64,000 bases of DNA, taken from contig NZ_JAJSBI010000002.1 of assembly GCF_021261325.1 (NCBI RefSeq), positions 248,001 to 312,000 on the forward strand, in the 5' to 3' direction. The position numbers and the translations under genes are program-made. This stretch comes from Streptomyces guryensis (lineage in GTDB: Bacteria > Actinomycetota > Actinomycetes > Streptomycetales > Streptomycetaceae). The notes under the pieces are model-generated. The model saw only the letters and a list, made by a program, of their open reading frames with translations. It did not search any database and was not told where the DNA came from. Positions 1 to 64,000 of this stretch are shown piece after piece. The first letter of the stretch is position 1. Each line of letters opens with the position of its first letter.

Positions 1-871
1 GCGCGTTGCCCGCGCCCTGCGCGATCAGTTCCTTGTCGTACTCGGTGCGCGGCCCGTCGTGCAGCCGGTCCACGGCCGCCGCGCTGAACAGCGACTCGGC
101 GGACGCGATCAGGGTGAAGGCGACGACCGTGCCGAGCAGACCGATGCTCGCGAGGTCGGCGAAGGCGCTCAGCGGGGGCGGCTGGATGGAGCCCAGCAGA
201 CCCTGCACCTCCACGGTGGCGACCGGCAGCGAGAACACCAGCGCCACGACGGTCGCGAGTCCGACCGCGGCGAGCGGACCGGGGACCGTGCGCACCTGCT
301 TCGGCATCCGCTTCCACAGCACGAGCACGGCGATGGTGCCGGCGCCGAGGAGGAGCGAGGCGAGCGCGTCCGTCTTCCCGACGGCGCCGAAGAGCGCGCC
401 GGGAAGCTCGGCTATCTTCGCCAGACCGGAGGCGGGCGCCTTGGCGTCCGACATCGAGTAGAGCTGTCCGGCGATCAGCACGAGCCCGATGCCGGCCAGC
501 ATGCCCTCGACGACCGAGACCGAGATGGCCCGGAAGTAGCGCCCCAGCTTCAGGGTGCCCATGAGGATCTGAAGGGCGCCGGTGGCGAGGACGACCACGC
601 CGAGGGCCGGCAGCCCGAACTCCCGCACGGCCTCGAAGACCAGCACGGTCAGACCCGCCGCGGGCCCGGAGACCTGAAGGCTGCTGCCGCGCATCAGGCC
701 CGTGACGATGCCGCCCACGATGCCGGTGACCAGGCCGAGTTCGGCCGGGACACCGGAGGCGACGGCCACGCCCACACACAGCGGGAGCGCGACCAGGAAG
801 ACGACCAGGGAGGCGGCGAAGTCCTGCCGCAGATGAGGGTTCCTCGATATCGCGGTCATCACGGCGCTCAC
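1..871 (-). CDS. SulP family anion permease (partial, C-terminus off window)
   Basis: This is an inner-membrane SulP/SLC26-type anion transporter, moving sulfate or bicarbonate. The reading frame is open from a GTG at 871 to the window edge, about 290 residues. It begins with the typical SulP opening (DFAASLVVFLVALPLCVGVA), followed by repeated hydrophobic helices and the family signature region around GPAAGLTVLV. A C-terminal STAS domain, if present, lies outside the window. The GTG start overlaps the stop of the carbonic anhydrase gene (GTGA); an in-frame GTG at 862 and an ATG at 859 are alternative starts. SulP permeases linked to carbonic anhydrases are commonly inferred to carry bicarbonate, which I consider likely here but cannot prove. 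Confidence 0.9.
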   Translation of the reverse strand, partial: MSAVMTAISRNPHLRQDFAASLVVFLVALPLCVGVAVASGVPAELGLVTGIVGGIVTGLMRGSSLQVSGPAAGLTVLVFEAVREFGLPALGVVVLATGALQILMGTLKLGRYFRAISVSVVEGMLAGIGLVLIAGQLYSMSDAKAPASGLAKIAELPGALFGAVGKTDALASLLLGAGTIAVLVLWKRMPKQVRTVPGPLAAVGLATVVALVFSLPVATVEVQGLLGSIQPPPLSAFADLASIGLLGTVVAFTLIASAESLFSAAAVDRLHDGPRTEYDKELIAQGAGNA

Positions 872-1446
872 AGGGCCTTGAAGAGGTCGGAGGTGGCGTC
901 GTGCGCCAGGACGGCGCCGGTGTGGACCTCGTAGTACCAGGCGTGCAGGGACAGTTGGCGGTCCTTCAGCTTCTTCTCGATGAACGGGTACGAGCGCAGC
1001 CGCAGCAGCTGCGTCAGGACGTGGCTCTGCACGCCCTCGGTGACGGCCGGGTCCTCGATCGCGCCTGCCGGGCGCGGGGTGGCGTGCGCGAGCCAGTCGC
1101 GCACGGCGGGGACGGCGGTCAGGTCGTCGCCGCGCACGAGTGCGCCGACGGCGCCGCAGTGCGAGTGGCCGCAGACGACGATGTCGTCGACCCCGAGCAC
1201 CTCCACCGCGTACTCGATGGTGGCCGCCTCGCTGGTGGGGTGCTGCGAGGCGAACGGCGGGACGATGTTGCCCGCGGTGCGCAGCTCGAAGAGCTCGCCC
1301 GGGCGTGCGCCGGTGATCAGGGCCGGGACGACCCTGGAGTCGGAGCAGGTGATGAACAGCACCTGCGGGGACTGGCCTTCGGCGAGTTTGGCGAACTCCT
1401 CAGGGCGCTGTCCGAACGTACGGGCGTTGTCGATGAGGGGCTGCAT
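868..1446 (-). CDS. beta-class carbonic anhydrase
   Basis: This is a zinc enzyme of 192 residues that interconverts CO2 and bicarbonate in the cytoplasm. The beta-class ligand motifs are intact: CSDSR (Cys plus the Asp-Arg dyad) at about residue 34 and CGHSHCG (His and Cys ligands) at about residue 93. An AGGAGGAG ribosome-binding site lies upstream of the ATG, at slightly long spacing. The stop overlaps the SulP permease start, so the two are almost certainly co-translated as a bicarbonate supply and transport unit. Length is normal for the family. Confidence 0.95.
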   Translation of the reverse strand: MQPLIDNARTFGQRPEEFAKLAEGQSPQVLFITCSDSRVVPALITGARPGELFELRTAGNIVPPFASQHPTSEAATIEYAVEVLGVDDIVVCGHSHCGAVGALVRGDDLTAVPAVRDWLAHATPRPAGAIEDPAVTEGVQSHVLTQLLRLRSYPFIEKKLKDRQLSLHAWYYEVHTGAVLAHDATSDLFKAL

Positions 1447-1533
1447 GATGTGATGACTCCTCCTGGCGCGCAGCGAAGGCGCGTCGGTGTGGGCAGGACA
1501 GATGTGGGGGAACTGCGCTGTTCTGCTTCTCTC

Positions 1534-1926
1534 TCAGCAGCGGAAGACCTGAAGTGCCGCCGGAGAGTGGGATGTCGAGTGTCTCGACAGGTGATGGGCG
1601 CGGTTCGCGACCGGTTCGTGGACGGAGGCAGGGTCCTGCGCCAGCAGTTGGCGCTCGGGCTCCTCCGGCGTGCATCCGGTGTTCACATGACGGTCGCGGG
1701 GGCGCAGGGGGCCGGTCGGCTCCCCGGAGCGCCCGCAGTCGCGGTGTGTTGCGGACTCGTCATGCAGCGCCTTGCCCGAGAGTTCGGTTCCGGGCAGAGC
1801 TTTGGCTACGGCATGACGGACCGTGTGCGCGGCTGCGAAGGACGCGGTGGGTGCGAAGAAGGTGAGGGCAAGCAGGGCGGCGGTGAGGAGAGCCAGGCCG
1901 GTGCGGACTGCCGTACCTCGGAACAT
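1534..1926 (-). CDS. small secreted hypothetical protein
   Basis: This 130-residue ORF starts with ATG five bases after a strong purine-rich ribosome-binding site (AAGGGGGG). The N-terminus is a convincing Sec signal: basic MFRGTAVRTG, a hydrophobic core of about 18 residues, then an Ala-rich cleavage region (SFAAAHT). The remainder is polar, rich in His, Arg and Pro, with two Cys and no recognisable domain. It lies upstream of the carbonic anhydrase on the same strand, separated by about 90 bases. I do not recognise a function. The C-terminal half could be poorly conserved. Confidence 0.6.
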   Translation of the reverse strand: MFRGTAVRTGLALLTAALLALTFFAPTASFAAAHTVRHAVAKALPGTELSGKALHDESATHRDCGRSGEPTGPLRPRDRHVNTGCTPEEPERQLLAQDPASVHEPVANRAHHLSRHSTSHSPAALQVFRC

Positions 1927-1997
1927 GAGCCCCCCTTCCTGCCGTTCACGCTTCTCGTACCGACCAAGGAATGGTCAATCGTCGGTCAAGAAACACA

Positions 1998-2027
1998 TTA
2001 ACCCTGCAAAGTTGTTTGCAGGGTTAA
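1998..2027. promoter_or_regulatory. perfect 13-bp inverted repeat (operator or terminator)
   Basis: The arms TTAACCCTGCAAA (1998-2010) and TTTGCAGGGTTAA (2015-2027) are perfect complements around a 4-base GTTG spacer. The element is AT-rich relative to its surroundings. It lies about 70 bases upstream of the small secreted gene and about 55 bases past the end of the zapE gene, both on the minus strand. It could be an operator for the secreted gene and carbonic anhydrase unit or a zapE terminator. Confidence 0.7.
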
Positions 2028-2080
2028 CTTAACGTTTCCAGCTGAAGAGAGCCTGAAATGCGCTGGTGGGGTGGCGCGAA

Positions 2081-3187
2081 CTAGTCGCTCTCGGCGAGTC
2101 CCTTGCCATCTCGCGCCAGCGCGGTGAGTCGGGAGATCGCCCGGAAGTACTTCTTGCGGTAGCCGCCGTTCAGCATGTCCTCGCTGAACAGCCGGTCGAA
2201 GGGCGCCCCGGAGGCCAGGACCGGCACCTCGCGGTCGTAGAGCCGGTCCGCGAGCACCACGAGCCGCAGGGCCGTCGACTGGTCGGGGACGGGACGGACG
2301 TCGGTGAGGCAGACCGCCCTCAGGCCGTCGGTCAGTGCGCCGTACCGGCTGGGGTGGACCTTGGCGAGGTGGTGCAGGAGGTGCGGGAAGTCGTCGAGCG
2401 AGGCGCCCGGGGAGGCGTACGCCGCCTTGGTCACCTGCTCGTCCGAGAAGGGCGCCGGTGCCTCGGGCAGACCGCGGTGGCGGAAGTCCTCGCCGTCGAT
2501 GCGCAGGGCGCGGAAGTGGGCGGACAGGCCCTGGATCTCGCGCAGGAAGTCGGCCGCCGCGAAACGGCCCTCGCCGAGCTTGCCGGGAAGGGTGTTGGAG
2601 GTGGCGGCGAGGGCCACACCGGCGTCGACGAGCCTGCCGAGCAGGGTCGACACGAGGACCGTGTCGCCCGGGTCGTCGAGCTCGAACTCGTCGATGCACA
2701 GCAGGCGGTGGCCGCTGAGCGTCTGCACGGTCTGTTGGAAGCCCAGGGCGCCGACCAGGTTGGTGAGTTCGACGAACGTGCCGAACGCCTTGAGCGCGGG
2801 CTCTGCCGGGGTGGCGTGCCAGAGGGAGGCGAGGAGGTGGGTCTTGCCGACGCCGTAACCGCCGTCGAGGTAGACGCCGCGGGGGCCGGCCGGGAGCTTC
2901 GGCGCCTTCGGCTTCCCGAACCCGAAGAAGCCGCGCTTTCCGCCGCCGACGGCGTGCGCCCCGCCGAGCCCGCCCGCGAAGCCCTCGAGGGCCCGGACGG
3001 CCTCGGTCTGGCTGGGCTGGTTCGGGTCCGGTATGTAGGTGCTGAAGCGCACCGAGTCGAAGCGGGGCGGCGGCACCATCTCGGCGACCAGGCGGTCCGC
3101 GGGGACATGCGGCGCACGGGCGCACAGGGACAGCGGGGCCGCGTCGGCTATCGGACTGAGGCCGGGGGCGGAAGGGGAGGACGACAC
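2081..3187 (-). CDS. zapE: ZapE/AFG1-family ATPase
   Basis: This is a P-loop ATPase of 368 residues in the AFG1/ZapE family, associated with cell division in Gram-negatives and mitochondrial proteostasis in eukaryotes. The Walker A motif GGYGVGKTH and a Walker B region LLCIDEFELDD are clear, with a later sensor region (AATSNTLPGKLGEGRFAA). I prefer the GTG at 3187 because the longer reading from ATG 3226 would overlap the start codon of the divergent gene at 3225, and the residues before SSSPSAPG do not look conserved. It is probably transcribed from the short region shared with the divergent reductase. Confidence 0.9.
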   Translation of the reverse strand: MSSSPSAPGLSPIADAAPLSLCARAPHVPADRLVAEMVPPPRFDSVRFSTYIPDPNQPSQTEAVRALEGFAGGLGGAHAVGGGKRGFFGFGKPKAPKLPAGPRGVYLDGGYGVGKTHLLASLWHATPAEPALKAFGTFVELTNLVGALGFQQTVQTLSGHRLLCIDEFELDDPGDTVLVSTLLGRLVDAGVALAATSNTLPGKLGEGRFAAADFLREIQGLSAHFRALRIDGEDFRHRGLPEAPAPFSDEQVTKAAYASPGASLDDFPHLLHHLAKVHPSRYGALTDGLRAVCLTDVRPVPDQSTALRLVVLADRLYDREVPVLASGAPFDRLFSEDMLNGGYRKKYFRAISRLTALARDGKGLAESD

Positions 3188-3224
3188 GGTTCCCCATGCT
3201 AAGGGCCGTGCCACACTGCACGAC

Positions 3225-4055
3225 ATGCGACGCCTGTTCCCTGTGACCGACGAGACAGTGCCGAAAGCTCCGGGAAGTCCCGGTGAGGAGGGTGGGGCCG
3301 GTGTTCTGGAAGCCCCGGCCGACCGCGAGTGGAGCCTCGCGGAGCTCGCCGCCGCCTACGCCTACCCCGAGCCCACCGCCGGCGGACGGCCCGTCCCGTG
3401 GCTGAGGGCGAACATGGTGTCCACGCTCGACGGGGCCGCCCAGCACGACGGGCGGTCGCAGCCGATCTCCAGCGCGGCCGACATGCGGATCTTCGGCACC
3501 CTGCGCGGGCTGGCGGACGTCGTGATCGTCGGTGCGGAAACGGTACGTCAGGAGGGGTACCGGCCCGCACGCGCGCGAGCGGAGTTCGCGGAGCTGCGGG
3601 AGGCGGCCGGGCAGTCGCCGGCGCCGGCGATCGCGGTGGTCAGCGCCGGCCTGGACCTGGACTTCTCCCTTCCGCTGTTCGCCGCACCGGTGGTGCCGAC
3701 CCTGATCCTCACGGGCGCCGCGGCGGCCCCGGAACGGGTCGCCGCCGCCGAGAAGGCCGGCGCCCGGGTGGTGATCGCCGGCGACGGCGTCGGCGTGGAG
3801 CCCGCCCGCGCGGTACGCGCCCTGGGTGACCTCGGGTACACCCGGCTGCTCACCGAGGGCGGTCCCCGGCTGCTCGGCCAGCTCGTCGCCGCCGGAGTGC
3901 TCGACGAGCTCTGCCTCGCCGTCTCCCCGATGCTCACCGCCGGTGACGCGCAGCGCATCGCGGGCGGGCCGCCGGTCGCGGTTCCGCAGCGCTTCGTCCT
4001 CGCGTCGCTGCTGGAGGAGGAAGGGTTTCTCTTCACCCGCTACCAGCGGCCCTGA
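3225..4055 (+). CDS. pyrimidine reductase (RibD C-terminal / DHFR-like) family protein
   Basis: This 276-residue protein has the RibD C-terminal fold, which reduces pyrimidines of the riboflavin pathway or related substrates with NAD(P)H. Conserved family segments are visible: NMVSTLDGAA near residue 64, DVVIVGAETVRQEGY near residue 100 and LLTEGGPRLLG near residue 208. It has no deaminase domain, so it is a stand-alone reductase-like member whose exact substrate is unknown. It is divergent from zapE, with start codons about 40 bases apart, and no other riboflavin genes are nearby. Confidence 0.85.
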   Translation: MRRLFPVTDETVPKAPGSPGEEGGAGVLEAPADREWSLAELAAAYAYPEPTAGGRPVPWLRANMVSTLDGAAQHDGRSQPISSAADMRIFGTLRGLADVVIVGAETVRQEGYRPARARAEFAELREAAGQSPAPAIAVVSAGLDLDFSLPLFAAPVVPTLILTGAAAAPERVAAAEKAGARVVIAGDGVGVEPARAVRALGDLGYTRLLTEGGPRLLGQLVAAGVLDELCLAVSPMLTAGDAQRIAGGPPVAVPQRFVLASLLEEEGFLFTRYQRP

Positions 4056-4141
4056 GAATCGTTCAGCGGTACCGCCGGTCCCGAAATCGACGGAACCTAC
4101 CGTTCCGCTTGGTTCGGGGCGGGCACACTGAATCACGCAGT

Positions 4142-4159
4142 CCCCGTGACATCACGGGG
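4142..4159. promoter_or_regulatory. palindrome in leader of conserved hypothetical gene
   Basis: Perfect 8-bp arms CCCCGTGA and TCACGGGG flank a 2-base centre (CA). The element lies about 30 bases upstream of the GTG start at 4189. It could be an operator or a small hairpin in the 5' leader. Confidence 0.5.
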
Positions 4160-4188
4160 CAGGATGGCTTCCGCAGAAGGGGCGCCCG

Positions 4189-4662
4189 GTGTTCACAAGC
4201 GTATTGATGATCGAGAAGGCCCTGACGTCCGCAGACGTGGAGTTCGTCACCAGCTTGCACGGGGACGAGGAGGTCTCCTTCCATGTGCTGCTCCAGCCCC
4301 GCGGCGACCAGGCGGACCGCCTGCTGCGGGCCATCGACGACGTCGCGCTCGGCGAGCTGGACGAGGTCCCGCGTGAACGGGACGTCCCCGAGGGGGAGGC
4401 CGCGAGGCCCTTCGGGGAGCGGGCGTTGGAGGTGTCGCTGCAGGCGTTGCAGGTTGCGGGCAGCTCTGCTGAGGGGCGGCTGATCGAGGATCATCCGCTG
4501 GACGCGTTGAAGGGTCTCGTGGACGAGGTGGGGGCGGACGAGGTGATCGTGCTGACCGATCCCCACTACGTGGAGGAGTTCTTTCATCGGGACTGGGCGT
4601 CTCGGGCTCGGCACAAGGTGGGTGTGCCCGTGCTGAAGCTGTTTTCGCACAGTAAGGCCTAG
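4189..4662 (+). CDS. conserved actinobacterial hypothetical protein
   Basis: This soluble 157-residue protein starts at GTG with an AGAAGG ribosome-binding site about 8 bases upstream. It is mostly alpha/beta in character, with an acidic middle and the segment EVIVLTDPHYVEEFFHRDWASRARHK near the C-terminus, reminiscent of nucleotide-binding or universal-stress-like folds. Homologues in Streptomyces databases are often labelled indole-3-glycerol phosphate synthase, but none of the TrpC barrel motifs is present and the length is far too short. I regard the function as unknown. The dispersed repeat lies between it and murC. Confidence 0.85.
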   Translation: MFTSVLMIEKALTSADVEFVTSLHGDEEVSFHVLLQPRGDQADRLLRAIDDVALGELDEVPRERDVPEGEAARPFGERALEVSLQALQVAGSSAEGRLIEDHPLDALKGLVDEVGADEVIVLTDPHYVEEFFHRDWASRARHKVGVPVLKLFSHSKA

Positions 4663-4704
4663 CAGGCGCCGTCGGGGGGTGGGGTGCGTTTGCGGCTGCG
4701 CGTG

Positions 4705-4771
4705 GGTGGGGGCCGGTCGCGCCCCCGCGGCGGAGCCGCACATTGATACAGCCCCGCGCCCCTTGGCGGGG
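4705..4771 (+). repeat. dispersed intergenic repeat, copy 1 (long form)
   Basis: This copy has the shared core: a GGTCGCGCCC block, a GCGG/CCGC mini-hairpin (GCGGCGGAGCCGC), then TACAGCCCCGCGCCCCTT. It fills most of the 179-base gap between the hypothetical gene ending at 4662 and murC at 4842. Four related copies occur at 12053, 20921, 27253 and 59611. Confidence 0.8.
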
Positions 4772-4841
4772 GTGCCCTCACCGTAGGCAATAGGCTGGGG
4801 CGCTGAACATCCGTAATACCAGTACGCACAGGGAGACACGC

Positions 4842-6230
4842 ATGGCACCCGGCCTTCCCACCGCCATGGAGCGACCGCATTTCATCGGGATCGGTGGCGC
4901 CGGGATGTCGGGGATCGCGAAGATCCTTGCTCAGCGCGGTGGCAAGGTGGCGGGCAGTGACGCGAAGGAGTCCGCCACCGCCGAGGCGCTGCGGGCGCTG
5001 GGTGTGACCGTGCACATCGGGCATGCGGCGGAGCATCTCGCCGACGACGCCAGCTGTGTCGTCGTGTCGTCGGCGATCCGGAAGGACAACCCGGAGCTGG
5101 CCCGGGCCGCCGAGCTGGGGATTCCGGTGGTGCACCGGTCCGACGCCCTCGCCGCGCTGATGGACGGGTTGCGGCCGATCGCGGTCGCCGGTACGCACGG
5201 GAAGACGACCACGACGTCGATGCTGGCCGTCTCGCTGAGCGAGCTGGGGCTGAAGCCGTCGTACGCGATCGGCGGCGACCTGGACGCGCCCGGCTCCAAC
5301 GCCCTGCACGGCGAGGGTGACATCTTCGTCGCCGAGGCCGACGAATCGGACCGCAGCTTCCACAAGTACGCGCCCGAGGTCGCGATCGTCCTCAACGTCG
5401 AGCTCGACCACCACGCCAACTACGCGTCCATGGACGAGATCTACGAGTCCTTCGAGACGTTCGCCGGACGGATCGTGCCGGGCGGCTCGCTGGTGATCTC
5501 CTCCGACCACGAGGGTGCGCGCGAGCTGACCCGGCGACTGGCCGGTTCGGTGCGGACGGTGACGTACGGGGAGGCCGAGGACGCCGACGTACGGGTCCTG
5601 TCGGTCGTACCGCAGGGGCTGAAGAGCGAGGTCACGGTCCTGCTGGACGGGCAGGAGCTCACCTTCGCCGTCTCCGTGCCCGGCCGTCACTACGCGCACA
5701 ACGCCGTGGCCGCGCTCGCGGCGGGCGTCGCGCTGGGCGTCCCCGCGGCCGAGCTGGCGTCGGCCCTCGCCTCGTACACCGGGGTGAAGCGCCGCCTGCA
5801 GCTGAAGGGCGAGGCGGCCGGTGTCCAGGTCATCGACTCCTACGCCCACCACCCGACGGAGATGACCGCCGACCTGGAGGCGATGCGCGCCGCGGCGGGC
5901 GAGGCCCGGATCCTGGTCGTCTTCCAGCCGCACCTGTTCTCGCGGACGCAGGAGCTCGGCAAGGAGATGGGACAGTCGCTGGCCCTGGCGGACGCGTCGG
6001 TCGTCCTCGACATCTACCCGGCCCGCGAGGACCCGATCCCCGGTGTGACGAGCGAGCTGATCATCGAGGCGGCGCGGGCCGCGGGCGCGGACGTGACGCC
6101 CGTCCACGACAAGGCGGAGGTGCCTGAGGTCGTGGCGGGAATGGCGAAGGCGGGTGATCTCGTTCTCACCATGGGCGCGGGCGACGTCACCGACCTCGGA
6201 CCGCGCATCCTGGACCGTCTCGCGAAGTAA
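4842..6230 (+). CDS. murC: UDP-N-acetylmuramate--L-alanine ligase MurC
   Basis: This 462-residue cytoplasmic enzyme joins L-alanine to UDP-MurNAc, the first peptide step of peptidoglycan synthesis. The UDP-binding N-terminus HFIGIGGAGMSGIA, the ATP loop GTHGKTTTTSM (about residue 117), the DESDRSF segment and the LNVELDHHANY region are all intact. Start is ATG with a GGGAG ribosome-binding site. It is not in a division/cell-wall cluster here. Instead it is followed after 13 bases by msrB in a likely operon. The isolated position agrees with what I recall for streptomycetes, where murC lies apart from the dcw genes. Confidence 0.95.
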   Translation: MAPGLPTAMERPHFIGIGGAGMSGIAKILAQRGGKVAGSDAKESATAEALRALGVTVHIGHAAEHLADDASCVVVSSAIRKDNPELARAAELGIPVVHRSDALAALMDGLRPIAVAGTHGKTTTTSMLAVSLSELGLKPSYAIGGDLDAPGSNALHGEGDIFVAEADESDRSFHKYAPEVAIVLNVELDHHANYASMDEIYESFETFAGRIVPGGSLVISSDHEGARELTRRLAGSVRTVTYGEAEDADVRVLSVVPQGLKSEVTVLLDGQELTFAVSVPGRHYAHNAVAALAAGVALGVPAAELASALASYTGVKRRLQLKGEAAGVQVIDSYAHHPTEMTADLEAMRAAAGEARILVVFQPHLFSRTQELGKEMGQSLALADASVVLDIYPAREDPIPGVTSELIIEAARAAGADVTPVHDKAEVPEVVAGMAKAGDLVLTMGAGDVTDLGPRILDRLAK

Positions 6231-6243
6231 GGGGCTGAGCTTC

Positions 6244-6651
6244 ATGTCGTACGACGTCGAAAAGCCGGACGAGCAGTGGCGTGCGGAGCTGACCCCGGCC
6301 GAGTACGCCGTGCTGCGCCAGGCCGCGACCGAGCCCGCCTTCACGGGTGAGTACACCGGCACCAAGACGACGGGCGTGTACTCGTGCCGCGCCTGCGGCG
6401 CCGAACTGTTCACCTCCACCACGAAGTTCGAGTCGCACTGCGGCTGGCCGTCCTTCTACGACCCGAAGGACACCGACGCGGTCGAGCTGATCGAGGACCG
6501 CACGCACGGCATGGTGCGGACCGAGGTGCGGTGCGCGCGGTGCGGATCGCACCTCGGGCACGTGTTCGAGGGTGAGGGGTATCCGACGCCCACGGACCAG
6601 CGGTACTGCATCAACTCGATCTCCCTTCGCCTGACCCCTGACGAGGGCTGA
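6244..6651 (+). CDS. msrB: peptide-methionine (R)-S-oxide reductase MsrB
   Basis: This 135-residue enzyme reduces methionine-R-sulfoxide in proteins using thioredoxin. Two CxxC zinc pairs (CRAC near residue 45, CARC near residue 97) and the catalytic Cys in RYCINSIS near the C-terminus are present. An AAGGGG ribosome-binding site precedes the ATG. Expression is probably coupled to murC, whose stop is 13 bases upstream. Confidence 0.95.
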   Translation: MSYDVEKPDEQWRAELTPAEYAVLRQAATEPAFTGEYTGTKTTGVYSCRACGAELFTSTTKFESHCGWPSFYDPKDTDAVELIEDRTHGMVRTEVRCARCGSHLGHVFEGEGYPTPTDQRYCINSISLRLTPDEG

Positions 6652-6656
6652 CCGTC

Positions 6657-7196
6657 CTAGTCCGCGGTCTTGGTGTACGTGTAGGGGGCGGCGACCGCGC
6701 CACTGTGGTGATCGGCCGCGCGCAGGGCGGCCGTGAGGCGTTCGCGTGGTTTCATGCCGAGGCCGGCGGTGGCGTGGAGGGCGCCGAGGGCGTACTCGTC
6801 GCCGCAGCCGACCGCGGCGTACCCGTCGGCCGACTCGCTGACCTGGTAGTCGCCGTGGATGGCGAAGAGCCGGCCCTGGACGCCCACGAGGAAGCTGCCG
6901 GCCTGTTCCTGCTCGGAGTCCTTGCGCGCCCAGCCACCGTCCTTGAGGCAGGTGCGGACCGCGTTGACGAAGGTCGTGGCCATGAAGCGGTAGAGGGCAC
7001 CTTCCGGGTGCGGGGCCTCAAGTGCGTAGTGCAGCAACTGCCCCATGCGGAAGGACGTGGTGTACCCGAGGACGTAGGGCCCGTTGGTGAACACCTTCGG
7101 GTCGCGGCAGATGGTGAGCCGATATCCGTCACTGCCTGCGGAGTCTGCGGCCAGATGTACTCGCTTGCGATTGACCAGGCCGACGATGACCGTCAA
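6657..7196 (-). CDS. Ntn-hydrolase-like (proteasome-beta-like) hypothetical protein
   Basis: The opening LTVIVGLVNRKRVHLAADSAG resembles the first strand-turn-strand of proteasome-beta/HslV-type N-terminal nucleophile folds, and CGDEYALGALHAT matches the later conserved portion. The predicted length is 179 residues from the TTG at 7196, which has a GGGGG tract about 9 bases upstream. The frame stays open further upstream, but that extension is Arg/Pro-rich and unlike coding sequence. The nucleophile Thr would be residue 2 after Met. No partner regulator is adjacent. The function is unknown. It is convergent with msrB, 5 bases apart. Confidence 0.65.
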   Translation of the reverse strand: MTVIVGLVNRKRVHLAADSAGSDGYRLTICRDPKVFTNGPYVLGYTTSFRMGQLLHYALEAPHPEGALYRFMATTFVNAVRTCLKDGGWARKDSEQEQAGSFLVGVQGRLFAIHGDYQVSESADGYAAVGCGDEYALGALHATAGLGMKPRERLTAALRAADHHSGAVAAPYTYTKTAD

Positions 7197-7296
7197 GTCA
7201 GCACCCCCGTCACGGTGTTGAGGCGTCGCTGTCCGCCTTCGGGGAGTTCTGCCCGCCCGCGGCGCGGAGTCACCGCTTCCGTTCAGCGGTACCGCG

Positions 7297-8592
7297 TCAA
7301 CGGCTCTGTGGTGCGTCCGACTCCGCACGACGGCTTTGCGGGAGCACGGGGTTCGGCTGCCCCTGTGTCCTGCGGCCGTGGCGTCTGCTGCGGGGCGGGC
7401 GCTGGGGCCAGCAGAGGACGTAGGCGGCGGAACCGGCCGCGAAGGCCAGGCGGATGAGGCCCTGGACGGAGTCCGAGGGGACGAGCAGGGCGCTGCCGTA
7501 CAGGGAGATGAGGGCGAGCCAGCTGACCCAGGGGACCAGACGGCGCTGGCCGATCGAGTCCCAGATCAGGGTGCCGAGGAGGACCGAGGCGTTGTAGTAC
7601 GTGTACACGCTCGGGTCCAGGACGATACGGGCGTCGGCGGCGAGCAGCACGACCGCCGGCCAGCGGTGCCGGCGGACCGCCAGGGCGCCCAGGGCGATAC
7701 CGAGGGCCATCTGGGCCGGCCGGTCCCACCAGGGGGTGGCGGCGTCGTGCACACCGAACCAGCGCAGGGCCGAGGCGGCCTGGTTCGGGATCGTGAAGCG
7801 GGCGGCGGCCAGGGTGTCCAGATGCGTGAGGTAGAAGGGCAGCCAGGCGACGGCCACCAGGCCGACCGTCCAGCCGGCGGAGCGCAGCCGGGCGGGGCGT
7901 GGCAGGGCCAGCAGCAGGGGCAGGAAGCCGACCGCCCAGGGTTTGGAGTCCACCGCCAGGGCCAGGAAGACGCCCACGGCCGTCGCGTTGCCGCGCACCA
8001 GCGCCCGTACGGCGAGGGTGGTGAAGAACAGGGCCAGGACGTCGTCCAGGTGCGCGAAACGCACCGAGACCTCCACCCACATCGGGATGAAGGCCGCCCC
8101 GGCGATCAGCACGCGCTGCTGGAGGCGTTTGTGGTTGAGTCCCGTGCCCCGGTAGTGGTCGGCGGCGGCACGGCCGACCAGCACCAGCATGTACAGACCC
8201 AGGCCGGACATGAACGCGTCGGCGAGTTTCTCGCCGAGCTCGGCGGAGAAGGGGGCGAACAGCCCCGCGACCAGGAAGCTGACCGGGCCGATCTGCAGGT
8301 CGGGGTGGTTGGCGTAGAGGGCGAGGCCGCCACCGGGGATCTGCTGGAAGAGCAACTGCTGGCCCTGTACGAGATAGTGCCAGGACACGGCTCCGTGGCG
8401 TTCGGCCACGAAGAACCAGGCGACCGTCCACAGGGCCAGCAGTGCGTTGTGCCAGCGCACCGGGTAGCGGCCGATGCGGCCGACCCGCGCCCCGTCCCCG
8501 GGCACGGCTGCCACCGTCCTCCGCTTCCGCAACTTCCGTCCTCCCCCTCTGCCCGCGCCCGGCGTCGGGGCAGCCGAGGTCGCGGGTACCAC
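7297..8592 (-). CDS. polytopic GT-C-like membrane protein
   Basis: This 431-residue integral membrane protein has roughly nine or ten hydrophobic segments after a basic, glycine-rich N-terminus. The periplasmic-loop-like early region, a helix-rich core (SVRFAHLDDVLALFFTTLA) and a YTYYNASVL segment resemble GT-C glycosyltransferase-like membrane proteins (GT87/DUF2029 group). These use polyprenyl-phosphate sugar donors, but no catalytic residue can be assigned with confidence. Start is GTG 8592. The basic C-terminal tail is probably cytoplasmic. Confidence 0.75.
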   Translation of the reverse strand: MVPATSAAPTPGAGRGGGRKLRKRRTVAAVPGDGARVGRIGRYPVRWHNALLALWTVAWFFVAERHGAVSWHYLVQGQQLLFQQIPGGGLALYANHPDLQIGPVSFLVAGLFAPFSAELGEKLADAFMSGLGLYMLVLVGRAAADHYRGTGLNHKRLQQRVLIAGAAFIPMWVEVSVRFAHLDDVLALFFTTLAVRALVRGNATAVGVFLALAVDSKPWAVGFLPLLLALPRPARLRSAGWTVGLVAVAWLPFYLTHLDTLAAARFTIPNQAASALRWFGVHDAATPWWDRPAQMALGIALGALAVRRHRWPAVVLLAADARIVLDPSVYTYYNASVLLGTLIWDSIGQRRLVPWVSWLALISLYGSALLVPSDSVQGLIRLAFAAGSAAYVLCWPQRPPRSRRHGRRTQGQPNPVLPQSRRAESDAPQSR

Positions 8593-8658
8593 CCCGTCAT
8601 CCTTGTAGAGGGGGGCTCGGCGCTGTGGGTTCCCTGTCCGGGGCCGCGGGACGGGCCG

Positions 8659-9275
8659 CTACACGAGGGACACGAGGGCGGTACGGACGTCGATGACGGT
8701 GGGGTTGCCGACTGAGGAGAGCAGCCCGAGGCCGTCGGTGCGGGTGCCGTAGCCGAAGCAGTCCAGGGGCCCCGCGCCGTGCTCGGCCGCGGCGCGGACG
8801 ACGGCCCGGGTCTTGGCCGCCGCCGTCATCGGGTGGCGCACCTCGCCGGTCAGGCATCCCTCGGTGTCCACGAGGGGTTCGGTGCACAGGACGAGGTCGG
8901 CGCCCAGATCCTTGCGCAGCGGGGCCAGGCAGGGCGCGAACGCCTCGGAGACCAGGGCGGTGAGGTGTCCGGCGTCCTGGTGGGCGCGGAGCGCGGCGAG
9001 GGCCCGGGCGATGAACGGCGGGCCCGTGCGGCGGCCCAGCCGGACCTGCTCGTACCAGTGGCGCCCCTGTTCCGCCAGCTCGGCCGACGGGGCTCCCGCG
9101 TAGAGGCGGTAGTAGGTCCGCAGCAGGTCGGGAGGGTCGATGCCGAGTCCGGCCATGGCGCCCAACTGGTCCATTTCGTAGGCGTACCGCGTCTCGCCGA
9201 GGCGGTAGCGGAGGAAGTCGTACCGGGCGGGCGGGTGGTGAGCAGGGTCTCGTCCACGTCGAAGAACGCGATCAC
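8659..9275 (-). pseudogene. HAD-family phosphatase with frame break near the N-terminus
   Basis: The catalytic HAD motif I opening, MIAFFDVDETLLT (DxDxT), is read from GTG 9275 in one frame. The rest of the protein (ARYDFLRYRL onward to SVGNPTVIDV) is in a second frame. The switch occurs in a C/G-rich run around 9225-9240 (CCGCCCGCCCGG), consistent with loss of one base. A continuous ORF from 9303 exists, but it reads the catalytic segment out of frame and would lack motif I. The late HAD acid motif is also degenerate: YGTRTDGL where YGDxxSD would be expected. Either a decaying gene or a sequencing error is possible. Confidence 0.75.
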
Positions 9276-9369
9276 GGGGGAGGGGCGACGGGTCCGCTGT
9301 CACCCCGCCCGTTCGACCAGCCGGACAGGCGCACGCAACAGCCAGAACGGCCGAAGTCCGACGGTGTCC

Positions 9370-10380
9370 TCACAGCGCCTTTCGCTGTACCAGCGCCGAC
9401 AGCACCAGCGCCCCCGGCAGCAGGGGCAGCCAGACCGTCAGGACGCGGTAGCCGATGACGGCCGCCGCCGACAGGTCCATCGGTGCTCCGAGCGTGACCA
9501 TGGCGAACACGACCGCCGCGTCCACCGGCCCGATGCCTCCCGGGGCGGGCACGGCCCCGACCGCCGTACTCGCGGCCAGGAACGCGAACGTGACCTGCAC
9601 CCAGGACAGCGACACGCCGACCGCCACCCCTACCGCGAAGATCACGCTCGCCTGGAGCAGTGGGGCGGCGACCGCCCCGCCCCACAGGGCGAGGATCCGC
9701 GCGGGCCGGGTGTGCAGCAGCCGTACGTCGGTGAGGGCGCAGCGCAGGGCGTCGAGGAGGGGGCGGCGCAGCGGCCGTACGGTCGTCACGAGCAGGGCCG
9801 TGCCGGTGAGGGCGAGGGTCGCGACTCCGGCGACCACGAGCGACGTCCGCTCGTCGGGCAGGAGGTCGCCGATCGGCAGCAGGCCGGGGAAGGCCGCCAG
9901 GAAGGCGAGCAGCACCAGCGTCTTCGCGATCGGCCTGACCGCCGAGTACAGGGCGAGCGAGGCGGTGGCCCGGGCCAGGGGGATGCCGCGGCCCTGCAGG
10001 AAGCGCAGGGTGACGGCGTGGGCGCCGAAGCCGGCCGGCAGTACGTGGTTCGCGGCGCCGGCGGCGAACTGCGAGGCGACCAGCAGCCCCACCGGAAGCC
10101 GCTCCGGCAGCGCGCCCTGCCGGATGCAGGCGGCGGCCGGCCATCCCAGGCAGGTGAAGAGCAGCGCGACCAGCAGCCACCAGGGGTCGGCGGCACCCAG
10201 CCGGGCGGTGCCGTCGTACACGGTCCGCCAGTCGAGCACCGCCCAGACACCGATCAGAAGCAGGGGGAGCAGGACCAGGGCGCCGCGGAGCAGGCGCGGG
10301 GCGCCGAAACGGATCGGGGACGGGAGGGGGACGGCGGCGGGGAGCCGCCCGGGGGCGTCGTCGAGCGGGAGCAGGGACAC
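9370..10380 (-). CDS. lysylphosphatidylglycerol synthase TM-domain / flippase-like protein
   Basis: This 336-residue polytopic membrane protein of the UPF0104/LPG-synthase transmembrane family has about eight hydrophobic segments. The family hallmarks are present: AANHVLPAGFGAHAVTLR near residue 110 and AVPAPGGIGPVDAAVVFAM near residue 265. There is no C-terminal synthetase domain, so a lipid flippase or sterol/glycolipid-related role is more likely than lysyl transfer. It lies upstream of the broken HAD gene on the same strand. Confidence 0.85.
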   Translation of the reverse strand: MSLLPLDDAPGRLPAAVPLPSPIRFGAPRLLRGALVLLPLLLIGVWAVLDWRTVYDGTARLGAADPWWLLVALLFTCLGWPAAACIRQGALPERLPVGLLVASQFAAGAANHVLPAGFGAHAVTLRFLQGRGIPLARATASLALYSAVRPIAKTLVLLAFLAAFPGLLPIGDLLPDERTSLVVAGVATLALTGTALLVTTVRPLRRPLLDALRCALTDVRLLHTRPARILALWGGAVAAPLLQASVIFAVGVAVGVSLSWVQVTFAFLAASTAVGAVPAPGGIGPVDAAVVFAMVTLGAPMDLSAAAVIGYRVLTVWLPLLPGALVLSALVQRKAL

Positions 10381-10463
10381 GGCGGAACCGTTCCCGCCGG
10401 GCGTGACGCCGTGGTGTCCGGGAGCCGACAGGGTGCGGACGAGCGGGCGACGGCTACCCGGTC

Positions 10464-10511
10464 GATGAATCGTTCATCCAGTGAAGTGTTGACTTCCGGA
10501 TGAATAAACCA
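10464..10511 (+). promoter_or_regulatory. promoter/operator region of GH3 gene
   Basis: Two elements are visible. A palindrome GATGAA-TCG-TTCATC spans 10464-10478. A 15-mer CGGATGAATAAACCA (10497-10511) matches the locus motif TGGTTCAATCAACCA at 11 of 15 positions. A TTGACT hexamer at 10489-10494 could be a -35 box, which would place the 15-mer in the promoter spacer. The -10 box is not obvious. Confidence 0.5.
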
Positions 10512-10524
10512 GCACCATCCATGA

Positions 10525-12015
10525 GTGACCTCCGAGCAGCTGTACGCGGGCCCGGCCCTGTCCTCCCTCTCCACCGACCTGGACGAGGCGGTCCACCGCT
10601 GTCTCGTCGCGGGCTTCGAGGGCACGACGGCCTTCCCCGACACCCTCAAACGGCTCATCGACCGCGGGCTGGGCGGCGTCATCCTGTTCACCCGGAACGT
10701 GCGCGACGCGGAGCAGGTCCGTGAGCTCACCGACGCGCTGCGGGCCATCCGGCCCGATCTGCTGGTGGCCATCGACAACGAGGGCGGCGGCATCGGCCAC
10801 CTGGTCGCCGCGGGCGCCCCCGAGGTACCCGGCTCCTACGCCCTCGGCGTCGCCGACGACCCGAACCTGACCGCCCGCTGCGCCGACGCCCTCGCCGGCC
10901 ATCTGGCCACCCTCGGCATCACCGCCTCGTACGCCCCCGTCGCCGACCTCCAGCGGCGGGCGGACAACCCGATCGTGCGGACCCGCTCCTTCGGCGCCGA
11001 CCCCGAGCTCGCCGCCCGCCATCTGCACGCCTGGATCACCGCCACCGAGGCCCGTGGCATCGCCTCGTGCGCCAAGCACTTCCCCGGCCACGGCGGCACC
11101 GAGACCGACAGCCACCACGACCTCGCGGTCGACCCACGGCCGGCCGGCGAGCTCCGGGCCGACCTGGAACCGTTCCGCGCGGCCGTCGCAGCGGGCGTGC
11201 CCATGCTGATGAGCGCGCACGTCGTCTACCCGGCGCTGGACGCCAACCGTCCCGCCACCCTCAGCCGCCGCATCCTGGGCGACCTGCTCCGCCACGAGAT
11301 CGGGTTCGACGGCGTCCTGGTCAGCGACGCCCTGGAGATGAAGGCCATCGCCGACCGCTACGGCGAGGCGGCCGGCGCGCGCATAGCCCTCGCCGCGGGC
11401 GCGGACCAGGTCATCGTCGGCGTACCCGACCTGGAGGTCACGCTGGCCTGCCGGGACGAGGTGCTCGACGCGGTGGACTCCGGCCGGCTGTCCGAGGAAC
11501 GGGTGTGGGAGGCGGCCGGGCGGGTGCGGCGGCTCGCCGAGCGGTACGCGACCCCCGTCGGGGCGGTGGCCGCCTGGGACGCCGGGGCCGGTCTGGAGGC
11601 GGCGCGACGCGCCGTACGCAGCCGGGCCTTGCCGCCCGCCGTGCGCGGCGCCCACGTCGTCGACCTCTTCCCGCCCCCGCACCCCGCCCTCAACTGGGGC
11701 GGCGAGGACCTCCTGGCCGAGCTGCGGCCCCTCGACCCCGCGGCGAGCGGTACGGCGGTGAGCGGTGAGCCCTGTGATCAGGACGCCCTGGTCGACGGCA
11801 TCCTGCGGCTGTCCGCGGGCTCGCCGCTGGTTGTCGCCACGTGTGACGCGGGGATCCATCCCTGGCAGGGGGACTTCCGGGACGCCCTGCTGGCCCGGCG
11901 TCCGGATGCCTTGCGTGTGGACACCGGGCTGCCGGAGGGCGGCGACCTGTGCTCGTTCGGACGGGGGCGGGTCAATCTGCGGGCGGTGGCGGAGGTGCTG
12001 GGCGCTCCGCTGTGA
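10525..12015 (+). CDS. GH3 family beta-N-acetylhexosaminidase (NagZ type)
   Basis: This 496-residue protein has the NagZ-like GH3 barrel. The KHFPGHGGTETDSH motif at residues 184-197 carries the Asp-His dyad typical of NagZ-type hexosaminidases, and the nucleophile Asp268 sits in FDGVLVSDALEMKAI. About 150 residues follow the barrel, ending in a small alpha/beta region. There is no signal peptide, so it acts in the cytoplasm on imported beta-GlcNAc-ended sugars or muropeptides. Some family members are phosphorylases, and I cannot separate these from hydrolases. Start is GTG 10525. The neighbourhood of mannosidases and a GlcNAc kinase favours a glycan role over cell-wall recycling. Confidence 0.88.
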   Translation: MTSEQLYAGPALSSLSTDLDEAVHRCLVAGFEGTTAFPDTLKRLIDRGLGGVILFTRNVRDAEQVRELTDALRAIRPDLLVAIDNEGGGIGHLVAAGAPEVPGSYALGVADDPNLTARCADALAGHLATLGITASYAPVADLQRRADNPIVRTRSFGADPELAARHLHAWITATEARGIASCAKHFPGHGGTETDSHHDLAVDPRPAGELRADLEPFRAAVAAGVPMLMSAHVVYPALDANRPATLSRRILGDLLRHEIGFDGVLVSDALEMKAIADRYGEAAGARIALAAGADQVIVGVPDLEVTLACRDEVLDAVDSGRLSEERVWEAAGRVRRLAERYATPVGAVAAWDAGAGLEAARRAVRSRALPPAVRGAHVVDLFPPPHPALNWGGEDLLAELRPLDPAASGTAVSGEPCDQDALVDGILRLSAGSPLVVATCDAGIHPWQGDFRDALLARRPDALRVDTGLPEGGDLCSFGRGRVNLRAVAEVLGAPL

Positions 12016-12052
12016 GCGCCGGGATGATGGGTCGTCGGTTGTCCGCGGCGCC

Positions 12053-12123
12053 GTTGTGGCTGGTCGCGCCCACGCGGCGGTAGCCGAGGATCCAGCACAG
12101 CCCCGCGCCCCTTCAGGGCGCGA
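12053..12123 (+). repeat. dispersed intergenic repeat, copy 2 (long form)
   Basis: This copy opens with GTTGTGGCTGGTCGCGCCC, contains a degenerate hairpin (GCGGCGGTAGCCG) and ends with CAGCCCCGCGCCCCTT. It occupies the 97-base gap between the convergent GH3 and GH5-type genes and runs a few bases into the 3' end of the latter. Nothing else is visible in the gap. Confidence 0.8.
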
Positions 12124-13327
12124 CTCGTACGGTCTGCTTGATGCCCCGCGACGCCAAGTACCCCGTGTCGTCCGCCCGTTCCGCCAGCAGCACCGCCACG
12201 CGTTCGCCCTCCCTGCGCAGGTGCATCCAAGCATCGAAGTACGTGCCCCCCGGACCGGAGACGGAACGGGTGCCGGGCGTGCAGTCCAGCACCAGGGCGG
12301 TGGCGCGCTGTTCGGGGGAGACGGGCTTCGCGCGCAGTTCGGTGATCGCGTCCGCGAGGGCGGTGGCGATCGGCTTGGGGCGGCCCGTGGAGTCGAACAG
12401 GCCCAGGGTGTACTCCAGCTCCGGATAGTCGGCCAGTGAGCGGTCCACGTCGTGGGAGCACCACCATGTCACGCCCCAAAGCCCTTGGCAGTCGGCCGCG
12501 TTGAGGACCGTGGCGCGGGCGAAGCCCGGGGCGTCGGCCGCCGGGATGTGCGGTTCGGGAGCGCCCGTCTCCTGGACCCAGACGGGGCGGGACGGATCGT
12601 CGGCGTAGGCCTTCGCGAGTTCCGTGCCGTACTCGGCGAGGTGCTGCACCTCGAAGGAGCCGGGACCGTAGCGGCGGGCGCAGTCGGCGGAGAAGACCCA
12701 TGGGTGGACGGTCGTCAGATCGCCCTTGCGGGCCGAGGCCTCGGGTGTGAACGGGTGGTCGTCGCCGTACCAGGCGGCGTCGTAGGCGGAGTGCGTGGCC
12801 AGCTGGCCGGGGCGCAGGCCCTCGCGGGCGGCGGCCAGCAGCGTGTCGAGGTAGTGGTCGACCTCGGCAGCCGTCACGGGGTTGTGCTCGACCAGGTTGT
12901 TGAGCTCGTTGCCGAGCTGGAGTCCGATCAGGTTCGGGCGGTCGGCGAGGGCGTGGGCCAGCGTGCGCAGCAGGGCCGCCTGCGCCTCGACGGCTTCCGG
13001 GTCGGTGAAGACGTTGCGGTGGTGCCAGCTGCGGGTCCACTCCGGGTAGAAGTCGAAGCTGGACAGATGGCCCTGCACGCCGTCCACCATGACGTCGAGG
13101 CCGGCCTCGGCCGCCAGGTCCACGAGCTGTGCCAGCTGGTCGACGGCGGCGGTGCGGATCAGGGTGCGGTTGGGCTGGAGCAGCGGCCAGAGGTGGAAGA
13201 CCCGGATGTGGTCGAGGCCCAGCCCGGCGATCTGGGCCAGGTCCTCGCGGGCGTGCCGCGGGTCGAAGTCGTGCCAGGCGTGGAACCAGCCGCGGCGGGG
13301 CGTGTAGTTGACGCCGAAGCGGAGCAT
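12113..13327 (-). CDS. GH5-type exo-beta-mannosidase candidate (GH5_18-like)
   Basis: This 404-residue clan-A glycoside hydrolase opens with MLRFGVNYTPRRGWFHAW. The acid/base Glu141 lies in LQLGNELNNL and the nucleophile Glu253 in VWVQETGAPEPH, spaced as in GH5. The overall look, including FHLWPLLQPN and a CSHDVDRSL segment, resembles the GH5_18 group, in which a bifidobacterial enzyme cleaves Man-beta-1,4-GlcNAc from N-glycan cores; that subfamily call is from memory. No signal peptide is present, so it acts on imported oligosaccharide. I chose ATG 13327, preceded by GAGGAGG, over the longer frame to 13402, whose extra 25 residues overlap the operator region. Confidence 0.85.
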   Translation of the reverse strand: MLRFGVNYTPRRGWFHAWHDFDPRHAREDLAQIAGLGLDHIRVFHLWPLLQPNRTLIRTAAVDQLAQLVDLAAEAGLDVMVDGVQGHLSSFDFYPEWTRSWHHRNVFTDPEAVEAQAALLRTLAHALADRPNLIGLQLGNELNNLVEHNPVTAAEVDHYLDTLLAAAREGLRPGQLATHSAYDAAWYGDDHPFTPEASARKGDLTTVHPWVFSADCARRYGPGSFEVQHLAEYGTELAKAYADDPSRPVWVQETGAPEPHIPAADAPGFARATVLNAADCQGLWGVTWWCSHDVDRSLADYPELEYTLGLFDSTGRPKPIATALADAITELRAKPVSPEQRATALVLDCTPGTRSVSGPGGTYFDAWMHLRREGERVAVLLAERADDTGYLASRGIKQTVRVAP

Positions 13328-13351
13328 AGGGATGGGATCCTCCTCGGGTCG

Positions 13352-13369
13352 CCGACCCCTCGGGGTCGG
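13352..13369. promoter_or_regulatory. inverted repeat in 5' leader of GH5-type gene
   Basis: The arms CCGACCCC and GGGGTCGG are separated by two bases and lie 25 bases upstream of ATG 13327, just before its ribosome-binding site. It could form a leader hairpin in the minus-strand transcript or be an operator. Confidence 0.45.
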
Positions 13370-13383
13370 GGGCTTGTCCTCGC

Positions 13384-13409
13384 TGAATGTATCAACCACC
13401 ATGGTCGAT
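13384..13409. promoter_or_regulatory. divergent operator for GH5-type and kinase genes
   Basis: The 15-mer TGAATGTATCAACCA (13384-13398) matches the locus motif at 11 of 15 positions. It overlaps a pseudo-palindrome ATCAACCA-CCA-TGGTCGAT (13391-13409) with 7 of 8 arm bases paired. It sits between the divergent GH5-type and BadF-kinase genes and touches the likely kinase start codon. Confidence 0.55.
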
Positions 13410-14676
13410 GATGAATAACGATTTCAACCAAGAGTCCGGTGGCGCTCGGGACTCCGGTGAACCGGAACTGGTGGTCGGCCTCGACGCCGGCGGCACCCGC
13501 ACCCGCGCGGTCCTGGCCGCCGCGTCGGACGGCCGCGTGCTCGGCGAGGGCGCCGCCGGTCCGGGCAACGCCCTCACCGTGCCGCCGCCGCGGCTCACCG
13601 ACCACCTCGCCGAGGCCCTCGCCCAGGCGGTGCCGGAGTCCGCGCGGGGCCGGGTCGTGGCGGTGGCCGGCGGTTTCGCTGGCGCCACCGGAGCGACGGA
13701 GGACGACCCCGGCCGCCTCAACGCGCTCACCGCCCTGACCGCTGCCCTCCGCCGCCTCGGCATCACCACCGGCTCGATCGGCATCAGCAGCGACATCGAG
13801 GCGGCCTTCGCCTCCGCCCCCGGCACCCCGGCCGACGGCCTCGCCCTGGTCGCCGGCACGGGCGCGGTCGCGATGCGCATCACCGGCCGCCGCTGCACGG
13901 CCACCGTCGACGGCGACGGCTGGCTCCTCGGCGACGACGGCAGCGGTTTCTGGATCGGCCGGGAGGCGGTCAGAGCCGCCCTGCGCATGGCGGACGGGCG
14001 GGGTGGGGCGACCGTGCTGGCCTGGGCGGTGGGGCGGACTCTGGGGCTGCCGCGGGAGGTGCTGCCGGGGGGAAGGGCGCCGGGGGCGCCCCTCGGCGGG
14101 CCCGCCCCGGCGGCACCCCATGGTGGCCCCGGCGTGAATGCCGGCCGTTCCGGCCCGCCCGGCGCCGGCTCGGGTGGACGGCACGAGCACCCGGGCGGCA
14201 CGCCGCGTAGGGCCCCCGCAGTGCCGGAGGGCGGCTCCGATGCGCTGGGAGAGGCCTCCGGTGGACGCCACGCTGACCCTGGGCGCACGCCGCGTACCCC
14301 CGCAGTGCCGGAGGGCGGCTCCGCCGTCTGGTCACTCGCCGACCGCGAGGCATACCGCATGCACCTGCTCCCCGTCGTCATGGCCGAACCCCCGACCCGG
14401 CTGGCCCGGCTCGCCCCACTGGTCGCCGAGGCGGCCCGGGAGAAGGACCCGGTGGCCGAGGCCATCCTCCACGAAGCCGCCGGTCAACTGACCGGCACCG
14501 TAAAGGCCTTGGCGCCGCAGCCGGGTGAGCGCGTGGTCGCGACCGGCGGCCTCCTGGGCCCCGGCGGCCCTCTCACCGCCCCTCTCACCACCCGCCTCCA
14601 GGACCTCGGTCTCACCCTCGACTGGGTGGCCGACGGCTGTGCAGGCTCCGTAGCCCTCGCCCGCCTCCTCGTCTGA
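13408..14676 (+). CDS. BadF/BadG-type N-acetylglucosamine kinase with low-complexity insertion
   Basis: This 422-residue ASKHA-fold sugar kinase has the phosphate-binding loop GLDAGGTRTRAVL near residue 25, the second phosphate motif ALVAGTGAVAM near residue 150, and DGDGWLLGDDGSGFWIGREA near residue 171. These match BadF-type GlcNAc kinases, so I infer phosphorylation of GlcNAc released in the cytoplasm. Residues about 221-306 are a Gly/Pro-rich insertion containing two tandem copies of a 21-22-residue unit ending in PAVPEGGS. The insertion sits between two conserved kinase segments and is not expected for the family. Start is ATG 13408 or 13411; an ATG at 13387 would extend through the operator. 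Confidence 0.85.
   Translation: MMNNDFNQESGGARDSGEPELVVGLDAGGTRTRAVLAAASDGRVLGEGAAGPGNALTVPPPRLTDHLAEALAQAVPESARGRVVAVAGGFAGATGATEDDPGRLNALTALTAALRRLGITTGSIGISSDIEAAFASAPGTPADGLALVAGTGAVAMRITGRRCTATVDGDGWLLGDDGSGFWIGREAVRAALRMADGRGGATVLAWAVGRTLGLPREVLPGGRAPGAPLGGPAPAAPHGGPGVNAGRSGPPGAGSGGRHEHPGGTPRRAPAVPEGGSDALGEASGGRHADPGRTPRTPAVPEGGSAVWSLADREAYRMHLLPVVMAEPPTRLARLAPLVAEAAREKDPVAEAILHEAAGQLTGTVKALAPQPGERVVATGGLLGPGGPLTAPLTTRLQDLGLTLDWVADGCAGSVALARLLV
14173..14322 (+). repeat. in-frame tandem repeat inside the kinase gene
   Basis: Two imperfect DNA copies, 14173-14238 (66 bases) and 14260-14322 (63 bases), both start GGTGGACG and end GTGCCGGAGGGCGGCTCC. Both lengths are multiples of three, so the kinase frame is kept. 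The repeat is confined to the low-complexity insertion. Confidence 0.8.
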
Positions 14677-14701
14677 CTGCCCACGCGAAAGGAACGGCCG
14701 C

Positions 14702-16999
14702 ATGCCGACTCCGGAACCAGCGGCCGACCGCGCCGAACGCACCCACCGGGACCGCCCCCTCTACCGCGACCCCACCGCCCCCCTCGACGCCCGCGTCCGT
14801 GACCTCCTCGCCCGTATGACCCTCCGCGAGAAGGCCGGGCAGCTCAACCAGCGCATGTACGGCTGGGACGCCTACCGCCGGACCGACGACGGTGGCTACG
14901 AACTCACCGACGCCCTGTACGCCGAGACCGACCGATTCGAGGGGCTCGGCGCTCTCTACGGGCTGATGCGTGCCGACGCCTGGTCCGGTGTCGACCACGG
15001 CAGTGGGCCCGGCGCCCAGGACAGCGCGGCCCTCGCGGAGCTGGTGCAGCGGCACGTTCTCCAGCGCAGCCGGCTCGGTGTCCCCGCGCTGTTCGTGGAG
15101 GAGGTGCCGCACGGCCACATGGCCCTGGACGGCACCGTCCTCCCCGTCAACCTGGCCGTCGGCGCCACCTGGGACCCCGCGCTGTACCAGCGCGCCGCCG
15201 CGCACGCCGCCGCCGAACTCCGCGCCCGTGGCGGCCACCTGGCCCTGGTCTCGGCGCTCGACATCGTCCGCGACCCCCGCTGGGGCCGCACCGAGGAGTG
15301 CTTCGGCGAGGACCCGTACCTCGCCGCCCGTCTGACGGAGGCGCTCGTGCGCGGCATGCAGGGGGAGCCCGCCGAGTTCTTCGCCGCCGACCGGGCCCCC
15401 GTCGTCCTCAAGCACTTCGCCGGGCAGGGCGCCACCGTCGGTGGCCGCAACTCCGCCGAGTCGGAGCTCGGCCGGCGGGAGCTGGACGAGATCCACCTCC
15501 TCGCCGCCCGCGCGGGCGTCCGCGCCGGGGCCGCCGCCGTCATGGCCGCGTACAACGAGGTCGACGGGATGCCCTGCTCCGGCAACCGCGCGCTGCTCAC
15601 CGGGCTCCTGCGCGAGAGCTGGGGGTTCGACGGGCTGGTCATGGCCGACGGGCTGGCCGTGGACCGGCTGGCCCGCATCACCGGCGACAAGGTCTCCGCG
15701 GGCGCCCTCGCCCTCCACTGCGGTGTCGACCTGAGCCTGTGGGACGAGGGCTTCACGCATCTGGAGGAGGCCGTGGAGAAGGGGCTCGTCGACGAGTCCG
15801 TCCTCGACGCCGCCGTCGCCCGCGTCCTGCGCCTGAAGTTCCGTCTCGGCCTCTTCGAACGCCCCTACGGAGGGCCCGGGTTGCCCTCCGCCGAGCAAGG
15901 CCGCGCCCTCAGCACCGCCCTCGCCCGGGCCTCGGTCACGCTCCTCCACAACAACGGCGGCGCCCTCCCGATCCCGGCGAGCGTCTCCCGTATCGCCGTC
16001 CTGGGGCCCCAGTCCGCCACCTCCGCCCATCAGTCGGGCGACTACACGGCCCCGCAGCGCACCGGCAGCAGTGTCCTCGACGGGCTCCGCGAGCTCGCCC
16101 CGCCCGGCACGGACATCCGGCACGCCCGCGGCTGCGCGCTCACCGGCGGGGACCTCTCCGGCATCCCCGAGGCGGTCGCCGCGGCCGCCGCCTCCGACGT
16201 CGCCGTGCTGGTGCTGGGCGGCAGCAGCGCCCGCAGCCCCGAGACGGACTTCGCCGCCAACGGGGCCGCGCTCACTGCCGTTTCGGAGATGACCTGCGGC
16301 GAAGGCGTCGACCTCGCCGGACTACGGCTGGGCAGCGCCCAGTACGTCCTCCTGGACGCCGTGGTGGCGACGGGCACGCCGACCGCCGTCGTCCTGGTCC
16401 AGGGCCGCCCGCACGTCGTGCCCGAGACCGCGGCCGCCCTGCTCACCGCCTGGTATCCGGGCCCGTGGGGCGGCGACGCCATCGCCGAGGTACTGCTGGG
16501 ACACGCGGAACCCGTCGGCCGGCTCCCCGTCTCGCTGCCCCGCTCGGCGGCCCAGCTCCCCGTCCACTACAACCACAAGGACACCGAGTACGGCGGCTAC
16601 GTCGACGAGAGCGCCGAGCCGCTGCACTCCTTCGGGCACGGGCTGTCGTACACGAGCTTCGCGTACGGCCCGCCGCGCACCGACGGGCAGAGCGTCACGG
16701 TCGATGTCACCAACACCGGTCCGCGGCAGGGCCGTACGGTCGTGCAGGTCTATCTGCGGCGCCTGATCACGCCCACCTGGCCGCGCACCCTCGAACTGTT
16801 CGCGTTCGAGGGTGTCGACCTGGTACCCGGCGAGTGCCGTTCGGTCACCTTGCCGCTCGACAGGGACCGACTCGCCGGGACCAGGTCCGTGGAGATCCGG
16901 GTCGCCGAGTCCGCGCGGGCCGCGCTCAGCGCCGTACCCGCAGTGCTGGACCTGCCGGGCCGTCAGAGCTTGACCGCCCCCGCGGAGACGCCCTTGTAG
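14702..16999 (+). CDS. GH3 family glycosidase with C-terminal FnIII-like domain
   Basis: This 765-residue enzyme has the GH3 barrel, alpha/beta sandwich and fibronectin-III-like domain typical of beta-glucosidases and beta-xylosidases. The RDPRWGRTEECFGEDP signature is near residue 190 and KHFAGQGATVGGRNSAES near residue 237. The predicted nucleophile is Asp316 in GLVMADG, where most relatives have SDW or SDY. No signal peptide is present, so it is cytoplasmic. It starts 25 bases after the kinase stop with an AAAGGAA site, forming an operon. Specificity is uncertain; glucoside, xyloside, mannoside and hexosaminide cannot be told apart by eye. Its last 37 bases overlap the convergent permease gene. 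Confidence 0.88.
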   Translation: MPTPEPAADRAERTHRDRPLYRDPTAPLDARVRDLLARMTLREKAGQLNQRMYGWDAYRRTDDGGYELTDALYAETDRFEGLGALYGLMRADAWSGVDHGSGPGAQDSAALAELVQRHVLQRSRLGVPALFVEEVPHGHMALDGTVLPVNLAVGATWDPALYQRAAAHAAAELRARGGHLALVSALDIVRDPRWGRTEECFGEDPYLAARLTEALVRGMQGEPAEFFAADRAPVVLKHFAGQGATVGGRNSAESELGRRELDEIHLLAARAGVRAGAAAVMAAYNEVDGMPCSGNRALLTGLLRESWGFDGLVMADGLAVDRLARITGDKVSAGALALHCGVDLSLWDEGFTHLEEAVEKGLVDESVLDAAVARVLRLKFRLGLFERPYGGPGLPSAEQGRALSTALARASVTLLHNNGGALPIPASVSRIAVLGPQSATSAHQSGDYTAPQRTGSSVLDGLRELAPPGTDIRHARGCALTGGDLSGIPEAVAAAAASDVAVLVLGGSSARSPETDFAANGAALTAVSEMTCGEGVDLAGLRLGSAQYVLLDAVVATGTPTAVVLVQGRPHVVPETAAALLTAWYPGPWGGDAIAEVLLGHAEPVGRLPVSLPRSAAQLPVHYNHKDTEYGGYVDESAEPLHSFGHGLSYTSFAYGPPRTDGQSVTVDVTNTGPRQGRTVVQVYLRRLITPTWPRTLELFAFEGVDLVPGECRSVTLPLDRDRLAGTRSVEIRVAESARAALSAVPAVLDLPGRQSLTAPAETPL

Positions 17000-17841
17000 A
17001 ACCAGCGCTGGGTGATCACGAACAGCACCAGCACCGGGATCACGGAGATCACCGAACCGGCCATGACCACCCGCTGGTCGTAGCCGAACGACGAGCTCTG
17101 CAGCCGGGAGAGCCCCAGCGTCAGCGTCATGTGGTTCTCCGAGCGGAGCACGATCAGCGGCCAGAGGAAGTCGTCCCAGGCGCTGATGAAGGTGTTGATG
17201 GTGACCACCATGATCGCGCCCCACGCGGACGGCAGGTACAGGTACCGGAACCGCTGCCACTCGTTCGCGCCGTCGAGCATCGCCGAGTCCTCGATCTCCC
17301 GGGGTACGGCGAGGAACGCGCCGCGCATCAGCAGGACGTTGATGGCGCCGACGAACCCGGGCAGCCACACGCCCGCCAGGTTGTCGATCAGACCCAGGTC
17401 GCGGATGCTCAGGAACAGCGACACCATGATCGACTCGAAGGGGAACATCATGGAGGCGACCAGCACCACCCAGACCGCCTTGCGGCCCTTCCAGCCGGGC
17501 TTGGAGAGCATGTAGCCGGCCGTCGTGGAGAAGACGAGCTGGCTGACGATCGACAGGACCACCACGATCAGGCTGTTGCGGATGTACGTCGCCACCGGCA
17601 CCTGGGAGAAGACCTCACGGTAGGCCCGCAGGGTGGGGTGGTGCGGCAGCAGGGACGCGTCCGCGCCGAAGACGTCCTCGCCGACGCCCTTGAGCGACGC
17701 GAGGAACTGCCAGAGCAGCGGGCCGACCGTGATGCCCAGTACGAAGAGCAACAGCAGGTAGCGGACGACCAGTTCGCGGGGGCGGCCGTACTCCCGCCAG
17801 CGCGGCATCAGCCGCCGGGGCTTGTCGACGGCGGTCGTCAT
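16963..17841 (-). CDS. carbohydrate ABC transporter permease (MalG type)
   Basis: This 292-residue inner-membrane permease has six hydrophobic segments and the cytoplasmic EAA loop (EIEDSAMLDGANEWQRFRYLYLP), where the ATPase docks. Its ATG overlaps the stop of the upstream MalF-type gene (ATGA). It is the last gene of the binding protein-MalF-MalG operon. No ATPase gene is nearby, so a shared multiple-sugar ATPase of the MsiK kind encoded elsewhere probably energises it, as is common in streptomycetes. Confidence 0.93.
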   Translation of the reverse strand: MTTAVDKPRRLMPRWREYGRPRELVVRYLLLLFVLGITVGPLLWQFLASLKGVGEDVFGADASLLPHHPTLRAYREVFSQVPVATYIRNSLIVVVLSIVSQLVFSTTAGYMLSKPGWKGRKAVWVVLVASMMFPFESIMVSLFLSIRDLGLIDNLAGVWLPGFVGAINVLLMRGAFLAVPREIEDSAMLDGANEWQRFRYLYLPSAWGAIMVVTINTFISAWDDFLWPLIVLRSENHMTLTLGLSRLQSSSFGYDQRVVMAGSVISVIPVLVLFVITQRWFYKGVSAGAVKL

Positions 17842-18857
17842 GCCTCGTCCTCCTTCGTCAGCCGCTGCGCCAGCAGGGTCAGGCCGAGGGTGAGTACGAA
17901 CAGGGCGACGCTGACCGCGGAGCCGTAGCCGGCGTTGCCGGTGATCGGGTCCAGACCGACGTCGCGGATGTAGAAGGGCAGGGTGCGGTCGGCGCCGCCC
18001 GGCCCGCCGGTGGAGCTGCCCAGCATGAAGATCTCCGTGAACACCCTGAGACAGCCGATGCCGGTGAGGGTTCCGACCAGCATCATCGCCTGGCGCACGC
18101 CCGGCACGGTGATGTGCCAGAAGCGGCGGACCGCGCCGGCGCCGTCCATCTGCGCCGCCTCGTGCAGCTCCTGCGGCACGTTCCCGAGCGCGGCCAGGTA
18201 GAAGACCATGTACCAGCCGAGGCCCTTCCACAGCGTCAGACCCATCGCCGACAGCAGGATCAGCCAGGAGTCGGACAGGAACGGGATGGCCGACCTGATC
18301 AAGTGGGCTTTCTCCAGCCAGGTGTTGACCAGCCCGTCGTCCGCCAGCAGCCACTGCCAGCTCAGGCCCACGACCACGCTGGAGGCGAGCACCGGCGTGT
18401 AGAAGGCCGAGCGGAAGAAGCCGATGCCGGGCAGGTTCCTCTCCACCAGCACGGCCAGCATCAGCGGCAGCAGCACCATCAGCGGGACGACGATGACGGC
18501 GTACAGGATGCTGTTGCGGGTGGCCAGCCAGAAGTCCGAGTCGTCCAGCATCCGGGTGTAGTTGTCCAGCCCGACGAAGCTCGCGGCGCCGCCCAGCGGC
18601 TTGGCGTTCGTGAACGACAGGATGACGGTGTTGAGGAACGGGAACACCCCGAACACCACCGCGCACACGATCGCGGGCGCGGTCCACAGCCAGGGCAGCC
18701 ACCAACGGCGGTACAGCGCCGCTCCGTTGGCGCCGGGAGCCGGGCCGGGCAGCACGGCCCGGACGATGCGGCGGATACGGGACGGGGCCGTGCCCGGTAC
18801 GGAGGCGGTGCGCTCCGTACCAGGCACGAACACCGGCTCAGCGGTCTCGGTCGCCAC
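17838..18857 (-). CDS. carbohydrate ABC transporter permease (MalF type)
   Basis: This 339-residue permease has a cytoplasmic N-terminal tail of about 50 residues, six membrane segments and an EAA loop (ELHEAAQMDGAGAVRRFWHITVP). The GTG start at 18857 is two bases after the binding-protein stop. It pairs with the following MalG-type subunit to form the importer channel. The N-terminal tail contains a repeated VPGT motif of no known role. Confidence 0.93.
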   Translation of the reverse strand: MATETAEPVFVPGTERTASVPGTAPSRIRRIVRAVLPGPAPGANGAALYRRWWLPWLWTAPAIVCAVVFGVFPFLNTVILSFTNAKPLGGAASFVGLDNYTRMLDDSDFWLATRNSILYAVIVVPLMVLLPLMLAVLVERNLPGIGFFRSAFYTPVLASSVVVGLSWQWLLADDGLVNTWLEKAHLIRSAIPFLSDSWLILLSAMGLTLWKGLGWYMVFYLAALGNVPQELHEAAQMDGAGAVRRFWHITVPGVRQAMMLVGTLTGIGCLRVFTEIFMLGSSTGGPGGADRTLPFYIRDVGLDPITGNAGYGSAVSVALFVLTLGLTLLAQRLTKEDEA

Positions 18858-18859
18858 GC

Positions 18860-20233
18860 TCAGCCCGCCTGCTTCAGCAGGTCGTTCGCCTTGGCCTGGG
18901 CGTCCTTGACGGCCTGCGCGGGGCTCTTCTTGCCCTGCATGGCCAGCTGCACCTGCCCCACGATCGCGTTCTGCACGGCCGGGGAGAGGTTCGTCTGGTT
19001 GGTGTCGGCCGTCTTGAGCTGGTCGGCGACGAGCTTGCGGGCCTGCGAGAACGGGTCGCTGCCGGTGACCTTCTGGAAGAACGGGTCGTTCAGCGAGTCC
19101 GTGGTGGTCGGGAAGATCACCACGTCCGGGTCCTTGCACCAGGCCGTCTGGTTCTCGGCGTCGGTGAGGAACTCGGCGAAGGCGAGCGCCACGGGTGCGT
19201 GCTTGCTGGTCGCGGCGACCGATATGTACTGCGGGGCGCCGGCGGAGGCGCGGCCCAGCGCGTCGTAGGGCTGCTGGCCCACGGCCGTCTTGTCGTAGAC
19301 CGAGGGGCTGTTCTGCTTCACGAAGCGCACGAAACTCGGGTTCGTCGAGCCGTAGGCGACCTTGCCCTGGCTGTACAGCGTGGACGGGTCGTTGCTGGAG
19401 GACAGCGAGTCCTTCGGCATGGCGCCCTCCTTGTACAGCTTCGCCATCCAGGCCACCCACTGGGTAGTCCTCGGATCATTGGCGAAGACGGCGGACCTGC
19501 CGTCGGCGGAGAGCGTCTTGATGTTCATCTGGTCGAAGTCCGACGGGATCCGCCAGACCGGGTTGGCCATCGTCGCGTAGAACGTGCCCTTGCCCGCCTT
19601 GGCGATCTTCTCGTAGTCCGCGAACAGCCCGAACAGGGTCGTCGGCGGCTTCGCCGGGTCGACCCCGGCCTTCTCCAGCAGGTCCTTGTTGTACGTCAGC
19701 AGGACGCCGCCGGTGTACCAGGGAAGCGTGGTGTGGACCGCCGAGCCGGAGGCGTCCTTGAACGTCGCGGACTTCCAGAACGACGGCACGAACGGCTTGG
19801 CGACCTCCGGGTCCTTCACGCTCAGGTTCAGCAGGTAGCCGGCCTTGGTGAGGGCGGTCGCGGTCGGGGCGTTGACGTTGATGACGTCCGGCATCGTGCA
19901 GGCCTGGGCGTCGGCGACGGTCCGCTGGGTGAAGGTGTTGTCGCCCGGGTCGTCGATCCACTTGACCTTGGCGCCGGGGTGGGCCTTCTCGAAGGAGGCG
20001 ATCACCCCGTTGAAGAAGGCCCCGAAGTCTTTCTTCAGGTTCGTGGTCTGGAAGGTGATCTGTCCCTTGACGTCGCCCGTCAGCTTTCCGGAGCCGACGT
20101 TGCCCTTGTCCACCTTGCAGCCCCCGGCGGTGCCGTCCCCGCCGCCGGAGCCGCCGGACAGGCCGCAGCCGGCCGCCGTCAGCGTCAGGGCGATGATTCC
20201 CGCCACGGATGCGGTGAGTCTTCCAGCGCGCAT
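18860..20233 (-). CDS. sugar ABC transporter substrate-binding lipoprotein
   Basis: This 457-residue family 1 solute-binding protein has a signal peptide ending in the lipobox LTAAGC (Cys near residue 23) and a Gly-rich linker, so it is anchored on the outer face of the membrane. The binding domain includes NPVWRIPSDFDQMN and a Trp/Tyr-rich stretch (LPWYTGGVLLTYN) typical of oligosaccharide-binding members. ATG 20233 follows a strong AGGAGGG site. It heads the importer operon and has an exact motif-type operator 29 bases upstream. The ligand is inferred to be a mannose/GlcNAc oligosaccharide only from context. Confidence 0.93.
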   Translation of the reverse strand: MRAGRLTASVAGIIALTLTAAGCGLSGGSGGGDGTAGGCKVDKGNVGSGKLTGDVKGQITFQTTNLKKDFGAFFNGVIASFEKAHPGAKVKWIDDPGDNTFTQRTVADAQACTMPDVINVNAPTATALTKAGYLLNLSVKDPEVAKPFVPSFWKSATFKDASGSAVHTTLPWYTGGVLLTYNKDLLEKAGVDPAKPPTTLFGLFADYEKIAKAGKGTFYATMANPVWRIPSDFDQMNIKTLSADGRSAVFANDPRTTQWVAWMAKLYKEGAMPKDSLSSSNDPSTLYSQGKVAYGSTNPSFVRFVKQNSPSVYDKTAVGQQPYDALGRASAGAPQYISVAATSKHAPVALAFAEFLTDAENQTAWCKDPDVVIFPTTTDSLNDPFFQKVTGSDPFSQARKLVADQLKTADTNQTNLSPAVQNAIVGQVQLAMQGKKSPAQAVKDAQAKANDLLKQAG

Positions 20234-20261
20234 GTCCACCCTCCTGGGACCAGCCGATGGC

Positions 20262-20276
20262 TGGTTCAATCAACCA
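20262..20276. promoter_or_regulatory. operator of importer operon (TGGTTCAATCAACCA)
   Basis: This 15-bp near-palindrome has TGGTT and AACCA arms around CAATC. It is 29 bases upstream of the binding-protein ATG and serves as the reference copy of the locus motif. On the minus strand, a TTGACC hexamer about 50 bases further upstream is a possible -35 box. Confidence 0.65.
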
Positions 20277-20362
20277 ACTTCGACTCCGATTGATGAAAAG
20301 GTGGACCAGAATTCATCGGAGGTCAATGGTTTGCCGTGTTGCGTTTCGGTTCCGCCCGTGAC

Positions 20363-21070
20363 TCAGTGGCGGTGCTCGTGGTCCGGGTGCGAGGGGTCGC
20401 CGGGATGCTCGTGCCCGGCGGCGTACGCCACGTCGGCCCGCGCCCGGTCGAACCAGGCGAAGAAGGCACGCCGGCCCGCAGCGCGCCGCAGTTCGCCCGC
20501 GACACCCTGTCGGACCTGCGCGAACGGCAGGAAGTCCGTGGGCGCCGCCTGCCCGAACGGGTCGACTCCGCGCCGGAGCGCGTCCGGGGTGAGGAAGCGG
20601 TCCCGGTTGCGCTCGTAGTAGTCCCGTACGGCTTCCTCGGGCACGTCCTGCTCGGTCTCCAATTCGGCGAGGAGGGCGCGGGCGGCGGGGGAGTGGGCGA
20701 GGGCCGCGGCGACGATGCTGCCGAGGTCTGCGACGTCTTTTTCGGGTACGGCCAGCAGCCGGGCCGGCGATACCTCCGCGGGCGGTGCGAGGCCGCGGTC
20801 CGTGCAGGCCCTTCGGGCCAGCTCGTCCGCGACCACGACCTGCGTCGCCCAGCGCCTGCGTTGGCGCTCCGCGCGGGCCGGGGCGGACAGTGCCTCGTCA
20901 TGTCGGTGGCCGTCTGCTGTGTCGTTGTGGCTGGTCGCGCCCTGCGGCGCAGCCGCTGATGAGTACAGCCCCGCGCCCCTGACGGGGCGCTCCGGCACCG
21001 TCCGGAGAAAGGCGTTCACGCGCTCCTTCGGGACTGGTTCGCCGTGTACGACCGCAGCGTGGTCCGTCAT
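20363..21070 (-). CDS. PpiC/SurA-N-like protein coupled to GH38
   Basis: This 235-residue protein has the layout of a parvulin-associated chaperone domain. A helical N-terminal half is followed by VPEEAVRDYYERNRDRF, typical of SurA/PpiC-type proteins, then a helix-rich tail and a His-rich end (GHEHPGDPSHPDHEHRH) that could bind metal. The proline isomerase core itself is not recognisable, and no signal peptide is seen. Its ATG overlaps the stop of the GH38 mannosidase gene (ATGA), so it is translationally coupled and may assist that enzyme. Residues about 27-50 are encoded by a copy of the dispersed repeat, an apparent in-frame insertion. Confidence 0.75.
   Translation of the reverse strand: MTDHAAVVHGEPVPKERVNAFLRTVPERPVRGAGLYSSAAAPQGATSHNDTADGHRHDEALSAPARAERQRRRWATQVVVADELARRACTDRGLAPPAEVSPARLLAVPEKDVADLGSIVAAALAHSPAARALLAELETEQDVPEEAVRDYYERNRDRFLTPDALRRGVDPFGQAAPTDFLPFAQVRQGVAGELRRAAGRRAFFAWFDRARADVAYAAGHEHPGDPSHPDHEHRH
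20921..20990 (-). repeat. dispersed repeat, copy 3 (long form), inside a coding region
   Basis: This copy has the same architecture as copies 1 and 2: GTTGTGGCTGGTCGCGCCC, then the hairpin GCGGCGCAGCCGC, then TACAGCCCCGCGCCCCT. It lies entirely within the PpiC-like gene and is read as GLYSSAAAPQGATSHNDT in that protein. Confidence 0.85.
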
Positions 21071-24000
21071 GGCGTTACCTCCAGCTCGACGGCCTTCGTG
21101 TAGGCCACCCGGCCGTGCCAGGCGGTCTTTGCCAGCAGCCAGTACGAGCCTGGCGGTACCGCGCTGCCGTCCACCTCGATGCCGTGGGCCAGTTGCTGCC
21201 CGGCCGCGACCGTGAAGCCCTGGCAGCCGGGGGTGACGCCCGGCCAGGTGCCCCACGAGGAGACTGCCCACAGGGTGCCGTTGAGGGGGCCTTGGGTGGT
21301 GTTGCGCAGTGTCACCGGGATGCGGACGCGCTCGCCGGTCCTGACGGTGATCCGTTCAACTCCCAGTTCTGTCAGCAGAGTTGGCCCAGCCGGCTCGCCC
21401 GGCACGTCGACGGCCACCACGTCCTCGTACGTCTGCCCCTCGTACGACAGGCGTGCGGCCAGCCAGTGTCGGCCGGGCGACGCGTCGGGCGGGGGCGTCA
21501 CCGTGACCTCGGTGAGGGTGAAGCCGCCGGGGCCCAGGGCGTACGGCAGTGCGGGCGGCTCGGCGGACCAGCCGGGCGGTGCCTCGACGGTCACCGTGCC
21601 CGAGACGGGCGCGTCGGTGAGTTCCGAGGAGACGCGGACCGTCGCGTTGAAGGGGCCGCCGGAGGCGGTGAGCGTCGTCGGGGAGATGTACACCGCGACC
21701 GGCATGTTGCCGCGGGGCGCGGGGCCGGAGTTGTGGAGCCAGTAGCGGGTGTGGACCGGCTGGGCGGGCTCGTGGGCGGCGACGCCGGGGTCGTACGGGC
21801 GCCGGGGGCCCTCCAAGGGCGCGGCCAGGAGCGTGGCGACCTCGAACCCGGTCAGCCCGATTCCGAGGACGCCTTGTTCGTCCGGCGCCAGCTTCTCTCC
21901 GGGCGTTTCGAGTACGTCGGTGCGGGCGCCCCGTGTCCACGCCCGTGGCCCGTGCACGCGGGCCCGTACCGGACGCCCGTTGACCTCGTGCATCCGCACG
22001 ACGACCGCGCGCTCCGGATCCGCCGGCGCCACGCTTCCACGGGCGAGCGGCGAACCGGCCGGCTTGAGGGCGTCGAGCAGGACCTCGCCCTCCGGTTCGA
22101 GACGCAGCAGGCTCAACTCCCGGGGCAGGGAGGCCGCGTCCGAACCCTCCCGCAGCCGCGCGCTCAGTGGGTGGTTGAACTCATGGCCGGCGCGGGGCAG
22201 TCGCTGCTCGCGCCAGTCGCCCTCGCCGCCGACCACCGCGTACTCGAAGGTGTGGGACCAGCGTTGGAGCTGGAACCCCGAGCCGTCGGGAGCGGTGCGG
22301 CGGGGCGGGTCGACCCAGACTCCGGACGGCCAGCCCGTGCAGGAGCGCATCAGCGACATGTAGAGGTCCCCGGAGGAGGTGACGACACAGCCCGGGGTGC
22401 CGCGGTTGAGGACGGCGAAGCCGCGTCCGTCCCAGGCGTCGCCCGGTGGGAGGGCCTCGCCGCCACCCGCCGCCGTGGCCGTGACGGTCGCGTCGTCCAG
22501 GTCGGCGATCAGCGCGTCGACCGCCTTCGCGTCACCTTCGGCGTCGGTGCCCGCCACCACCAGCAGCGGCAGCCGTTCGAGGTCGCGCAGGTCGGCCCCG
22601 GGCACCCACTCCTCGCGCAACGAGGCGCGCGGCGCGACCCAGACGGCCGCCACGCCGCCCTCGGCCAGCTGTCGCTGCAGTTCGCGCCCGGCGGCCGGGT
22701 CCCAGCCCAGCGCCTCGGCGACGAGGGAGTTGCGGTCCGGGCCGCCGACGGCGATCCGGATGTCGGGCAGGTTGGAGTCGACCTCCAGGTCGCCGTAGCG
22801 CGGGCCGTCGGCGATCGTGGAGGTCGCCGTGACCCCGGCGCGCACCAGGGCGGCCGCGAGCGGTGTGCCCAGCTCACCGGCCTCGTCCCAGGAGGCGTAC
22901 ACCAGCTCGGCGACCCCGATCGACCGCCGGCCGAGCAACGTGCCGGTGTCGTCCCGCAGTTCGACCCGTGCCGTCGACCCGAGCCCGAACCAGGTGTTGG
23001 CCGGGTTGTCCAGGGTCCACGGGAACTGCTCGCTGTCCACGTCCACGAACCCGAACCCGCGACCGATCACCGCGTCCGCCACCTCGTGCACCGGCAGTCC
23101 GCCCTGCACGTCGGAGGGCCAGCGGACGCGGATCAGCCGGTCGGCGCCGTCGTGGCCGTCGATGGTCGTCGTCACGTCGACGCGCGGAACGCCTGTCCAC
23201 AGCGTCAGACGCTGTGTGTAGCGGAACAGCCCGAGGTCGGCGCGGACGGTGATCCGTGCACCGGCGGGGGAGTGCTCGACCTCGGTCTCCGCCACCACGT
23301 CACGGCTGCGGGCGGCGGTGGTCCCGGTCGGCGTGAGGTGCCAGGGGCCCTCGCCGAAACGCGGGTGCCTCGGGTACTCCTCCTGCACGACGAGCTCGTT
23401 GCCGATGTCCCCGGTGCGCAGCAGCTCCCGGCCGCCCTCGGCGAGCGCGCGCAGGCTGCGGACGCCGCCGCCGCGCGCCGGGTCGACCGTGACCTCGTAG
23501 AACTCGTTGCGGATGGTGGTGCCCTCGCCGGGCGCCCACCCGGGGACGGAGCCCTCGGTGAGGGGCAGGGCCTTGAACCCCATGCCGGGCAACTCCGGTA
23601 CGACGACATGCAGTTGACCGTTCTCGCGGACGGCGGGGAGGCCGACGGGGACGAGTCCCGGGTCGTCGACCGTCAGGACGTCCCGCCGTTGCCAGGTCGC
23701 GGAGTTGAAGACGACGAGGTCGGCGCCGTCGCCCGGGGTGACCCGGTCGGCCAGTGCCCGTGTGGCATCGGCGTGCACGGTCTCGGCCAGGTCGGCCAGC
23801 TCGCGCCAGCCGGTCATCAGGTCGATGTAGACCTGGTCGGACTCGGAGCCCGTGATGGCGTCGTGGTGGGCGCCGTAGATCAGCTGCCGCCAGGCCTTGT
23901 CGAGCGCCGCGTCCGGGTACGGGTGCCCGGTGACCAGCGAGGCGAGCGTCGCCCAGGCCTCCGCGTCGACGAGCAGCGTCTCGCCGTACCGCTGGGCCTG

Positions 24001-25290
24001 CTTGGTGTCGATGTAGGAGACGTCCTTGCCGGTGTAGACCGGGTTCATGTCCCGTGTCTGCGGGGACGCCTTGCGGCCCTCCGCGTCGAGCTGCGCGCGC
24101 ACGGCGGCGAAGAAGTCGCGCGGTGTGCCGCTGATGAAGCGCGGCCAGACGTAACGGGCGTTCCAGTCCCGGTGGATGTCCATCACCCAGCGGCACGGCG
24201 GCGCGTAGTCGCCGCCGACCGGGAGCAGGACGTTGCGGGTGAGGGCGACCGACCTCAGGCCCCGGAACAGCTTGAGGGCGGCCGCCTCCGCCGCCGGCAG
24301 GGTGGACGCGTTGTCGATCGCCCAGCCGGCGCCGTAGTGGTTGACCATGTAGGCCGTCAGCAGCCCGCGCCCCGACGGGGCGATCCAGCTGAACTCGGCC
24401 GGGAACTGCATCCGCCCGGGATCGCGCGGCTCCTCGCCGAAGACGGAGAGAGTCGGCCCCCACTGGTGGAACGGGCCGCGCGCCCACGAGCTGGAGCTGA
24501 TCCCCGCGTCCGCCATCAGCCCCGGGAACTGCGGATCGTGCCCGAACGCGTCCAGCTGCCAGGCGGTTTCCGGCGACGAGCCCATGATCCCGCGCTGGAA
24601 CCCGTCTCCGTACAGAGCGTTGCGTACGGTGGCCTCGGCGCCGGTCAGGTTGGTGTTGGGCTCGTTGTAGGTGCCGCCCATGATCTCGACGCGGCCGGTG
24701 CGGATCAGCTCGCGCAGGAAGGCCCGCTCCTCCGGGAAGGCGTCCCAGTACGGCTTGAGGTAGTCGACCTCTGCGAGCACGAAGGTGTATGCGGAGTCCC
24801 GGCGGGCCAGGTCGCAGTGCGCGCGGACCAGGCTCATCCCGGACTGGCCGCGCGAGTCGAAGGTCCGGGCCGGCAGACCGGTGGTGGCCGGGTCGTCGGC
24901 GACGTCCCAGGTCTCGGTGTAGGCGGCCTGGGTGTTCCACCACACGGGGTCGTAGTGGAAGTGGCTGACCATGAACATGGTCCAGCCGGGCTCGGCGGCC
25001 GTGAAGGGGACGGTGCGCTGCGTGGTGTGCGCGGGGTCCTCGGCATCCTCGGCGGTGACGGTGACATGGGTGCCGTCGCCGGGGGCCAGGTCGGTCGTCA
25101 CGGGTATCTCGGCGTGGACCGTGCCGTCGTCGCCCGAGGCCGCGACCGCCGTGCCTGACACGCCCGGGCCGTCGACGGCGATGCGGACCGTGCGGCCCGG
25201 AGTGTGGCTCAGCTCGACGGCCATCACCTGGTGCGGATGCTCGGTCGTCCCGACGAAGAGCTCGGTCGACTCGGCAGAGGTGACGCGCAT
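21067..25290 (-). CDS. GH38 alpha-mannosidase, very long form
   Basis: This 1407-residue retaining alpha-mannosidase exceeds the usual 850-1050 residues. A beta-rich N-terminal domain of about 100 residues precedes the catalytic core. Zinc and substrate residues are visible in HYDPVWW (His112, Asp114), the nucleophile Asp247 in WQLDAFGHD, and the GAHHDAITG motif at 473-481. The C-terminal 300 residues include a NEW3-like beta-sandwich (ISPTTLTASGGPFNATVRV) and a second beta domain. There is no signal peptide, so it is likely cytoplasmic. ATG 25290 has an AGGAG site; a longer in-frame start at 25332 is unlikely. Motif-type operators lie upstream, and the stop overlaps the PpiC-like gene. Confidence 0.92.
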   Translation of the reverse strand: MRVTSAESTELFVGTTEHPHQVMAVELSHTPGRTVRIAVDGPGVSGTAVAASGDDGTVHAEIPVTTDLAPGDGTHVTVTAEDAEDPAHTTQRTVPFTAAEPGWTMFMVSHFHYDPVWWNTQAAYTETWDVADDPATTGLPARTFDSRGQSGMSLVRAHCDLARRDSAYTFVLAEVDYLKPYWDAFPEERAFLRELIRTGRVEIMGGTYNEPNTNLTGAEATVRNALYGDGFQRGIMGSSPETAWQLDAFGHDPQFPGLMADAGISSSSWARGPFHQWGPTLSVFGEEPRDPGRMQFPAEFSWIAPSGRGLLTAYMVNHYGAGWAIDNASTLPAAEAAALKLFRGLRSVALTRNVLLPVGGDYAPPCRWVMDIHRDWNARYVWPRFISGTPRDFFAAVRAQLDAEGRKASPQTRDMNPVYTGKDVSYIDTKQAQRYGETLLVDAEAWATLASLVTGHPYPDAALDKAWRQLIYGAHHDAITGSESDQVYIDLMTGWRELADLAETVHADATRALADRVTPGDGADLVVFNSATWQRRDVLTVDDPGLVPVGLPAVRENGQLHVVVPELPGMGFKALPLTEGSVPGWAPGEGTTIRNEFYEVTVDPARGGGVRSLRALAEGGRELLRTGDIGNELVVQEEYPRHPRFGEGPWHLTPTGTTAARSRDVVAETEVEHSPAGARITVRADLGLFRYTQRLTLWTGVPRVDVTTTIDGHDGADRLIRVRWPSDVQGGLPVHEVADAVIGRGFGFVDVDSEQFPWTLDNPANTWFGLGSTARVELRDDTGTLLGRRSIGVAELVYASWDEAGELGTPLAAALVRAGVTATSTIADGPRYGDLEVDSNLPDIRIAVGGPDRNSLVAEALGWDPAAGRELQRQLAEGGVAAVWVAPRASLREEWVPGADLRDLERLPLLVVAGTDAEGDAKAVDALIADLDDATVTATAAGGGEALPPGDAWDGRGFAVLNRGTPGCVVTSSGDLYMSLMRSCTGWPSGVWVDPPRRTAPDGSGFQLQRWSHTFEYAVVGGEGDWREQRLPRAGHEFNHPLSARLREGSDAASLPRELSLLRLEPEGEVLLDALKPAGSPLARGSVAPADPERAVVVRMHEVNGRPVRARVHGPRAWTRGARTDVLETPGEKLAPDEQGVLGIGLTGFEVATLLAAPLEGPRRPYDPGVAAHEPAQPVHTRYWLHNSGPAPRGNMPVAVYISPTTLTASGGPFNATVRVSSELTDAPVSGTVTVEAPPGWSAEPPALPYALGPGGFTLTEVTVTPPPDASPGRHWLAARLSYEGQTYEDVVAVDVPGEPAGPTLLTELGVERITVRTGERVRIPVTLRNTTQGPLNGTLWAVSSWGTWPGVTPGCQGFTVAAGQQLAHGIEVDGSAVPPGSYWLLAKTAWHGRVAYTKAVELEVTP

Positions 25291-25340
25291 GGGTCTCCTA
25301 CGAGGATGCTCGGGGGAGCCCCATCCTGGCATCGCCGGGA

Positions 25341-25387
25341 TGATTCAAACAACCACCTTGACGCATTCTCGGTGGTTCATCCATGCA
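25341..25387. promoter_or_regulatory. two operator-like sites upstream of GH38
   Basis: TGATTCAAACAACCA (25341-25355) matches the locus motif at 13 of 15 positions, and TGGTTCATCCATGCA (25373-25387) at 11 of 15. An AACCACC / GGTGGTT inverted pair spans the interval. The sites lie 51-97 bases upstream of the GH38 start and just after the end of the rpiR-type gene. Confidence 0.55.
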
Positions 25388-25401
25388 ACCGAGGCCGGAT
25401 C

Positions 25402-26286
25402 TCACCTCGTCCGGCGTGACTTCACCGCGTGCTGCGGGGCGATGTGGTCGGTGAGGGCGAGGGAGGCGCTGGCGCGCTGGTAGGAGAGCTGGCCGACCCG
25501 GACGTAGAGGCAGTCGACGATCATCAGGACCGAGTGGCGGCCGCCGATGCTGCCGGTGCGGAAGCTGGTCTCCGAGGTGGCCGAGATGAGCCGGATGTCT
25601 GCGGCCCTGGCGAGCGGCGAACGCGGGTCGGTGGTGACGGCGACGGTGGTGGCGCCGCGCTCCTTGGCCATCTCGAACGGTTCGAGGGTCTCGCGGGTGG
25701 CACCGGAGTGGGAGATGCCGATGGCCACGTCGGCCGGGGTGAGCAGGGCCGCGGAGGTGGCCGCCCCGTGCACCTCGGTCCAGCCGCGGACCGCGCAGCC
25801 GATGCGGAACAGCCGGGTCTCGGTCTCCTGGGCCACCGTGCCGCTGCCGCCGACGCCGTACACATCGATCCGCCGGGCCTTGGCCAGCGCCTGGGCCGCG
25901 CGCTCGACCGCGTCGAGGTCGATCCGGTCGATGGTCTGCTGGATCGCGCGCAGGTCGGCGCTGCCGACGACCTGGACGACCCGCTCCAGGCTGTCGTCCG
26001 GCGAGATGTCCGGCCCGATCTCGGCGGAGCCCCAGTCGGAGACCTCGCCGCGGCCGCGCTCCTGGGCCAGCTCGATCAGCAGATGCTGGTAGGAGTCGAG
26101 CCCGATGGCCCGGCAGAAGCGGGTCACCGTCGCCTGCGAGGTGCCGGTGCGGCGGCCCAGTTCGGCGGCCGAGCAGTGGGTTACGGCGGCCGGATCCTCC
26201 AGGACCAGCTCGCCGACCTTGCGAAGGGATCCGGCCAGCCGGGGGAGCTCGGTGCGGATCAGTGTGGTGACGTCCGTCGAGGGCAT
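25402..26286 (-). CDS. MurR/RpiR family transcriptional regulator
   Basis: This 294-residue regulator has an N-terminal helix-turn-helix of the RpiR type (CSAAELGRRTGTSQATVTRFCRAIG at residues 38-62) and a C-terminal SIS domain that senses phosphosugars (IDVYGVGGSGTVAQE near 141, ISHSGATRETLE near 190). Such proteins usually control nearby sugar-catabolic genes with a phosphosugar as effector. It is central to the glycan locus and the best candidate for binding the recurring 15-bp motif. A candidate effector is GlcNAc-6-P or mannose-6-P. It is transcribed alone, divergent from the SIS-domain gene. Confidence 0.92.
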   Translation of the reverse strand: MPSTDVTTLIRTELPRLAGSLRKVGELVLEDPAAVTHCSAAELGRRTGTSQATVTRFCRAIGLDSYQHLLIELAQERGRGEVSDWGSAEIGPDISPDDSLERVVQVVGSADLRAIQQTIDRIDLDAVERAAQALAKARRIDVYGVGGSGTVAQETETRLFRIGCAVRGWTEVHGAATSAALLTPADVAIGISHSGATRETLEPFEMAKERGATTVAVTTDPRSPLARAADIRLISATSETSFRTGSIGGRHSVLMIVDCLYVRVGQLSYQRASASLALTDHIAPQHAVKSRRTR

Positions 26287-26428
26287 GAGGAGAAGGTATC
26301 AGCCACCCGTCGGGGTGCGGATTGAATACCAGTACCAGAGAAGTGAGGCTTGTTCGCACGTTGTGTCGTCGCATTGCTCGCTGCATGACCCATGTGATTT
26401 ATTGATTCACCTGTGGAGTCGGATGGGG

Positions 26429-26443
26429 TGGTTCAATCCACCA
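26429..26443. promoter_or_regulatory. operator upstream of SIS-domain gene (TGGTTCAATCCACCA)
   Basis: This site differs from the importer-operon copy at one position and forms GGTGG/CCACC arms. It lies only 14 bases before the GTG start at 26458, where bound protein would block transcription or translation initiation. The 171-base interval to rpiR carries no other clear copy. Confidence 0.65.
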
Positions 26444-26457
26444 GTGGGGAGTGTCGT

Positions 26458-27222
26458 GTGTCCGTCGAGTCTGTGAGCGCCGAGGGCTTCGCACGGGAGA
26501 GCCTGGCCGTCCTGGCGAACATCACCGAGTCCGCACGCGAAGAGGTGGCGGGGGCCGCCGGGCTGATTGCCGACTGCGTCCGTTCGGACGGCGTGATCCA
26601 GGCCTTCGGCACCGGCCACTCCCAGGCCATCGTCCTCGAACTCGCCGGCCGGGCGGGTGGCTTGGTGCCGACGAACCGGCTGAGCATCGCCGACCTCGTT
26701 CTTCACGGCGGTGACGATCCGAGCGTCCTCGACGACCCGCTCCTGGAGCGCAGCGAGGGGGTGGCCGAGCGGCTCTACCGCCTCGCCGGGGCGAGCCCCC
26801 AGGACCTCTTTGTGATCATCTCCAACTCCGGTGTCAACAATGTGATCGTCGAGATGGCGCTGCACGCGAAGGAGCGGGGGCACCGGGTCCTCGCCGTCAC
26901 CTCCCTCACCCATACGCGGGCCGTCCCCGCCGGGCATCCGAGCGGGAAGAAGCTCGCCGATCTGGCCGATGTCGTGCTCGACAACCGGGCGCCGCGGGGG
27001 GATGCGTTGTTGGAGCTTCCCGGGGGTGGGGCTGTTTGTGCGCTGTCCACCCTCACCGGGGTGATGTTGGTCCAGATGGCCGTCGCCGAGGCTTCGAAGC
27101 TGCTGCTCGATTCCGGTGAGCGGCCGCCTGTCTATGTCTCGGCCAACGTGCCCGGTGGGTTCGAGGGGAACCTGGAGTTGGAGAAGCGGTACGCCGGGAG
27201 GATTCGGCGTACCGCGAGTTGA
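26458..27222 (+). CDS. SIS-domain sugar-phosphate protein (UPF0309-like, NagS-like)
   Basis: This 254-residue single SIS domain has IQAFGTGHSQAI near residue 44 and FVIISNSGVNNVIVE near residue 120 for phosphosugar binding. It has no DNA-binding domain, so it is an enzyme rather than a regulator. The sequence resembles the UPF0309 SIS group; I recall that one S. coelicolor member affects GlcNAc-6-P metabolism and GlcNAc toxicity. An isomerase, etherase or dehydratase acting on aminosugar phosphates would fit. GTG 26458 has a GGGGAG site. A strong motif-type operator lies immediately upstream. Confidence 0.82.
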   Translation: MSVESVSAEGFARESLAVLANITESAREEVAGAAGLIADCVRSDGVIQAFGTGHSQAIVLELAGRAGGLVPTNRLSIADLVLHGGDDPSVLDDPLLERSEGVAERLYRLAGASPQDLFVIISNSGVNNVIVEMALHAKERGHRVLAVTSLTHTRAVPAGHPSGKKLADLADVVLDNRAPRGDALLELPGGGAVCALSTLTGVMLVQMAVAEASKLLLDSGERPPVYVSANVPGGFEGNLELEKRYAGRIRRTAS

Positions 27223-27252
27223 CTCCGTTGGGCGGTGATTTGTCTGCGGTCC

Positions 27253-27288
27253 GGTGGGGGCTGGTCGCGCAGTTCCCCGCGCCCCTTA
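27253..27288 (+). repeat. dispersed repeat, copy 4 (short form)
   Basis: The short form GGTGGGGGCTGGTCGCGC joined directly to AGTTCCCCGCGCCCCTTA lacks the central hairpin. It fills the gap between the convergent SIS and GH84 genes and supplies the TAA stop codon of GH84. Confidence 0.8.
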
Positions 27289-30200
27289 GGGAGCTAGTGC
27301 TACCGCCAGGGGATATGCGCCGGTGGGGAGGGGTGGCCCTGCTGTTCCGGAGGTTGTGTCGATCGGTATCAGGGCGTTTCCGTCGGCTGTTGTGACGTAG
27401 GCCTTGGTGCCGTTCCAGTTCAGGGCGACGTCGAAGGCCGACTTGCCGACTGCGATCTGCTTGCCGGGGGTGCCGGTCACCGTGTCGACGGGGGTCACGG
27501 AGTCGCCGTTGCTGGGGCTGACCCAGAGTGTGCGGCCGTCCGGGGAGAGGGCGAGGCCGTAGGCCTGGCCCGTGACCAGGAGGGTCGGTTCGGTGTCGTT
27601 CGTCGTGGTGTCGATCGGAGTGATCGTGGAGCCGCCGGAGTCGGACACATACACCGTCCTCCCGTCGGGCGCGGCGACCACGTTGAAGGGGCTCGGGCCG
27701 ACCGGTACGGCGGTGTCGGCCTTGCCTGTGGTGAGATCGACGGGCGAGACCGTGTTGTCGTGGATGTCGGCGACGTACAGGGTCCTGCCGTCGGGTGTGA
27801 TCGCCATGTTCTCCGGCCCGGAACCGACCGGGACGGGCGTGCCCGCCGTCAGCGTGGTCGTGTCCACGGGCTGGACCGTGCCGTCCGTGTAGTTGGCGAC
27901 CCAGAGCGTACGGCCGCCAGGGGTGAGGGCGAGGCCGGCCGGGACCCGGCCCACGGGGACCGTGGCGGTGACCTTGCCGGCGGTCACGTCGATCACGCTG
28001 ACCGTGTTCGAGCCTTGATCGGCGGCGTAGGCGGTGCGCCCGTCGGCGCTCACGACCACCTCACCGGGGTTGGCGCCCACGGCGATGTCGGTGCTCTTCC
28101 CCGAGGAGAGGTCGATCGAACTCACCGAAGCACCACTGAAGTTGGCGGTCAGCGCCCTGGACGTGGCCGTCCCGTCGGTGACCCGGACCGGGAGTGCCCG
28201 GGTGAGGATTCCGGTGCCGGACACCACGAGCGAGCGGACCCCTTGTGCCGTCCCGGCGGTGACCTTGACGGTCGCCGAGGCACTGCCCCCGGCCGGGACG
28301 GTGGCACTGCCCTCGGACGGTGAGACGGTGACGCCGTCGGGTACGGCGAGCTTCCAGGTGACCGTGCGGGAGGCGGTGGAGCGCTTGTCTGTGAGGTCGA
28401 GCGTGACCGTCCCGGTCGCGCCCGGCTCCAGGCTCAGCGAACCCGGGACGAAGGCCGCGTCGACGCCCGGGTCGGGGGCCGTCTCCAGCATCGTCGTGTA
28501 GAGGAACTGGTCCATCACACCCGGCGAAACCTGCTGCGGGATCGCGTCGAGTTCCTTGCGCTCGGCCCTGAGCCGGTTCCAGTACGTGGTGACGGCGTCC
28601 GAGTCGCCCTTCTTGTCGGCCAGCAGCAGGGCCACGGCGGTCCGGCCCGCCGCGCCGTAGCGGCCGAGCTTGTCCAGCCAGGCCGAAGTCTCGTCCAGGA
28701 AGGCGGAGTTGGGGAGGTGGGCGCGCAGCTCGGCGGGCGTGGCTGCCATGTCCGTGAAGTACGCCGTCAGCGCGGCGGCGGCCCGGTCGAGGCCGCTGTC
28801 GTGGTCGTAGGCCGTGCGGAACGCGGCGATGAGCCCGGTGAGGGTGGGCGACTCGGTCGCGTCCAGCTGGGAGGAGTAGTTGTTCTCGGCGAAGACGCGC
28901 AGCCAATCCGCCGCCGAGGGCCCGGCGAGGTCGCGGACGGAGGCGAGGAAGGCCGCGTGGGAGTCGTAGGCGTCCGGGTTCCAGAGGTACGCGGCGGAGG
29001 TGAACAGGGCTATCCGGCCGGCCTCGCCCTGGATCATCGGGTTGGCGGTCACACCGGCCGCCTCGCTCGCGACTCCGGGTTCGCGGCCGGTGTAGGGGCC
29101 GAGGAGGAGACGGCTGGTGACGTAGTCGTTCACCGGATAGTTGTCCCAGACCAGGATCGGGTGACCGTACACCGTGCGGGCCTGCTTCAGCTGCTCGGTG
29201 GTGATGGTCGGCGCGATCACGCCGACACCGGTCCACTCGACGACGACGGACGGGTCCAGCTTGTCGCGCAGTGCCTTCTTGTACGGGGAGTCGGCGAGGT
29301 CGGAGTACTCGGTGGGGACCATCTCCAGGGGCCGGAGGCCGGTGTGGTGGGCGGAGAAGTCCTGCCAGACCCGGTTGAGGAGGTGGGCTTGAGCGGTCCC
29401 CGCCGCTCCTCCGCCCGTGCCGAACTCCTTCTCGTCGGCGTCGCAGTTCCACTTGGTGTAGCTGATGTCGTCCAGCGGGATCGCGAAGGACCGCACGCCG
29501 ATGTCGTACAGCGAGGCGAACTTGCGGGTGAGGGCCGCGATGTCGGACGCCGAGGAGTAGCAGACCGACAGGCCGGGGGAGAGGGCGTAGGTGAAGCGGA
29601 CGTGGTTGGCGTCGGCACGGTCGACCAGTTCCCTGAGCCGGGCCAGCTCGGCGGCCGGGTACTCGTCGCGCCACCGGGCGCGCAGGTAGGCGTCGTCCTT
29701 GGGGGAGTAGACGTAGGCGTTCTGTTTCGTACGGCCGTAGAAGTCGAGCTGGGTGAGGCGCTCGGTCTGTGTCCAGGGGGTGCCGTAGAAGCCCTCGACG
29801 ACTCCGCGGAGGGCGGCGGTGGGCCAGTCGCGGACGGTGACCGGTGGCAACCCGCCCTTCTTCGTGACCAGTTGGCGCAGGGTCTGGGCCGCGTAGAACG
29901 TGCCCGTGGTGTCGACGCCGGAGAGGGCGAGAAGGGCGCGGCCGTCCGCGCGGCCCGATGTGAGGGCGTAACCGCCGGAGGGAAGGCCGGTGGGGGACTT
30001 GGTGTGCAGGTGCTTGAGAACGCCTGCTGTGGCCGGGTTTTCGGTGGGGCCGCCGAGATAGACGGTGAGACCGGCCTTCGGAGGCCTGCCGTCGGACCGA
30101 ACGGTGGTGATGTGCGTGGCGCCGGCGCCGCGGAGGACGGACTCGACGAGATGCCGGGCGGAGGGGTCGGTGCCGGGGCCGACGACCTCGACCACCCTTG

Positions 30201-30375
30201 CCGGGACGGTGAGTTGGCCCGAGGCCGTCCTCTGGATCTGCTGGGGCGTCGGCCATACCTGGGGTGGTCGTGCGGTCGGGGCGGCCGTCGCCGTGGCCGC
30301 CGTGGGGGCGGTGAGGGCGGCGGTCAGCAGGAGCGCGGCGGCGGTGAAACGCCATGGACGTCTGGCTGGGAACAT
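27286..30375 (-). CDS. secreted GH84 beta-N-acetylglucosaminidase with YVTN-type beta-propeller
   Basis: This 1029-residue protein starts at ATG 30375 with an AGGAG site. A Sec/Tat-like signal (MFPARRPWRFTAAALLL) is cleaved after an Ala-rich stretch. A GH20b-like domain precedes the GH84 barrel. RGVVEGFYGTPW near residue 190 and the catalytic Asp pair 302-303 in PLDDISY show substrate-assisted hexosaminidase chemistry. After a helical region comes a NEW3-like sandwich (about residues 650-740) and then about seven YVTN-style repeats (…SPDGRTLYV…), a beta-propeller probably for binding. It would remove beta-GlcNAc from glycoproteins or peptidoglycan outside the cell. It is in the glycan locus but ends away from the other genes. 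Confidence 0.92.
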   Translation of the reverse strand: MFPARRPWRFTAAALLLTAALTAPTAATATAAPTARPPQVWPTPQQIQRTASGQLTVPARVVEVVGPGTDPSARHLVESVLRGAGATHITTVRSDGRPPKAGLTVYLGGPTENPATAGVLKHLHTKSPTGLPSGGYALTSGRADGRALLALSGVDTTGTFYAAQTLRQLVTKKGGLPPVTVRDWPTAALRGVVEGFYGTPWTQTERLTQLDFYGRTKQNAYVYSPKDDAYLRARWRDEYPAAELARLRELVDRADANHVRFTYALSPGLSVCYSSASDIAALTRKFASLYDIGVRSFAIPLDDISYTKWNCDADEKEFGTGGGAAGTAQAHLLNRVWQDFSAHHTGLRPLEMVPTEYSDLADSPYKKALRDKLDPSVVVEWTGVGVIAPTITTEQLKQARTVYGHPILVWDNYPVNDYVTSRLLLGPYTGREPGVASEAAGVTANPMIQGEAGRIALFTSAAYLWNPDAYDSHAAFLASVRDLAGPSAADWLRVFAENNYSSQLDATESPTLTGLIAAFRTAYDHDSGLDRAAAALTAYFTDMAATPAELRAHLPNSAFLDETSAWLDKLGRYGAAGRTAVALLLADKKGDSDAVTTYWNRLRAERKELDAIPQQVSPGVMDQFLYTTMLETAPDPGVDAAFVPGSLSLEPGATGTVTLDLTDKRSTASRTVTWKLAVPDGVTVSPSEGSATVPAGGSASATVKVTAGTAQGVRSLVVSGTGILTRALPVRVTDGTATSRALTANFSGASVSSIDLSSGKSTDIAVGANPGEVVVSADGRTAYAADQGSNTVSVIDVTAGKVTATVPVGRVPAGLALTPGGRTLWVANYTDGTVQPVDTTTLTAGTPVPVGSGPENMAITPDGRTLYVADIHDNTVSPVDLTTGKADTAVPVGPSPFNVVAAPDGRTVYVSDSGGSTITPIDTTTNDTEPTLLVTGQAYGLALSPDGRTLWVSPSNGDSVTPVDTVTGTPGKQIAVGKSAFDVALNWNGTKAYVTTADGNALIPIDTTSGTAGPPLPTGAYPLAVALAP

Positions 30376-30395
30376 GGATTCTCCTGAGCCAAGGG

Positions 30396-30442
30396 TGAAT
30401 GCATCCACCGCGTGATGCTAGAGATGCTGAATGCATCATTCA
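30396..30442. promoter_or_regulatory. operator elements upstream of GH84
   Basis: TGAATGCATCCACCG (30396-30410) is a 12/15 match to the operator at 13384. TGAATG-CAT-CATTCA (30428-30442) is a perfect palindrome. Both share TGAATGCATC, 32 bases apart, which is about three helical turns. Confidence 0.55.
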
Positions 30443-30568
30443 ATGGGGCGCCCGGTCTCCGCTGCGGTTGCCCTGCGGTCGTCGGAGTGCGGACACCGCC
30501 GTGGCGTCCGGGCGTCCGCCGTCCCATAAGTGCTTGATGTTGTGGTGTGGGTCACAGCGGAGCTAGGG

Positions 30569-30582
30569 TGAAAGCGCTTGGA
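30569..30582. promoter_or_regulatory. LacI-like palindrome upstream of SpoIIE regulator
   Basis: TGAAAGCGCTTGGA contains the AAGCGCTT core seen in LacI-family operators. It sits about 70 bases before the regulator start and 195 bases upstream of GH84, in the shared 275-base divergent region. Confidence 0.35.
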
Positions 30583-30650
30583 GAACCACGCCCGGGCGTA
30601 CCGATCGGCGGTGCGCGACCGGGCCTGCTCCAGGTGAGGAAGTGATATCG

Positions 30651-33548
30651 GTGTCCGTCGCCTGGGACGACATCGGCGGTCTCGTCGATGCCCACGAACG
30701 TTTCCTGGCAGGTGCACGGGTCGAGGCGGACGTCCGGGGTTCGGTGCTCGAATCCTGGAAGCGCTGCCGCTCCGCAGGGCTCGAACCCGGCCATCTGCTC
30801 GTCCCCTACGAGCAGGGCCTGACCCTGGACGAACGGTTCCTGAGCGCGGCCGACCCGGTGCTGACGAGGCTGAGCGCCTCCCTGGCGGAAATGGGCACGT
30901 CGATCGCGCTGTGCGACGCGCGGGGCCGCATGGTGCGGCGCCTCGACGCCGACCTGCGGCTGCGCGACCGGCTGGACGAGGTGAACTTCGCGCCGGGGTT
31001 CGACGCCTCCGAGCCGGTGGTCGGTACCAACGGCGTCGGCACCGCACTCGCCGCGCGCGGCCCGGTCTACGTCGTCGGCCGTGAGCACTTCGCCGACTGT
31101 CTGCAGCCCTTCGCCTGCGCGGGCTCGCCCGTCCGCAATCCGCTCAGCGGCCGGATCGAGGCCGTCCTGGACCTCACCTGCCTGCGCGACGACGGCGATC
31201 CCACCATGCTGCGGCTGGTCCGGGCAGCCGCCCGGGACATCGAGAGCCGCCTCCTCGAACAGGCCACGGAACGGGAACGCGCACTCCTCGCCGCCTACCG
31301 GCGGGCCGCCCTCGACGTGGGCGGAGCGGCACGGCCCACCGTCCGTCCGCTGCCGGGCGACGGCGACGGGCACGACGGCGACGGGCACAACGGCGACGGT
31401 CTCGGCCGGATCGACCTGGCCGTACTACGCGAGCGGGCCGAGGAACTCATCGCCTCGCCGGGCCGCACCCTCGACGAGGTTCCCCTGTCGGGCGGCCGTA
31501 TCGCCACGCTGCTGCGGCGTCAGGTCATGGGCGAGGCCGGGGAGACGGGCGTCGCGGTGGAGGCGCGCATCCTGGGCGGGCCGCGGCTGACCGGGCTCGG
31601 GCTGCCGACGTCGCCACCGGTCGCCGGGCCGGTGCCGGTGGCGACCCCGGGGGCCGGCGGGCCGCCGCCGGCCGCGCGCGAGGCGACGGCCCCGACGGTG
31701 ACCCCGCCCGCCGTCGTCGTGCGAGCCGTCTTGCCCCCGCCGCCACCGGTGGCGCAGCCCGCCGAAACCGTCGGCGACATCCTCGACGGTGCCGAGAGCC
31801 GGCTGCTGCTCGTCGGCGAGCCCGGCGTCGGACGACTGGCCGTACTCGCGCGCAGGCGGCTGGAGTTGCTGCATGACGCGGGGTTGCGGATCGGCACCAC
31901 CCTCGACGTCACCCGCACCGCGGAGGAACTGGCCGAGGTGACCGTGCCCCGGTTCGCCGACTTCGTCGCCGTCGACCTGCCCGACGCGGTGCTGCGCGGC
32001 GAGGAGCCGGTGGCCCTCGGCGGCCGTACGGCGCTGCGCCGGGTCGCCATCCGCGCCGTACGCAAGCAGCCCGCCAAGCTGTACGACGTCGGCGACACCG
32101 TCGAGTACGTCCCGTCCACGCCGCAGGCCCGCTGCCTGGAACTCACGCAGTCCGTCATGGAACCCGTCCTGGCGGAGGCGGGCGGCTGGATCGCACAGGA
32201 CCCCGAGCGGATGGGACAGGTGCTCGCGGCGGGCGTCCACTCCCTGATCACGGTGCCGCTGCGGGCCCGCGGCACCACGCTCGGCGTGGTCAGCTTCTAC
32301 CGCTCCGAGCGGCCCGCCCCCTTCGAGGACGACGACCTCTCCCTCGCCCAGGAGCTGGTCCTGCGCGCCGCGACCTGCATCGACAACGCTCGCCGCTACA
32401 CCCGCGAGCACAACACCGCCCTCGCCCTGCAGCGCAGCCTGCTGCCCAAGGGCCGCCCCGAGCAGAGCGCCGTCGAGGTCGCCTACCGCTATCTGCCCGC
32501 GCAGGCCGGGGTCGGCGGAGACTGGTTCGACGTCATCCCGCTGTCCGGCGCCCGTGTCGCCCTGGTCGTCGGGGACGTCGTCGGCCACGGTCTGCACGCC
32601 GCCGCCACCATGGGCCGGCTGCGCACCGCCGTACACAACTTCTGTGCCCTCGACCTGCCCCCGGACGACCTCCTCGCCCACCTCGACGACCTGGTCGGAC
32701 GCCTCGACCGGGGCGAGGGCTGGGAGGTGGAGAGCACCCAGGCCGACTCCGGCATAGTCGGAGCGACCTGCCTCTACGCCGTCTACGATCCGGTGTCCCG
32801 GCGCTGCACCCTCACCCGCGCCGGGCACCCCCTGCCCGCGGTCGTCGCCCCGGACGGCACGGTCGAGTTCGTCGACCTGCCGCCCGGCCAGCCCCTGGGC
32901 CTCGGCGGCATGCCCTTCGAGACCGTCGAGCTGGAACTCGCCGAAGGCAGCCAACTGGTGCTCTACACCGACGGGTTGATCGAGGGCAGGCTGCGCGACA
33001 TGGACTCCGGCCTGGACCGGCTCGGCACCGTCCTGGCCGTCCCCGACCGGGCCCCGGAGGACACCTGCGAGGCGGTCCTCGACGCCCTGCTGTCGGAGCG
33101 GCCGAGCGACGACGTGGCGCTGCTGGTCGCCCGCACTCACGTCCTCGGCGAGGAACGGGTGGCCGAGTGGGTCCTGCCCAGCGACCCGGCGGTCGTCTCC
33201 CGCGCCCGTACCGCGGTCACCGGACAGCTCACCGCGTGGGGGCTGGACGAACTCGCCTTCACCACCGAACTGGTCGCCAGCGAACTCGTCACCAACGCGA
33301 TCCGTCACGCCACCGGGCCTGTCCAGCTGCGTCTGCTGCGTGATCGTGCGCTGCTGTGCGAGGTGTCCGACGGGAGCAGCACCTCGCCGCGGCTGCGGCG
33401 CGCTCTCACGGAGGACGAGGGTGGGCGTGGGTTGTTCCTGGTGGCTCAGCTCACCGAGCGGTGGGGGACCCGGTATACGCCTTACGGCAAGGTGATCTGG
33501 ACGGAACAGCCGCTTCCCCGAGCTCACCACCAGGTCAGCAGCAGGTGA
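30651..33548 (+). CDS. AcoR-like sensor fused to SpoIIE phosphatase and RsbW-like kinase
   Basis: This 965-residue cytoplasmic regulator has an N-terminal AcoR-type sensory region (ESWKRCRSAGLEPG near 30, VVGTNGVGTALA near 125), as in acetoin-type activators but without their AAA or DNA-binding domains. A Pro-rich linker, a second GAF domain, a PP2C/SpoIIE phosphatase (GGDWFDV, GDVVGHGLHAA, LYTDGLIE) and a C-terminal HATPase (ELVTNAIRHA, DEGGRGLFLV) follow. It probably tunes an anti-sigma/anti-anti-sigma switch in response to a small molecule or redox signal. GTG 30651 is chosen because GAGGAA lies about 9 bases upstream; the in-frame GTG at 30642 is too close to it. Confidence 0.88.
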   Translation: MSVAWDDIGGLVDAHERFLAGARVEADVRGSVLESWKRCRSAGLEPGHLLVPYEQGLTLDERFLSAADPVLTRLSASLAEMGTSIALCDARGRMVRRLDADLRLRDRLDEVNFAPGFDASEPVVGTNGVGTALAARGPVYVVGREHFADCLQPFACAGSPVRNPLSGRIEAVLDLTCLRDDGDPTMLRLVRAAARDIESRLLEQATERERALLAAYRRAALDVGGAARPTVRPLPGDGDGHDGDGHNGDGLGRIDLAVLRERAEELIASPGRTLDEVPLSGGRIATLLRRQVMGEAGETGVAVEARILGGPRLTGLGLPTSPPVAGPVPVATPGAGGPPPAAREATAPTVTPPAVVVRAVLPPPPPVAQPAETVGDILDGAESRLLLVGEPGVGRLAVLARRRLELLHDAGLRIGTTLDVTRTAEELAEVTVPRFADFVAVDLPDAVLRGEEPVALGGRTALRRVAIRAVRKQPAKLYDVGDTVEYVPSTPQARCLELTQSVMEPVLAEAGGWIAQDPERMGQVLAAGVHSLITVPLRARGTTLGVVSFYRSERPAPFEDDDLSLAQELVLRAATCIDNARRYTREHNTALALQRSLLPKGRPEQSAVEVAYRYLPAQAGVGGDWFDVIPLSGARVALVVGDVVGHGLHAAATMGRLRTAVHNFCALDLPPDDLLAHLDDLVGRLDRGEGWEVESTQADSGIVGATCLYAVYDPVSRRCTLTRAGHPLPAVVAPDGTVEFVDLPPGQPLGLGGMPFETVELELAEGSQLVLYTDGLIEGRLRDMDSGLDRLGTVLAVPDRAPEDTCEAVLDALLSERPSDDVALLVARTHVLGEERVAEWVLPSDPAVVSRARTAVTGQLTAWGLDELAFTTELVASELVTNAIRHATGPVQLRLLRDRALLCEVSDGSSTSPRLRRALTEDEGGRGLFLVAQLTERWGTRYTPYGKVIWTEQPLPRAHHQVSSR

Positions 33549-34837
33549 TTGACGAGCAGCGCCAGCACCGCCTGTGCGGCGAGCCAGGCGCGCGGCCGGG
33601 TCAGGAAGGCACAGGCCGGGAGCAGCCACACCGCGAACGGCAGCCAGATGCGCTCCGTCTCCGCCTTGCTCATGCCGGAGGCGTCCGCCACCAGGATGGC
33701 GATGAGAGCGGCGGTCGTGAGAACAGCCAGGCGTAGGGCGGGACTTGGGGAGCGTCCGACGAGGGTCGCTCCGGTGCGCCGCAGCCCCGCCGCCGTCGCC
33801 GGGCCCACGATGAACACCGTGCAGGCGAGGTTCGCCCACACCCAGTAGGAGTACGGCCGTACGCCGCCCACCCCTTGGTAGTAGCGGGTGACCAACAGGT
33901 GGTAGGCCGTCCACCAGTTGAAACCCAGCGCGGTGAACACGGCCGGGACGACGGCCAGTCCGGCCAGCAGGAAGGGCAGCGGGCGGGCGCGGCGGGAGCC
34001 CAGCAGGAGGACGGCGGCGGCGATGAGGGCGAAGAGCGTGAGGCCGTAGGAGAGATAGGCCGTCAGACCGAGGAGCAGGCCCGAGACGAAGCCCGTCGCC
34101 CGCGGGCGGTGTCCCGTCACCGCCAGGGCCAGGAACGCGACGGCCCAGGCGGCGACGCCCGTGAAGTAGCCGTCCGCCGAGGCACCCACCCACACCGCGC
34201 CCGGCAACAGGACCAGGAAGGGCGCGGCACGGCGGGCCAGCTGCTCGTCGGCGAGCGCCCGTACGGCGACCAGGACCGCGGCCGCCGCGGTCGTACCGAC
34301 GGTGATGACGAAGGCACCGGCCCAACCTCCCCCGCCGAGGCCGATCCGGTCGAGGAGGACGAAGGTGACGCTCGCTCCCGCCGGGTGCCCGGCTACATGG
34401 GCCGGCCAGTCGTGGGGGCCGCTCACGATGTGCTGGGTGAAGTCCCGCAGGGTGTGCGGGATGTCGTGAAAGCGGCCGATGACCTGGAGGTACTCGTTGC
34501 CGGTTGTGAGCCGCTGGGCAACGCCCCGGTACCAGCCGTCGACCAGGGCGAGGGACCACGTCCAGGCCATGCCCGCTCCCCACGCGGCGAACAGCAGGGG
34601 GCGCCAGGGCAGGCGGGCCGCGAGAGTGGGGCCGTAGATCACGACGGCCACCGCGACGGCGATCGCCGCCGGGGTGCCGGGGCCGACGTGAGGTTCCCAT
34701 TTCGCCAGCAGCGGGGGCCAGGGGACGTAGAGGGAGCGGTCGCGGTGCTCGATGCCGGTGCCGACGACGGCGGCCGTCACAACGAGCAGGGCGGCTGCCG
34801 CGGCGGCGTACAGGTCTCGGCGGAGGTCGCGGTTCAC
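33524..34837 (-). CDS. polytopic GT-C-like membrane protein
   Basis: This 437-residue protein has about ten hydrophobic segments from a GTG at 34837. An extracytoplasmic loop after the second helix carries FHDIPHTLRDFTQHIVSGPHDWPAH, and YYQGVGGVRPYSYWVW lies late in the chain. The pattern fits GT-C membrane glycosyltransferases without a firm family. The open frame continues far upstream, but that is a GC-bias artefact antisense to the molybdoenzyme. The 3' end overlaps the SpoIIE regulator by 25 bases. It is divergent from the molybdoenzyme gene. Confidence 0.8.
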   Translation of the reverse strand: MNRDLRRDLYAAAAAALLVVTAAVVGTGIEHRDRSLYVPWPPLLAKWEPHVGPGTPAAIAVAVAVVIYGPTLAARLPWRPLLFAAWGAGMAWTWSLALVDGWYRGVAQRLTTGNEYLQVIGRFHDIPHTLRDFTQHIVSGPHDWPAHVAGHPAGASVTFVLLDRIGLGGGGWAGAFVITVGTTAAAAVLVAVRALADEQLARRAAPFLVLLPGAVWVGASADGYFTGVAAWAVAFLALAVTGHRPRATGFVSGLLLGLTAYLSYGLTLFALIAAAVLLLGSRRARPLPFLLAGLAVVPAVFTALGFNWWTAYHLLVTRYYQGVGGVRPYSYWVWANLACTVFIVGPATAAGLRRTGATLVGRSPSPALRLAVLTTAALIAILVADASGMSKAETERIWLPFAVWLLPACAFLTRPRAWLAAQAVLALLVNHLLLTWW

Positions 34838-34951
34838 GGCGGAAACGCTAGGCCGGGGAACCTCCGCCGGACGGCTGACATGCGTAGACGTCAGAGTTTC
34901 GTCATGGTTCGCGGACCCGGTCCTGGGCCGGTCCGGACCTACGGTCGGAGC

Positions 34952-36190
34952 ATGAGACGGACTCCCTTCTCGCCCTCCTTCTGGCGCAGCCCCTTGCGCG
35001 GCCCCTGGTTCACCTCGGTCCTCGGCGTCGTCCTGCTCGGCGGCATCACCGTGCTGTTCGTGACGGGACTGCTGTCGTACGCCGCCTACAACCCGGACCT
35101 GTCGCCGGTGAACGACCAGACCCCGGACAAGGGGATCCTCGGCTTCTACCTCTTCTCCTGGCCGACCGATCCGCACTGGCTGTACCGCCTGACGCAGGGC
35201 GTCCACGTCACCCTCGGGATCACCCTGATCCCCGTGCTGCTGGCCAAGCTGTGGTCGGTGGTGCCGAAGCTGTTCACGCTGCCGCCCGCCCGCTCCCTCG
35301 CGCACGCGCTGGAGCGGATCTCGTTGCTGCTGCTGGTCGGCGGCGGCCTGTTCGAGTTCGCCACCGGCGTGCTGAACGTCCAGCTCGACTACGTCTTCCC
35401 CGGCTCCTTCTACCCGCTGCACTTCTACGGCGCGTGGGTGTTCTTCGCCGCGTTCGTCGCGCACGCGGTGCTGAAGACCCCGGCGGCCCTGCGCAACCTG
35501 CGCGGTCTGCGTCAGCCGCCCCAAGTGGCGGAGGAAGAGCGCGAGTTGGTGGCACCCGACCCCGATCCGCCCACCGTCTCCCGGCGGGGTGCCCTCGGAC
35601 TGGTCGGGGGCGGCTCGCTGCTGCTGTTCGGCACGACGGTCGGGCAGGACTTCGACGGGCTGCGGTGGTCCGCCGTTCTCGCCCCGCACGGGGGCGCCGA
35701 TCCGGGCAGCGGGCCGGGCGGGTTCCAGATCAACAAGACCGCCGCGTACGCCGGCGTCGGTGCGGCGGAGCGGAGCGAGGAGGCGTGGCGGCTGACCGTC
35801 AGCGGACGGTCCGGCACCGTCCGGCTCAGCCGCGCCGACCTGCTCCGACTGCCCCTGCACAGCTCGGCGTTGCCCATCGCCTGCGTCGAGGGCTGGTCGA
35901 CCTCCGACCAGTGGTGGCGTGGCGTGCGGCTCCGGGACCTCGCGGCCCTCGTCGGGTACGACGGCGATACGCCGGACGTCTTCGTGGAGTCGCTGCAACG
36001 GCACGGCGCGTTCCGGCGGGCCGCCCTGCGCGCCAACCAGGTCGCCGACCCGCGTTCCCTGCTCGCCCTGTTCGTCAACGGCGAGGAGCTGACCCCCGAC
36101 CACGGCCATCCGGCACGGGTCATCGTGCCCGCGGCGCCCGGTGTGCTCAACACCAAGTGGGTGGCCCGGATGACCTTCGGAGACCTGTGA
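34952..36190 (+). CDS. membrane-anchored SUOX-fold molybdopterin oxidoreductase
   Basis: This 412-residue protein has three to four N-terminal membrane helices resembling a cytochrome b561-type anchor. After SRRGALGLVGGGSLLL, a Tat-like transition, comes a sulfite-oxidase-fold domain. The Moco-ligating Cys is in PIACVEGWSTSDQWW, and NHGFPAR-type spacing appears as PDHGHPARVIVP. The catalytic domain is likely on the outer face. The substrate is unknown; MsrP-like sulfoxide or sulfite chemistry is possible. ATG 34952 has a nearby GGAG. It is coupled to the next gene by TGATG. Confidence 0.9.
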   Translation: MRRTPFSPSFWRSPLRGPWFTSVLGVVLLGGITVLFVTGLLSYAAYNPDLSPVNDQTPDKGILGFYLFSWPTDPHWLYRLTQGVHVTLGITLIPVLLAKLWSVVPKLFTLPPARSLAHALERISLLLLVGGGLFEFATGVLNVQLDYVFPGSFYPLHFYGAWVFFAAFVAHAVLKTPAALRNLRGLRQPPQVAEEERELVAPDPDPPTVSRRGALGLVGGGSLLLFGTTVGQDFDGLRWSAVLAPHGGADPGSGPGGFQINKTAAYAGVGAAERSEEAWRLTVSGRSGTVRLSRADLLRLPLHSSALPIACVEGWSTSDQWWRGVRLRDLAALVGYDGDTPDVFVESLQRHGAFRRAALRANQVADPRSLLALFVNGEELTPDHGHPARVIVPAAPGVLNTKWVARMTFGDL

Positions 36191-36651
36191 TGAGGCGCCC
36201 GCGGTTCGCGCTGCCGGTCGGCAGCCCGCTCCAGATCCTGCTGCTGACCTGCTCGTTCGCGCTCGCCGCCTATGCGGGGGTGCAGCTGCTCGCGGGGGAC
36301 TGGTTCGGGGTCGCGGTGTGGTTCGTGGGGGCGGCGCTGCTGCACGACCTGGTGCTGCTGCCGCTGTACGCGGCGGCGGACCGCGCCCTCGTGAAGGCGG
36401 CGGGCCCACGGCGGAGGTGGGTGGGGTACGTCCGGGTGCCGGCCGCCCTGTCCCTGCTGCTTCTGCTGGTCTGGTTCCCGCTGATCGGCGGGCAGGTGAC
36501 GGCGGGTTACGCGTCCGCCACCGGCCTGTCCGCGGACCGCTTCCTGTCCCGCTGGCTGCTGCTGACGGCCGTACTCTTCGGCGGCTCGGCGGTGCTGTTC
36601 GTGCTGCGGCTGCGCAGGGCGACGAAGCAGCGGCCCCCGGCGGTCCACTGA
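36190..36651 (+). CDS. small membrane protein coupled to the molybdoenzyme
   Basis: This 153-residue protein has four predicted membrane helices and no recognised domain. Its ATG overlaps the stop of the molybdoenzyme by one base (TGATG), suggesting an obligate partner, perhaps an electron-transfer or anchor subunit. No haem-ligating His pattern is obvious beyond one His in a helix (ALLHDLVLL). Its 3' 145 bases overlap the convergent methyltransferase gene. Confidence 0.85.
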   Translation: MRRPRFALPVGSPLQILLLTCSFALAAYAGVQLLAGDWFGVAVWFVGAALLHDLVLLPLYAAADRALVKAAGPRRRWVGYVRVPAALSLLLLLVWFPLIGGQVTAGYASATGLSADRFLSRWLLLTAVLFGGSAVLFVLRLRRATKQRPPAVH

Positions 36652-37529
36652 TCGACGGCACGCCAGCCCGCGCGGCGCGCGTGCCGCAGCAGGGCCGGCG
36701 TGCCGAGCCGGGCCCACGGAAAGGGGCTGCCGGCGGCTCCGCGCGCGTCGGTGACATGGACCCGGACCCGTTCGTCGAGGTCCGGGTCCGGGACCGTCTC
36801 GGCGATCAACAGGCCGCCGGGGGCGAGGAGCCCGGCCATCCGGTCGAGCAGGGCGCGCGGGTCGCCGCCGATGCCGACGTTGCCGTCGAGCAGGAGTGCG
36901 GTGCCCCAGCGGCCCTCGGCGGGCAGTGGCTCGAAGACGGAGCGGCGCAGGGCCTGCCCGCCGAGCGCGACCGTCCGCGCGACGGCCGCCTCACTGACGT
37001 CGATGCCGAGCACCGGCAGCCCCCGCGCACCCAGCGCGACAACCAGCCGACCGGGCCCGCACCCCACGTCGAGCACCGCCCCCTCACACCGCCGCAACAC
37101 CTCCAGATCCACCGCGTCGGCCTCCGCACACCACCGCTCGACCTCCAGCAGGAGCAGCCAGCCGTCGGCCCGGCGCAGGAACAGCGGGCCGCGGCCGGTG
37201 CGCAGGGCGTAGGCATAGGGGTCGGCGGACCAGGTGCCGTCGTCCGCGGGGGCGAGTGGTGCCGGAGGGACGGCGCCGGGGCGCGGGCGGACTGTGGCGG
37301 GGCTCGGTGCGTGGCGCCACGGGGCGTCGGTGCCTGAGCCGGAGCCGTCGGTCTCCGCGGCCGGCCTTCGGAGGGCCATGGGGCCGCTCGCCGCCTCGGC
37401 GTCGGTGCCGGGGGTCGGCGGTCGCGTGTCCGATGGGGAGCCGTCCGTCTGCCCGGCCGGTCGGGCGTGTGCTGTGCCGGGGGCCGGCTGGCGTCCGATC
37501 CGTGCGGTCAGCTCCGGGGCGCCGCTCAT
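36507..37529 (-). CDS. SAM-dependent methyltransferase with long disordered N-terminus
   Basis: This 340-residue protein begins with about 95 low-complexity Pro/Gly/Ser residues. A class I methyltransferase follows, with motif I GAVLDVGCGPGRLVVAL near residue 150 and an ALLLDGNVGIGGDP segment. The C-terminal 30 residues (Ser/Arg-rich, after GGRCFVALR) extend over the end of the convergent membrane-protein gene. ATG 37529 overlaps the DUF2064 stop (ATGA). It is the third gene of the GT2-DUF2064-methyltransferase operon, whose product is unknown, possibly a glycosylated and methylated envelope metabolite. Confidence 0.85.
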   Translation of the reverse strand: MSGAPELTARIGRQPAPGTAHARPAGQTDGSPSDTRPPTPGTDAEAASGPMALRRPAAETDGSGSGTDAPWRHAPSPATVRPRPGAVPPAPLAPADDGTWSADPYAYALRTGRGPLFLRRADGWLLLLEVERWCAEADAVDLEVLRRCEGAVLDVGCGPGRLVVALGARGLPVLGIDVSEAAVARTVALGGQALRRSVFEPLPAEGRWGTALLLDGNVGIGGDPRALLDRMAGLLAPGGLLIAETVPDPDLDERVRVHVTDARGAAGSPFPWARLGTPALLRHARRAGWRAVDQWTAGGRCFVALRSRSTNSTAEPPKSTAVSSSQRDRKRSADRPVADA

Positions 37530-38143
37530 CGGCCCGCCGCCGCGAGGTGGGCCAGCTGGGTCGCGAAGCGGCCGGTGGGGGCGGTCCTGGCGACCAGTTC
37601 GGCGTCGTACGCCGTGTCGACGTCCCGTAGGCGCGGCAGGTTCCGTACGCGCAGTCCTGCCAGCCGGGCGCGCTGGTCGGCGCCCGTGTGGGGTGTCGAC
37701 ATGGGGACGCCGAGCAGGAAGGCCGGGTCGGGGTCGGCCAGGCCCAGGGCCCAGAAGCCGCCGTCCTCCGCGGGGCCGAAGTACGCGTCGCAGTCGGTGA
37801 AGTCGACGCTGAGGAGCTCGGGGGTCACCTGCGGGGTGTCCATGCCGATGAGGAGGGCCGGGCCGTCGCAGTGCGCGAAGGCGGCGGCCAGGCGTTCGTC
37901 GAGGCCGCCCGGACACTGCCGTACGACCTCGAAGCCGGGCGGCAGCCAGGGGCCCGGCTCACCCTCCAGGACCAGGACCCGGCGGTGGGCCGGGGTCTGT
38001 GCCACGGTGTCCAGGGTGTCCGCCAGCGCCGCCTCGGCGAGCGCGGCCGCCTCCCCAGGGGTGAAGGGGGGCGTGAGCCGCGTCTTCACCCGCCCCGGCC
38101 TCGGTTCCTTCGCGATGACCAGGAGCGTGGGCAGGGCGGTCAT
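37526..38143 (-). CDS. DUF2064 glycosyltransferase-like protein
   Basis: This 205-residue protein is in the DUF2064/TIGR04282 family, a nucleotidyl- or glycosyl-transferase-like fold. It opens with LLVIAKEPRPGRVKTRL and has LLIGMDTPQVTP near 100 and YFGPAEDGGFWALGL near 125, all family hallmarks. It is co-translated with the GT2 gene (38140-38143 overlap) and the methyltransferase. Family members are found next to GT2 enzymes in many bacteria, but their reaction is not settled. Confidence 0.9.
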   Translation of the reverse strand: MTALPTLLVIAKEPRPGRVKTRLTPPFTPGEAAALAEAALADTLDTVAQTPAHRRVLVLEGEPGPWLPPGFEVVRQCPGGLDERLAAAFAHCDGPALLIGMDTPQVTPELLSVDFTDCDAYFGPAEDGGFWALGLADPDPAFLLGVPMSTPHTGADQRARLAGLRVRNLPRLRDVDTAYDAELVARTAPTGRFATQLAHLAAAGR

Positions 38144-38907
38144 GGGCGCACTCCTTCGCGTACCTGCGGCTCCACCGGCGGCTCGGCCAGGACCCGGCTC
38201 ATGTCCCGCACCGCCTGCCAGGTGCCGCGCCAGGTCCCGGTCACCTTGGAGGCGCCCGCGCGCGGGCGGTACGGGACGTCGTACTCGGCGATCCGCCAGC
38301 CCGCGTCGGCGGCGCGGACGACCATCTGAAGGGGGTAGCCGCTGCGGCGGTCCGTGAGGGCGAGGGACAGCAGCGGCTCGCGGCGGGCGGCGCGCAGCGG
38401 ACCCAGGTCGCGCAGGCGCAGGCCGCTGCGGCGCCGGAGGAGGCGGGCGAGGGCGAGGTTGCCCGCGCGGGCGTGCAACGGCCAGGCGCCGAGCGACTGC
38501 GCACGGCGCCGGCCCAGCACCAGGTCGGCCTCCCCGGCCCGGATCCGCTCCACGAACGGCACCAGGTCGGCCGGGTCGAGCGAGGCGTCGCAGTCGCAGA
38601 AGCAGACGATGTCCGCCGTGGCCGCCGTCAGACCGGCATGGCAGGCGGCACCGAAGCCACGCCGCGCCTCGCGCACCACACTCGCGCCGAGCCCGCGGGC
38701 GATGTCCGCCGAGCCGTCGGTGGAGCCGTTGTCCACGACGATCGCGCGCCAGCCGGGTGGGATGCGGTCCAGCACCCGGGGCAGGGCCTCGGCCTCGTCG
38801 AGGCAGGGGAGCACGACGTCCACGGACGTCGCGCCCGGTTCTCGTACGTCTCGTAGGTCCCGTACTTCGGATTCGTCTTTGTCAGAAGGGGGCGTCACGG
38901 CACTCAC
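38140..38907 (-). CDS. family 2 glycosyltransferase
   Basis: This 255-residue soluble GT-A enzyme has VDVVLPCLDEAEALPRVL near residue 28, IVVDNGSTDGSADIA near 55 and the metal-binding CFCDCDASLDP (DxD) near 98. It has no membrane anchor. A polyprenyl-phosphate sugar transferase role is plausible, given the nearby GT-C proteins that would use such donors. GTG 38907 is the likely start. It is first in the operon with DUF2064 and the methyltransferase, and divergent from the response regulator. Confidence 0.92.
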   Translation of the reverse strand: MSAVTPPSDKDESEVRDLRDVREPGATSVDVVLPCLDEAEALPRVLDRIPPGWRAIVVDNGSTDGSADIARGLGASVVREARRGFGAACHAGLTAATADIVCFCDCDASLDPADLVPFVERIRAGEADLVLGRRRAQSLGAWPLHARAGNLALARLLRRRSGLRLRDLGPLRAARREPLLSLALTDRRSGYPLQMVVRAADAGWRIAEYDVPYRPRAGASKVTGTWRGTWQAVRDMSRVLAEPPVEPQVREGVRP

Positions 38908-39010
38908 CCTACGAACGGGAATCAGGCAAATCGGGCTTCGGCTCCTTACGAAACACGGACGTCAGGGGCGGACGGCGGCATGTTCGCGCGTGCGGTGCGA
39001 GGCTGGCTTC

Positions 39011-39748
39011 ATGGAGCAGCAGCAGTACGCACAGGGCGGTGCCCGGGTGCTCGTCGTCGACGACGATCCGACCGTCGCCGAGGTCGTCACCGGGTATCTC
39101 GACCGCGCCGGATATGTCGTGGACCGGGCCGGCGACGGCCCCGACGCGCTCGCCCGCGCCGCCGCCCACTGGCCCGACCTCGTCGTCCTCGACCTGATGC
39201 TGCCCGGCATGGACGGCCTGGAGGTGTGCCGACGGATGCGGGGGCGCGGACCGGTGCCGGTCATCATGCTCACCGCGCGGGGCGACGAGGACGACCGCAT
39301 CCTGGGCCTGGAGGTGGGTGCCGACGACTACGTCACCAAGCCGTTCAGCCCCCGCGAGCTCGTCCTGCGCGTCGAGTCCGTGCTGCGCCGCACCCGCCCC
39401 GCCCAGCCCTCGGGCCTGCTCCGGGCGGCCGGGCTCTCCGTCGACCCGGCGTCCCGCCGCGCCGTCAAGAACGGCGCCGAACTCGCCCTCACCATCCGCG
39501 AGTTCGACCTCCTCGCCTTCTTCCTGCGGCACCCGGGCCGCGTCTACAGCCGCGAGGACCTGATGCGCGAGGTGTGGGGCTGGGACTTCGGCGACCTGTC
39601 GACCGTCACCGTCCATGTGCGGCGGCTGCGCGGCAAGGTCGAGGACGACCCGGGCAGGCCCCGGCTGATCCAGACGGTGTGGGGCGTCGGCTACCGCTTC
39701 GACGGCTCCGAAGACGGCTCCGACGGCGTCTCCCGAGCGGAGGCGTGA
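39011..39748 (+). CDS. OmpR-family response regulator
   Basis: This 245-residue two-domain protein has a receiver with the acidic pair at VVDDDP, phospho-Asp in VVLDLMLPGMDG (near 61) and Lys in VTKPFSP. A winged-helix DNA-binding domain ends in TVWGVGYRFDG. It is paired with the histidine kinase that begins 3 bases downstream. The operon is divergent from the GT2 gene, suggesting it may regulate that operon. Confidence 0.93.
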   Translation: MEQQQYAQGGARVLVVDDDPTVAEVVTGYLDRAGYVVDRAGDGPDALARAAAHWPDLVVLDLMLPGMDGLEVCRRMRGRGPVPVIMLTARGDEDDRILGLEVGADDYVTKPFSPRELVLRVESVLRRTRPAQPSGLLRAAGLSVDPASRRAVKNGAELALTIREFDLLAFFLRHPGRVYSREDLMREVWGWDFGDLSTVTVHVRRLRGKVEDDPGRPRLIQTVWGVGYRFDGSEDGSDGVSRAEA

Positions 39749-39750
39749 CC

Positions 39751-40863
39751 ATGCACGCCAACCTCCTCATCGCCCTCTTCGCCTTCCTCGGCGCCGCCGC
39801 GGCCGGACTGCTCGGCGCCTGTGTGCTGCTGCTGATCCGGCGCCGCTCGCTCGCCCTGCACCTCGGTGTGGTCGCCGCCGTCGCCGTCACCGCGATGCTC
39901 GCGGGCACCCTCGCGGTCGCGCAGGCCATGTTCCTGTCCGGGCACGACCTGAAGGTCGTCACGACCGTCGTGGCGATGGCCGCCGTGGTCTCCCTGGCCA
40001 CCGCCCTGCTGCTGGGCCGCTGGGTCGCCGCCCGCAGCCGCGCCCTCACCCTCGCCGCCCGCTCCTTCGGCGACGGCGGCGACTTCACCTCACCGGTCGG
40101 CCCCGCCACCGCCGAACTCGCCGCCCTCAGCCGCGAGTTGGAGGCCACCGGCGCCAAACTCGCCGAGTCCCGGGAACGCGAACGCGCCCTGGAGTCCTCC
40201 CGCCGCGAACTCGTCGCCTGGATCTCCCACGACCTGCGTACCCCCCTCGCCGGCCTGCGCGCCATGTCCGAGGCCCTGGAGGACGGCGTCGCCGCCGACC
40301 CCGGCCGCTACCTCAGACAGATCCGCACCGAGGTCGAGCGCCTCAACGACATGGTCGGAGACCTCTTCGAACTCTCCCGCATCCACGCGGGCTCACTGGC
40401 GCTCAGCCCCAGCCGGATCTCCCTCTACGACCTCGTCGGCGACGCGCTCGCGGGCGCCGACCCCCTGGCCCGCGAGTACGGCGTACGGCTGGTCGGCGAC
40501 CGGGTCGAACCCCTGCCGGTCGAGGTGGACGGCAAGGAGATGAGCAGGGTGCTGGGCAATCTGCTGGTCAACGCCATCCGGCGGACGCCGGCCGACGGCA
40601 CGGTCGCGATCGCCGCGGAGCGTTCGCCGGACGGTGTGGTCGTGTCCGTGACGGACGCCTGCGGCGGCATCCCGGAGGAGGACCTGCCCCGCGTCTTCGA
40701 CACCGGGTGGCGGGGCACGCATGCCCGGACTCCCCCTGCGGGCGCGGGACTCGGCCTCGCCATCGTGCGGGGCATCGTGGAGGCGCACCAGGGGCGGGCG
40801 AGCGTCCGCAACATCCCGGGCGGCTGCCGGTTCGAGGTGACCCTGCCGGTCGCGGAGGCGTGA
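39751..40863 (+). CDS. sensor histidine kinase
   Basis: This 370-residue kinase has an N-terminal hydrophobic hairpin and further membrane segments up to residue about 90 with little extracytoplasmic sequence, a HAMP-like linker, the H-box WISHDLRTPLAGL near 155, an N-box NLLVNAIRRTP near 270 and G-boxes DACGGIP and GAGLGLAIV. The lack of a sensor domain suggests intramembrane sensing. ATG 39751 has a GGAGG site; a GTG at 39745 overlapping the regulator stop is an alternative. It ends 4 bases from the convergent small secreted gene. Confidence 0.92.
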   Translation: MHANLLIALFAFLGAAAAGLLGACVLLLIRRRSLALHLGVVAAVAVTAMLAGTLAVAQAMFLSGHDLKVVTTVVAMAAVVSLATALLLGRWVAARSRALTLAARSFGDGGDFTSPVGPATAELAALSRELEATGAKLAESRERERALESSRRELVAWISHDLRTPLAGLRAMSEALEDGVAADPGRYLRQIRTEVERLNDMVGDLFELSRIHAGSLALSPSRISLYDLVGDALAGADPLAREYGVRLVGDRVEPLPVEVDGKEMSRVLGNLLVNAIRRTPADGTVAIAAERSPDGVVVSVTDACGGIPEEDLPRVFDTGWRGTHARTPPAGAGLGLAIVRGIVEAHQGRASVRNIPGGCRFEVTLPVAEA

Positions 40864-40867
40864 ACGG

Positions 40868-41173
40868 TCACCTCTCGGGGCGGCAGTCGATGTCGGTCGG
40901 GGACACGCTCCGGCAGGTGAGCCCGCTCCCGGGGCCGATGGCATGCGAGAGGAGCGGCGCGACGAGCTTCTCGCAGGACCCGTCCGCGCCGTCCTCGGAG
41001 TCCTCGCTCGCGTGCTTGCAGGCCCTGTCGATGACGGCGGCGCTGTCGATCTTCTCGCCGGGCGGCGGTGTGTCCGCGAAGGCCGACGGGGCGAGGAGGA
41101 ACACGCCGATCACCGGTGCGCCGAGCAGCGCGGCGATCCGGGTGCGGGTGGGCTTGAGGGTACGCCGGAGCAT
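40868..41173 (-). CDS. small secreted Cys-containing protein
   Basis: This 101-residue protein has a clear signal peptide (MLRRTLKPTRTRIAALLGAPVIGVFLL…SAFAD) and a mature part of about 68 residues with four Cys that could form two disulfides. An AAAGGA site lies before the ATG. I see no known domain. It faces the adjacent histidine kinase convergently, and a regulatory link is conceivable but unsupported. Confidence 0.75.
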   Translation of the reverse strand: MLRRTLKPTRTRIAALLGAPVIGVFLLAPSAFADTPPPGEKIDSAAVIDRACKHASEDSEDGADGSCEKLVAPLLSHAIGPGSGLTCRSVSPTDIDCRPER

Positions 41174-41299
41174 TCTGCGGTCCTTTCAACTGATTTGTGC
41201 CGAACAGCGCCATGATCGACGACAACGACGTCGGCCAGGCGTGGACACGCTCAGTGCGTCCGCGTGAACTCCCGCATTCCCGGAGGCCGCCGTTTTCGA

Positions 41300-41344
41300 G
41301 GTGGTGCTGCCCGCTGCCGCTTCGTGAATGCGGGCAGCACCACC
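41300..41344. terminator. large inverted repeat between epimerase and small secreted gene
   Basis: The 15-bp arms GGTGGTGCTGCCCGC (41300-41314) and GCGGGCAGCACCACC (41330-41344) pair perfectly across a 15-base loop. Placed 49 bases past the epimerase stop, it is probably its terminator. It could also be an operator for the small secreted gene. The rest of this 219-base gap shows nothing else clear. Confidence 0.6.
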
Positions 41345-41392
41345 GGTCTGTGGGCGCCACCGGGCTACCGGCGCCACCGGTCCATCGGGGGC

Positions 41393-42394
41393 CTATGCCT
41401 CACGCATTCCGGCCAGCGCGAACTCCCGCATGCCCTCCTCGAAGCCCACCCCGGCCTTCCAGCCCAGCTCCGCCCGCAGCCGCGCCGAGTCCGCCGTGAT
41501 GTGCCGTACGTCGCCGAGCCGGTACTCCCCGGTGACGACCGGCTCCGGGCCGCCGTACGCCGACGCCAGCGCCCCGGCCATCTCGCCCACGGTGTGCACC
41601 TCGCCGCTGCCGGTGTTGTACGCGGTCAGCGCCCCGTCGCGCGAACCCGCCTCCAGAGCCGCCACGTTGGCCGCGGCCACGTCCCGTACATGGATGAAGT
41701 CCCGCCGCTGACGGCCGTCCTCGAAGACCCGCGGGGACTCGCCGCGGGCCAGCGCCGAGCGGAAGAAGGAGGCGACCCCCGCGTACGGGGTGTCGCGGGG
41801 CATCCCCGGCCCGTACACGTTGTGATAGCGCAGCGACACCGCCCGACCGCCCGTGGCGCGCGCCCACGCCGCCGCCAGGTGTTCCTGGGTGAGCTTGGTC
41901 GTCGCGTACACGTTGCGCGGGTCGACGGGGGCGTCCTCGCCGACCAGGCCGGGGGAGAGGGCCGCACCGCACACGGGGCACGGCGGCTCGAAGCGGCCCG
42001 CGTCCAGGTCGGCCACCGTACGCGGGCCCGGCCGCACCACCCCGTGCCGCGCACAGGCGTAGTGCCCCTCGCCGTACACCACCATCGACCCGGCAAGCAC
42101 CAGCCGCCCCACGCCCGCCTCGGCCATGGCGGTGAGCAGGACCGCGGTGCCGAGGTCGTTGTGGGAGACGTAGTCGGCCGCGTCCGCGAACCCGGCGCCC
42201 AGGCCGACCATCGCCGCCTGGTGGCACACGGCGTCGGCCCCGGTGAGGGCGCGGCGGACGGCCGTGGGACTGCGCACGTCCGCCGCGGGATCGGCCCGGA
42301 CGTCGTACACGACGGGCTCGTGCCCGTGTGCCTCCAGCGCCCGCACGACATGGGACCCGATGAACCCGGCACCGCCGGTGACCAGTACACGCAT
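41393..42394 (-). CDS. NAD-dependent sugar-nucleotide epimerase/dehydratase with Cys-rich insert
   Basis: This 333-residue extended SDR has the NAD-binding GGAGFIGSH at residue 7, GSMVVYGEG near 102, the catalytic YATTK near 163 and RYHNVYGPGMPRD near 185. Between the active-site strand and the YxxxK segment lies an insert (about residues 110-155) with CARHG and CPVCG, arranged like a zinc ribbon. UDP-glucose epimerases normally lack this. The substrate is unknown. It could supply an NDP-sugar to the nearby GT2/GT-C proteins. Confidence 0.88.
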   Translation of the reverse strand: MRVLVTGGAGFIGSHVVRALEAHGHEPVVYDVRADPAADVRSPTAVRRALTGADAVCHQAAMVGLGAGFADAADYVSHNDLGTAVLLTAMAEAGVGRLVLAGSMVVYGEGHYACARHGVVRPGPRTVADLDAGRFEPPCPVCGAALSPGLVGEDAPVDPRNVYATTKLTQEHLAAAWARATGGRAVSLRYHNVYGPGMPRDTPYAGVASFFRSALARGESPRVFEDGRQRRDFIHVRDVAAANVAALEAGSRDGALTAYNTGSGEVHTVGEMAGALASAYGGPEPVVTGEYRLGDVRHITADSARLRAELGWKAGVGFEEGMREFALAGMREA

Positions 42395-42649
42395 GCGGCC
42401 ACGCTAGGGCCGTGACCAGGCGGGAGGCGCGGGCCGCGCCCAGGACGTCACGGGTCCGTAAGACCTCCGGGAGCCCCGGAGCCGGGCTCTGTCGTCGGGA
42501 TCAGCTCGGCGTCGCGGGCCCTGGCACGCTCCCCCCACTGCCCTGAGGGCGCGGGGCCCCAGTGGCGTTGTCGTCACACCGCCCCACTCTCGGCCCCGCT
42601 CGAGCCGGGGCCCATGACCCCGCTCGGCGCGGCGGCAACGCACCGACCC

Positions 42650-44119
42650 CTACAGCCGACCTGGTCCCGACGACAGGGCCCGGGAGCCCACCGGCAGCGA
42701 CACCGTGAACACCGCCGACCCCGGTTCACTGCGCAGCTCGATCGTGCCGCCGTGGGCGCGGACCAGGGAACCGGCGACCGGGAGCCCGAGCCCGCTGCCG
42801 CCCCGGTCCCGGCTGCGGGCCTTGTCGACGCGGTAGAAGCGGTCGAAGACCCGCTCCTGGTCGGCGGCCGGAATACCGGGGCCGGCGTCCGCGACCCGTA
42901 CGACGGCCTGGTCCCCCGCCACCTCGACCGCCATCGACACCGGCGTACCGGCCGGCGTGTGCACGGCCGCGTTGGTGAGCAGGTTGTCCAGGACCTGGCG
43001 GATGCGGTGCGGGTCCAGACGGAGCTTCAGTGAGGGCGGGCCGGACGTCACCTCCAGGGGGCGCTGCGGATGGCTCGCCCGGAAGGCGGCGGCGGCCTCG
43101 TCCACCAGCTCCACCAGGTCCGTGTCCTGCATCCGCAGGGGCGCGTCCACCTCCGCCGCGTCGAGGCGGGCGAGCAGCAGCAGGTCGTCCAGCAGGACGC
43201 CCATCCGGGCCGCCTCGGCGCGCAGCCGGGCCAGATGCTTGTCCCGTTCCTCGGGGGCGTTGGCGGCGGCGTACTGGAAGAGGTCCGCGTAGCCCCGTAC
43301 GGACATCAGGGGGGTGCGCAGCTCGTGCGAGGCGTCCGCGACGAAACGGCGCAGGCGCTGTTCCGCCTCCGCGCGGACCGCGAGTGAGTCGTCGATGTGC
43401 TCCAGCATGGTGTTGAAGGCGGTGCGCAGCTCCTCCACCTCCGGGCCGCCGCCCCGCTTGTCGGCGCGCAGCGGCAGCCGGGCCGCCGACTCGGTCAGGT
43501 CGTGCGAGGCGATGCCGTGGGCCGTGTGGGCCATGTCGCTCAGCGGGTTCAGGCCCCGCTTCAGCATCCGCCGGCCGAACACCACCAACGCCAGCAGCGC
43601 GAGCCCGAAGGCGATGACCTGGACCGTGATCAGCCGCCGTACCGTGTCGTCGATGTCGCCCATCGGTGCGCCGCTGATCAGGATCACACCGGGCTTGACC
43701 TCGCAGGCGCGCAGCCGGTAGGCGCCGTCGCCCGTGAGGTCCGCGGTGCGCACGAGCTCGCTGTCCGTGCCGGCCTGTGCCAAGGCCAGGGAGGCGAACG
43801 GGGCGACGTCCTGGGGGAGGTCGCCGGCCTCCTCAGGCTTGCGGAGCACGGCTCTGCCGCCCGACACGTCGTACACGGCGTAGTACCAGCCCCAGTACTT
43901 CTTGCCCTGGAGAGTGCCGGTCTCCGCGACGTTCTTGGACTGGGCGACCTGGGCGAGGCCCAGCTGGTCGTCGAGCTGGTGCGACAGGTAGTCCCGCATA
44001 TAGGTCGTCAGAGCCGTGCCGACGACGGCGAACACCACCAGTGCCAGCGCGCCGAGTCCCAGCGCCAGCCGGGTGCCCAGCCGCAGTCCGCGGTAGCCCC
44101 GCGGAATCCGCCCGATCAC
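42650..44119 (-). CDS. sensor histidine kinase
   Basis: This 489-residue kinase has two membrane helices (about residues 18-40 and 165-190) flanking an extracytoplasmic sensor of about 120 residues, HAMP, H-box DASHELRTPLMSV near 265, N-box DNLLTNAAVHTP, and G-boxes DAGPGIP and GGSGLGLPV. The GTG start overlaps the regulator stop (GTGA). Together they form the likely controller of the divergent flavin electron-transfer operon. The 255 bases between it and the epimerase gene hold only GC-rich inverted stretches. Confidence 0.93.
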   Translation of the reverse strand: MIGRIPRGYRGLRLGTRLALGLGALALVVFAVVGTALTTYMRDYLSHQLDDQLGLAQVAQSKNVAETGTLQGKKYWGWYYAVYDVSGGRAVLRKPEEAGDLPQDVAPFASLALAQAGTDSELVRTADLTGDGAYRLRACEVKPGVILISGAPMGDIDDTVRRLITVQVIAFGLALLALVVFGRRMLKRGLNPLSDMAHTAHGIASHDLTESAARLPLRADKRGGGPEVEELRTAFNTMLEHIDDSLAVRAEAEQRLRRFVADASHELRTPLMSVRGYADLFQYAAANAPEERDKHLARLRAEAARMGVLLDDLLLLARLDAAEVDAPLRMQDTDLVELVDEAAAAFRASHPQRPLEVTSGPPSLKLRLDPHRIRQVLDNLLTNAAVHTPAGTPVSMAVEVAGDQAVVRVADAGPGIPAADQERVFDRFYRVDKARSRDRGGSGLGLPVAGSLVRAHGGTIELRSEPGSAVFTVSLPVGSRALSSGPGRL

Positions 44120-44805
44120 TCGGCGGCCTGCCGGATGACGTAGCCGAAGCCCCGTACCGTCTGGATCAGCGGTTCGCCCGTGTCGTCGAGCTTGCGGCGC
44201 AGGCGGCTGACGACCAGCTCGACGACGTTCGAGCGGCCCCCGAAGCCGTACTCCCACACATGGTCGAGGATCTGCGCCTTGGTCATCACGGTCGGCGACT
44301 TGCGCATCAGGAAGCGCAGGACCTCGTACTCGGTGGGGGTGAGGGTGAGCAGCCGGTCGGCGCGGCGCACCTCGCGGGTGTCCTCGTCCATCGTCAGGTC
44401 CGCGACCCGCAGCACCGAGCGCTGGAAGGCCGGCCCGGCGCTGCGCCGCAGCACGGTGCGCAGCCGGGCCATCAGCTCCTCCACCGCGAACGGCTTGACC
44501 AGGTAGTCGTCGCCGCCCCGGGTCAGCCCCGCCACCCGGTCGGCGATGCCGTCCCGGGCGGTCAGGAACACCACGGGCACCATCGTGCCGTTGTGCCGCA
44601 GCCGGTCGAGCACGCCGAAGCCGTCCAGGTCCGGCAGCATCAGGTCGAGCACCACGATGTCCGGATCGAACTCGCCGGCCAGCCGCAGCGCCTCCTCACC
44701 GGAGTTCGCGGTGACCGCGTCCCAGCCCTCGTAACGGGCCACGGTCGCGACGAGGTCGGCGATGGGCGGGTCGTCGTCCACGACCAGGAGGCGTACTTTT
44801 TCCAC
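44116..44805 (-). CDS. OmpR-family response regulator
   Basis: This 229-residue protein has a receiver (VVDDDPP, phospho-Asp in VVLDLMLPDLDG, Lys in VKPFAV) and a winged-helix output domain ending QTVRGFGYVIRQ. The start is GTG 44805. Direct repeats with 11-base spacing in the divergent promoter region (44888-44906) fit the tandem binding mode of this family, suggesting control of the flavocytochrome operon and possibly itself. Confidence 0.93.
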   Translation of the reverse strand: MEKVRLLVVDDDPPIADLVATVARYEGWDAVTANSGEEALRLAGEFDPDIVVLDLMLPDLDGFGVLDRLRHNGTMVPVVFLTARDGIADRVAGLTRGGDDYLVKPFAVEELMARLRTVLRRSAGPAFQRSVLRVADLTMDEDTREVRRADRLLTLTPTEYEVLRFLMRKSPTVMTKAQILDHVWEYGFGGRSNVVELVVSRLRRKLDDTGEPLIQTVRGFGYVIRQAAE

Positions 44806-44887
44806 CCGCTCATACTGCGGTACGTGGCTGGTGAGGCCATATCCCCGGGGTCACAACGAGCACATCGATAAGTACTTGAAAGTTGTC

Positions 44888-44906
44888 CGACAGCTTTTCG
44901 ACAGCT
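44888..44906 (+). promoter_or_regulatory. 11-bp-spaced direct repeats (response-regulator box)
   Basis: CGACAGCT occurs at 44888-44895 and again at 44899-44906, exactly one helical turn apart. It lies in the 153-base divergent region between the regulator and the flavocytochrome gene. Confidence 0.55.
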
Positions 44907-44958
44907 CCCACCGGCCAAGCTCGGGTTACCCAGGACCCGATCAAGGAGTTGCCGTCAC

Positions 44959-46296
44959 GTGACGACCGTCCAATCACCCCCTGCGCCCCCCACGGCGATA
45001 CGCCCCAGGGTGGTGGCTCGCACGGGCCTGTACGCCGTGCTCGCCGCGAACGCCGCCGTGGTCGCCTACTTCTTCGCCCAGGCGGGCTTCGCCTCCAACG
45101 CCCTGATCGTCATCGGCCGCCTCTTCGGCCTCTACGGCGCCCTCGTCATGGCCTTCCAGCTGGTGCTGGTGGCCCGGCTGCCCTGGCTCGACCGCCGTAT
45201 CGGCATGGACCGGCTGACCTCCTGGCACCGCTGGACCGGCTTCGCCCTGCTGTGGACGCTCCTCGCACACGCCGTCTTCATCACCTTCGGCTACGCCCAA
45301 GGCGCGGGTGTCGGTCCGATCTCCGAGATCGTGGACCTCGCCCAGACGACCGAGGGCGTGCTCCGCGCGATCGTCGCCCTCGGCATCATCCTCGTGGTCG
45401 GCGCCGTCTCGGCCCGCTACGCCCGCCGCCGCCTCGCCTACGAGACCTGGCACTTCATCCACCTCTACACGTATGCCGCCGTGGTGCTCGCGTTCACGCA
45501 CCAGGTCGCGGTCGGTACGACGTTCACCGCGTCGTCCGCCGCCAAGGCGTACTGGTACGGGGTGTGGGGCGTGGCCCTCGGCGCACTGGTCCTGGGCCGC
45601 CTGCTCCTCCCGCTGTGGCGGAACCGGCGCCACCAGCTGCGGGTCTCCGCGGTCGTCCACGAGTCCGACAACGTCGTCTCGATCCACATGACGGGGCGCG
45701 ACCTGGACCGGATGCCCGCGCAGGCCGGCCAGTTCTTCATGTGGCGGTTCCTGACCCGCGACCGCTGGTGGCAGGCGAACCCCTTCTCCCTGTCGGCCGC
45801 CCCCGACGGCCGCACCCTGCGCCTCACCGCCAAGGCGGCGGGCGACGGCAGCGCCGCCCTGCGGCACGTGAAGGTCGGCACCCGCGTCTTCGCCGAGGGC
45901 CCCTACGGAGCCTTCACCACCATGCACCGGGTGAGGTCCGAGTCCCTGCTCATCGCGGGCGGCGTCGGCGTCACCCCGATCCGGGCCATCCTGGAGGAGA
46001 TCGAGGGCCACGCGGTCGTCCTCTACCGGGTCTCCTCGGACCGGGACGCCGTCCTCTACGACGAGTTGCGCGAACTCGCCGTCGCCAAGGGCCACGAGCT
46101 GCACCTGGTCACCGGCTCGCCCGTCCCGGACAAGCTGGCGCCCGGCGAGCTGGCGCGGCTGGTGCCGGACATCGCCGACCGGGACGTCTTCCTGTGCGGC
46201 CCGCCGCCGATGATGAACGCGGTGCTGCGCAGCCTGGGCGAACTGAACGTGCCCAGGCAGCAGATCCACTTCGAACGCTTCAGCCTGGCCGGATGA
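44959..46296 (+). CDS. ferric-reductase-like transmembrane flavocytochrome
   Basis: This 445-residue membrane oxidoreductase has six hydrophobic segments carrying His residues placed for two b haems (LTSWHRWTGF, LLAHAVFI, TWHFIHLYTY, FTHQVAV). A cytoplasmic FAD domain (NPFSLSAAPD) and an NAD(P) domain (LLIAGGVGVTPIRA, VFLCGPPPMMNAV) follow. It would carry electrons from NAD(P)H across the membrane. GTG 44959. The FMN-binding protein starts 19 bases downstream, a natural electron acceptor on the outer face. Confidence 0.92.
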   Translation: MTTVQSPPAPPTAIRPRVVARTGLYAVLAANAAVVAYFFAQAGFASNALIVIGRLFGLYGALVMAFQLVLVARLPWLDRRIGMDRLTSWHRWTGFALLWTLLAHAVFITFGYAQGAGVGPISEIVDLAQTTEGVLRAIVALGIILVVGAVSARYARRRLAYETWHFIHLYTYAAVVLAFTHQVAVGTTFTASSAAKAYWYGVWGVALGALVLGRLLLPLWRNRRHQLRVSAVVHESDNVVSIHMTGRDLDRMPAQAGQFFMWRFLTRDRWWQANPFSLSAAPDGRTLRLTAKAAGDGSAALRHVKVGTRVFAEGPYGAFTTMHRVRSESLLIAGGVGVTPIRAILEEIEGHAVVLYRVSSDRDAVLYDELRELAVAKGHELHLVTGSPVPDKLAPGELARLVPDIADRDVFLCGPPPMMNAVLRSLGELNVPRQQIHFERFSLAG

Positions 46297-46315
46297 GGAA
46301 GACGGGAAAGACATC

Positions 46316-47026
46316 GTGAAGCGAGCCATACCTGTCGTCGTCCTGAGCATCGCGGGCCTGGTCCCCGTCTGGCGCTACGAGCCGTCGACCCCCGTAGCCT
46401 CCCCCTCCGTCTCCGCGTCCGCGGGTTCCTCCTCCGGCACCGGAGTCAAGGGCCCGACGGTCCAGACGGAGAAGGGCCCCGTCCAGGTCCAGGTCACCTT
46501 CGACGGCGACAAGATCACCGCTGTACGGATGCTCCAGCAGCCGAACCATCCGCAGACCACGGCGGCGGTGCCGAAGCTGGTCGCGGAGACGCTGAAGGTG
46601 CAGAGCGCGGACATCGACACGGTGTCCGGCGCGACGATCACCAGCAACGCCTACAAGAAGTCCCTCCAGGCCGCGATCGACGCGGACAGGGCGAACCCGA
46701 AGTCGTCCAAGTCCGCTTCGGACTCCTCGGACTCTTCGGAGTCCTCCTCGTCCTCCGACGAATCGGGGGGCACCGTCTCGGGTCCGACGGTGAACACCGT
46801 CAAGGGCCCCGTGCAGGTCCAGGTGACCTTCGGCGAGGACGACGAGATCACCGCCGTGCGGATGCTGCAGCAGCCGGACCATCCGCAGACGACGGCCGCG
46901 GTGCCGAAGCTGATCGCGGCGACGTTGAAGGCGCAGAGCGCGGACATCGACACGGTGTCGGGTGCGACGATCACCAGCGGGGCCTACCGGAAGTCGCTCC
47001 AGGCCGCGCTCGACGCGGAGGAGTGA
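46316..47026 (+). CDS. membrane-anchored protein with two FMN-binding domains
   Basis: This 236-residue protein has an N-terminal signal-anchor (MKRAIPVVVLSIAGLVPVW) and two near-identical FMN-binding domains of about 75 residues joined by a Ser/Asp-rich linker. Each ends in DTVSGATITS, the ApbE flavinylation motif in which Thr carries covalent FMN. The two halves are also similar at DNA level, showing recent duplication. ApbE follows after 4 bases. I infer an extracytoplasmic two-flavin electron carrier reduced by the upstream flavocytochrome. Confidence 0.9.
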   Translation: MKRAIPVVVLSIAGLVPVWRYEPSTPVASPSVSASAGSSSGTGVKGPTVQTEKGPVQVQVTFDGDKITAVRMLQQPNHPQTTAAVPKLVAETLKVQSADIDTVSGATITSNAYKKSLQAAIDADRANPKSSKSASDSSDSSESSSSSDESGGTVSGPTVNTVKGPVQVQVTFGEDDEITAVRMLQQPDHPQTTAAVPKLIAATLKAQSADIDTVSGATITSGAYRKSLQAALDAEE

Positions 47027-47030
47027 TCCG

Positions 47031-47771
47031 ATGCACCGCGTCGAACACGTCATGGGCTTCCCCGTCTCGCTCCGGGTCGACGACGAGGACCTTCCCGAGT
47101 CGGCCGCCGACGCGGTCTTCGCGTGGCTGCGCGAGGTCGACGACCGGTTCAGCCCGTTCAAGCCCGACAGCGAGGTGTCCCGCCACGGCCGGGGCGAGCT
47201 GGACTCCCACGAGCTCAGCGACGACCTCGCCGAGGTCCTCGACCTGTGCGAGCACTACCGGATCGCCACGGGCGGAGCCTTCGACGTACGGCTGCCCGGC
47301 CGCGCCCTCGACCCCTGTGCGGTGGTCAAGGGCTGGTCGGTGCAGCGGGCGGCGGAGCTGCTGATGGCGGCCGGGGCGAAGAGTTTCGTGCTGAACGCCG
47401 GCGGTGACGTGGTCGCCGCCGGCGGCCCCTGGCGGGTCGGCGTGCGGCACCCCGAACACGCCGACAAGCTGTGCACCGTCCTCGCGCTCACCGACGGGGC
47501 GGTCGCGACGTCCGCGCGCTACGAACGCGGCGACCACATCATCGACGGCCGTACGGGCCTCCCCGCCACCGGGCTGCTCAGTCTGACCGTCGTGGCCGCC
47601 ACCCTGACCGAGGCGGACTCGGTAGCGACGGCGGCGTTCGCGATGGGCGCGCGGGGCATCGAGTGGGCCGCCTCACTGCCGGGCTGCGAGGTGTTCGCCG
47701 TGGACGCCGGGGGGCAGGTGCTGCGGACGGAGGGGTTTCCGGTCGCGAGGGAGCCCTCGGCGGCCGCGTGA
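47031..47771 (+). CDS. apbE: FAD:protein FMN transferase ApbE
   Basis: This 246-residue enzyme attaches FMN from FAD to Thr in the SGAT motif. Family landmarks include AVVKGWSVQRAAELL, VLNAGGDVVAAGG, ATSARYERGDHIIDGRTG and EADSVATAAFAMGARG. It is shorter than the usual 300-350 residues and has no signal peptide or lipobox, implying cytoplasmic action, so its substrate might be flavinylated before export. It is third in the operon with the flavocytochrome and FMN protein. Confidence 0.92.
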   Translation: MHRVEHVMGFPVSLRVDDEDLPESAADAVFAWLREVDDRFSPFKPDSEVSRHGRGELDSHELSDDLAEVLDLCEHYRIATGGAFDVRLPGRALDPCAVVKGWSVQRAAELLMAAGAKSFVLNAGGDVVAAGGPWRVGVRHPEHADKLCTVLALTDGAVATSARYERGDHIIDGRTGLPATGLLSLTVVAATLTEADSVATAAFAMGARGIEWAASLPGCEVFAVDAGGQVLRTEGFPVAREPSAAA

Positions 47772-47796
47772 TCGGCCGGTTGCCACCTCGCTGCAT

Positions 47797-47980
47797 GGTC
47801 GTGCGGCTTGCCGAGGCCGGGCGTCGGCCCTTCCCGGCCGCCGGCGGCGGAGTGGGCGTCTGCCCGACCGTCTTCGTCCCGTCGCCGGGGAGGCGCACGT
47901 CGCCGCGTGGTCGTGGGGCTTGCGGTGGCCCGGCGTCCGCCGAGGCTTCCCGGGCGGCGCTCCCCGGCCCCTGGCGGCGG
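47797..47980 (+). repeat. imperfect direct repeat in intergenic region
   Basis: Copies at 47797-47850 and 47909-47980 both begin GGTCGTG.GGCTTGC and end with a GGCGGCGG tract. They occupy most of the 287-base gap between apbE and the AfsR-like gene, which otherwise holds only the short promoter near 48047. Confidence 0.5.
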
Positions 47981-48046
47981 ACGAGTCCTCCGGGCCCTGC
48001 CCGGGGTTCCGTGGCGGGGGCCCGCCCCGAGCCTCCCGCGCCTGGC

Positions 48047-48052
48047 TAACCT
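48047..48052 (+). promoter_or_regulatory. probable -10 box for leaderless mRNA
   Basis: TAACCT lies 6 bases before the GTG at 48059, and no ribosome-binding site is visible. The transcript probably starts at or next to the start codon. Confidence 0.45.
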
Positions 48053-48058
48053 GGCGCG

Positions 48059-51000
48059 GTGACCATCGAGTTGACGCTGCTGTCGTCCGTCTCCCACCAG
48101 GGGCAGGAGATCACCGCGCCCCGGCTGCGGGGGCTGCTCGCGCTGCTGGCGGGGGAGTTGCGGGCGGGGTGCGGTGCCGGGCGGCTGGTCGACGGGCTGT
48201 GGCCGGACGAGCAGCCCGAGAACCCGGTCAAGGCGTTGCAGATCCTGGTGTCGAGGGCCCGCCGCCGGCTCGGGGCCGAGGTCATCGCCAGCACGCCGAG
48301 CGGTTACCGGCTCGCCCTGCGGGAGGACCAGGTCGACGCCTCCGCCGTGCTGCTGTTCGCCGCCGCCGGCGCCGAGAAGGCGAGGGCCGGGGACCACCCG
48401 GGCGCCCTCGCCGAGGCGGAGGAGGGGCTCAGGCTGTGGGACGGCGCCCCGGCCGGTGAAACGGGCACCTTCGGCGATCCCGTCGGCGAGCTGCGGGCCG
48501 AGCGGGCCGTGACGTACCGCGCGCTGGTCCGCTGCCGCGCGCTCTCCCTCGCCCGTACCGGCCGCCGGGACGAAGCCGCCGGCCCGCTCGCCGAACTGGC
48601 CGCCGACCGCCCCCACGACGAGGAACTGCTCCTTGAGCTGATGCGCTGCCAGACGGCCGCCGCGGGACCTGCCGCGGCCCTGGCCACGTACGACACCCAC
48701 CGTCGCCGCCTGCGCGACGAACTCGGCACCGACCCCGGACCCGCCCTCCAGGAACTCCACCAGGAACTGCTGCGCGGAGAGGCACCCGTCGTACGGCGTG
48801 GCGTTCCGCACGAGCCCAATCCCCTCCTCGGCAGGGACGCCGACATCGCCGCCGTGACCCGGCTGCTGCACAGTGCCCGGGTCACCTCGGTCGTCGGACC
48901 CGGCGGCCTCGGCAAGACCCGCCTCGCGAGCGCCGTCGCCCGGGACGCCGAGCAGCGCGTCGTGCACCTGGTGCCGCTCGCCGGTGTCCGCCGGGACGCC
49001 GATGTCGCCGCCGAGGTCGCCTCCGCGCTGGGCGCCGGCGAGAGTCTGCGGCCCGCCGCGGGCGGCGAGGCGATCGCCGGCATCGTGGGTGCCCTGGGCT
49101 CCGGGCCCGCCCTGCTCGTCCTGGACAACTGCGAGCAGGTGGTCGGCGGGGTCGCCGATCTCGTACGGGCACTGGTGTCGCGGACGAGGGACCTGCGTGT
49201 CCTCACCACCAGCCGCGCCCCCCTCGGTCTGACCTCCGAGACCGTCTACCCGCTGCCCGAACTGGACCTCGCCACCACGGTCGAGCTGTTCGAGCAGCGT
49301 GCGCGGGCCGCCCGGCCCGACGTCGACCTGCCCGCCGACTCCGTGGCCGCCCTCTGCCGCCGCCTCGACGGCCTGCCGCTGGCCACCGAACTCGCCGCGG
49401 CCCGCGTGCGGGTGATGTCGGTCGCCGAGATCGCCCGCCGCCTGGAGGACCGCTTCGCGCTGCTGCGCGGCGGCCCCCGCGACGTCCCGCAGCGCCACCG
49501 CACCCTCCAGGCCGTCGTCGACTGGAGCTGGAACCTCCTCGACGAGGAGGGGCGGTCCGCCCTGCGCGCCCTGTCCGCGTTCCCGGACGGCTTCACCGCC
49601 GGCGCCGCGGAGCAACTCGCCGACACCTTCGACGCGTTGGAGGTCCTGGCGGACCTCGTCGACCAGTCGCTGCTCAAGGTGACCGACACCGGGTACGGCA
49701 CCCGCTTCCGGATGCTGGAGACGGTACGGGAGTTCGCCGCCGCCCACCGGGAGCGGGCCGGCGAGGAGGCCGCCGTCACGGAGCGATTCCTCGGCTGGGC
49801 GAGGGAGTTCGGGGTCGTCCACCACGACGCACCCTTCGGGCCCGATCCCCTCTCCTCCTGGCAGCTGGTCCGCGCCGAGCAGGACAACCTCGTCCACGCA
49901 CTCCGGCTCGCACTCGCCCGGGAGGACCTCGACACCGTCGCCGCGGTCACCGCCGTACTCGGCGCCCTGTGGACCACGGAGGCCAACTACCCGCGACTGA
50001 TCGCCCTCACCGAGGACTGCGCCCGGCCGCTGTCCCACTACCGGCCCGGCCCCGCATACGTCGAGCCGGCCCGCACCGCCGCCGCTCTGCTGGCCGCCAA
50101 CCTGTTCCTGGGCGTCGGGACGGGCGCCGTCCGCACCCTTGTCACCCTGCGCCGGCTGCCGTCCGCCGAACCGGACACACTGGTGCGCGCCGTGGCGGCG
50201 GTGCTGTGCGCCTTCCCGCAGGTGCTGACGGACCGGAATGCGCTGGCCGAACTGTGCGCCGCGAAGAAGCCGTTGCTCGCGGGCGTCGCCAACTGCGTCG
50301 CGAGCTACGTGGCGGAGAGCGGGCAACGGCCGGACCTCGCCCTGGCCGCCGCCCGCCGTATGGTCGAGCTGCTCGGTGACCGGGACATCCCGCTGCTGCG
50401 GATCTGGCCCGCCTCCCGGCTCGCCGAACTCTGCCTGCAGACCGAGCGCGGCGCCGAGGCCCTGGTGCATCTGCGGGCGGCGCTGGACGCCCTGGAGAGC
50501 CTCGGCGAATGGAACGACGCGATCGGCATGCGGTGGGGCCTGATGCTCGCCCATCTGCAGACCGGCGACCTCGACACCGCCGAGCACTGGCTGGAGGAGG
50601 CGCTGCGGCACCAGCCCGAGGGCGCCGCCTCCGACGCCTTCACACCCGACCTGGGCGCCCGCGCCGAGATGGCCCTCGCGCGCGGCGACACCGAGACCGG
50701 GCTCGGCCTGTGGCGCCGGGCCCTGGAGCGGCTGGACAACGGTCGCGCGGTCCCGGTCTTCGGCGACGAACTCCTCATGGAGGGCTGGGTGCTGGAGCTC
50801 CAGTCGGTCGCCCTCGTCGCACACGCCCGGCACGGTCGCACCGACCTGGTGGCGCCCCTGGCCGCGGCGCTGCCCCGCCGCCTCACCACCCTGCTGACCC
50901 GGCCCAGGCCGGCCCCGCACCACGTCACCGTCGAGTACCCGGTGTGCGGCGCGCTGCTGCTCGCGCTGGGTACGGTCGCCCTCGCGGACGGCGAGAGCGG

Positions 51001-51208
51001 GCGCGGGGCCCGGCTGACCGCCCTCGCCGAACGCTTCCGCGCCCTGCGCAACTTCCAGCCCAGCATGTCCTCGGCGCGCGCCCGCGAGGCCGCCCGGAAC
51101 GCCGACAGGGCGGCGTACGAGGACGCGGTGTCCACGTACGCCGCCCTGGACGGGGACGGGCTGCGCGAGGTCGCACTCGGCCTGGTGCGGGACGGGCTCA
51201 CAGCCTGA
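48059..51208 (+). CDS. AfsR/SARP-like regulator with BTAD and NB-ARC ATPase domains
   Basis: This 1049-residue regulator has an OmpR-type winged helix (about residues 1-90), a BTAD all-helical domain to about 245, and an NB-ARC/STAND ATPase with Walker A VGPGGLGKTRLA near 280 and Walker B ALLVLDNCEQV. A helical winged region and long TPR-like repeats run to the end. Such proteins activate secondary-metabolism or transport genes. The start is GTG 48059, apparently leaderless. It is convergent with the P450 gene (11-base overlap), so the P450 and DrrAB operon is the nearest candidate target. Confidence 0.93.
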   Translation: MTIELTLLSSVSHQGQEITAPRLRGLLALLAGELRAGCGAGRLVDGLWPDEQPENPVKALQILVSRARRRLGAEVIASTPSGYRLALREDQVDASAVLLFAAAGAEKARAGDHPGALAEAEEGLRLWDGAPAGETGTFGDPVGELRAERAVTYRALVRCRALSLARTGRRDEAAGPLAELAADRPHDEELLLELMRCQTAAAGPAAALATYDTHRRRLRDELGTDPGPALQELHQELLRGEAPVVRRGVPHEPNPLLGRDADIAAVTRLLHSARVTSVVGPGGLGKTRLASAVARDAEQRVVHLVPLAGVRRDADVAAEVASALGAGESLRPAAGGEAIAGIVGALGSGPALLVLDNCEQVVGGVADLVRALVSRTRDLRVLTTSRAPLGLTSETVYPLPELDLATTVELFEQRARAARPDVDLPADSVAALCRRLDGLPLATELAAARVRVMSVAEIARRLEDRFALLRGGPRDVPQRHRTLQAVVDWSWNLLDEEGRSALRALSAFPDGFTAGAAEQLADTFDALEVLADLVDQSLLKVTDTGYGTRFRMLETVREFAAAHRERAGEEAAVTERFLGWAREFGVVHHDAPFGPDPLSSWQLVRAEQDNLVHALRLALAREDLDTVAAVTAVLGALWTTEANYPRLIALTEDCARPLSHYRPGPAYVEPARTAAALLAANLFLGVGTGAVRTLVTLRRLPSAEPDTLVRAVAAVLCAFPQVLTDRNALAELCAAKKPLLAGVANCVASYVAESGQRPDLALAAARRMVELLGDRDIPLLRIWPASRLAELCLQTERGAEALVHLRAALDALESLGEWNDAIGMRWGLMLAHLQTGDLDTAEHWLEEALRHQPEGAASDAFTPDLGARAEMALARGDTETGLGLWRRALERLDNGRAVPVFGDELLMEGWVLELQSVALVAHARHGRTDLVAPLAAALPRRLTTLLTRPRPAPHHVTVEYPVCGALLLALGTVALADGESGRGARLTALAERFRALRNFQPSMSSARAREAARNADRAAYEDAVSTYAALDGDGLREVALGLVRDGLTA

Positions 51209-52427
51209 CCGGCAGGCTCAGCAGGTGGAAGCCGTCGCCGGGCCAGTGCCCGAAGCGGACGTCGGCACGGTCCACGGCCAGCTCCGGTGCCGCCGGCCGC
51301 CGTACCAGAAGCTCCTCGAACACGACGCCCGTCACCAGCCGGCCGAGTGCCGCGCCGATGCAGTAGTGCGGGCCGTGCCCGAAGGCCAGGTGGCCGTCAC
51401 CGCGGCCGAACTCCCTTGCCACGTCGAGGCGTTCAGGGGCGTCGTAGGCGGCCGGGTCGTGGTCCGCGGCGAACAGGGCGACCGTCACCGCCTCGCCCTT
51501 CCTCAGCCCGGTGCCGGCGAACACGAAGTCCTCGGTCGCGTACAGCGTGGCGCCCATGCGGACCAGGGTGACGTACCGCAGGAGTTCGGGGACCGCGCGG
51601 CCCAGCAGCTCGGGCTCGGCGCGCAGCCGCTCCAGCTGGTCCGGGTGGTCGAGGAGGGCGAGCACGGCGTGGGCGAGGAACAGGGCGGGCGGGGTGATGC
51701 CGGTGTTGATGAGCAGGAAGAAGACGGTGACGATCTCGTCGTCGGCCATCCCGCCGTCCGCCAGCAGCGCCGACACCAGGTCGTCGGCGGGCTCGGCGCG
51801 CCGCCGGGTGACCAGGTCCTTGGTGTACTGCACGACGCCGCCGAGCCCTTCGAGGACGCGGCTGCCGTCGCCGTACGCGAAGTCCCGGATCCAGCCGCAG
51901 ACCTTGTCCTGGTCGGCCGCGTCGACGCCGAGGAGCGCGCAGATGACGGCGGTGCTCAGCGGGTAGGCGAACTCGCCCAGCAGATCGGCCTGTTCGCGCT
52001 CGGCAAGGGCCTCGATCAGCTCCCGCGCCGTCTTCTCCACGAAGGGGCGGAGCGCGGCGACCCGGCGGGCGGTGAAGGCGCGGGTGAGCGGGTTGCGGCG
52101 TCTGGTGTGCTCGTCGCCGTCGAACAGGGCCAGGTGCCCCGAGAGGTACTGCGCGTACTCGGGCGGGAGACCATCGGCACCCTGGGCCATCAACTCGGCC
52201 TGTGGATCCGGCATTTCGGAGTCCGGGATCGTCGAGCGGTCCCGGACCAGCCGCGGTTCGGCGAGCGCGGCCTTCACGTCCTCGTGGCGGGTGACGAGCC
52301 GTACGGGGGCGTTCAGACCAGGGAGGACGACGTGACCGAGGCCGGGGCGGGTGCGCAGGCCGGCGTAGGCGCCGACGGGGTTCTCGACGAGTTCGGGGGT
52401 GAGGTGAACGGGGTTCTCGGTGGTCAT
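51198..52427 (-). CDS. cytochrome P450
   Basis: This 409-residue cytosolic P450 has an I-helix segment (LLINTGITPPALFLAH) in which the usual AGxxT is replaced by a TGIT sequence, an ELLR (ExxR) K-helix and the haem loop FGHGPHYCIGAALGR. Similar P450s occur in natural-product clusters. It begins 40 bases after the DrrB-like permease on the same strand, so it is probably in the same operon as the exporter. It needs a ferredoxin encoded elsewhere. No biosynthetic core enzyme is nearby. Confidence 0.95.
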   Translation of the reverse strand: MTTENPVHLTPELVENPVGAYAGLRTRPGLGHVVLPGLNAPVRLVTRHEDVKAALAEPRLVRDRSTIPDSEMPDPQAELMAQGADGLPPEYAQYLSGHLALFDGDEHTRRRNPLTRAFTARRVAALRPFVEKTARELIEALAEREQADLLGEFAYPLSTAVICALLGVDAADQDKVCGWIRDFAYGDGSRVLEGLGGVVQYTKDLVTRRRAEPADDLVSALLADGGMADDEIVTVFFLLINTGITPPALFLAHAVLALLDHPDQLERLRAEPELLGRAVPELLRYVTLVRMGATLYATEDFVFAGTGLRKGEAVTVALFAADHDPAAYDAPERLDVAREFGRGDGHLAFGHGPHYCIGAALGRLVTGVVFEELLVRRPAAPELAVDRADVRFGHWPGDGFHLLSLPVRL

Positions 52428-52467
52428 CTCGGTTTCCTTTCGGGGTGGTTGGTGAGGTCTGTTCCGT

Positions 52468-53265
52468 TCAGCTGGGGTCGCGGTCGAACAGGCGGAGCGA
52501 CCACACGAAGCCGAGGACCGCGATCCCCACGCTCCACGCCACCGCCATCCAGCCGTTGTGCCCGATCCCGGTGCCGGTCAGCAGCCCGCGCACGGTCTCG
52601 ATGACCGTGGTGAACGGCTGGTACTCGGCGAACCAGCGGATCCAGGAGGGCATCGAGTCGACCGGCACGAAGGTGCTGCTGACGAAGGGCAGCAGGAACG
52701 AGATCGGCAGTGGCGCGTTGCTGGCCCCCTCCGGCGTCTTGCTGAGCAGCCCCAGGGCGACCGACAGCCAGGTCAGACCGAAGACGAAGAGAACGAGCAG
52801 CCCGCCGGCCGCCAGCCACTCCAAGGGGCTCGCGTCGGGACGGAAGCCGATGGCGAGGGCGACGACGGTCACCAGGACCAGGTTGAACACCGACTGGATG
52901 ACACTGCCGACCACATGGCCGACCAGGATCGACGCCCGGGATATCGCCATCGTGCGGAAGCGGGTGACGATGCCCTCGGTCATGTCCGTGCACACGGCGA
53001 CCGCCGTCGGCACGCTTCCGGTGCCCGCGGTCATCAGCAGGATGCCGGGGACGAGATAGGCGAGATAGGCGGTACGGCCGCCGCCCTGGCCGATCCCGGC
53101 GCCGAGCGCGGAGCCGAAGACGTACACGAACAGGAGCAGCAGGAAGACGGGGATGAGCGCGACCTGGAGCGTCATCGAGGGGTAGCGGCGGGCGTGCAGC
53201 AGGTTGCGGCGCAGCATGGTGAGCGAGTCGCGGACGTGCGGGGTGGAGGGGACGGCGGTGGTCAT
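52468..53265 (-). CDS. ABC-2 type permease, DrrB-like
   Basis: This 265-residue permease has six membrane segments and the ABC-2 signature region (GLLSKTPEGASNAPLPISFLLPFVSSTF). Its ATG overlaps the DrrA-like stop (ATGA). With the upstream ATPase it forms a small drug or lipid exporter. Confidence 0.93.
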   Translation of the reverse strand: MTTAVPSTPHVRDSLTMLRRNLLHARRYPSMTLQVALIPVFLLLLFVYVFGSALGAGIGQGGGRTAYLAYLVPGILLMTAGTGSVPTAVAVCTDMTEGIVTRFRTMAISRASILVGHVVGSVIQSVFNLVLVTVVALAIGFRPDASPLEWLAAGGLLVLFVFGLTWLSVALGLLSKTPEGASNAPLPISFLLPFVSSTFVPVDSMPSWIRWFAEYQPFTTVIETVRGLLTGTGIGHNGWMAVAWSVGIAVLGFVWSLRLFDRDPS

Positions 53266-54218
53266 CGGGCCTGCACCTTCTCGTGCTCGGGGCGGTCGGT
53301 GACCGCGAAGAAGACGTCGTCGAGGTCGGGGGTGTGCACGGTCAGGGAGTCGACGTCGACGGAGGCGCTGTCGAGGACGTCGAGCAGGGCGCGCAGGGTG
53401 TGCACGCTGCCGTCGCCCGGGACCTGGAGGGTGAGCGCCTCGTCGTCGCACAGGCCAAGGCCCAGCACCTGGGCCGCACGGGCGAGTTGAGCGGGGTCGA
53501 GGAACCGGAGCCGGACATGGCCGCCGGGGACCAGACGCTTGAGCTCGTCCGCCGTGCCCTCGGCGACGATCCGGCCGCCGTTGAGCACCGCGATGCGGTC
53601 GGCGAGCTGGTCGGCCTCCTCCAGGTACTGCGTGGTGAGGAAGACGGTGACCCCGCCGTCGACGAGATCGCGGATGATCTGCCACATGGTGTGCCGGGAG
53701 CGCGGGTCGAGGCCGGTCGTCGGCTCGTCGAGGAAGATCACCTCGGGGGAGCCGACCAGCGTCATCGCGATGTCCAGGCGACGGCGCATCCCACCGGAGT
53801 AGGCGGAGGCGGGCTTCTTCGCGGCCTCCACCAGGCCGAAGCGCTCCAGGAGTTCGGCGATGACGCGTCTGCCCTCGGGGCGGGGGAGGTGGTGCAGGTC
53901 CGCCATGAGCGCCATGTTCTCCTCGCCGGTGATCAGGTTGTCGACGGCGGAGAACTGGCCGGTGACGCCGATCGCGGTCCGTACGGCCTGCGGTGCGGCG
54001 GCGACATTGTGCCCGGCGACCCGGACCTCGCCGCCGTCGGCGCGGATCAGCGTGGAGAGGATCTGGACGGTGGTGGTCTTGCCGGCTCCGTTCGGACCGA
54101 GCAGCGCGAAGACCGTGCCGCGCGGAACGCGCAGATCGATGCCGTCGAGGACGACGTTGTCGCCGTACGCCTTGCGGAGGCCGGTGGCTTCGATGGCCGG
54201 AGGTGTCGTCGGGTTCAT
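53262..54218 (-). CDS. ABC transporter ATP-binding protein, DrrA-like
   Basis: This 318-residue ATPase has Walker A GPNGAGKTTTV near 38, signature YSGGMRRRLD near 137 and Walker B VIFLDEPTTGLDPR, plus the extra C-terminal domain typical of DrrA daunorubicin-resistance ATPases. It is first in the operon with the permease and P450. It could protect against a metabolite oxidised by the P450. Confidence 0.93.
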   Translation of the reverse strand: MNPTTPPAIEATGLRKAYGDNVVLDGIDLRVPRGTVFALLGPNGAGKTTTVQILSTLIRADGGEVRVAGHNVAAAPQAVRTAIGVTGQFSAVDNLITGEENMALMADLHHLPRPEGRRVIAELLERFGLVEAAKKPASAYSGGMRRRLDIAMTLVGSPEVIFLDEPTTGLDPRSRHTMWQIIRDLVDGGVTVFLTTQYLEEADQLADRIAVLNGGRIVAEGTADELKRLVPGGHVRLRFLDPAQLARAAQVLGLGLCDDEALTLQVPGDGSVHTLRALLDVLDSASVDVDSLTVHTPDLDDVFFAVTDRPEHEKVQAR

Positions 54219-54303
54219 GTCGCAGAGCGTGCACGGGGCTGGATTCAGCGCGGCTTCACTGTGGTTTCAGTGCCCGGGCGGACCGAAACCGGGGCAGTGG
54301 AAA

Positions 54304-54340
54304 GGGCGGGCCGCCGGTGGGGGAGTCCGGCGGCCCGCCC
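54304..54340 (-). terminator. terminator hairpin after GT39 gene
   Basis: The 13-bp arms GGGCGGGCCGCCG and CGGCGGCCCGCCC surround an 11-base loop, 24 bases beyond the GT39 stop on the minus strand. No T-run follows, which is usual for high-GC terminators. Confidence 0.65.
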
Positions 54341-54363
54341 GCTGTGGGTGGGGGATGTGAGGG

Positions 54364-56490
54364 TCAGCCGGCGTCGGAGGCGTCCAGGCGGTAGAGGCCG
54401 CTGTAGGCGCTCACGGCCGTGCCGTGCTTCTTGACCCAGGTGGAGATCTCGGAGTTGGTGGACTGGCCTCCGTCGCTGCTGACGACGACGTAGTGCAGCC
54501 TGCCCGACGTCACCAGGCTCTTGAGCTTTGCGAGCGTCATGGCGTTGTCACTGCCGGACCAGCCGCCCATCGAGATGACCGGCTGACCGGACTCCAGGAT
54601 GATCGAGGACGCGGTCTGGTCGGTCGCCACCGCCACCAGCCAGGAGGCGCCGTCCTGGTGCTTCTTCAGATACGTGATCATCGCGGAGCTGACCTGACCG
54701 CCCATGCCGCCGCCCATGCCTGCGGCCGTACGACCGCTCTGCGACTCGCTGCTTCCCCTGGCGCCGGTGCTTCCCGTACCGGAGGGCGGCTGCCCCATCG
54801 ACTGACCACCGGAGCTTCCCGAGCCACTCGGGGCGTTCCCGCCGGGCTTGCCGCCGCTCGTGCCCGGCGCACCGCCCTTGCTGCCGCTCGGACCGCCGCC
54901 CACGCCACCACCGCCCATACCTCCGCCGGTGTTGGGCCCAGCCGTCGGGTTGGTGCCGTTGCTGCTCGCGGTCGTCGCCGCCGAGGCGGAGTACGCGGCG
55001 GGCCCGGCGAGCAGGGCCACGATCGCCGCCAGAGCCGCGAAACCGACCAGCTTCTGCCGCTTCATGAACCGCCCGGCCAGGAGACCGAGCACCGCCGCAG
55101 CACCCGCGACCCCGACCACGACCTCCGCGACCGTGTACAGCGTTCCGGAGCCGGAGACCCGCTGGAGCAGGACGACGGCCCAGACCGAGCTGGCCGCGAT
55201 CGCCGCCGGGAGGGCCCAACCCCTCCCCCACGCTCGAATACGCTCGCGCGGGGGGACCCCCGTCGCAGCCGGGCCTTCCTCGAAGGCGCGGTGGAGCATC
55301 ACCCCGCCCGCACCGGCCAGCGCGGCGATACCCGGGGCCATGGCGGTGACGTAGTACGGGTGGAAGGTGCCCTCGGCCAGGGAGAAGGTCAGGTAGTGCA
55401 GGACGAACCAGCCGCCCCAGAGCATCAGAGCCGCCCGCCTGGTGTCCGTGCGCGGCGCCCGGCCGCGCAGCACCAGTCCGCCGACCAGGGCGATCGCCGC
55501 GAAGGGGATCAGCCAGGAGATCTGGCCCCCCATGATATCGTTGAACATCCGGTAGATGCCCGCGCTGCCGCCGAAGCTCGCGCCGTTGCCCTGCGAGCCC
55601 ACCGACGAACTCGCGCCGAAGATACGGCCGAACCCGTTGTAGCCGATGACCAGGTCCCACACGGTGTTGTCGGTCGAACCGCCGATGTAGGGGCGGGAGG
55701 AAGCCGGGATCAGGTCGACGACCACCATCCACCAGGCGCTGGAGGCGACCAGCGCCACCGTGCCGACGGCCAGGTTGCGGATACGTCGGCCCAGGCTCGC
55801 CCGAGCCGCCCACAGGTGGACCAGGAAGAACGCGGGCAGCACGACGTAGGCCTGCATCATCTTCGTGTTGAAGGCGAAGCCGATCGCGACGCCGGACCAC
55901 ACCATCGGCATCAGCCGCCCGGTGCGCACCGCCTTCAGCAGTGCCGCCGCGCCCAGCAGCATCAGGAAGACCAGGATCGGGTCCGGGTTGGTGTCACGGT
56001 TGATGGCGACCGTGATGGGCGTGAGGGTGAGCGTGAGCGCGGCGATCGTGCCCGCCACGACTCCGAAGTCCCGCTTGACCAGCCGGTACAGCAGCGCGAC
56101 CGAGCCCGTGCCGACGGCCACCATCGGCAGCATCAACTGCCAGGTGCCGAAGCCGAAGGCGCGGGCCGAAAGGCCCATCACCCACAGCGCGAACGGCGGC
56201 TTGTCGACCGTGATGAAGCTGCCGGAGTCCAGCGCGCCGAAGAAGAACGCCTTCCAGCTCTTGGTGCCGGAGTAGACGGCCGCGTCGTAGAAGGTGTTGC
56301 CGGTGATGGAGGAGAGGTTCCAGGCGTACAGGACCGTCGCCAGGAGCAGGATCCCCCACAGTGCGGGGCGGGCCCAGCGCGGGTCCTCGGGGGCGCCGGT
56401 GAAGAGCCTTCTGAGCCGGGTGGCGGGCGGGGCTTCGGCCCGGTGCCGGCCCTCCTGGGCGGGTGCGGGGGGCGGGGCGAGGGTCGTCAT
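54364..56490 (-). CDS. GT39/ArnT-like membrane glycosyltransferase
   Basis: This 708-residue GT-C enzyme has about eleven helices. The Asp-containing first loop TFYDAAVYSGTKSWKAFFFG near residue 60 and DKPPFALW are typical of PMT/ArnT-type transferases using polyprenyl-phosphate sugars. A Gly/Ser-rich linker (about 500-590) leads to an outer soluble domain (YLKKHQDGASWLVAVATDQ…) conserved in actinobacterial homologues. ATG 56490 has a GGAG site and overlaps a short upstream ORF. Confidence 0.92.
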   Translation of the reverse strand: MTTLAPPPAPAQEGRHRAEAPPATRLRRLFTGAPEDPRWARPALWGILLLATVLYAWNLSSITGNTFYDAAVYSGTKSWKAFFFGALDSGSFITVDKPPFALWVMGLSARAFGFGTWQLMLPMVAVGTGSVALLYRLVKRDFGVVAGTIAALTLTLTPITVAINRDTNPDPILVFLMLLGAAALLKAVRTGRLMPMVWSGVAIGFAFNTKMMQAYVVLPAFFLVHLWAARASLGRRIRNLAVGTVALVASSAWWMVVVDLIPASSRPYIGGSTDNTVWDLVIGYNGFGRIFGASSSVGSQGNGASFGGSAGIYRMFNDIMGGQISWLIPFAAIALVGGLVLRGRAPRTDTRRAALMLWGGWFVLHYLTFSLAEGTFHPYYVTAMAPGIAALAGAGGVMLHRAFEEGPAATGVPPRERIRAWGRGWALPAAIAASSVWAVVLLQRVSGSGTLYTVAEVVVGVAGAAAVLGLLAGRFMKRQKLVGFAALAAIVALLAGPAAYSASAATTASSNGTNPTAGPNTGGGMGGGGVGGGPSGSKGGAPGTSGGKPGGNAPSGSGSSGGQSMGQPPSGTGSTGARGSSESQSGRTAAGMGGGMGGQVSSAMITYLKKHQDGASWLVAVATDQTASSIILESGQPVISMGGWSGSDNAMTLAKLKSLVTSGRLHYVVVSSDGGQSTNSEISTWVKKHGTAVSAYSGLYRLDASDAG

Positions 56491-56648
56491 GACGCGTACT
56501 CCAGGGTTTCCAGAGAGGGGTTCGCCGGGGCGGGCAGGGCTTCGGCGGACTTTCGAGCGGCCGGCACCCGCGGTGTGGCCGTCCGCCGGGGTACGGCGAC
56601 GCGGGTACGGCCGGTGAGGGTGCCGGGCGGCATCCGGCGCATGCCCAT
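56487..56648 (-). CDS. possible 53-residue ORF coupled to GT39
   Basis: This short basic Pro/Arg-rich frame starts at ATG 56648 (MGMRRMPPGTL), ends in LETLEYAS and overlaps the GT39 start by ATGA. Third-position G/C is high, as in real genes. It has no known domain. It may be a leader ORF or a remnant. Confidence 0.35.
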   Translation of the reverse strand: MGMRRMPPGTLTGRTRVAVPRRTATPRVPAARKSAEALPAPANPSLETLEYAS

Positions 56649-56851
56649 CAGGTCGTCGACAGGTCGTAGGAACGGGAGATGAACTCACGCCCGGCGCCTC
56701 GCACCACGTCCGGATGCCGGTGCGGCCGGCTGCCGATCGCGAGGCCGCTGTGCCCGTCGCGGCCCCGGCCCTCGGCCGCCAGGTGCACGGCGTGCACGTG
56801 GGGGAGGCGGAGGGTCGGGTGCCGGACGCCTCCCGCGTTCGTTTCGTTCAT
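56648..56851 (-). CDS. possible small hypothetical ORF
   Basis: This frame of about 67 residues begins at an ATG reading MNETNAGGVRHPTL and ends in EFISRSYDLSTT. It touches the next short ORF by TGATG. There is no clear ribosome-binding site and no known family. The surrounding 570-base interval to the ABC ATPase otherwise holds promoter sequence and a TCAC/GTGA inverted pair near 56936. Confidence 0.3.
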   Translation of the reverse strand: MNETNAGGVRHPTLRLPHVHAVHLAAEGRGRDGHSGLAIGSRPHRHPDVVRGAGREFISRSYDLSTT

Positions 56852-57060
56852 GGCCATGACCATCGGGGCCCCGCCTGTGGGATCGCTGAGCGGGTACTGA
56901 GCGAAGGGTGAGAATCAGCGGACTCACAGGTCGGTCACAGTCGGGTGAGGACGGATCCCAAGGCTGGGGCCGGATCTGGCCAAACTCCCGAAGGAAAACG
57001 CGAAACACAGGCGGTCTAGACTCGGCCTGCAACGGCCCAGACCGAAGGGTGTTCGGCGTC

Positions 57061-58218
57061 TTGATACGCATAGATTCAGTCACCAAGCGCTACCCCGACG
57101 GCACCGTCGCGGTCGACAACCTCTCATTGGAGATACCCGACCGCTCGATCACTGTCTTCGTCGGACCGTCCGGCTGCGGCAAGACGACGACCCTGCGGAT
57201 GATCAACCGGATGATCGAGCCGAGCGAGGGCACGATCACCCTCGACGGCAAGGACATCACCCAGCAGCCGGTCAACACACTGCGGCGGTCCATGGGTTAC
57301 GTCATCCAGAACGCCGGCCTCTTCCAGCACCGCACGATCGTCGACAACATCGCCACGGTGCCCCGGCTGCTCGGCTGGAGCAAGGACAGGGCGCGGGCGC
57401 GGGCCCGGGAGCTGATGGAGCGGGTGGGGCTGGACGGCGCGCTCGCCAAGCGGTACCCGTACCAGCTGTCCGGAGGCCAGCAGCAACGCGTCGGTGTGGC
57501 GCGGGCGCTGGCCGCGGATCCGCCCGTGCTGTTGATGGACGAGCCGTTCTCGGCCGTCGACCCCGTGGTGAGGAAGGGGCTGCAGGACGAACTGCTCCGA
57601 ATACAGGGGGAGTTGGGCAAGACCATCGTCTTCGTCACCCATGACATCGACGAGGCCGTCAAGATCGGCACCATGGTCGCCGTGATGCGCACCGGCGGTC
57701 ACCTCGCGCAGTTCGCGCCGCCCGCCGAGCTGTTGTCCAGCCCCGCGGACGCGTTCGTCGAGGACTTCCTCGGCGCGGACCGCGGCATCCGGCGGCTGTC
57801 GTTCTTCTCCTCCGCCGGACTCGACCTGCTGACCTCCCCCGTCGTGGCCGTCGACGCCACCGCCGAGCAGATCGCCGAGCGCGGCGCGAACGACGTGCCG
57901 TACCTGCTCGTCATCGGTGCGGACGGCAGGCCGCTCGGCTGGAGCGAGCCGGGCGCCCTGACCGCCGGGGACATCGACCCGTCCCGGCTCCTCGCTCACG
58001 GCCGCCCCTTCGAGCACGGCAAGGACTCGCTGCGTGCCGCGCTCGACTGCGCCGTGCTCTCGCCCACCGGGTGGGCCGTCGCGGTAAGTGCCGACGGCCG
58101 GGTCGCGGGCGTCGTCTCGCAGCAGACCATCGGCGAGGCGATCCGCGCCGCCCACGCCGAGGGTCGCACCGACGCACGCGACTCCGGCGACGCCGGCGAC
58201 GCGAAGGTCGCGGGATGA
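57061..58218 (+). CDS. glycine betaine/choline-type ABC ATPase (OpuCA-like)
   Basis: This 385-residue ATPase has Walker A GPSGCGKTTTL near 35, LSGGQQQRVGVARAL near 138 and Walker B VLLMDEPFSAVDP. The C-terminal half has CBS-like repeats (VPYLLVIGADGRPLG and WAVAVSADGRVAGVVS) used in OpuA/OpuC-type transporters to sense ionic strength. TTG 57061 is chosen because family proteins begin at IRIDSVTKRYPDG; a GTG at 57049 is possible. It is first in an operon with two permeases. Confidence 0.93.
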   Translation: MIRIDSVTKRYPDGTVAVDNLSLEIPDRSITVFVGPSGCGKTTTLRMINRMIEPSEGTITLDGKDITQQPVNTLRRSMGYVIQNAGLFQHRTIVDNIATVPRLLGWSKDRARARARELMERVGLDGALAKRYPYQLSGGQQQRVGVARALAADPPVLLMDEPFSAVDPVVRKGLQDELLRIQGELGKTIVFVTHDIDEAVKIGTMVAVMRTGGHLAQFAPPAELLSSPADAFVEDFLGADRGIRRLSFFSSAGLDLLTSPVVAVDATAEQIAERGANDVPYLLVIGADGRPLGWSEPGALTAGDIDPSRLLAHGRPFEHGKDSLRAALDCAVLSPTGWAVAVSADGRVAGVVSQQTIGEAIRAAHAEGRTDARDSGDAGDAKVAG

Positions 58219-58925
58219 GCGGCGGCCTCTTCGACATCCCGAGCGACCTGCAGAACACGTACTGGGGTCTGGTCGGGCTGCATCTGCGCGAGGCCCTGAT
58301 CCCGGTCGTGGTCGGACTGGTCGTGGCGCTGCCCATCGCCCAGCTGTGCGTGCGGCTGCGCTGGCTGTACCCGCCCGTCCTGTGGGTCACGACGATCCTG
58401 TACGCGATCCCGTCCCTCGCCTTCTTCGTCGTCCTCATCGACTACACCGGCCAGACCGAGACGACGGTGATGATCCCGCTGGGCGTCTACAGCCTGGTGG
58501 TGTTCGTCCCGGCGATCGTCGACGGCGTCCGGTCCGTCCCGCAGGAGACCCTCGACGCGGCCACGGCGATGGGCCTCGGACCCGTACGCCGGTACTTCCA
58601 GGTCCAGTTGCCCATCGCCGCGCCCGCGATCATCGCCGGACTGCGGGTCGCGACCGTCTCCAGCATCTCCCTCGTCAGCGTCGGCATGCTGATCGGCAAC
58701 CAGGGCGGCCTGGGCAACCTGCTCAACGACGGCATGATCTACCACCAGCCGCGCCTGATCTGGCTGTCCGTGGTCGGCACCGCCGTCCTCGCCATCCTCG
58801 CGGACGCCCTGCTGGTTCTCCTGCGCGTGCTCGTCACGCCCTGGATGCCGCGTGGCAACCGCAGGTCCCGTCCCGTCGACGAACCCGAACCCATGCAGGC
58901 CGCACTGGAGGACGCCGTCCGATGA
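58215..58925 (+). CDS. osmoprotectant ABC transporter permease 1
   Basis: This 236-residue OpuCB-like permease has five to six hydrophobic segments and the LDAATAMGLGPVRRYFQVQLP loop facing the ATPase. Its ATG overlaps the ATPase stop (ATGA), and the end overlaps the next permease start. Confidence 0.93.
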   Translation: MSGGLFDIPSDLQNTYWGLVGLHLREALIPVVVGLVVALPIAQLCVRLRWLYPPVLWVTTILYAIPSLAFFVVLIDYTGQTETTVMIPLGVYSLVVFVPAIVDGVRSVPQETLDAATAMGLGPVRRYFQVQLPIAAPAIIAGLRVATVSSISLVSVGMLIGNQGGLGNLLNDGMIYHQPRLIWLSVVGTAVLAILADALLVLLRVLVTPWMPRGNRRSRPVDEPEPMQAALEDAVR

Positions 58926-59590
58926 ACGTCCTCCACTTCATCAACGCCTTCTTCGGCGACAGCGCCCACTGGCACGGCTACGACGGCATCCCCACCCGGC
59001 TGCGCGAGCACATCCAGTACTCGCTGACCGCGCTCGCGATCGCCGCCGCCATCGGCCTGCCGGTCGGCCTGCTCACCGGTCACACCGGGCGCGGCGGCAA
59101 CACGGTGGCGTTCATCGCCACCGCCGGCCGGGCCCTGCCCAGCTTCGGCCTGCTGGTGCTCATGTTCGTACTGCTCGGCCTCGGCCTGACCCCGGTGATG
59201 ATCCCCCTGGTCGTCCTCGCCGTCCCGCCGATCCTCGTCACCACGTACGAGGCGGTGCGCTCCGTCGACCCGTCCCCGGTGGACGCGGCCCGCGGCATGG
59301 GCATGGCCGAGCCCCGCATCCTCTTCCAGGTCGAACTCCCGGTCGCCCTCCCACTGATCCTCAGCGGCCTGCGCTCGGCGGCCATCCAGATCGTGTCGAC
59401 GGCCACCATCGCCGCGTATGTCTCTCTTGGCGGTCTTGGGCGGTACATCGTCGATGGTCTCTACCAGCGCAACTACGAGAAGGTGGTGGGTGGGGCGACC
59501 CTGGTTGCCGTGCTGGCGCTGGTGACACTCGGGTTCTTCTGGGCGGTGGCGCGGTTCACCGTGTCAGCGGGGGTGCGGCGCAGCAACTAG
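58922..59590 (+). CDS. osmoprotectant ABC transporter permease 2
   Basis: This 222-residue OpuCD-like permease has the loop VDAARGMGMAEPRILFQVELP. Its ATG overlaps the first permease stop by ATGA. The operon ends here; the substrate-binding protein usually found next is absent, and the downstream gene is on the other strand. Confidence 0.93.
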   Translation: MNVLHFINAFFGDSAHWHGYDGIPTRLREHIQYSLTALAIAAAIGLPVGLLTGHTGRGGNTVAFIATAGRALPSFGLLVLMFVLLGLGLTPVMIPLVVLAVPPILVTTYEAVRSVDPSPVDAARGMGMAEPRILFQVELPVALPLILSGLRSAAIQIVSTATIAAYVSLGGLGRYIVDGLYQRNYEKVVGGATLVAVLALVTLGFFWAVARFTVSAGVRRSN

Positions 59591-59610
59591 GCCGTGTTGA
59601 ACCCGCGGGC

Positions 59611-59657
59611 CGGTGGGGGCTGGTCGCGTAGTTCCCCGCGCCCCTTACGGGGCGCGG
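59611..59657. terminator. dispersed repeat copy 5 (short form) with hairpin
   Basis: GGTGGGGGCTGGTCGCGTAGTT begins a short-form repeat copy. Its end adds a hairpin of 9-bp arms CCGCGCCCC (59636-59644) and GGGGCGCGG (59649-59657). It sits between the convergent permease and CvnD-type genes and probably terminates both. Confidence 0.7.
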
Positions 59658-59665
59658 TCCTGCCG

Positions 59666-60268
59666 TCAGCCCTGGGTGCGCGCCAACGCCAACTCCAGTA
59701 CGACGAGCAGGGCGTCCCGGACCGAGCCCCGCTCCCGGGCGTCGAACACGACAACCGGCACACCGTCGGAGACATCCAGCGCCCAGCGGACCTCGTCCAG
59801 TCCGTGCTCGACCTTCCCGTCGAAGGCGTTGACGGCGACGGCGAACGGGATCTGCCGGTGCTCGAAGTAGTCGACGGCGGCGTAGCAGTCGTCCAGGCGG
59901 CGGGTGTCCACGATGACGAGGCCGCCGACCGAGCCCTCCACGATGTCGTCCCACATGAAGCCGAACCGCTCCTGGCCGGGCGTGCCGAACAGATACAGCT
60001 TCAGCGTCGGGTCGATGGTGATGCACCCGAAGTCCATCGCCACCGTGGTCGTCGTCTTGCGCGGGGTGTGGCTCAGGTCGTCCACGCCCGCCGCGACCTC
60101 CGTGATGGCGGCCTCGGTGGTCAGCGGCTCGATCTCGGAGATCGCACCCACGGCGGTGGTCTTGCCCACGCCGAAACCGCCCGCGATCACCATCTTGACC
60201 GGCAGCGGCGGTCGTACGGCGGCCCCCTGGTCGGCCGGGGCGAGGGTGGCCGGTTCAGTCGCTGTCAC
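59666..60268 (-). CDS. conservon GTPase-like protein (CvnD type)
   Basis: This 200-residue Ras-like small GTPase of the bacterial MglA-related group has a P-loop VIAGGFGVGKTTAVGAI near residue 28, a switch region GTPGQERFGFMW and VNAFDGK as the base-recognition segment. GTG 60268 overlaps the DUF742 gene by 14 bases. It acts with CvnA-C at the inner face of the membrane as a signalling complex that resembles eukaryotic G-protein systems. Confidence 0.93.
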   Translation of the reverse strand: MTATEPATLAPADQGAAVRPPLPVKMVIAGGFGVGKTTAVGAISEIEPLTTEAAITEVAAGVDDLSHTPRKTTTTVAMDFGCITIDPTLKLYLFGTPGQERFGFMWDDIVEGSVGGLVIVDTRRLDDCYAAVDYFEHRQIPFAVAVNAFDGKVEHGLDEVRWALDVSDGVPVVVFDARERGSVRDALLVVLELALARTQG

Positions 60269-60671
60269 GCAGTACCCCTCGGGAGTTCGGGATGGCGCGG
60301 AGGCCATCGATCACCCTGCGCAGGACGGATGCGTCGTGGGTGACGTCGACGTCGGGCACATACACCGTCAGATGCCCGGCGGCGCGCAGGTCCTCGGCGA
60401 GGACCCGCACGACGTTGAGGTGCAGCCGCAGCCGGGCCGCCAGTTCCGCGACGGACTGCGGCAGCCGGCAGGCGGCGACGATGTCGTGCTGCTCGAAGGA
60501 GAGCCCGTCGAGCACGGCGAGACCCTCGGCGGTGGCCACCACCTGGGTCTCGACCGGCATCGGCCGGCCGGACGCCGTCGGCGCCACCCGGCCGGCGGTG
60601 ACCAGGAACGGCCGTACGGCGGGGGCCGGGCCGACCGGGTCCGGGTCCGGAGGTGGGGAGGCGTCCGCCAT
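60255..60671 (-). CDS. conservon DUF742 protein (CvnC type)
   Basis: This 138-residue DUF742 protein has RPFLVTAGRVAP near residue 20 and a winged-helix-like C-terminal half (LPQSVAELAARLRLHLNVVRVLAEDL). It is a standard member of the CvnABCD set, located between CvnB and CvnD. Confidence 0.92.
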   Translation of the reverse strand: MADASPPPDPDPVGPAPAVRPFLVTAGRVAPTASGRPMPVETQVVATAEGLAVLDGLSFEQHDIVAACRLPQSVAELAARLRLHLNVVRVLAEDLRAAGHLTVYVPDVDVTHDASVLRRVIDGLRAIPNSRGVLRDSD

Positions 60672-60727
60672 GGGTGAAGTCTTCCTCCTCGACCGGGCCC
60701 GTGAGCCTGTGTCCGGGTGGCGACCGG

Positions 60728-61186
60728 TCAGCGTGCCGACGCGGCGCCGACGCTGTTCTTGAGCTGGAGCACGAGCTGCGGGTTGAGGGCGCTGCCGGCC
60801 CGGTTGGCGAACAGGGTCATCTCGTAGGCGATGTTGCCCAGCTTGGCCTCCTTGTCGGTGACGACGCCGAGGACGGCGCCGCTGCCGATCGCGGAGACCA
60901 GGACATGGCCGCCCTCCAGGTCGATGATGACCTTGTTGAGGCCGCCCAGGCCGTAATTGCCGGACGCGCCGGCGGCCAGGCTGGTGATGCCGGAGACGAT
61001 CGCGGCCAGCCGTTCGGAGTCGGCGGGTTCGCGCAGCTCGGACACGGCGATGAGCAGCCCGTCGGAGGACACCGCGATGGCGTCGACGACGCCTGCGGTC
61101 TCGGTGGCGAAACGGTTGAGCAGCCAGGTGAAGTCGGCTGCGGCGGCCTGCAGTTCGGCGGGCGTGGCGCCAGTCGGCGTACTCAC
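60728..61186 (-). CDS. conservon roadblock/LC7 protein (CvnB type)
   Basis: This 152-residue roadblock/LC7 protein has FTWLLNRFATETAGVVDAIAVSSDG and a GNYGLGGLNKVIIDLEGGHVLV core. Such proteins act as activators or regulators of the partner GTPase. GTG 61186 overlaps the CvnA stop (GTGA). Confidence 0.93.
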   Translation of the reverse strand: MSTPTGATPAELQAAAADFTWLLNRFATETAGVVDAIAVSSDGLLIAVSELREPADSERLAAIVSGITSLAAGASGNYGLGGLNKVIIDLEGGHVLVSAIGSGAVLGVVTDKEAKLGNIAYEMTLFANRAGSALNPQLVLQLKNSVGAASAR

Positions 61187-64000
61187 TGCTCGGCTCCTTC
61201 CGGGAGGTGGTTCTGGTCGTGCGGGTCGGTGGTCGTCGGCCGGCCGGCGGCGGCGCTGTCGCGGTGCGCCCGCGCCACGGCCGCCTCGAACTCGTCGAGA
61301 GCGTCCCGCACGGCGTTCGCATCGGCGAGCCGCGGGGCCTGCCGCGCCGCCTGCTGGGCGGCGGCGTCGACGGTCGTACGCAGAGTGGCACCGCGGACGC
61401 GGCGACGCAGGGGGCGCGAGGAGCCGTCCCCGGCCGGGGCGGACAGCGCTGTCTCACCGGGGGTGACCTGGGAAGACGATACCTCTGGTACAACCCCCGA
61501 AGGGTGGCCGGGGGTTGGTTCATCGACCGGCGAGCGACCCGCCCCCCTGGAGGCCTCGGCACGGGTCCGGGGGACGAACGGGGCCTGTCCGGAGCCGTAT
61601 GAGGAGGGGTGGGGAGACGTGGCATCCACCGCCGTGCCCAGGACGGGAGTTGTCGCACCCGCCCCTGCACCCGGCGCGGGCGCGCTCGGCGCCTCGCCCG
61701 CCGCCGGGCCCGTGGCGGGTGCGGTCGGTGTTGCGCCCGTGCCCGTGGCTGGTGCGGTAGCGGCCGGTGTCTCCCCCGTGACGGGGGCGGCCGGCGCCTG
61801 GCCTACGGCAGTGCTCGGCACGGTTGCAGCAGGCGTTGCGCCCGTGCCTGTGGCGGCCGGTGCGGTACGTACGTCGTCCGGTGTCGACCACCTGGTGGCT
61901 GCGGCCGGTGTCGTGTCCGCGCCTGCGCCCGACTCGACATCCGCCGCCGTGTCCGAGGCGGGTGTGGCCGGTGTCGCGTCCGGGGCCGAGCCGGAAGCGG
62001 GTGCGCTTGTCGCCGCGGCGAGTGTGGTGCCTGGTGCCGGCGCGGTGGGTGCTTCGTCTGCCGCCGTGCCGGTGGCGGGTGCGCTCGGTGCCGTGCCAGG
62101 GGTGGGTGCGCCGGGCGCCATGTCCGCTGCCGTGCCCGGCGCGGGTGCGGCAGAGGCGGCCTCCTCGGCCGCAGTGGCCGCGGACGGAGTCTCGGCAGGG
62201 TCCGTCTCCCGGCGGGGCACCCGGCGCGGGAGCGGGCCGGGGTGGCCGTGGCGCGTGGCCAGGTCCGACGGCCCGGCGGCTTCGGTGACGGCGGCGGACC
62301 GGCGCGGGCCGGAGACGGTACCGGACACGCTGGGCGCGGGCGGTTCGCCGGATCCCCGGCCGGCCGGACCCGCCGTCACTTCGCCCCGGTCTCCCGTGGC
62401 ACCGACCGGACTCATCGTCAGCAGCAGCGACGACGGGACCGTCACCTCCGCCGTCATGCCGCCGCCCGGTGTACGGGACAGCAGAACACTGACGTCCCAG
62501 CGGCGTGCCAGGGTGCCGACCACGAACAGGCCGAGCACCTTCGTCGGTACCACGTCCAGCCGCTCGCGGCGGATCAGCCGGGCGTTCTCCTCGGCGAGCC
62601 GCTCGGCGCTCATGCCGAGGCCGTGGTCGGAGATCACGATGGAGGCACCGCCCGAGAGGGCCGCCTCCTCGCCGGTGGTGTCCCGGACGTACACCTCGAC
62701 CGGGCTGCCCGCGGGCGAGAACGACACGGCGTTCTCCAGGAGCTCGGCCACCATCAGCGTCAGGTCGCCGATGATGTCGGGCTCCACCATGACCTCGGTG
62801 CGCGCGTGCAGCCGTACCTGCTGGAAGCCCTCGATCTGCCCGAGCGCGGCGCGTACGACGTTGGTGAGCGCGGTCGGCCCGGCGTCGAGGACCGTCTCAC
62901 GGATACCGGCCAGCAGCATCAGGCTGTCTGCGTTGCGGCGCAGTCGGACGGCGATGTGGTCGATGGAGTAGAGGCGTTCGAGGAGGGCCGGGTCGGTCTC
63001 ACCGCGCTCCACCGCGTCGATCAGGGCAAGCTGACGAGTCGTCAGGTTGCTGACGCGGCGGCCGACGTTGCCGAACATCTCGGCGACGTTGCGGCGGCTG
63101 AGCACCTGCCGTTCCAGCAGCGCGATCGCGGTGGTCTGCACGCGGTTGAACACCTCGGCCAGCTCGCCGATCTCGTCGTCCGCGGTGGCCGGCATCTCGC
63201 GCAGCTTCGGCGGGCTGACGTCCTCGGCGTCGTCGTCGGCCACCCGGGCCAGTTCCCGGCCCGCCACCTCGGCGACCTCCTGCGCGGCGCCGGTGAGGGC
63301 CTGCACCGGCCGGACCACCGACCGGCGCACCAGCACCGAGAAGGCGAGCCACAGGACGAAGCCGAGCAGAGCCCCGGCCAGCAGCAGACCCGCGCGCCAC
63401 CAGGCCTCGGTGGAGGCATGGTCGGCGCCGTCGGCGATCTGGCCGATGAGCGACGAGGTGATCTTCAGCCGGGCCGCGGCCTGTTCCGGGTAGGCGGGAT
63501 ACTCGCTCAGGGCGGTCTGGAACGCGGCCTTGATCTCCGCCGGCGTGCTGGCCTGCAGGGTGCTGGGGGCGACCTGGAGCTCGGCGTACGCCTCGGCGAT
63601 GGCCTGCTGGGCGCCGGTGTGCTCGATGCCGGAGAGCTCGTCGGCCTGCTGCTCGGTGGCGAACCGGGAGAAGCGTTCGGCCTGGTTGGTGTAGAGCTGG
63701 TAGGCGCCGACCGCGGTCGTGAACTCGATCTGCGCGTTCGTGTCACCGGTCGTCGCGGAGAACACTCCGCTCTCGAAGGAACCGTGCGCCGCGTCGGCGC
63801 GCAGCAGCGAGTCCAGCAGGTTCCCGGTGAACGTGGCCGCCAGCTCCGCGTTGCGGTCGAGGCCCAGACCGGCGATCGCGGTCCTGGCTGCGTTGTCGTA
63901 GGCCGGGTCGATGTTGCTCGCGGGCAGATAGCCCTGCTCGACCGTCCCGCGCAGGCTGGTGAGGCCCTCGACCTCCTTCAGCGCCTGCGCCTCGCTGTCC
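61183..64000 (-). CDS. conservon sensor kinase (CvnA type), N-terminus off window
   Basis: The visible 938 residues include part of an extracytoplasmic helical NIT-like sensor, a membrane helix (LLLAGALLGFVLWLAFSVLVRR), a HAMP-like linker and an ATPase domain with MVAELLENAVSFSP and SDHGLGMSAERL. It lacks a normal phosphorylatable H-box, as is typical for CvnA. About 180 residues of Ala/Pro/Thr/Gly repeats (61640-62200) follow, then a basic tail with PLRRRVRGATL. The frame is open to the window edge. Confidence 0.9.
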   Translation of the reverse strand, partial: DSEAQALKEVEGLTSLRGTVEQGYLPASNIDPAYDNAARTAIAGLGLDRNAELAATFTGNLLDSLLRADAAHGSFESGVFSATTGDTNAQIEFTTAVGAYQLYTNQAERFSRFATEQQADELSGIEHTGAQQAIAEAYAELQVAPSTLQASTPAEIKAAFQTALSEYPAYPEQAAARLKITSSLIGQIADGADHASTEAWWRAGLLLAGALLGFVLWLAFSVLVRRSVVRPVQALTGAAQEVAEVAGRELARVADDDAEDVSPPKLREMPATADDEIGELAEVFNRVQTTAIALLERQVLSRRNVAEMFGNVGRRVSNLTTRQLALIDAVERGETDPALLERLYSIDHIAVRLRRNADSLMLLAGIRETVLDAGPTALTNVVRAALGQIEGFQQVRLHARTEVMVEPDIIGDLTLMVAELLENAVSFSPAGSPVEVYVRDTTGEEAALSGGASIVISDHGLGMSAERLAEENARLIRRERLDVVPTKVLGLFVVGTLARRWDVSVLLSRTPGGGMTAEVTVPSSLLLTMSPVGATGDRGEVTAGPAGRGSGEPPAPSVSGTVSGPRRSAAVTEAAGPSDLATRHGHPGPLPRRVPRRETDPAETPSAATAAEEAASAAPAPGTAADMAPGAPTPGTAPSAPATGTAADEAPTAPAPGTTLAAATSAPASGSAPDATPATPASDTAADVESGAGADTTPAAATRWSTPDDVRTAPAATGTGATPAATVPSTAVGQAPAAPVTGETPAATAPATGTGATPTAPATGPAAGEAPSAPAPGAGAGATTPVLGTAVDATSPHPSSYGSGQAPFVPRTRAEASRGAGRSPVDEPTPGHPSGVVPEVSSSQVTPGETALSAPAGDGSSRPLRRRVRGATLRTTVDAAAQQAARQAPRLADANAVRDALDEFEAAVARAHRDSAAAGRPTTTDPHDQNHLPEGAEQ

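Follow-up and report, generated by a model that had tools for sequence, protein, structure and literature searches.

The window, a stretch of 64,000 nucleotides from Streptomyces guryensis, contains a flavocytochrome gene followed on the same strand by genes for an FMN-binding protein (fmn) and a flavin transferase (apbE), with a response regulator and a histidine kinase encoded divergently upstream (Table 1). The gaps within the three-gene module are 19 bases (flavocytochrome to fmn) and 4 bases (fmn to apbE), and the three genes therefore very likely form one operon. The Pfam domains of all three products scored over cut-off, consistent with the transmembrane electron-transfer module predicted in an earlier note on this DNA, and the module at 44959-47771 is real, conserved and probably functional. 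The end of apbE given in that note, 47771, was retained; the start was set anew at ATG 47031, the likely start, which lies just past the fmn stop codon and gives 246 aa. The earlier note left out the divergent two-component system (42650-44805, minus strand), which, with its shared putative operator and with the pattern of ApbE export signals across relatives, goes beyond that description. For the histidine kinase, the start at 44119 was adopted, a longer in-frame start being present at 44257.

Table 1. Features of the flavinylation module and its divergent regulatory genes (window coordinates)
Feature	Coordinates	Strand	Description
Flavocytochrome	44959..46296	+	445 aa; ferric-reductase/NOX-like; PF01794, PF08022, PF00175
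FMN protein	46316..47026	+	236 aa; two FMN_bind domains, N-terminal anchor, two DTVSGAT motifs
ApbE flavin transferase	47031..47771	+	246 aa; short, without export signal; PF02424
OmpR/PhoB-type response regulator, divergent	44116..44805	-	PF00072 and PF00486
Membrane sensor histidine kinase	42650..44119	-	HATPase_c and HisKA over cut-off
Putative operator	44877..44904	+	TGAAAG-N5-CGACAG-N5-CGACAG; three repeats, 11-bp period; from intergenic alignment

Some flavocytochrome match was found in 118 of 121 Streptomyces genomes (own genome included), many of the matches being paralogues, and the 30 best flavocytochrome loci (75-100% identical, own included) were taken for study. At these loci the FMN gene was downstream in 30/30 and the regulator upstream in 29/30 (exception, L068), while ApbE was full length in 27, truncated to 75 aa in L069, and undetected at L070 and L076; L070 is at a contig end. 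ApbE was within 3.5 kb in 75 of 80 named loci; for four of the remaining five (L248, L291, L304 and L320) the available stretch stops too soon, and the fifth, L254, has lost fmn and most of apbE. The 30-locus and 80-locus sets overlap in some contigs, and their counts are not independent. The same three genes were also together in 37/40 class-level loci, which had been chosen for ApbE/FMN_bind co-location from a larger list. The three genes were together, with ApbE full length, in 27/30 best loci, and the co-location of flavocytochrome, FMN protein and ApbE in these and in the class-level loci suggests a joint function. Decay of the module is suggested at L069 and L254 by the shortened ApbE and the lost genes, respectively. 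At L282 an IS605-type OrfB gene (6371-7588, minus strand; PF01385, PF07282) was observed between the flavocytochrome and FMN genes, and an insert of comparable length occupies the same place in L270 (about 6350-7850). At L257 the FMN gene (6349-7569) is apparently frameshifted, its frame continuing into that of apbE; a sequencing error is possible.

The regulator gene was divergent from the flavocytochrome gene and 148-217 bp upstream of it in 78/80 named Streptomyces loci, and the histidine kinase was found in 77/80. The intergenic region between regulator and flavocytochrome contains TTGAAAG-N5-CGACAG-N5-CGACAG, with the two CGACAG copies in direct orientation at a spacing of 11 bp. Sites of OmpR/PhoB-type regulators usually consist of head-to-tail repeats with such a period, and the CGACAG repeats look like an operator of this type. 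Where the regulator was present (78 named loci), the CGACAG pair, with T allowed for its first C, was found in 77 and the full site, slightly relaxed, in 65, counts that are descriptive, the search expression having been drawn from the same alignments. The exception to the pair is L326; it and L053, where one base is changed, are apparently a single contig. The named loci lacking the regulator were L298, which has no site, and L316, which keeps the pair in another setting; L068, likewise lacking the regulator, keeps only one repeat, and at L052 the site is further upstream. When the genome was searched at up to 3 mismatches, the full pattern with TTGAAAG gave one match, this site, at 0 mismatches, and the reversed-pattern control gave 5. 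A looser two-repeat pattern gave 3 matches in the window (up to 3 mismatches) versus 1.08 expected, and since 10/100 shuffles reached 3, only the exact match carries weight. A wider regulon of the response regulator was considered and set aside: the full pattern was not found elsewhere in the genome, where weaker or partial sites are possible. Matches of the module's regulator and kinase to NCBIfam metal-responsive regulators and kinases were below the cut-offs. A second two-component system is encoded near the module (window about 39040-40860, plus strand), its regulator 43% and its kinase 35% identical to those of the module; among the 29 other loci, 6 showed similar pairs.

The FMN protein matched PF04205 in two stretches (95.8 bits), with 86% identity between its two FMN domains. 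DTVSGAT is present in both, in agreement with the two SGAT flavinylation motifs that the earlier note had placed on a membrane-anchored protein. In the window protein, KR is followed by a hydrophobic segment near the N-terminus, as judged by hydropathy, a rough stand-in for a signal-peptide call. Across 83 FMN-protein frames, a hydrophobic segment (at least 1.4) preceded the first FMN domain in 80 and no anchor was found in 3; orientation by charge was N-in/C-out in 76, a tie in 4 and opposite in 0, and the FMN proteins look anchored N-in/C-out. Tat was considered as a possible export route of the FMN protein: RR precedes the hydrophobic segment in many FMN-protein relatives and in the proteins of the genome's own contig C21, KR in the family of the window protein, and neither in some families. 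The best PDB match, 8p2a (E 1.4e-14), is taken to be the second domain of SaFMN3, a three-FMN protein of Streptomyces azureus. At the 30 best loci, protein length indicated two FMN domains in 13 and one in 17, and of the 74 scored among 81 tree rows 38 have two and 36 one; one domain and two have interchanged at least 18 times on a quickly built flavocytochrome tree. The near-equal counts and these switches ruled out the doubled domain as a distinguishing feature. For 37 two-domain proteins, the domains within one protein were on average 89% identical versus 83-85% between species, and the doubling is therefore recent or homogenised. The parallel with PplA that the earlier note had drawn from the doubling carries little weight, given that orthologues alternate between one FMN domain and two and that 8p2a is the nearest solved relative.

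A published class accommodates the module. Flavinylation-associated clusters that include a PF01794 gene were defined as MsrQ-like systems; 1797 such clusters were described, broadly conserved in Actinobacteria, 1437 of them with an NAD-binding domain (Meheust et al. 2021, PMC8238504). The module has PF01794 (62.9 bits) beside FMN_bind and ApbE; the further condition, a signal peptide or lipidation site on at least one of the FMN_bind/ApbE genes, was judged only roughly. As described in the cited part of that paper, MsrQ-like systems share with it a PF01794 plus PF00175 protein adjoining FMN_bind and ApbE, occurrence in Actinobacteria, and NAD(P)H as proposed donor. The module adds a conserved two-component system with a putative operator and an unexported ApbE, neither of which is discussed in the cited part of PMC8238504. 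SaFMN3, a protein of FMN_bind repeats, bore three covalently attached FMN after coexpression with an ApbE in E. coli (PMC10339131). From the description in the same source, it resembles the module in having tandem FMN_bind repeats after a predicted N-terminal anchor and an adjoining putative flavin transferase gene, and differs in having three repeats versus two in the window protein. As the MsrQ-like class is published and flavinylation of SaFMN3 has been shown, the module's kind and chemistry are known: it is a further example of that class, and the idea of an uncharacterised kind of pathway, raised in the earlier note, is not borne out by the published definition (PMC8238504). Two features of the module deserve attention: the conserved two-component system together with its site, and the transferase's lack of an export signal. 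Contig C21 carries a second flavinylation cluster (L043, 5263-10506) with two flavocytochromes, one- and two-domain FMN proteins and a short ApbE, and this cluster may be nearer to SaFMN3 than the window module is. The FMN proteins of contig C21 have RR before the anchor, and the number of FMN domains reaches three in some related clusters of other Streptomyces.

ApbE matched PF02424 at 156.3 bits in two pieces, profile positions 75-123 being skipped. The structure model had a pLDDT of 93.5, and its fold matches were solved flavin transferases, the best being FmnB (7esb, TM 0.85 by query length). In an alignment of 37 sequences, D196 and T200 were invariant and H169 was conserved in at least 90%, and H169 aligned with the HxxD histidine of 1vrm; we take the conserved residues at the metal site to be the metal-binding residues. 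PF02424, the FmnB fold match and the conserved residues together give an ApbE fold with a conserved flavin/metal site. Because the model is confident, the fold FmnB-like, and the HxxD histidine and the D/T pair conserved, the window ApbE is probably active as a flavin transferase. Four simple motif patterns were all present in 31/67 ApbEs and at least one was missing in the remaining 36, a count that weighs against the assignment, which rests on alignment and fold instead.

As the earlier note had claimed, no export signal was seen on this ApbE: the transferase domain begins about 8 residues past the start codon, and hydropathy at the N-terminus stays low, reaching at most 0.59. Export was scored by a crude rule, namely a best 12-residue hydropathy window of at least 2.1 within the 60 residues that precede the domain, or else a lipobox. 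By this rule an export segment was found in 0/75 named ApbE orthologues (highest hydropathy 1.02), in 0/5 of the ApbE genes that the own genome carries (highest 1.89, scored on frames extended upstream of the start codon; the profile match of one of the five, on contig C56, is incomplete), and in 0/29 full-length ApbEs fetched from class Actinomycetes. Short-type ApbEs were evaluable in 64/67 cases (L214-L216 were left out, the domain start not having been found; 4/64 are from other classes), and none reached 2.1 (highest 1.63; hydropathy only, no lipobox check). The 30 best-scoring ApbEs of the phylum sample, all from other classes, looked exported in 26/30 cases and not in 4/30, and twelve further full-length ApbEs, eleven of them lower-scoring ones from other classes, were all below 2.1 (highest 1.87). 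An unexported ApbE is therefore not confined to Actinomycetes, since full-length proteins of other classes (11/11 lower-scoring, 4/30 best) and four short ones qualify. Among 148 class genomes, FMN_bind was found in 64 and ApbE in 93, and all 64 were among the 93 when the two lists were compared by eye.

The window ApbE thus seems to stay inside the cell, and cytosolic flavinylation followed by export would be the simplest reading that fits an unexported ApbE and outward-anchored FMN proteins. The FMN domain would then have to be translocated already flavinylated, an unusual task for Sec, and the window FMN protein carries KR, not twin arginine. Alternatively, ApbE may leave by a non-classical route or be carried by a partner and flavinylate outside, as in Listeria. 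Most bacterial ApbEs are described as secreted, with secreted targets (PMC12052999), which favors this alternative, and the SaFMN3 paper places flavin transferases outside, membrane-bound (PMC10339131). Against it, no class ApbE examined has an export segment, and no flavin transporter was named among 13 of the window's proteins, which include one ABC ATPase of unassigned substrate, while Listeria needs flavin export (PMC9973259). Listeria has in FmnB, the best fold match of the window ApbE, and PplA a comparable pair of transferase and flavinylated surface protein; FmnB acts outside and depends on that export (PMC9973259). We regard flavinylation outside as unlikely here. The Listeria-type EET cluster includes Ndh2, EetA/EetB and FmnA; the Pfam scan of the same 13 proteins, a part of those encoded in the window, named none of these.

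Cytosolic ApbEs are known: that of Klebsiella is needed for flavinylation of a soluble fumarate reductase (PMC12052999), and any novelty therefore lies only in the pairing with outward-anchored substrates. We put forward, as a tentative proposal that falls a little short of even likelihood, the combined claim that throughout Actinomycetes, and probably some sister classes, a cytosolic ApbE would use cytosolic FAD to load the FMN domain before export, the covalently flavinylated domain then crossing the membrane with no FAD exporter needed, in the reverse of the Listeria order, and that the two-component system of the Streptomyces module would govern mainly its own operon. If the pattern holds, a large group of soil bacteria matures outer flavoproteins before export, and the order of flavinylation and translocation, together with the export route, becomes directly testable. 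The supplement of Meheust et al. 2021 holds per-gene signal-peptide predictions and may already show the pattern (PMC8238504). No title on cytosolic ApbE as an actinomycete rule, nor on this Streptomyces operon, was found among the open-access literature matches listed.

The flavocytochrome scored 62.9 bits for PF01794, 25.6 for PF08022 and 33.6 for PF00175, all over cut-off, giving a predicted architecture of a haem-type membrane domain followed by a C-terminal FAD/NAD(P)H reductase domain. H90, H104, H168 and H181 were invariant in an alignment of 34 sequences, as was H165. In sequence comparison, the nearest solved relatives, aligned across most of the protein, were 8qt6 and its variants, which we take to be bacterial NOX; the 8qt6 histidines align with H90, H104, H168 and H181 and presumably hold two haems in 8qt6. 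The window protein shares with bacterial NOX (8qt6 and relatives) the membrane domain, the FAD/NAD(P)H domain and the four aligned histidines, and differs in having FMN_bind and ApbE as operon partners. The two-haem core with an FAD/NAD(P)H domain that marks NOX was matched at the level of sequence, haem binding being predicted. The structure model was of low confidence (pLDDT 57.9), with six long helices visible, and was left out of the fold search. MsrQ-like proteins were modelled with conserved haem histidines in a 2024 study (PMC11334425).

We consider it probable that the locus encodes an MsrQ-like flavinylation module in which electrons pass from NAD(P)H through a haem membrane protein to FMN outside, with a cytosolic ApbE and two-component control. 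NAD(P)H would reduce the FAD of the cytosolic reductase domain, and two b haems, held by the four histidines, would carry electrons across the membrane to the FMN groups attached covalently at the SGAT threonines of the anchored protein outside the membrane, from which they would reach a final acceptor, whether Fe(III), quinone or other. Attachment of the FMN by ApbE would most likely draw on cytosolic FAD and take place inside the cell, ahead of domain export, and the divergent two-component system would regulate the operon through the direct-repeat site. Each electron-transfer step, flavinylation, its compartment and the regulation are inferred from the domains, conserved motifs, gene order, absent export segments and conserved site, all of them read from the DNA. 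No experiment on this operon was found among the open-access literature matches listed. The conserved two-component system and putative operator offer a way to the inducing signal, perhaps to the acceptor.

That the flavocytochrome acts by itself, reducing O2 or Fe(III) directly as bacterial NOX does and leaving the FMN protein as a side acceptor, appears improbable: its kinship to 8qt6 and variants, and a paralogue in the own genome, 56% identical and located on contig C45, where profile searches gave no FMN_bind or ApbE match, would be expected of such an enzyme, but the three genes occur together in most of the best loci (27/30, with ApbE full length) and of the class-level loci (37/40). 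That the FMN domains remain unflavinylated and ApbE modifies another, cytosolic target, as the Klebsiella enzyme does with soluble fumarate reductase (PMC12052999), is very improbable given DTVSGAT in both FMN domains, an apbE start 4 bases after the fmn stop, and the flavinylation of the homologous SaFMN3 domains (PMC10339131).

About 9 kb from the module, the window also encodes a protein (34952-36187, plus strand) that combines several hydrophobic stretches with an Oxidored_molyb domain (PF00174, E 5e-24); an RR motif separates the two parts.
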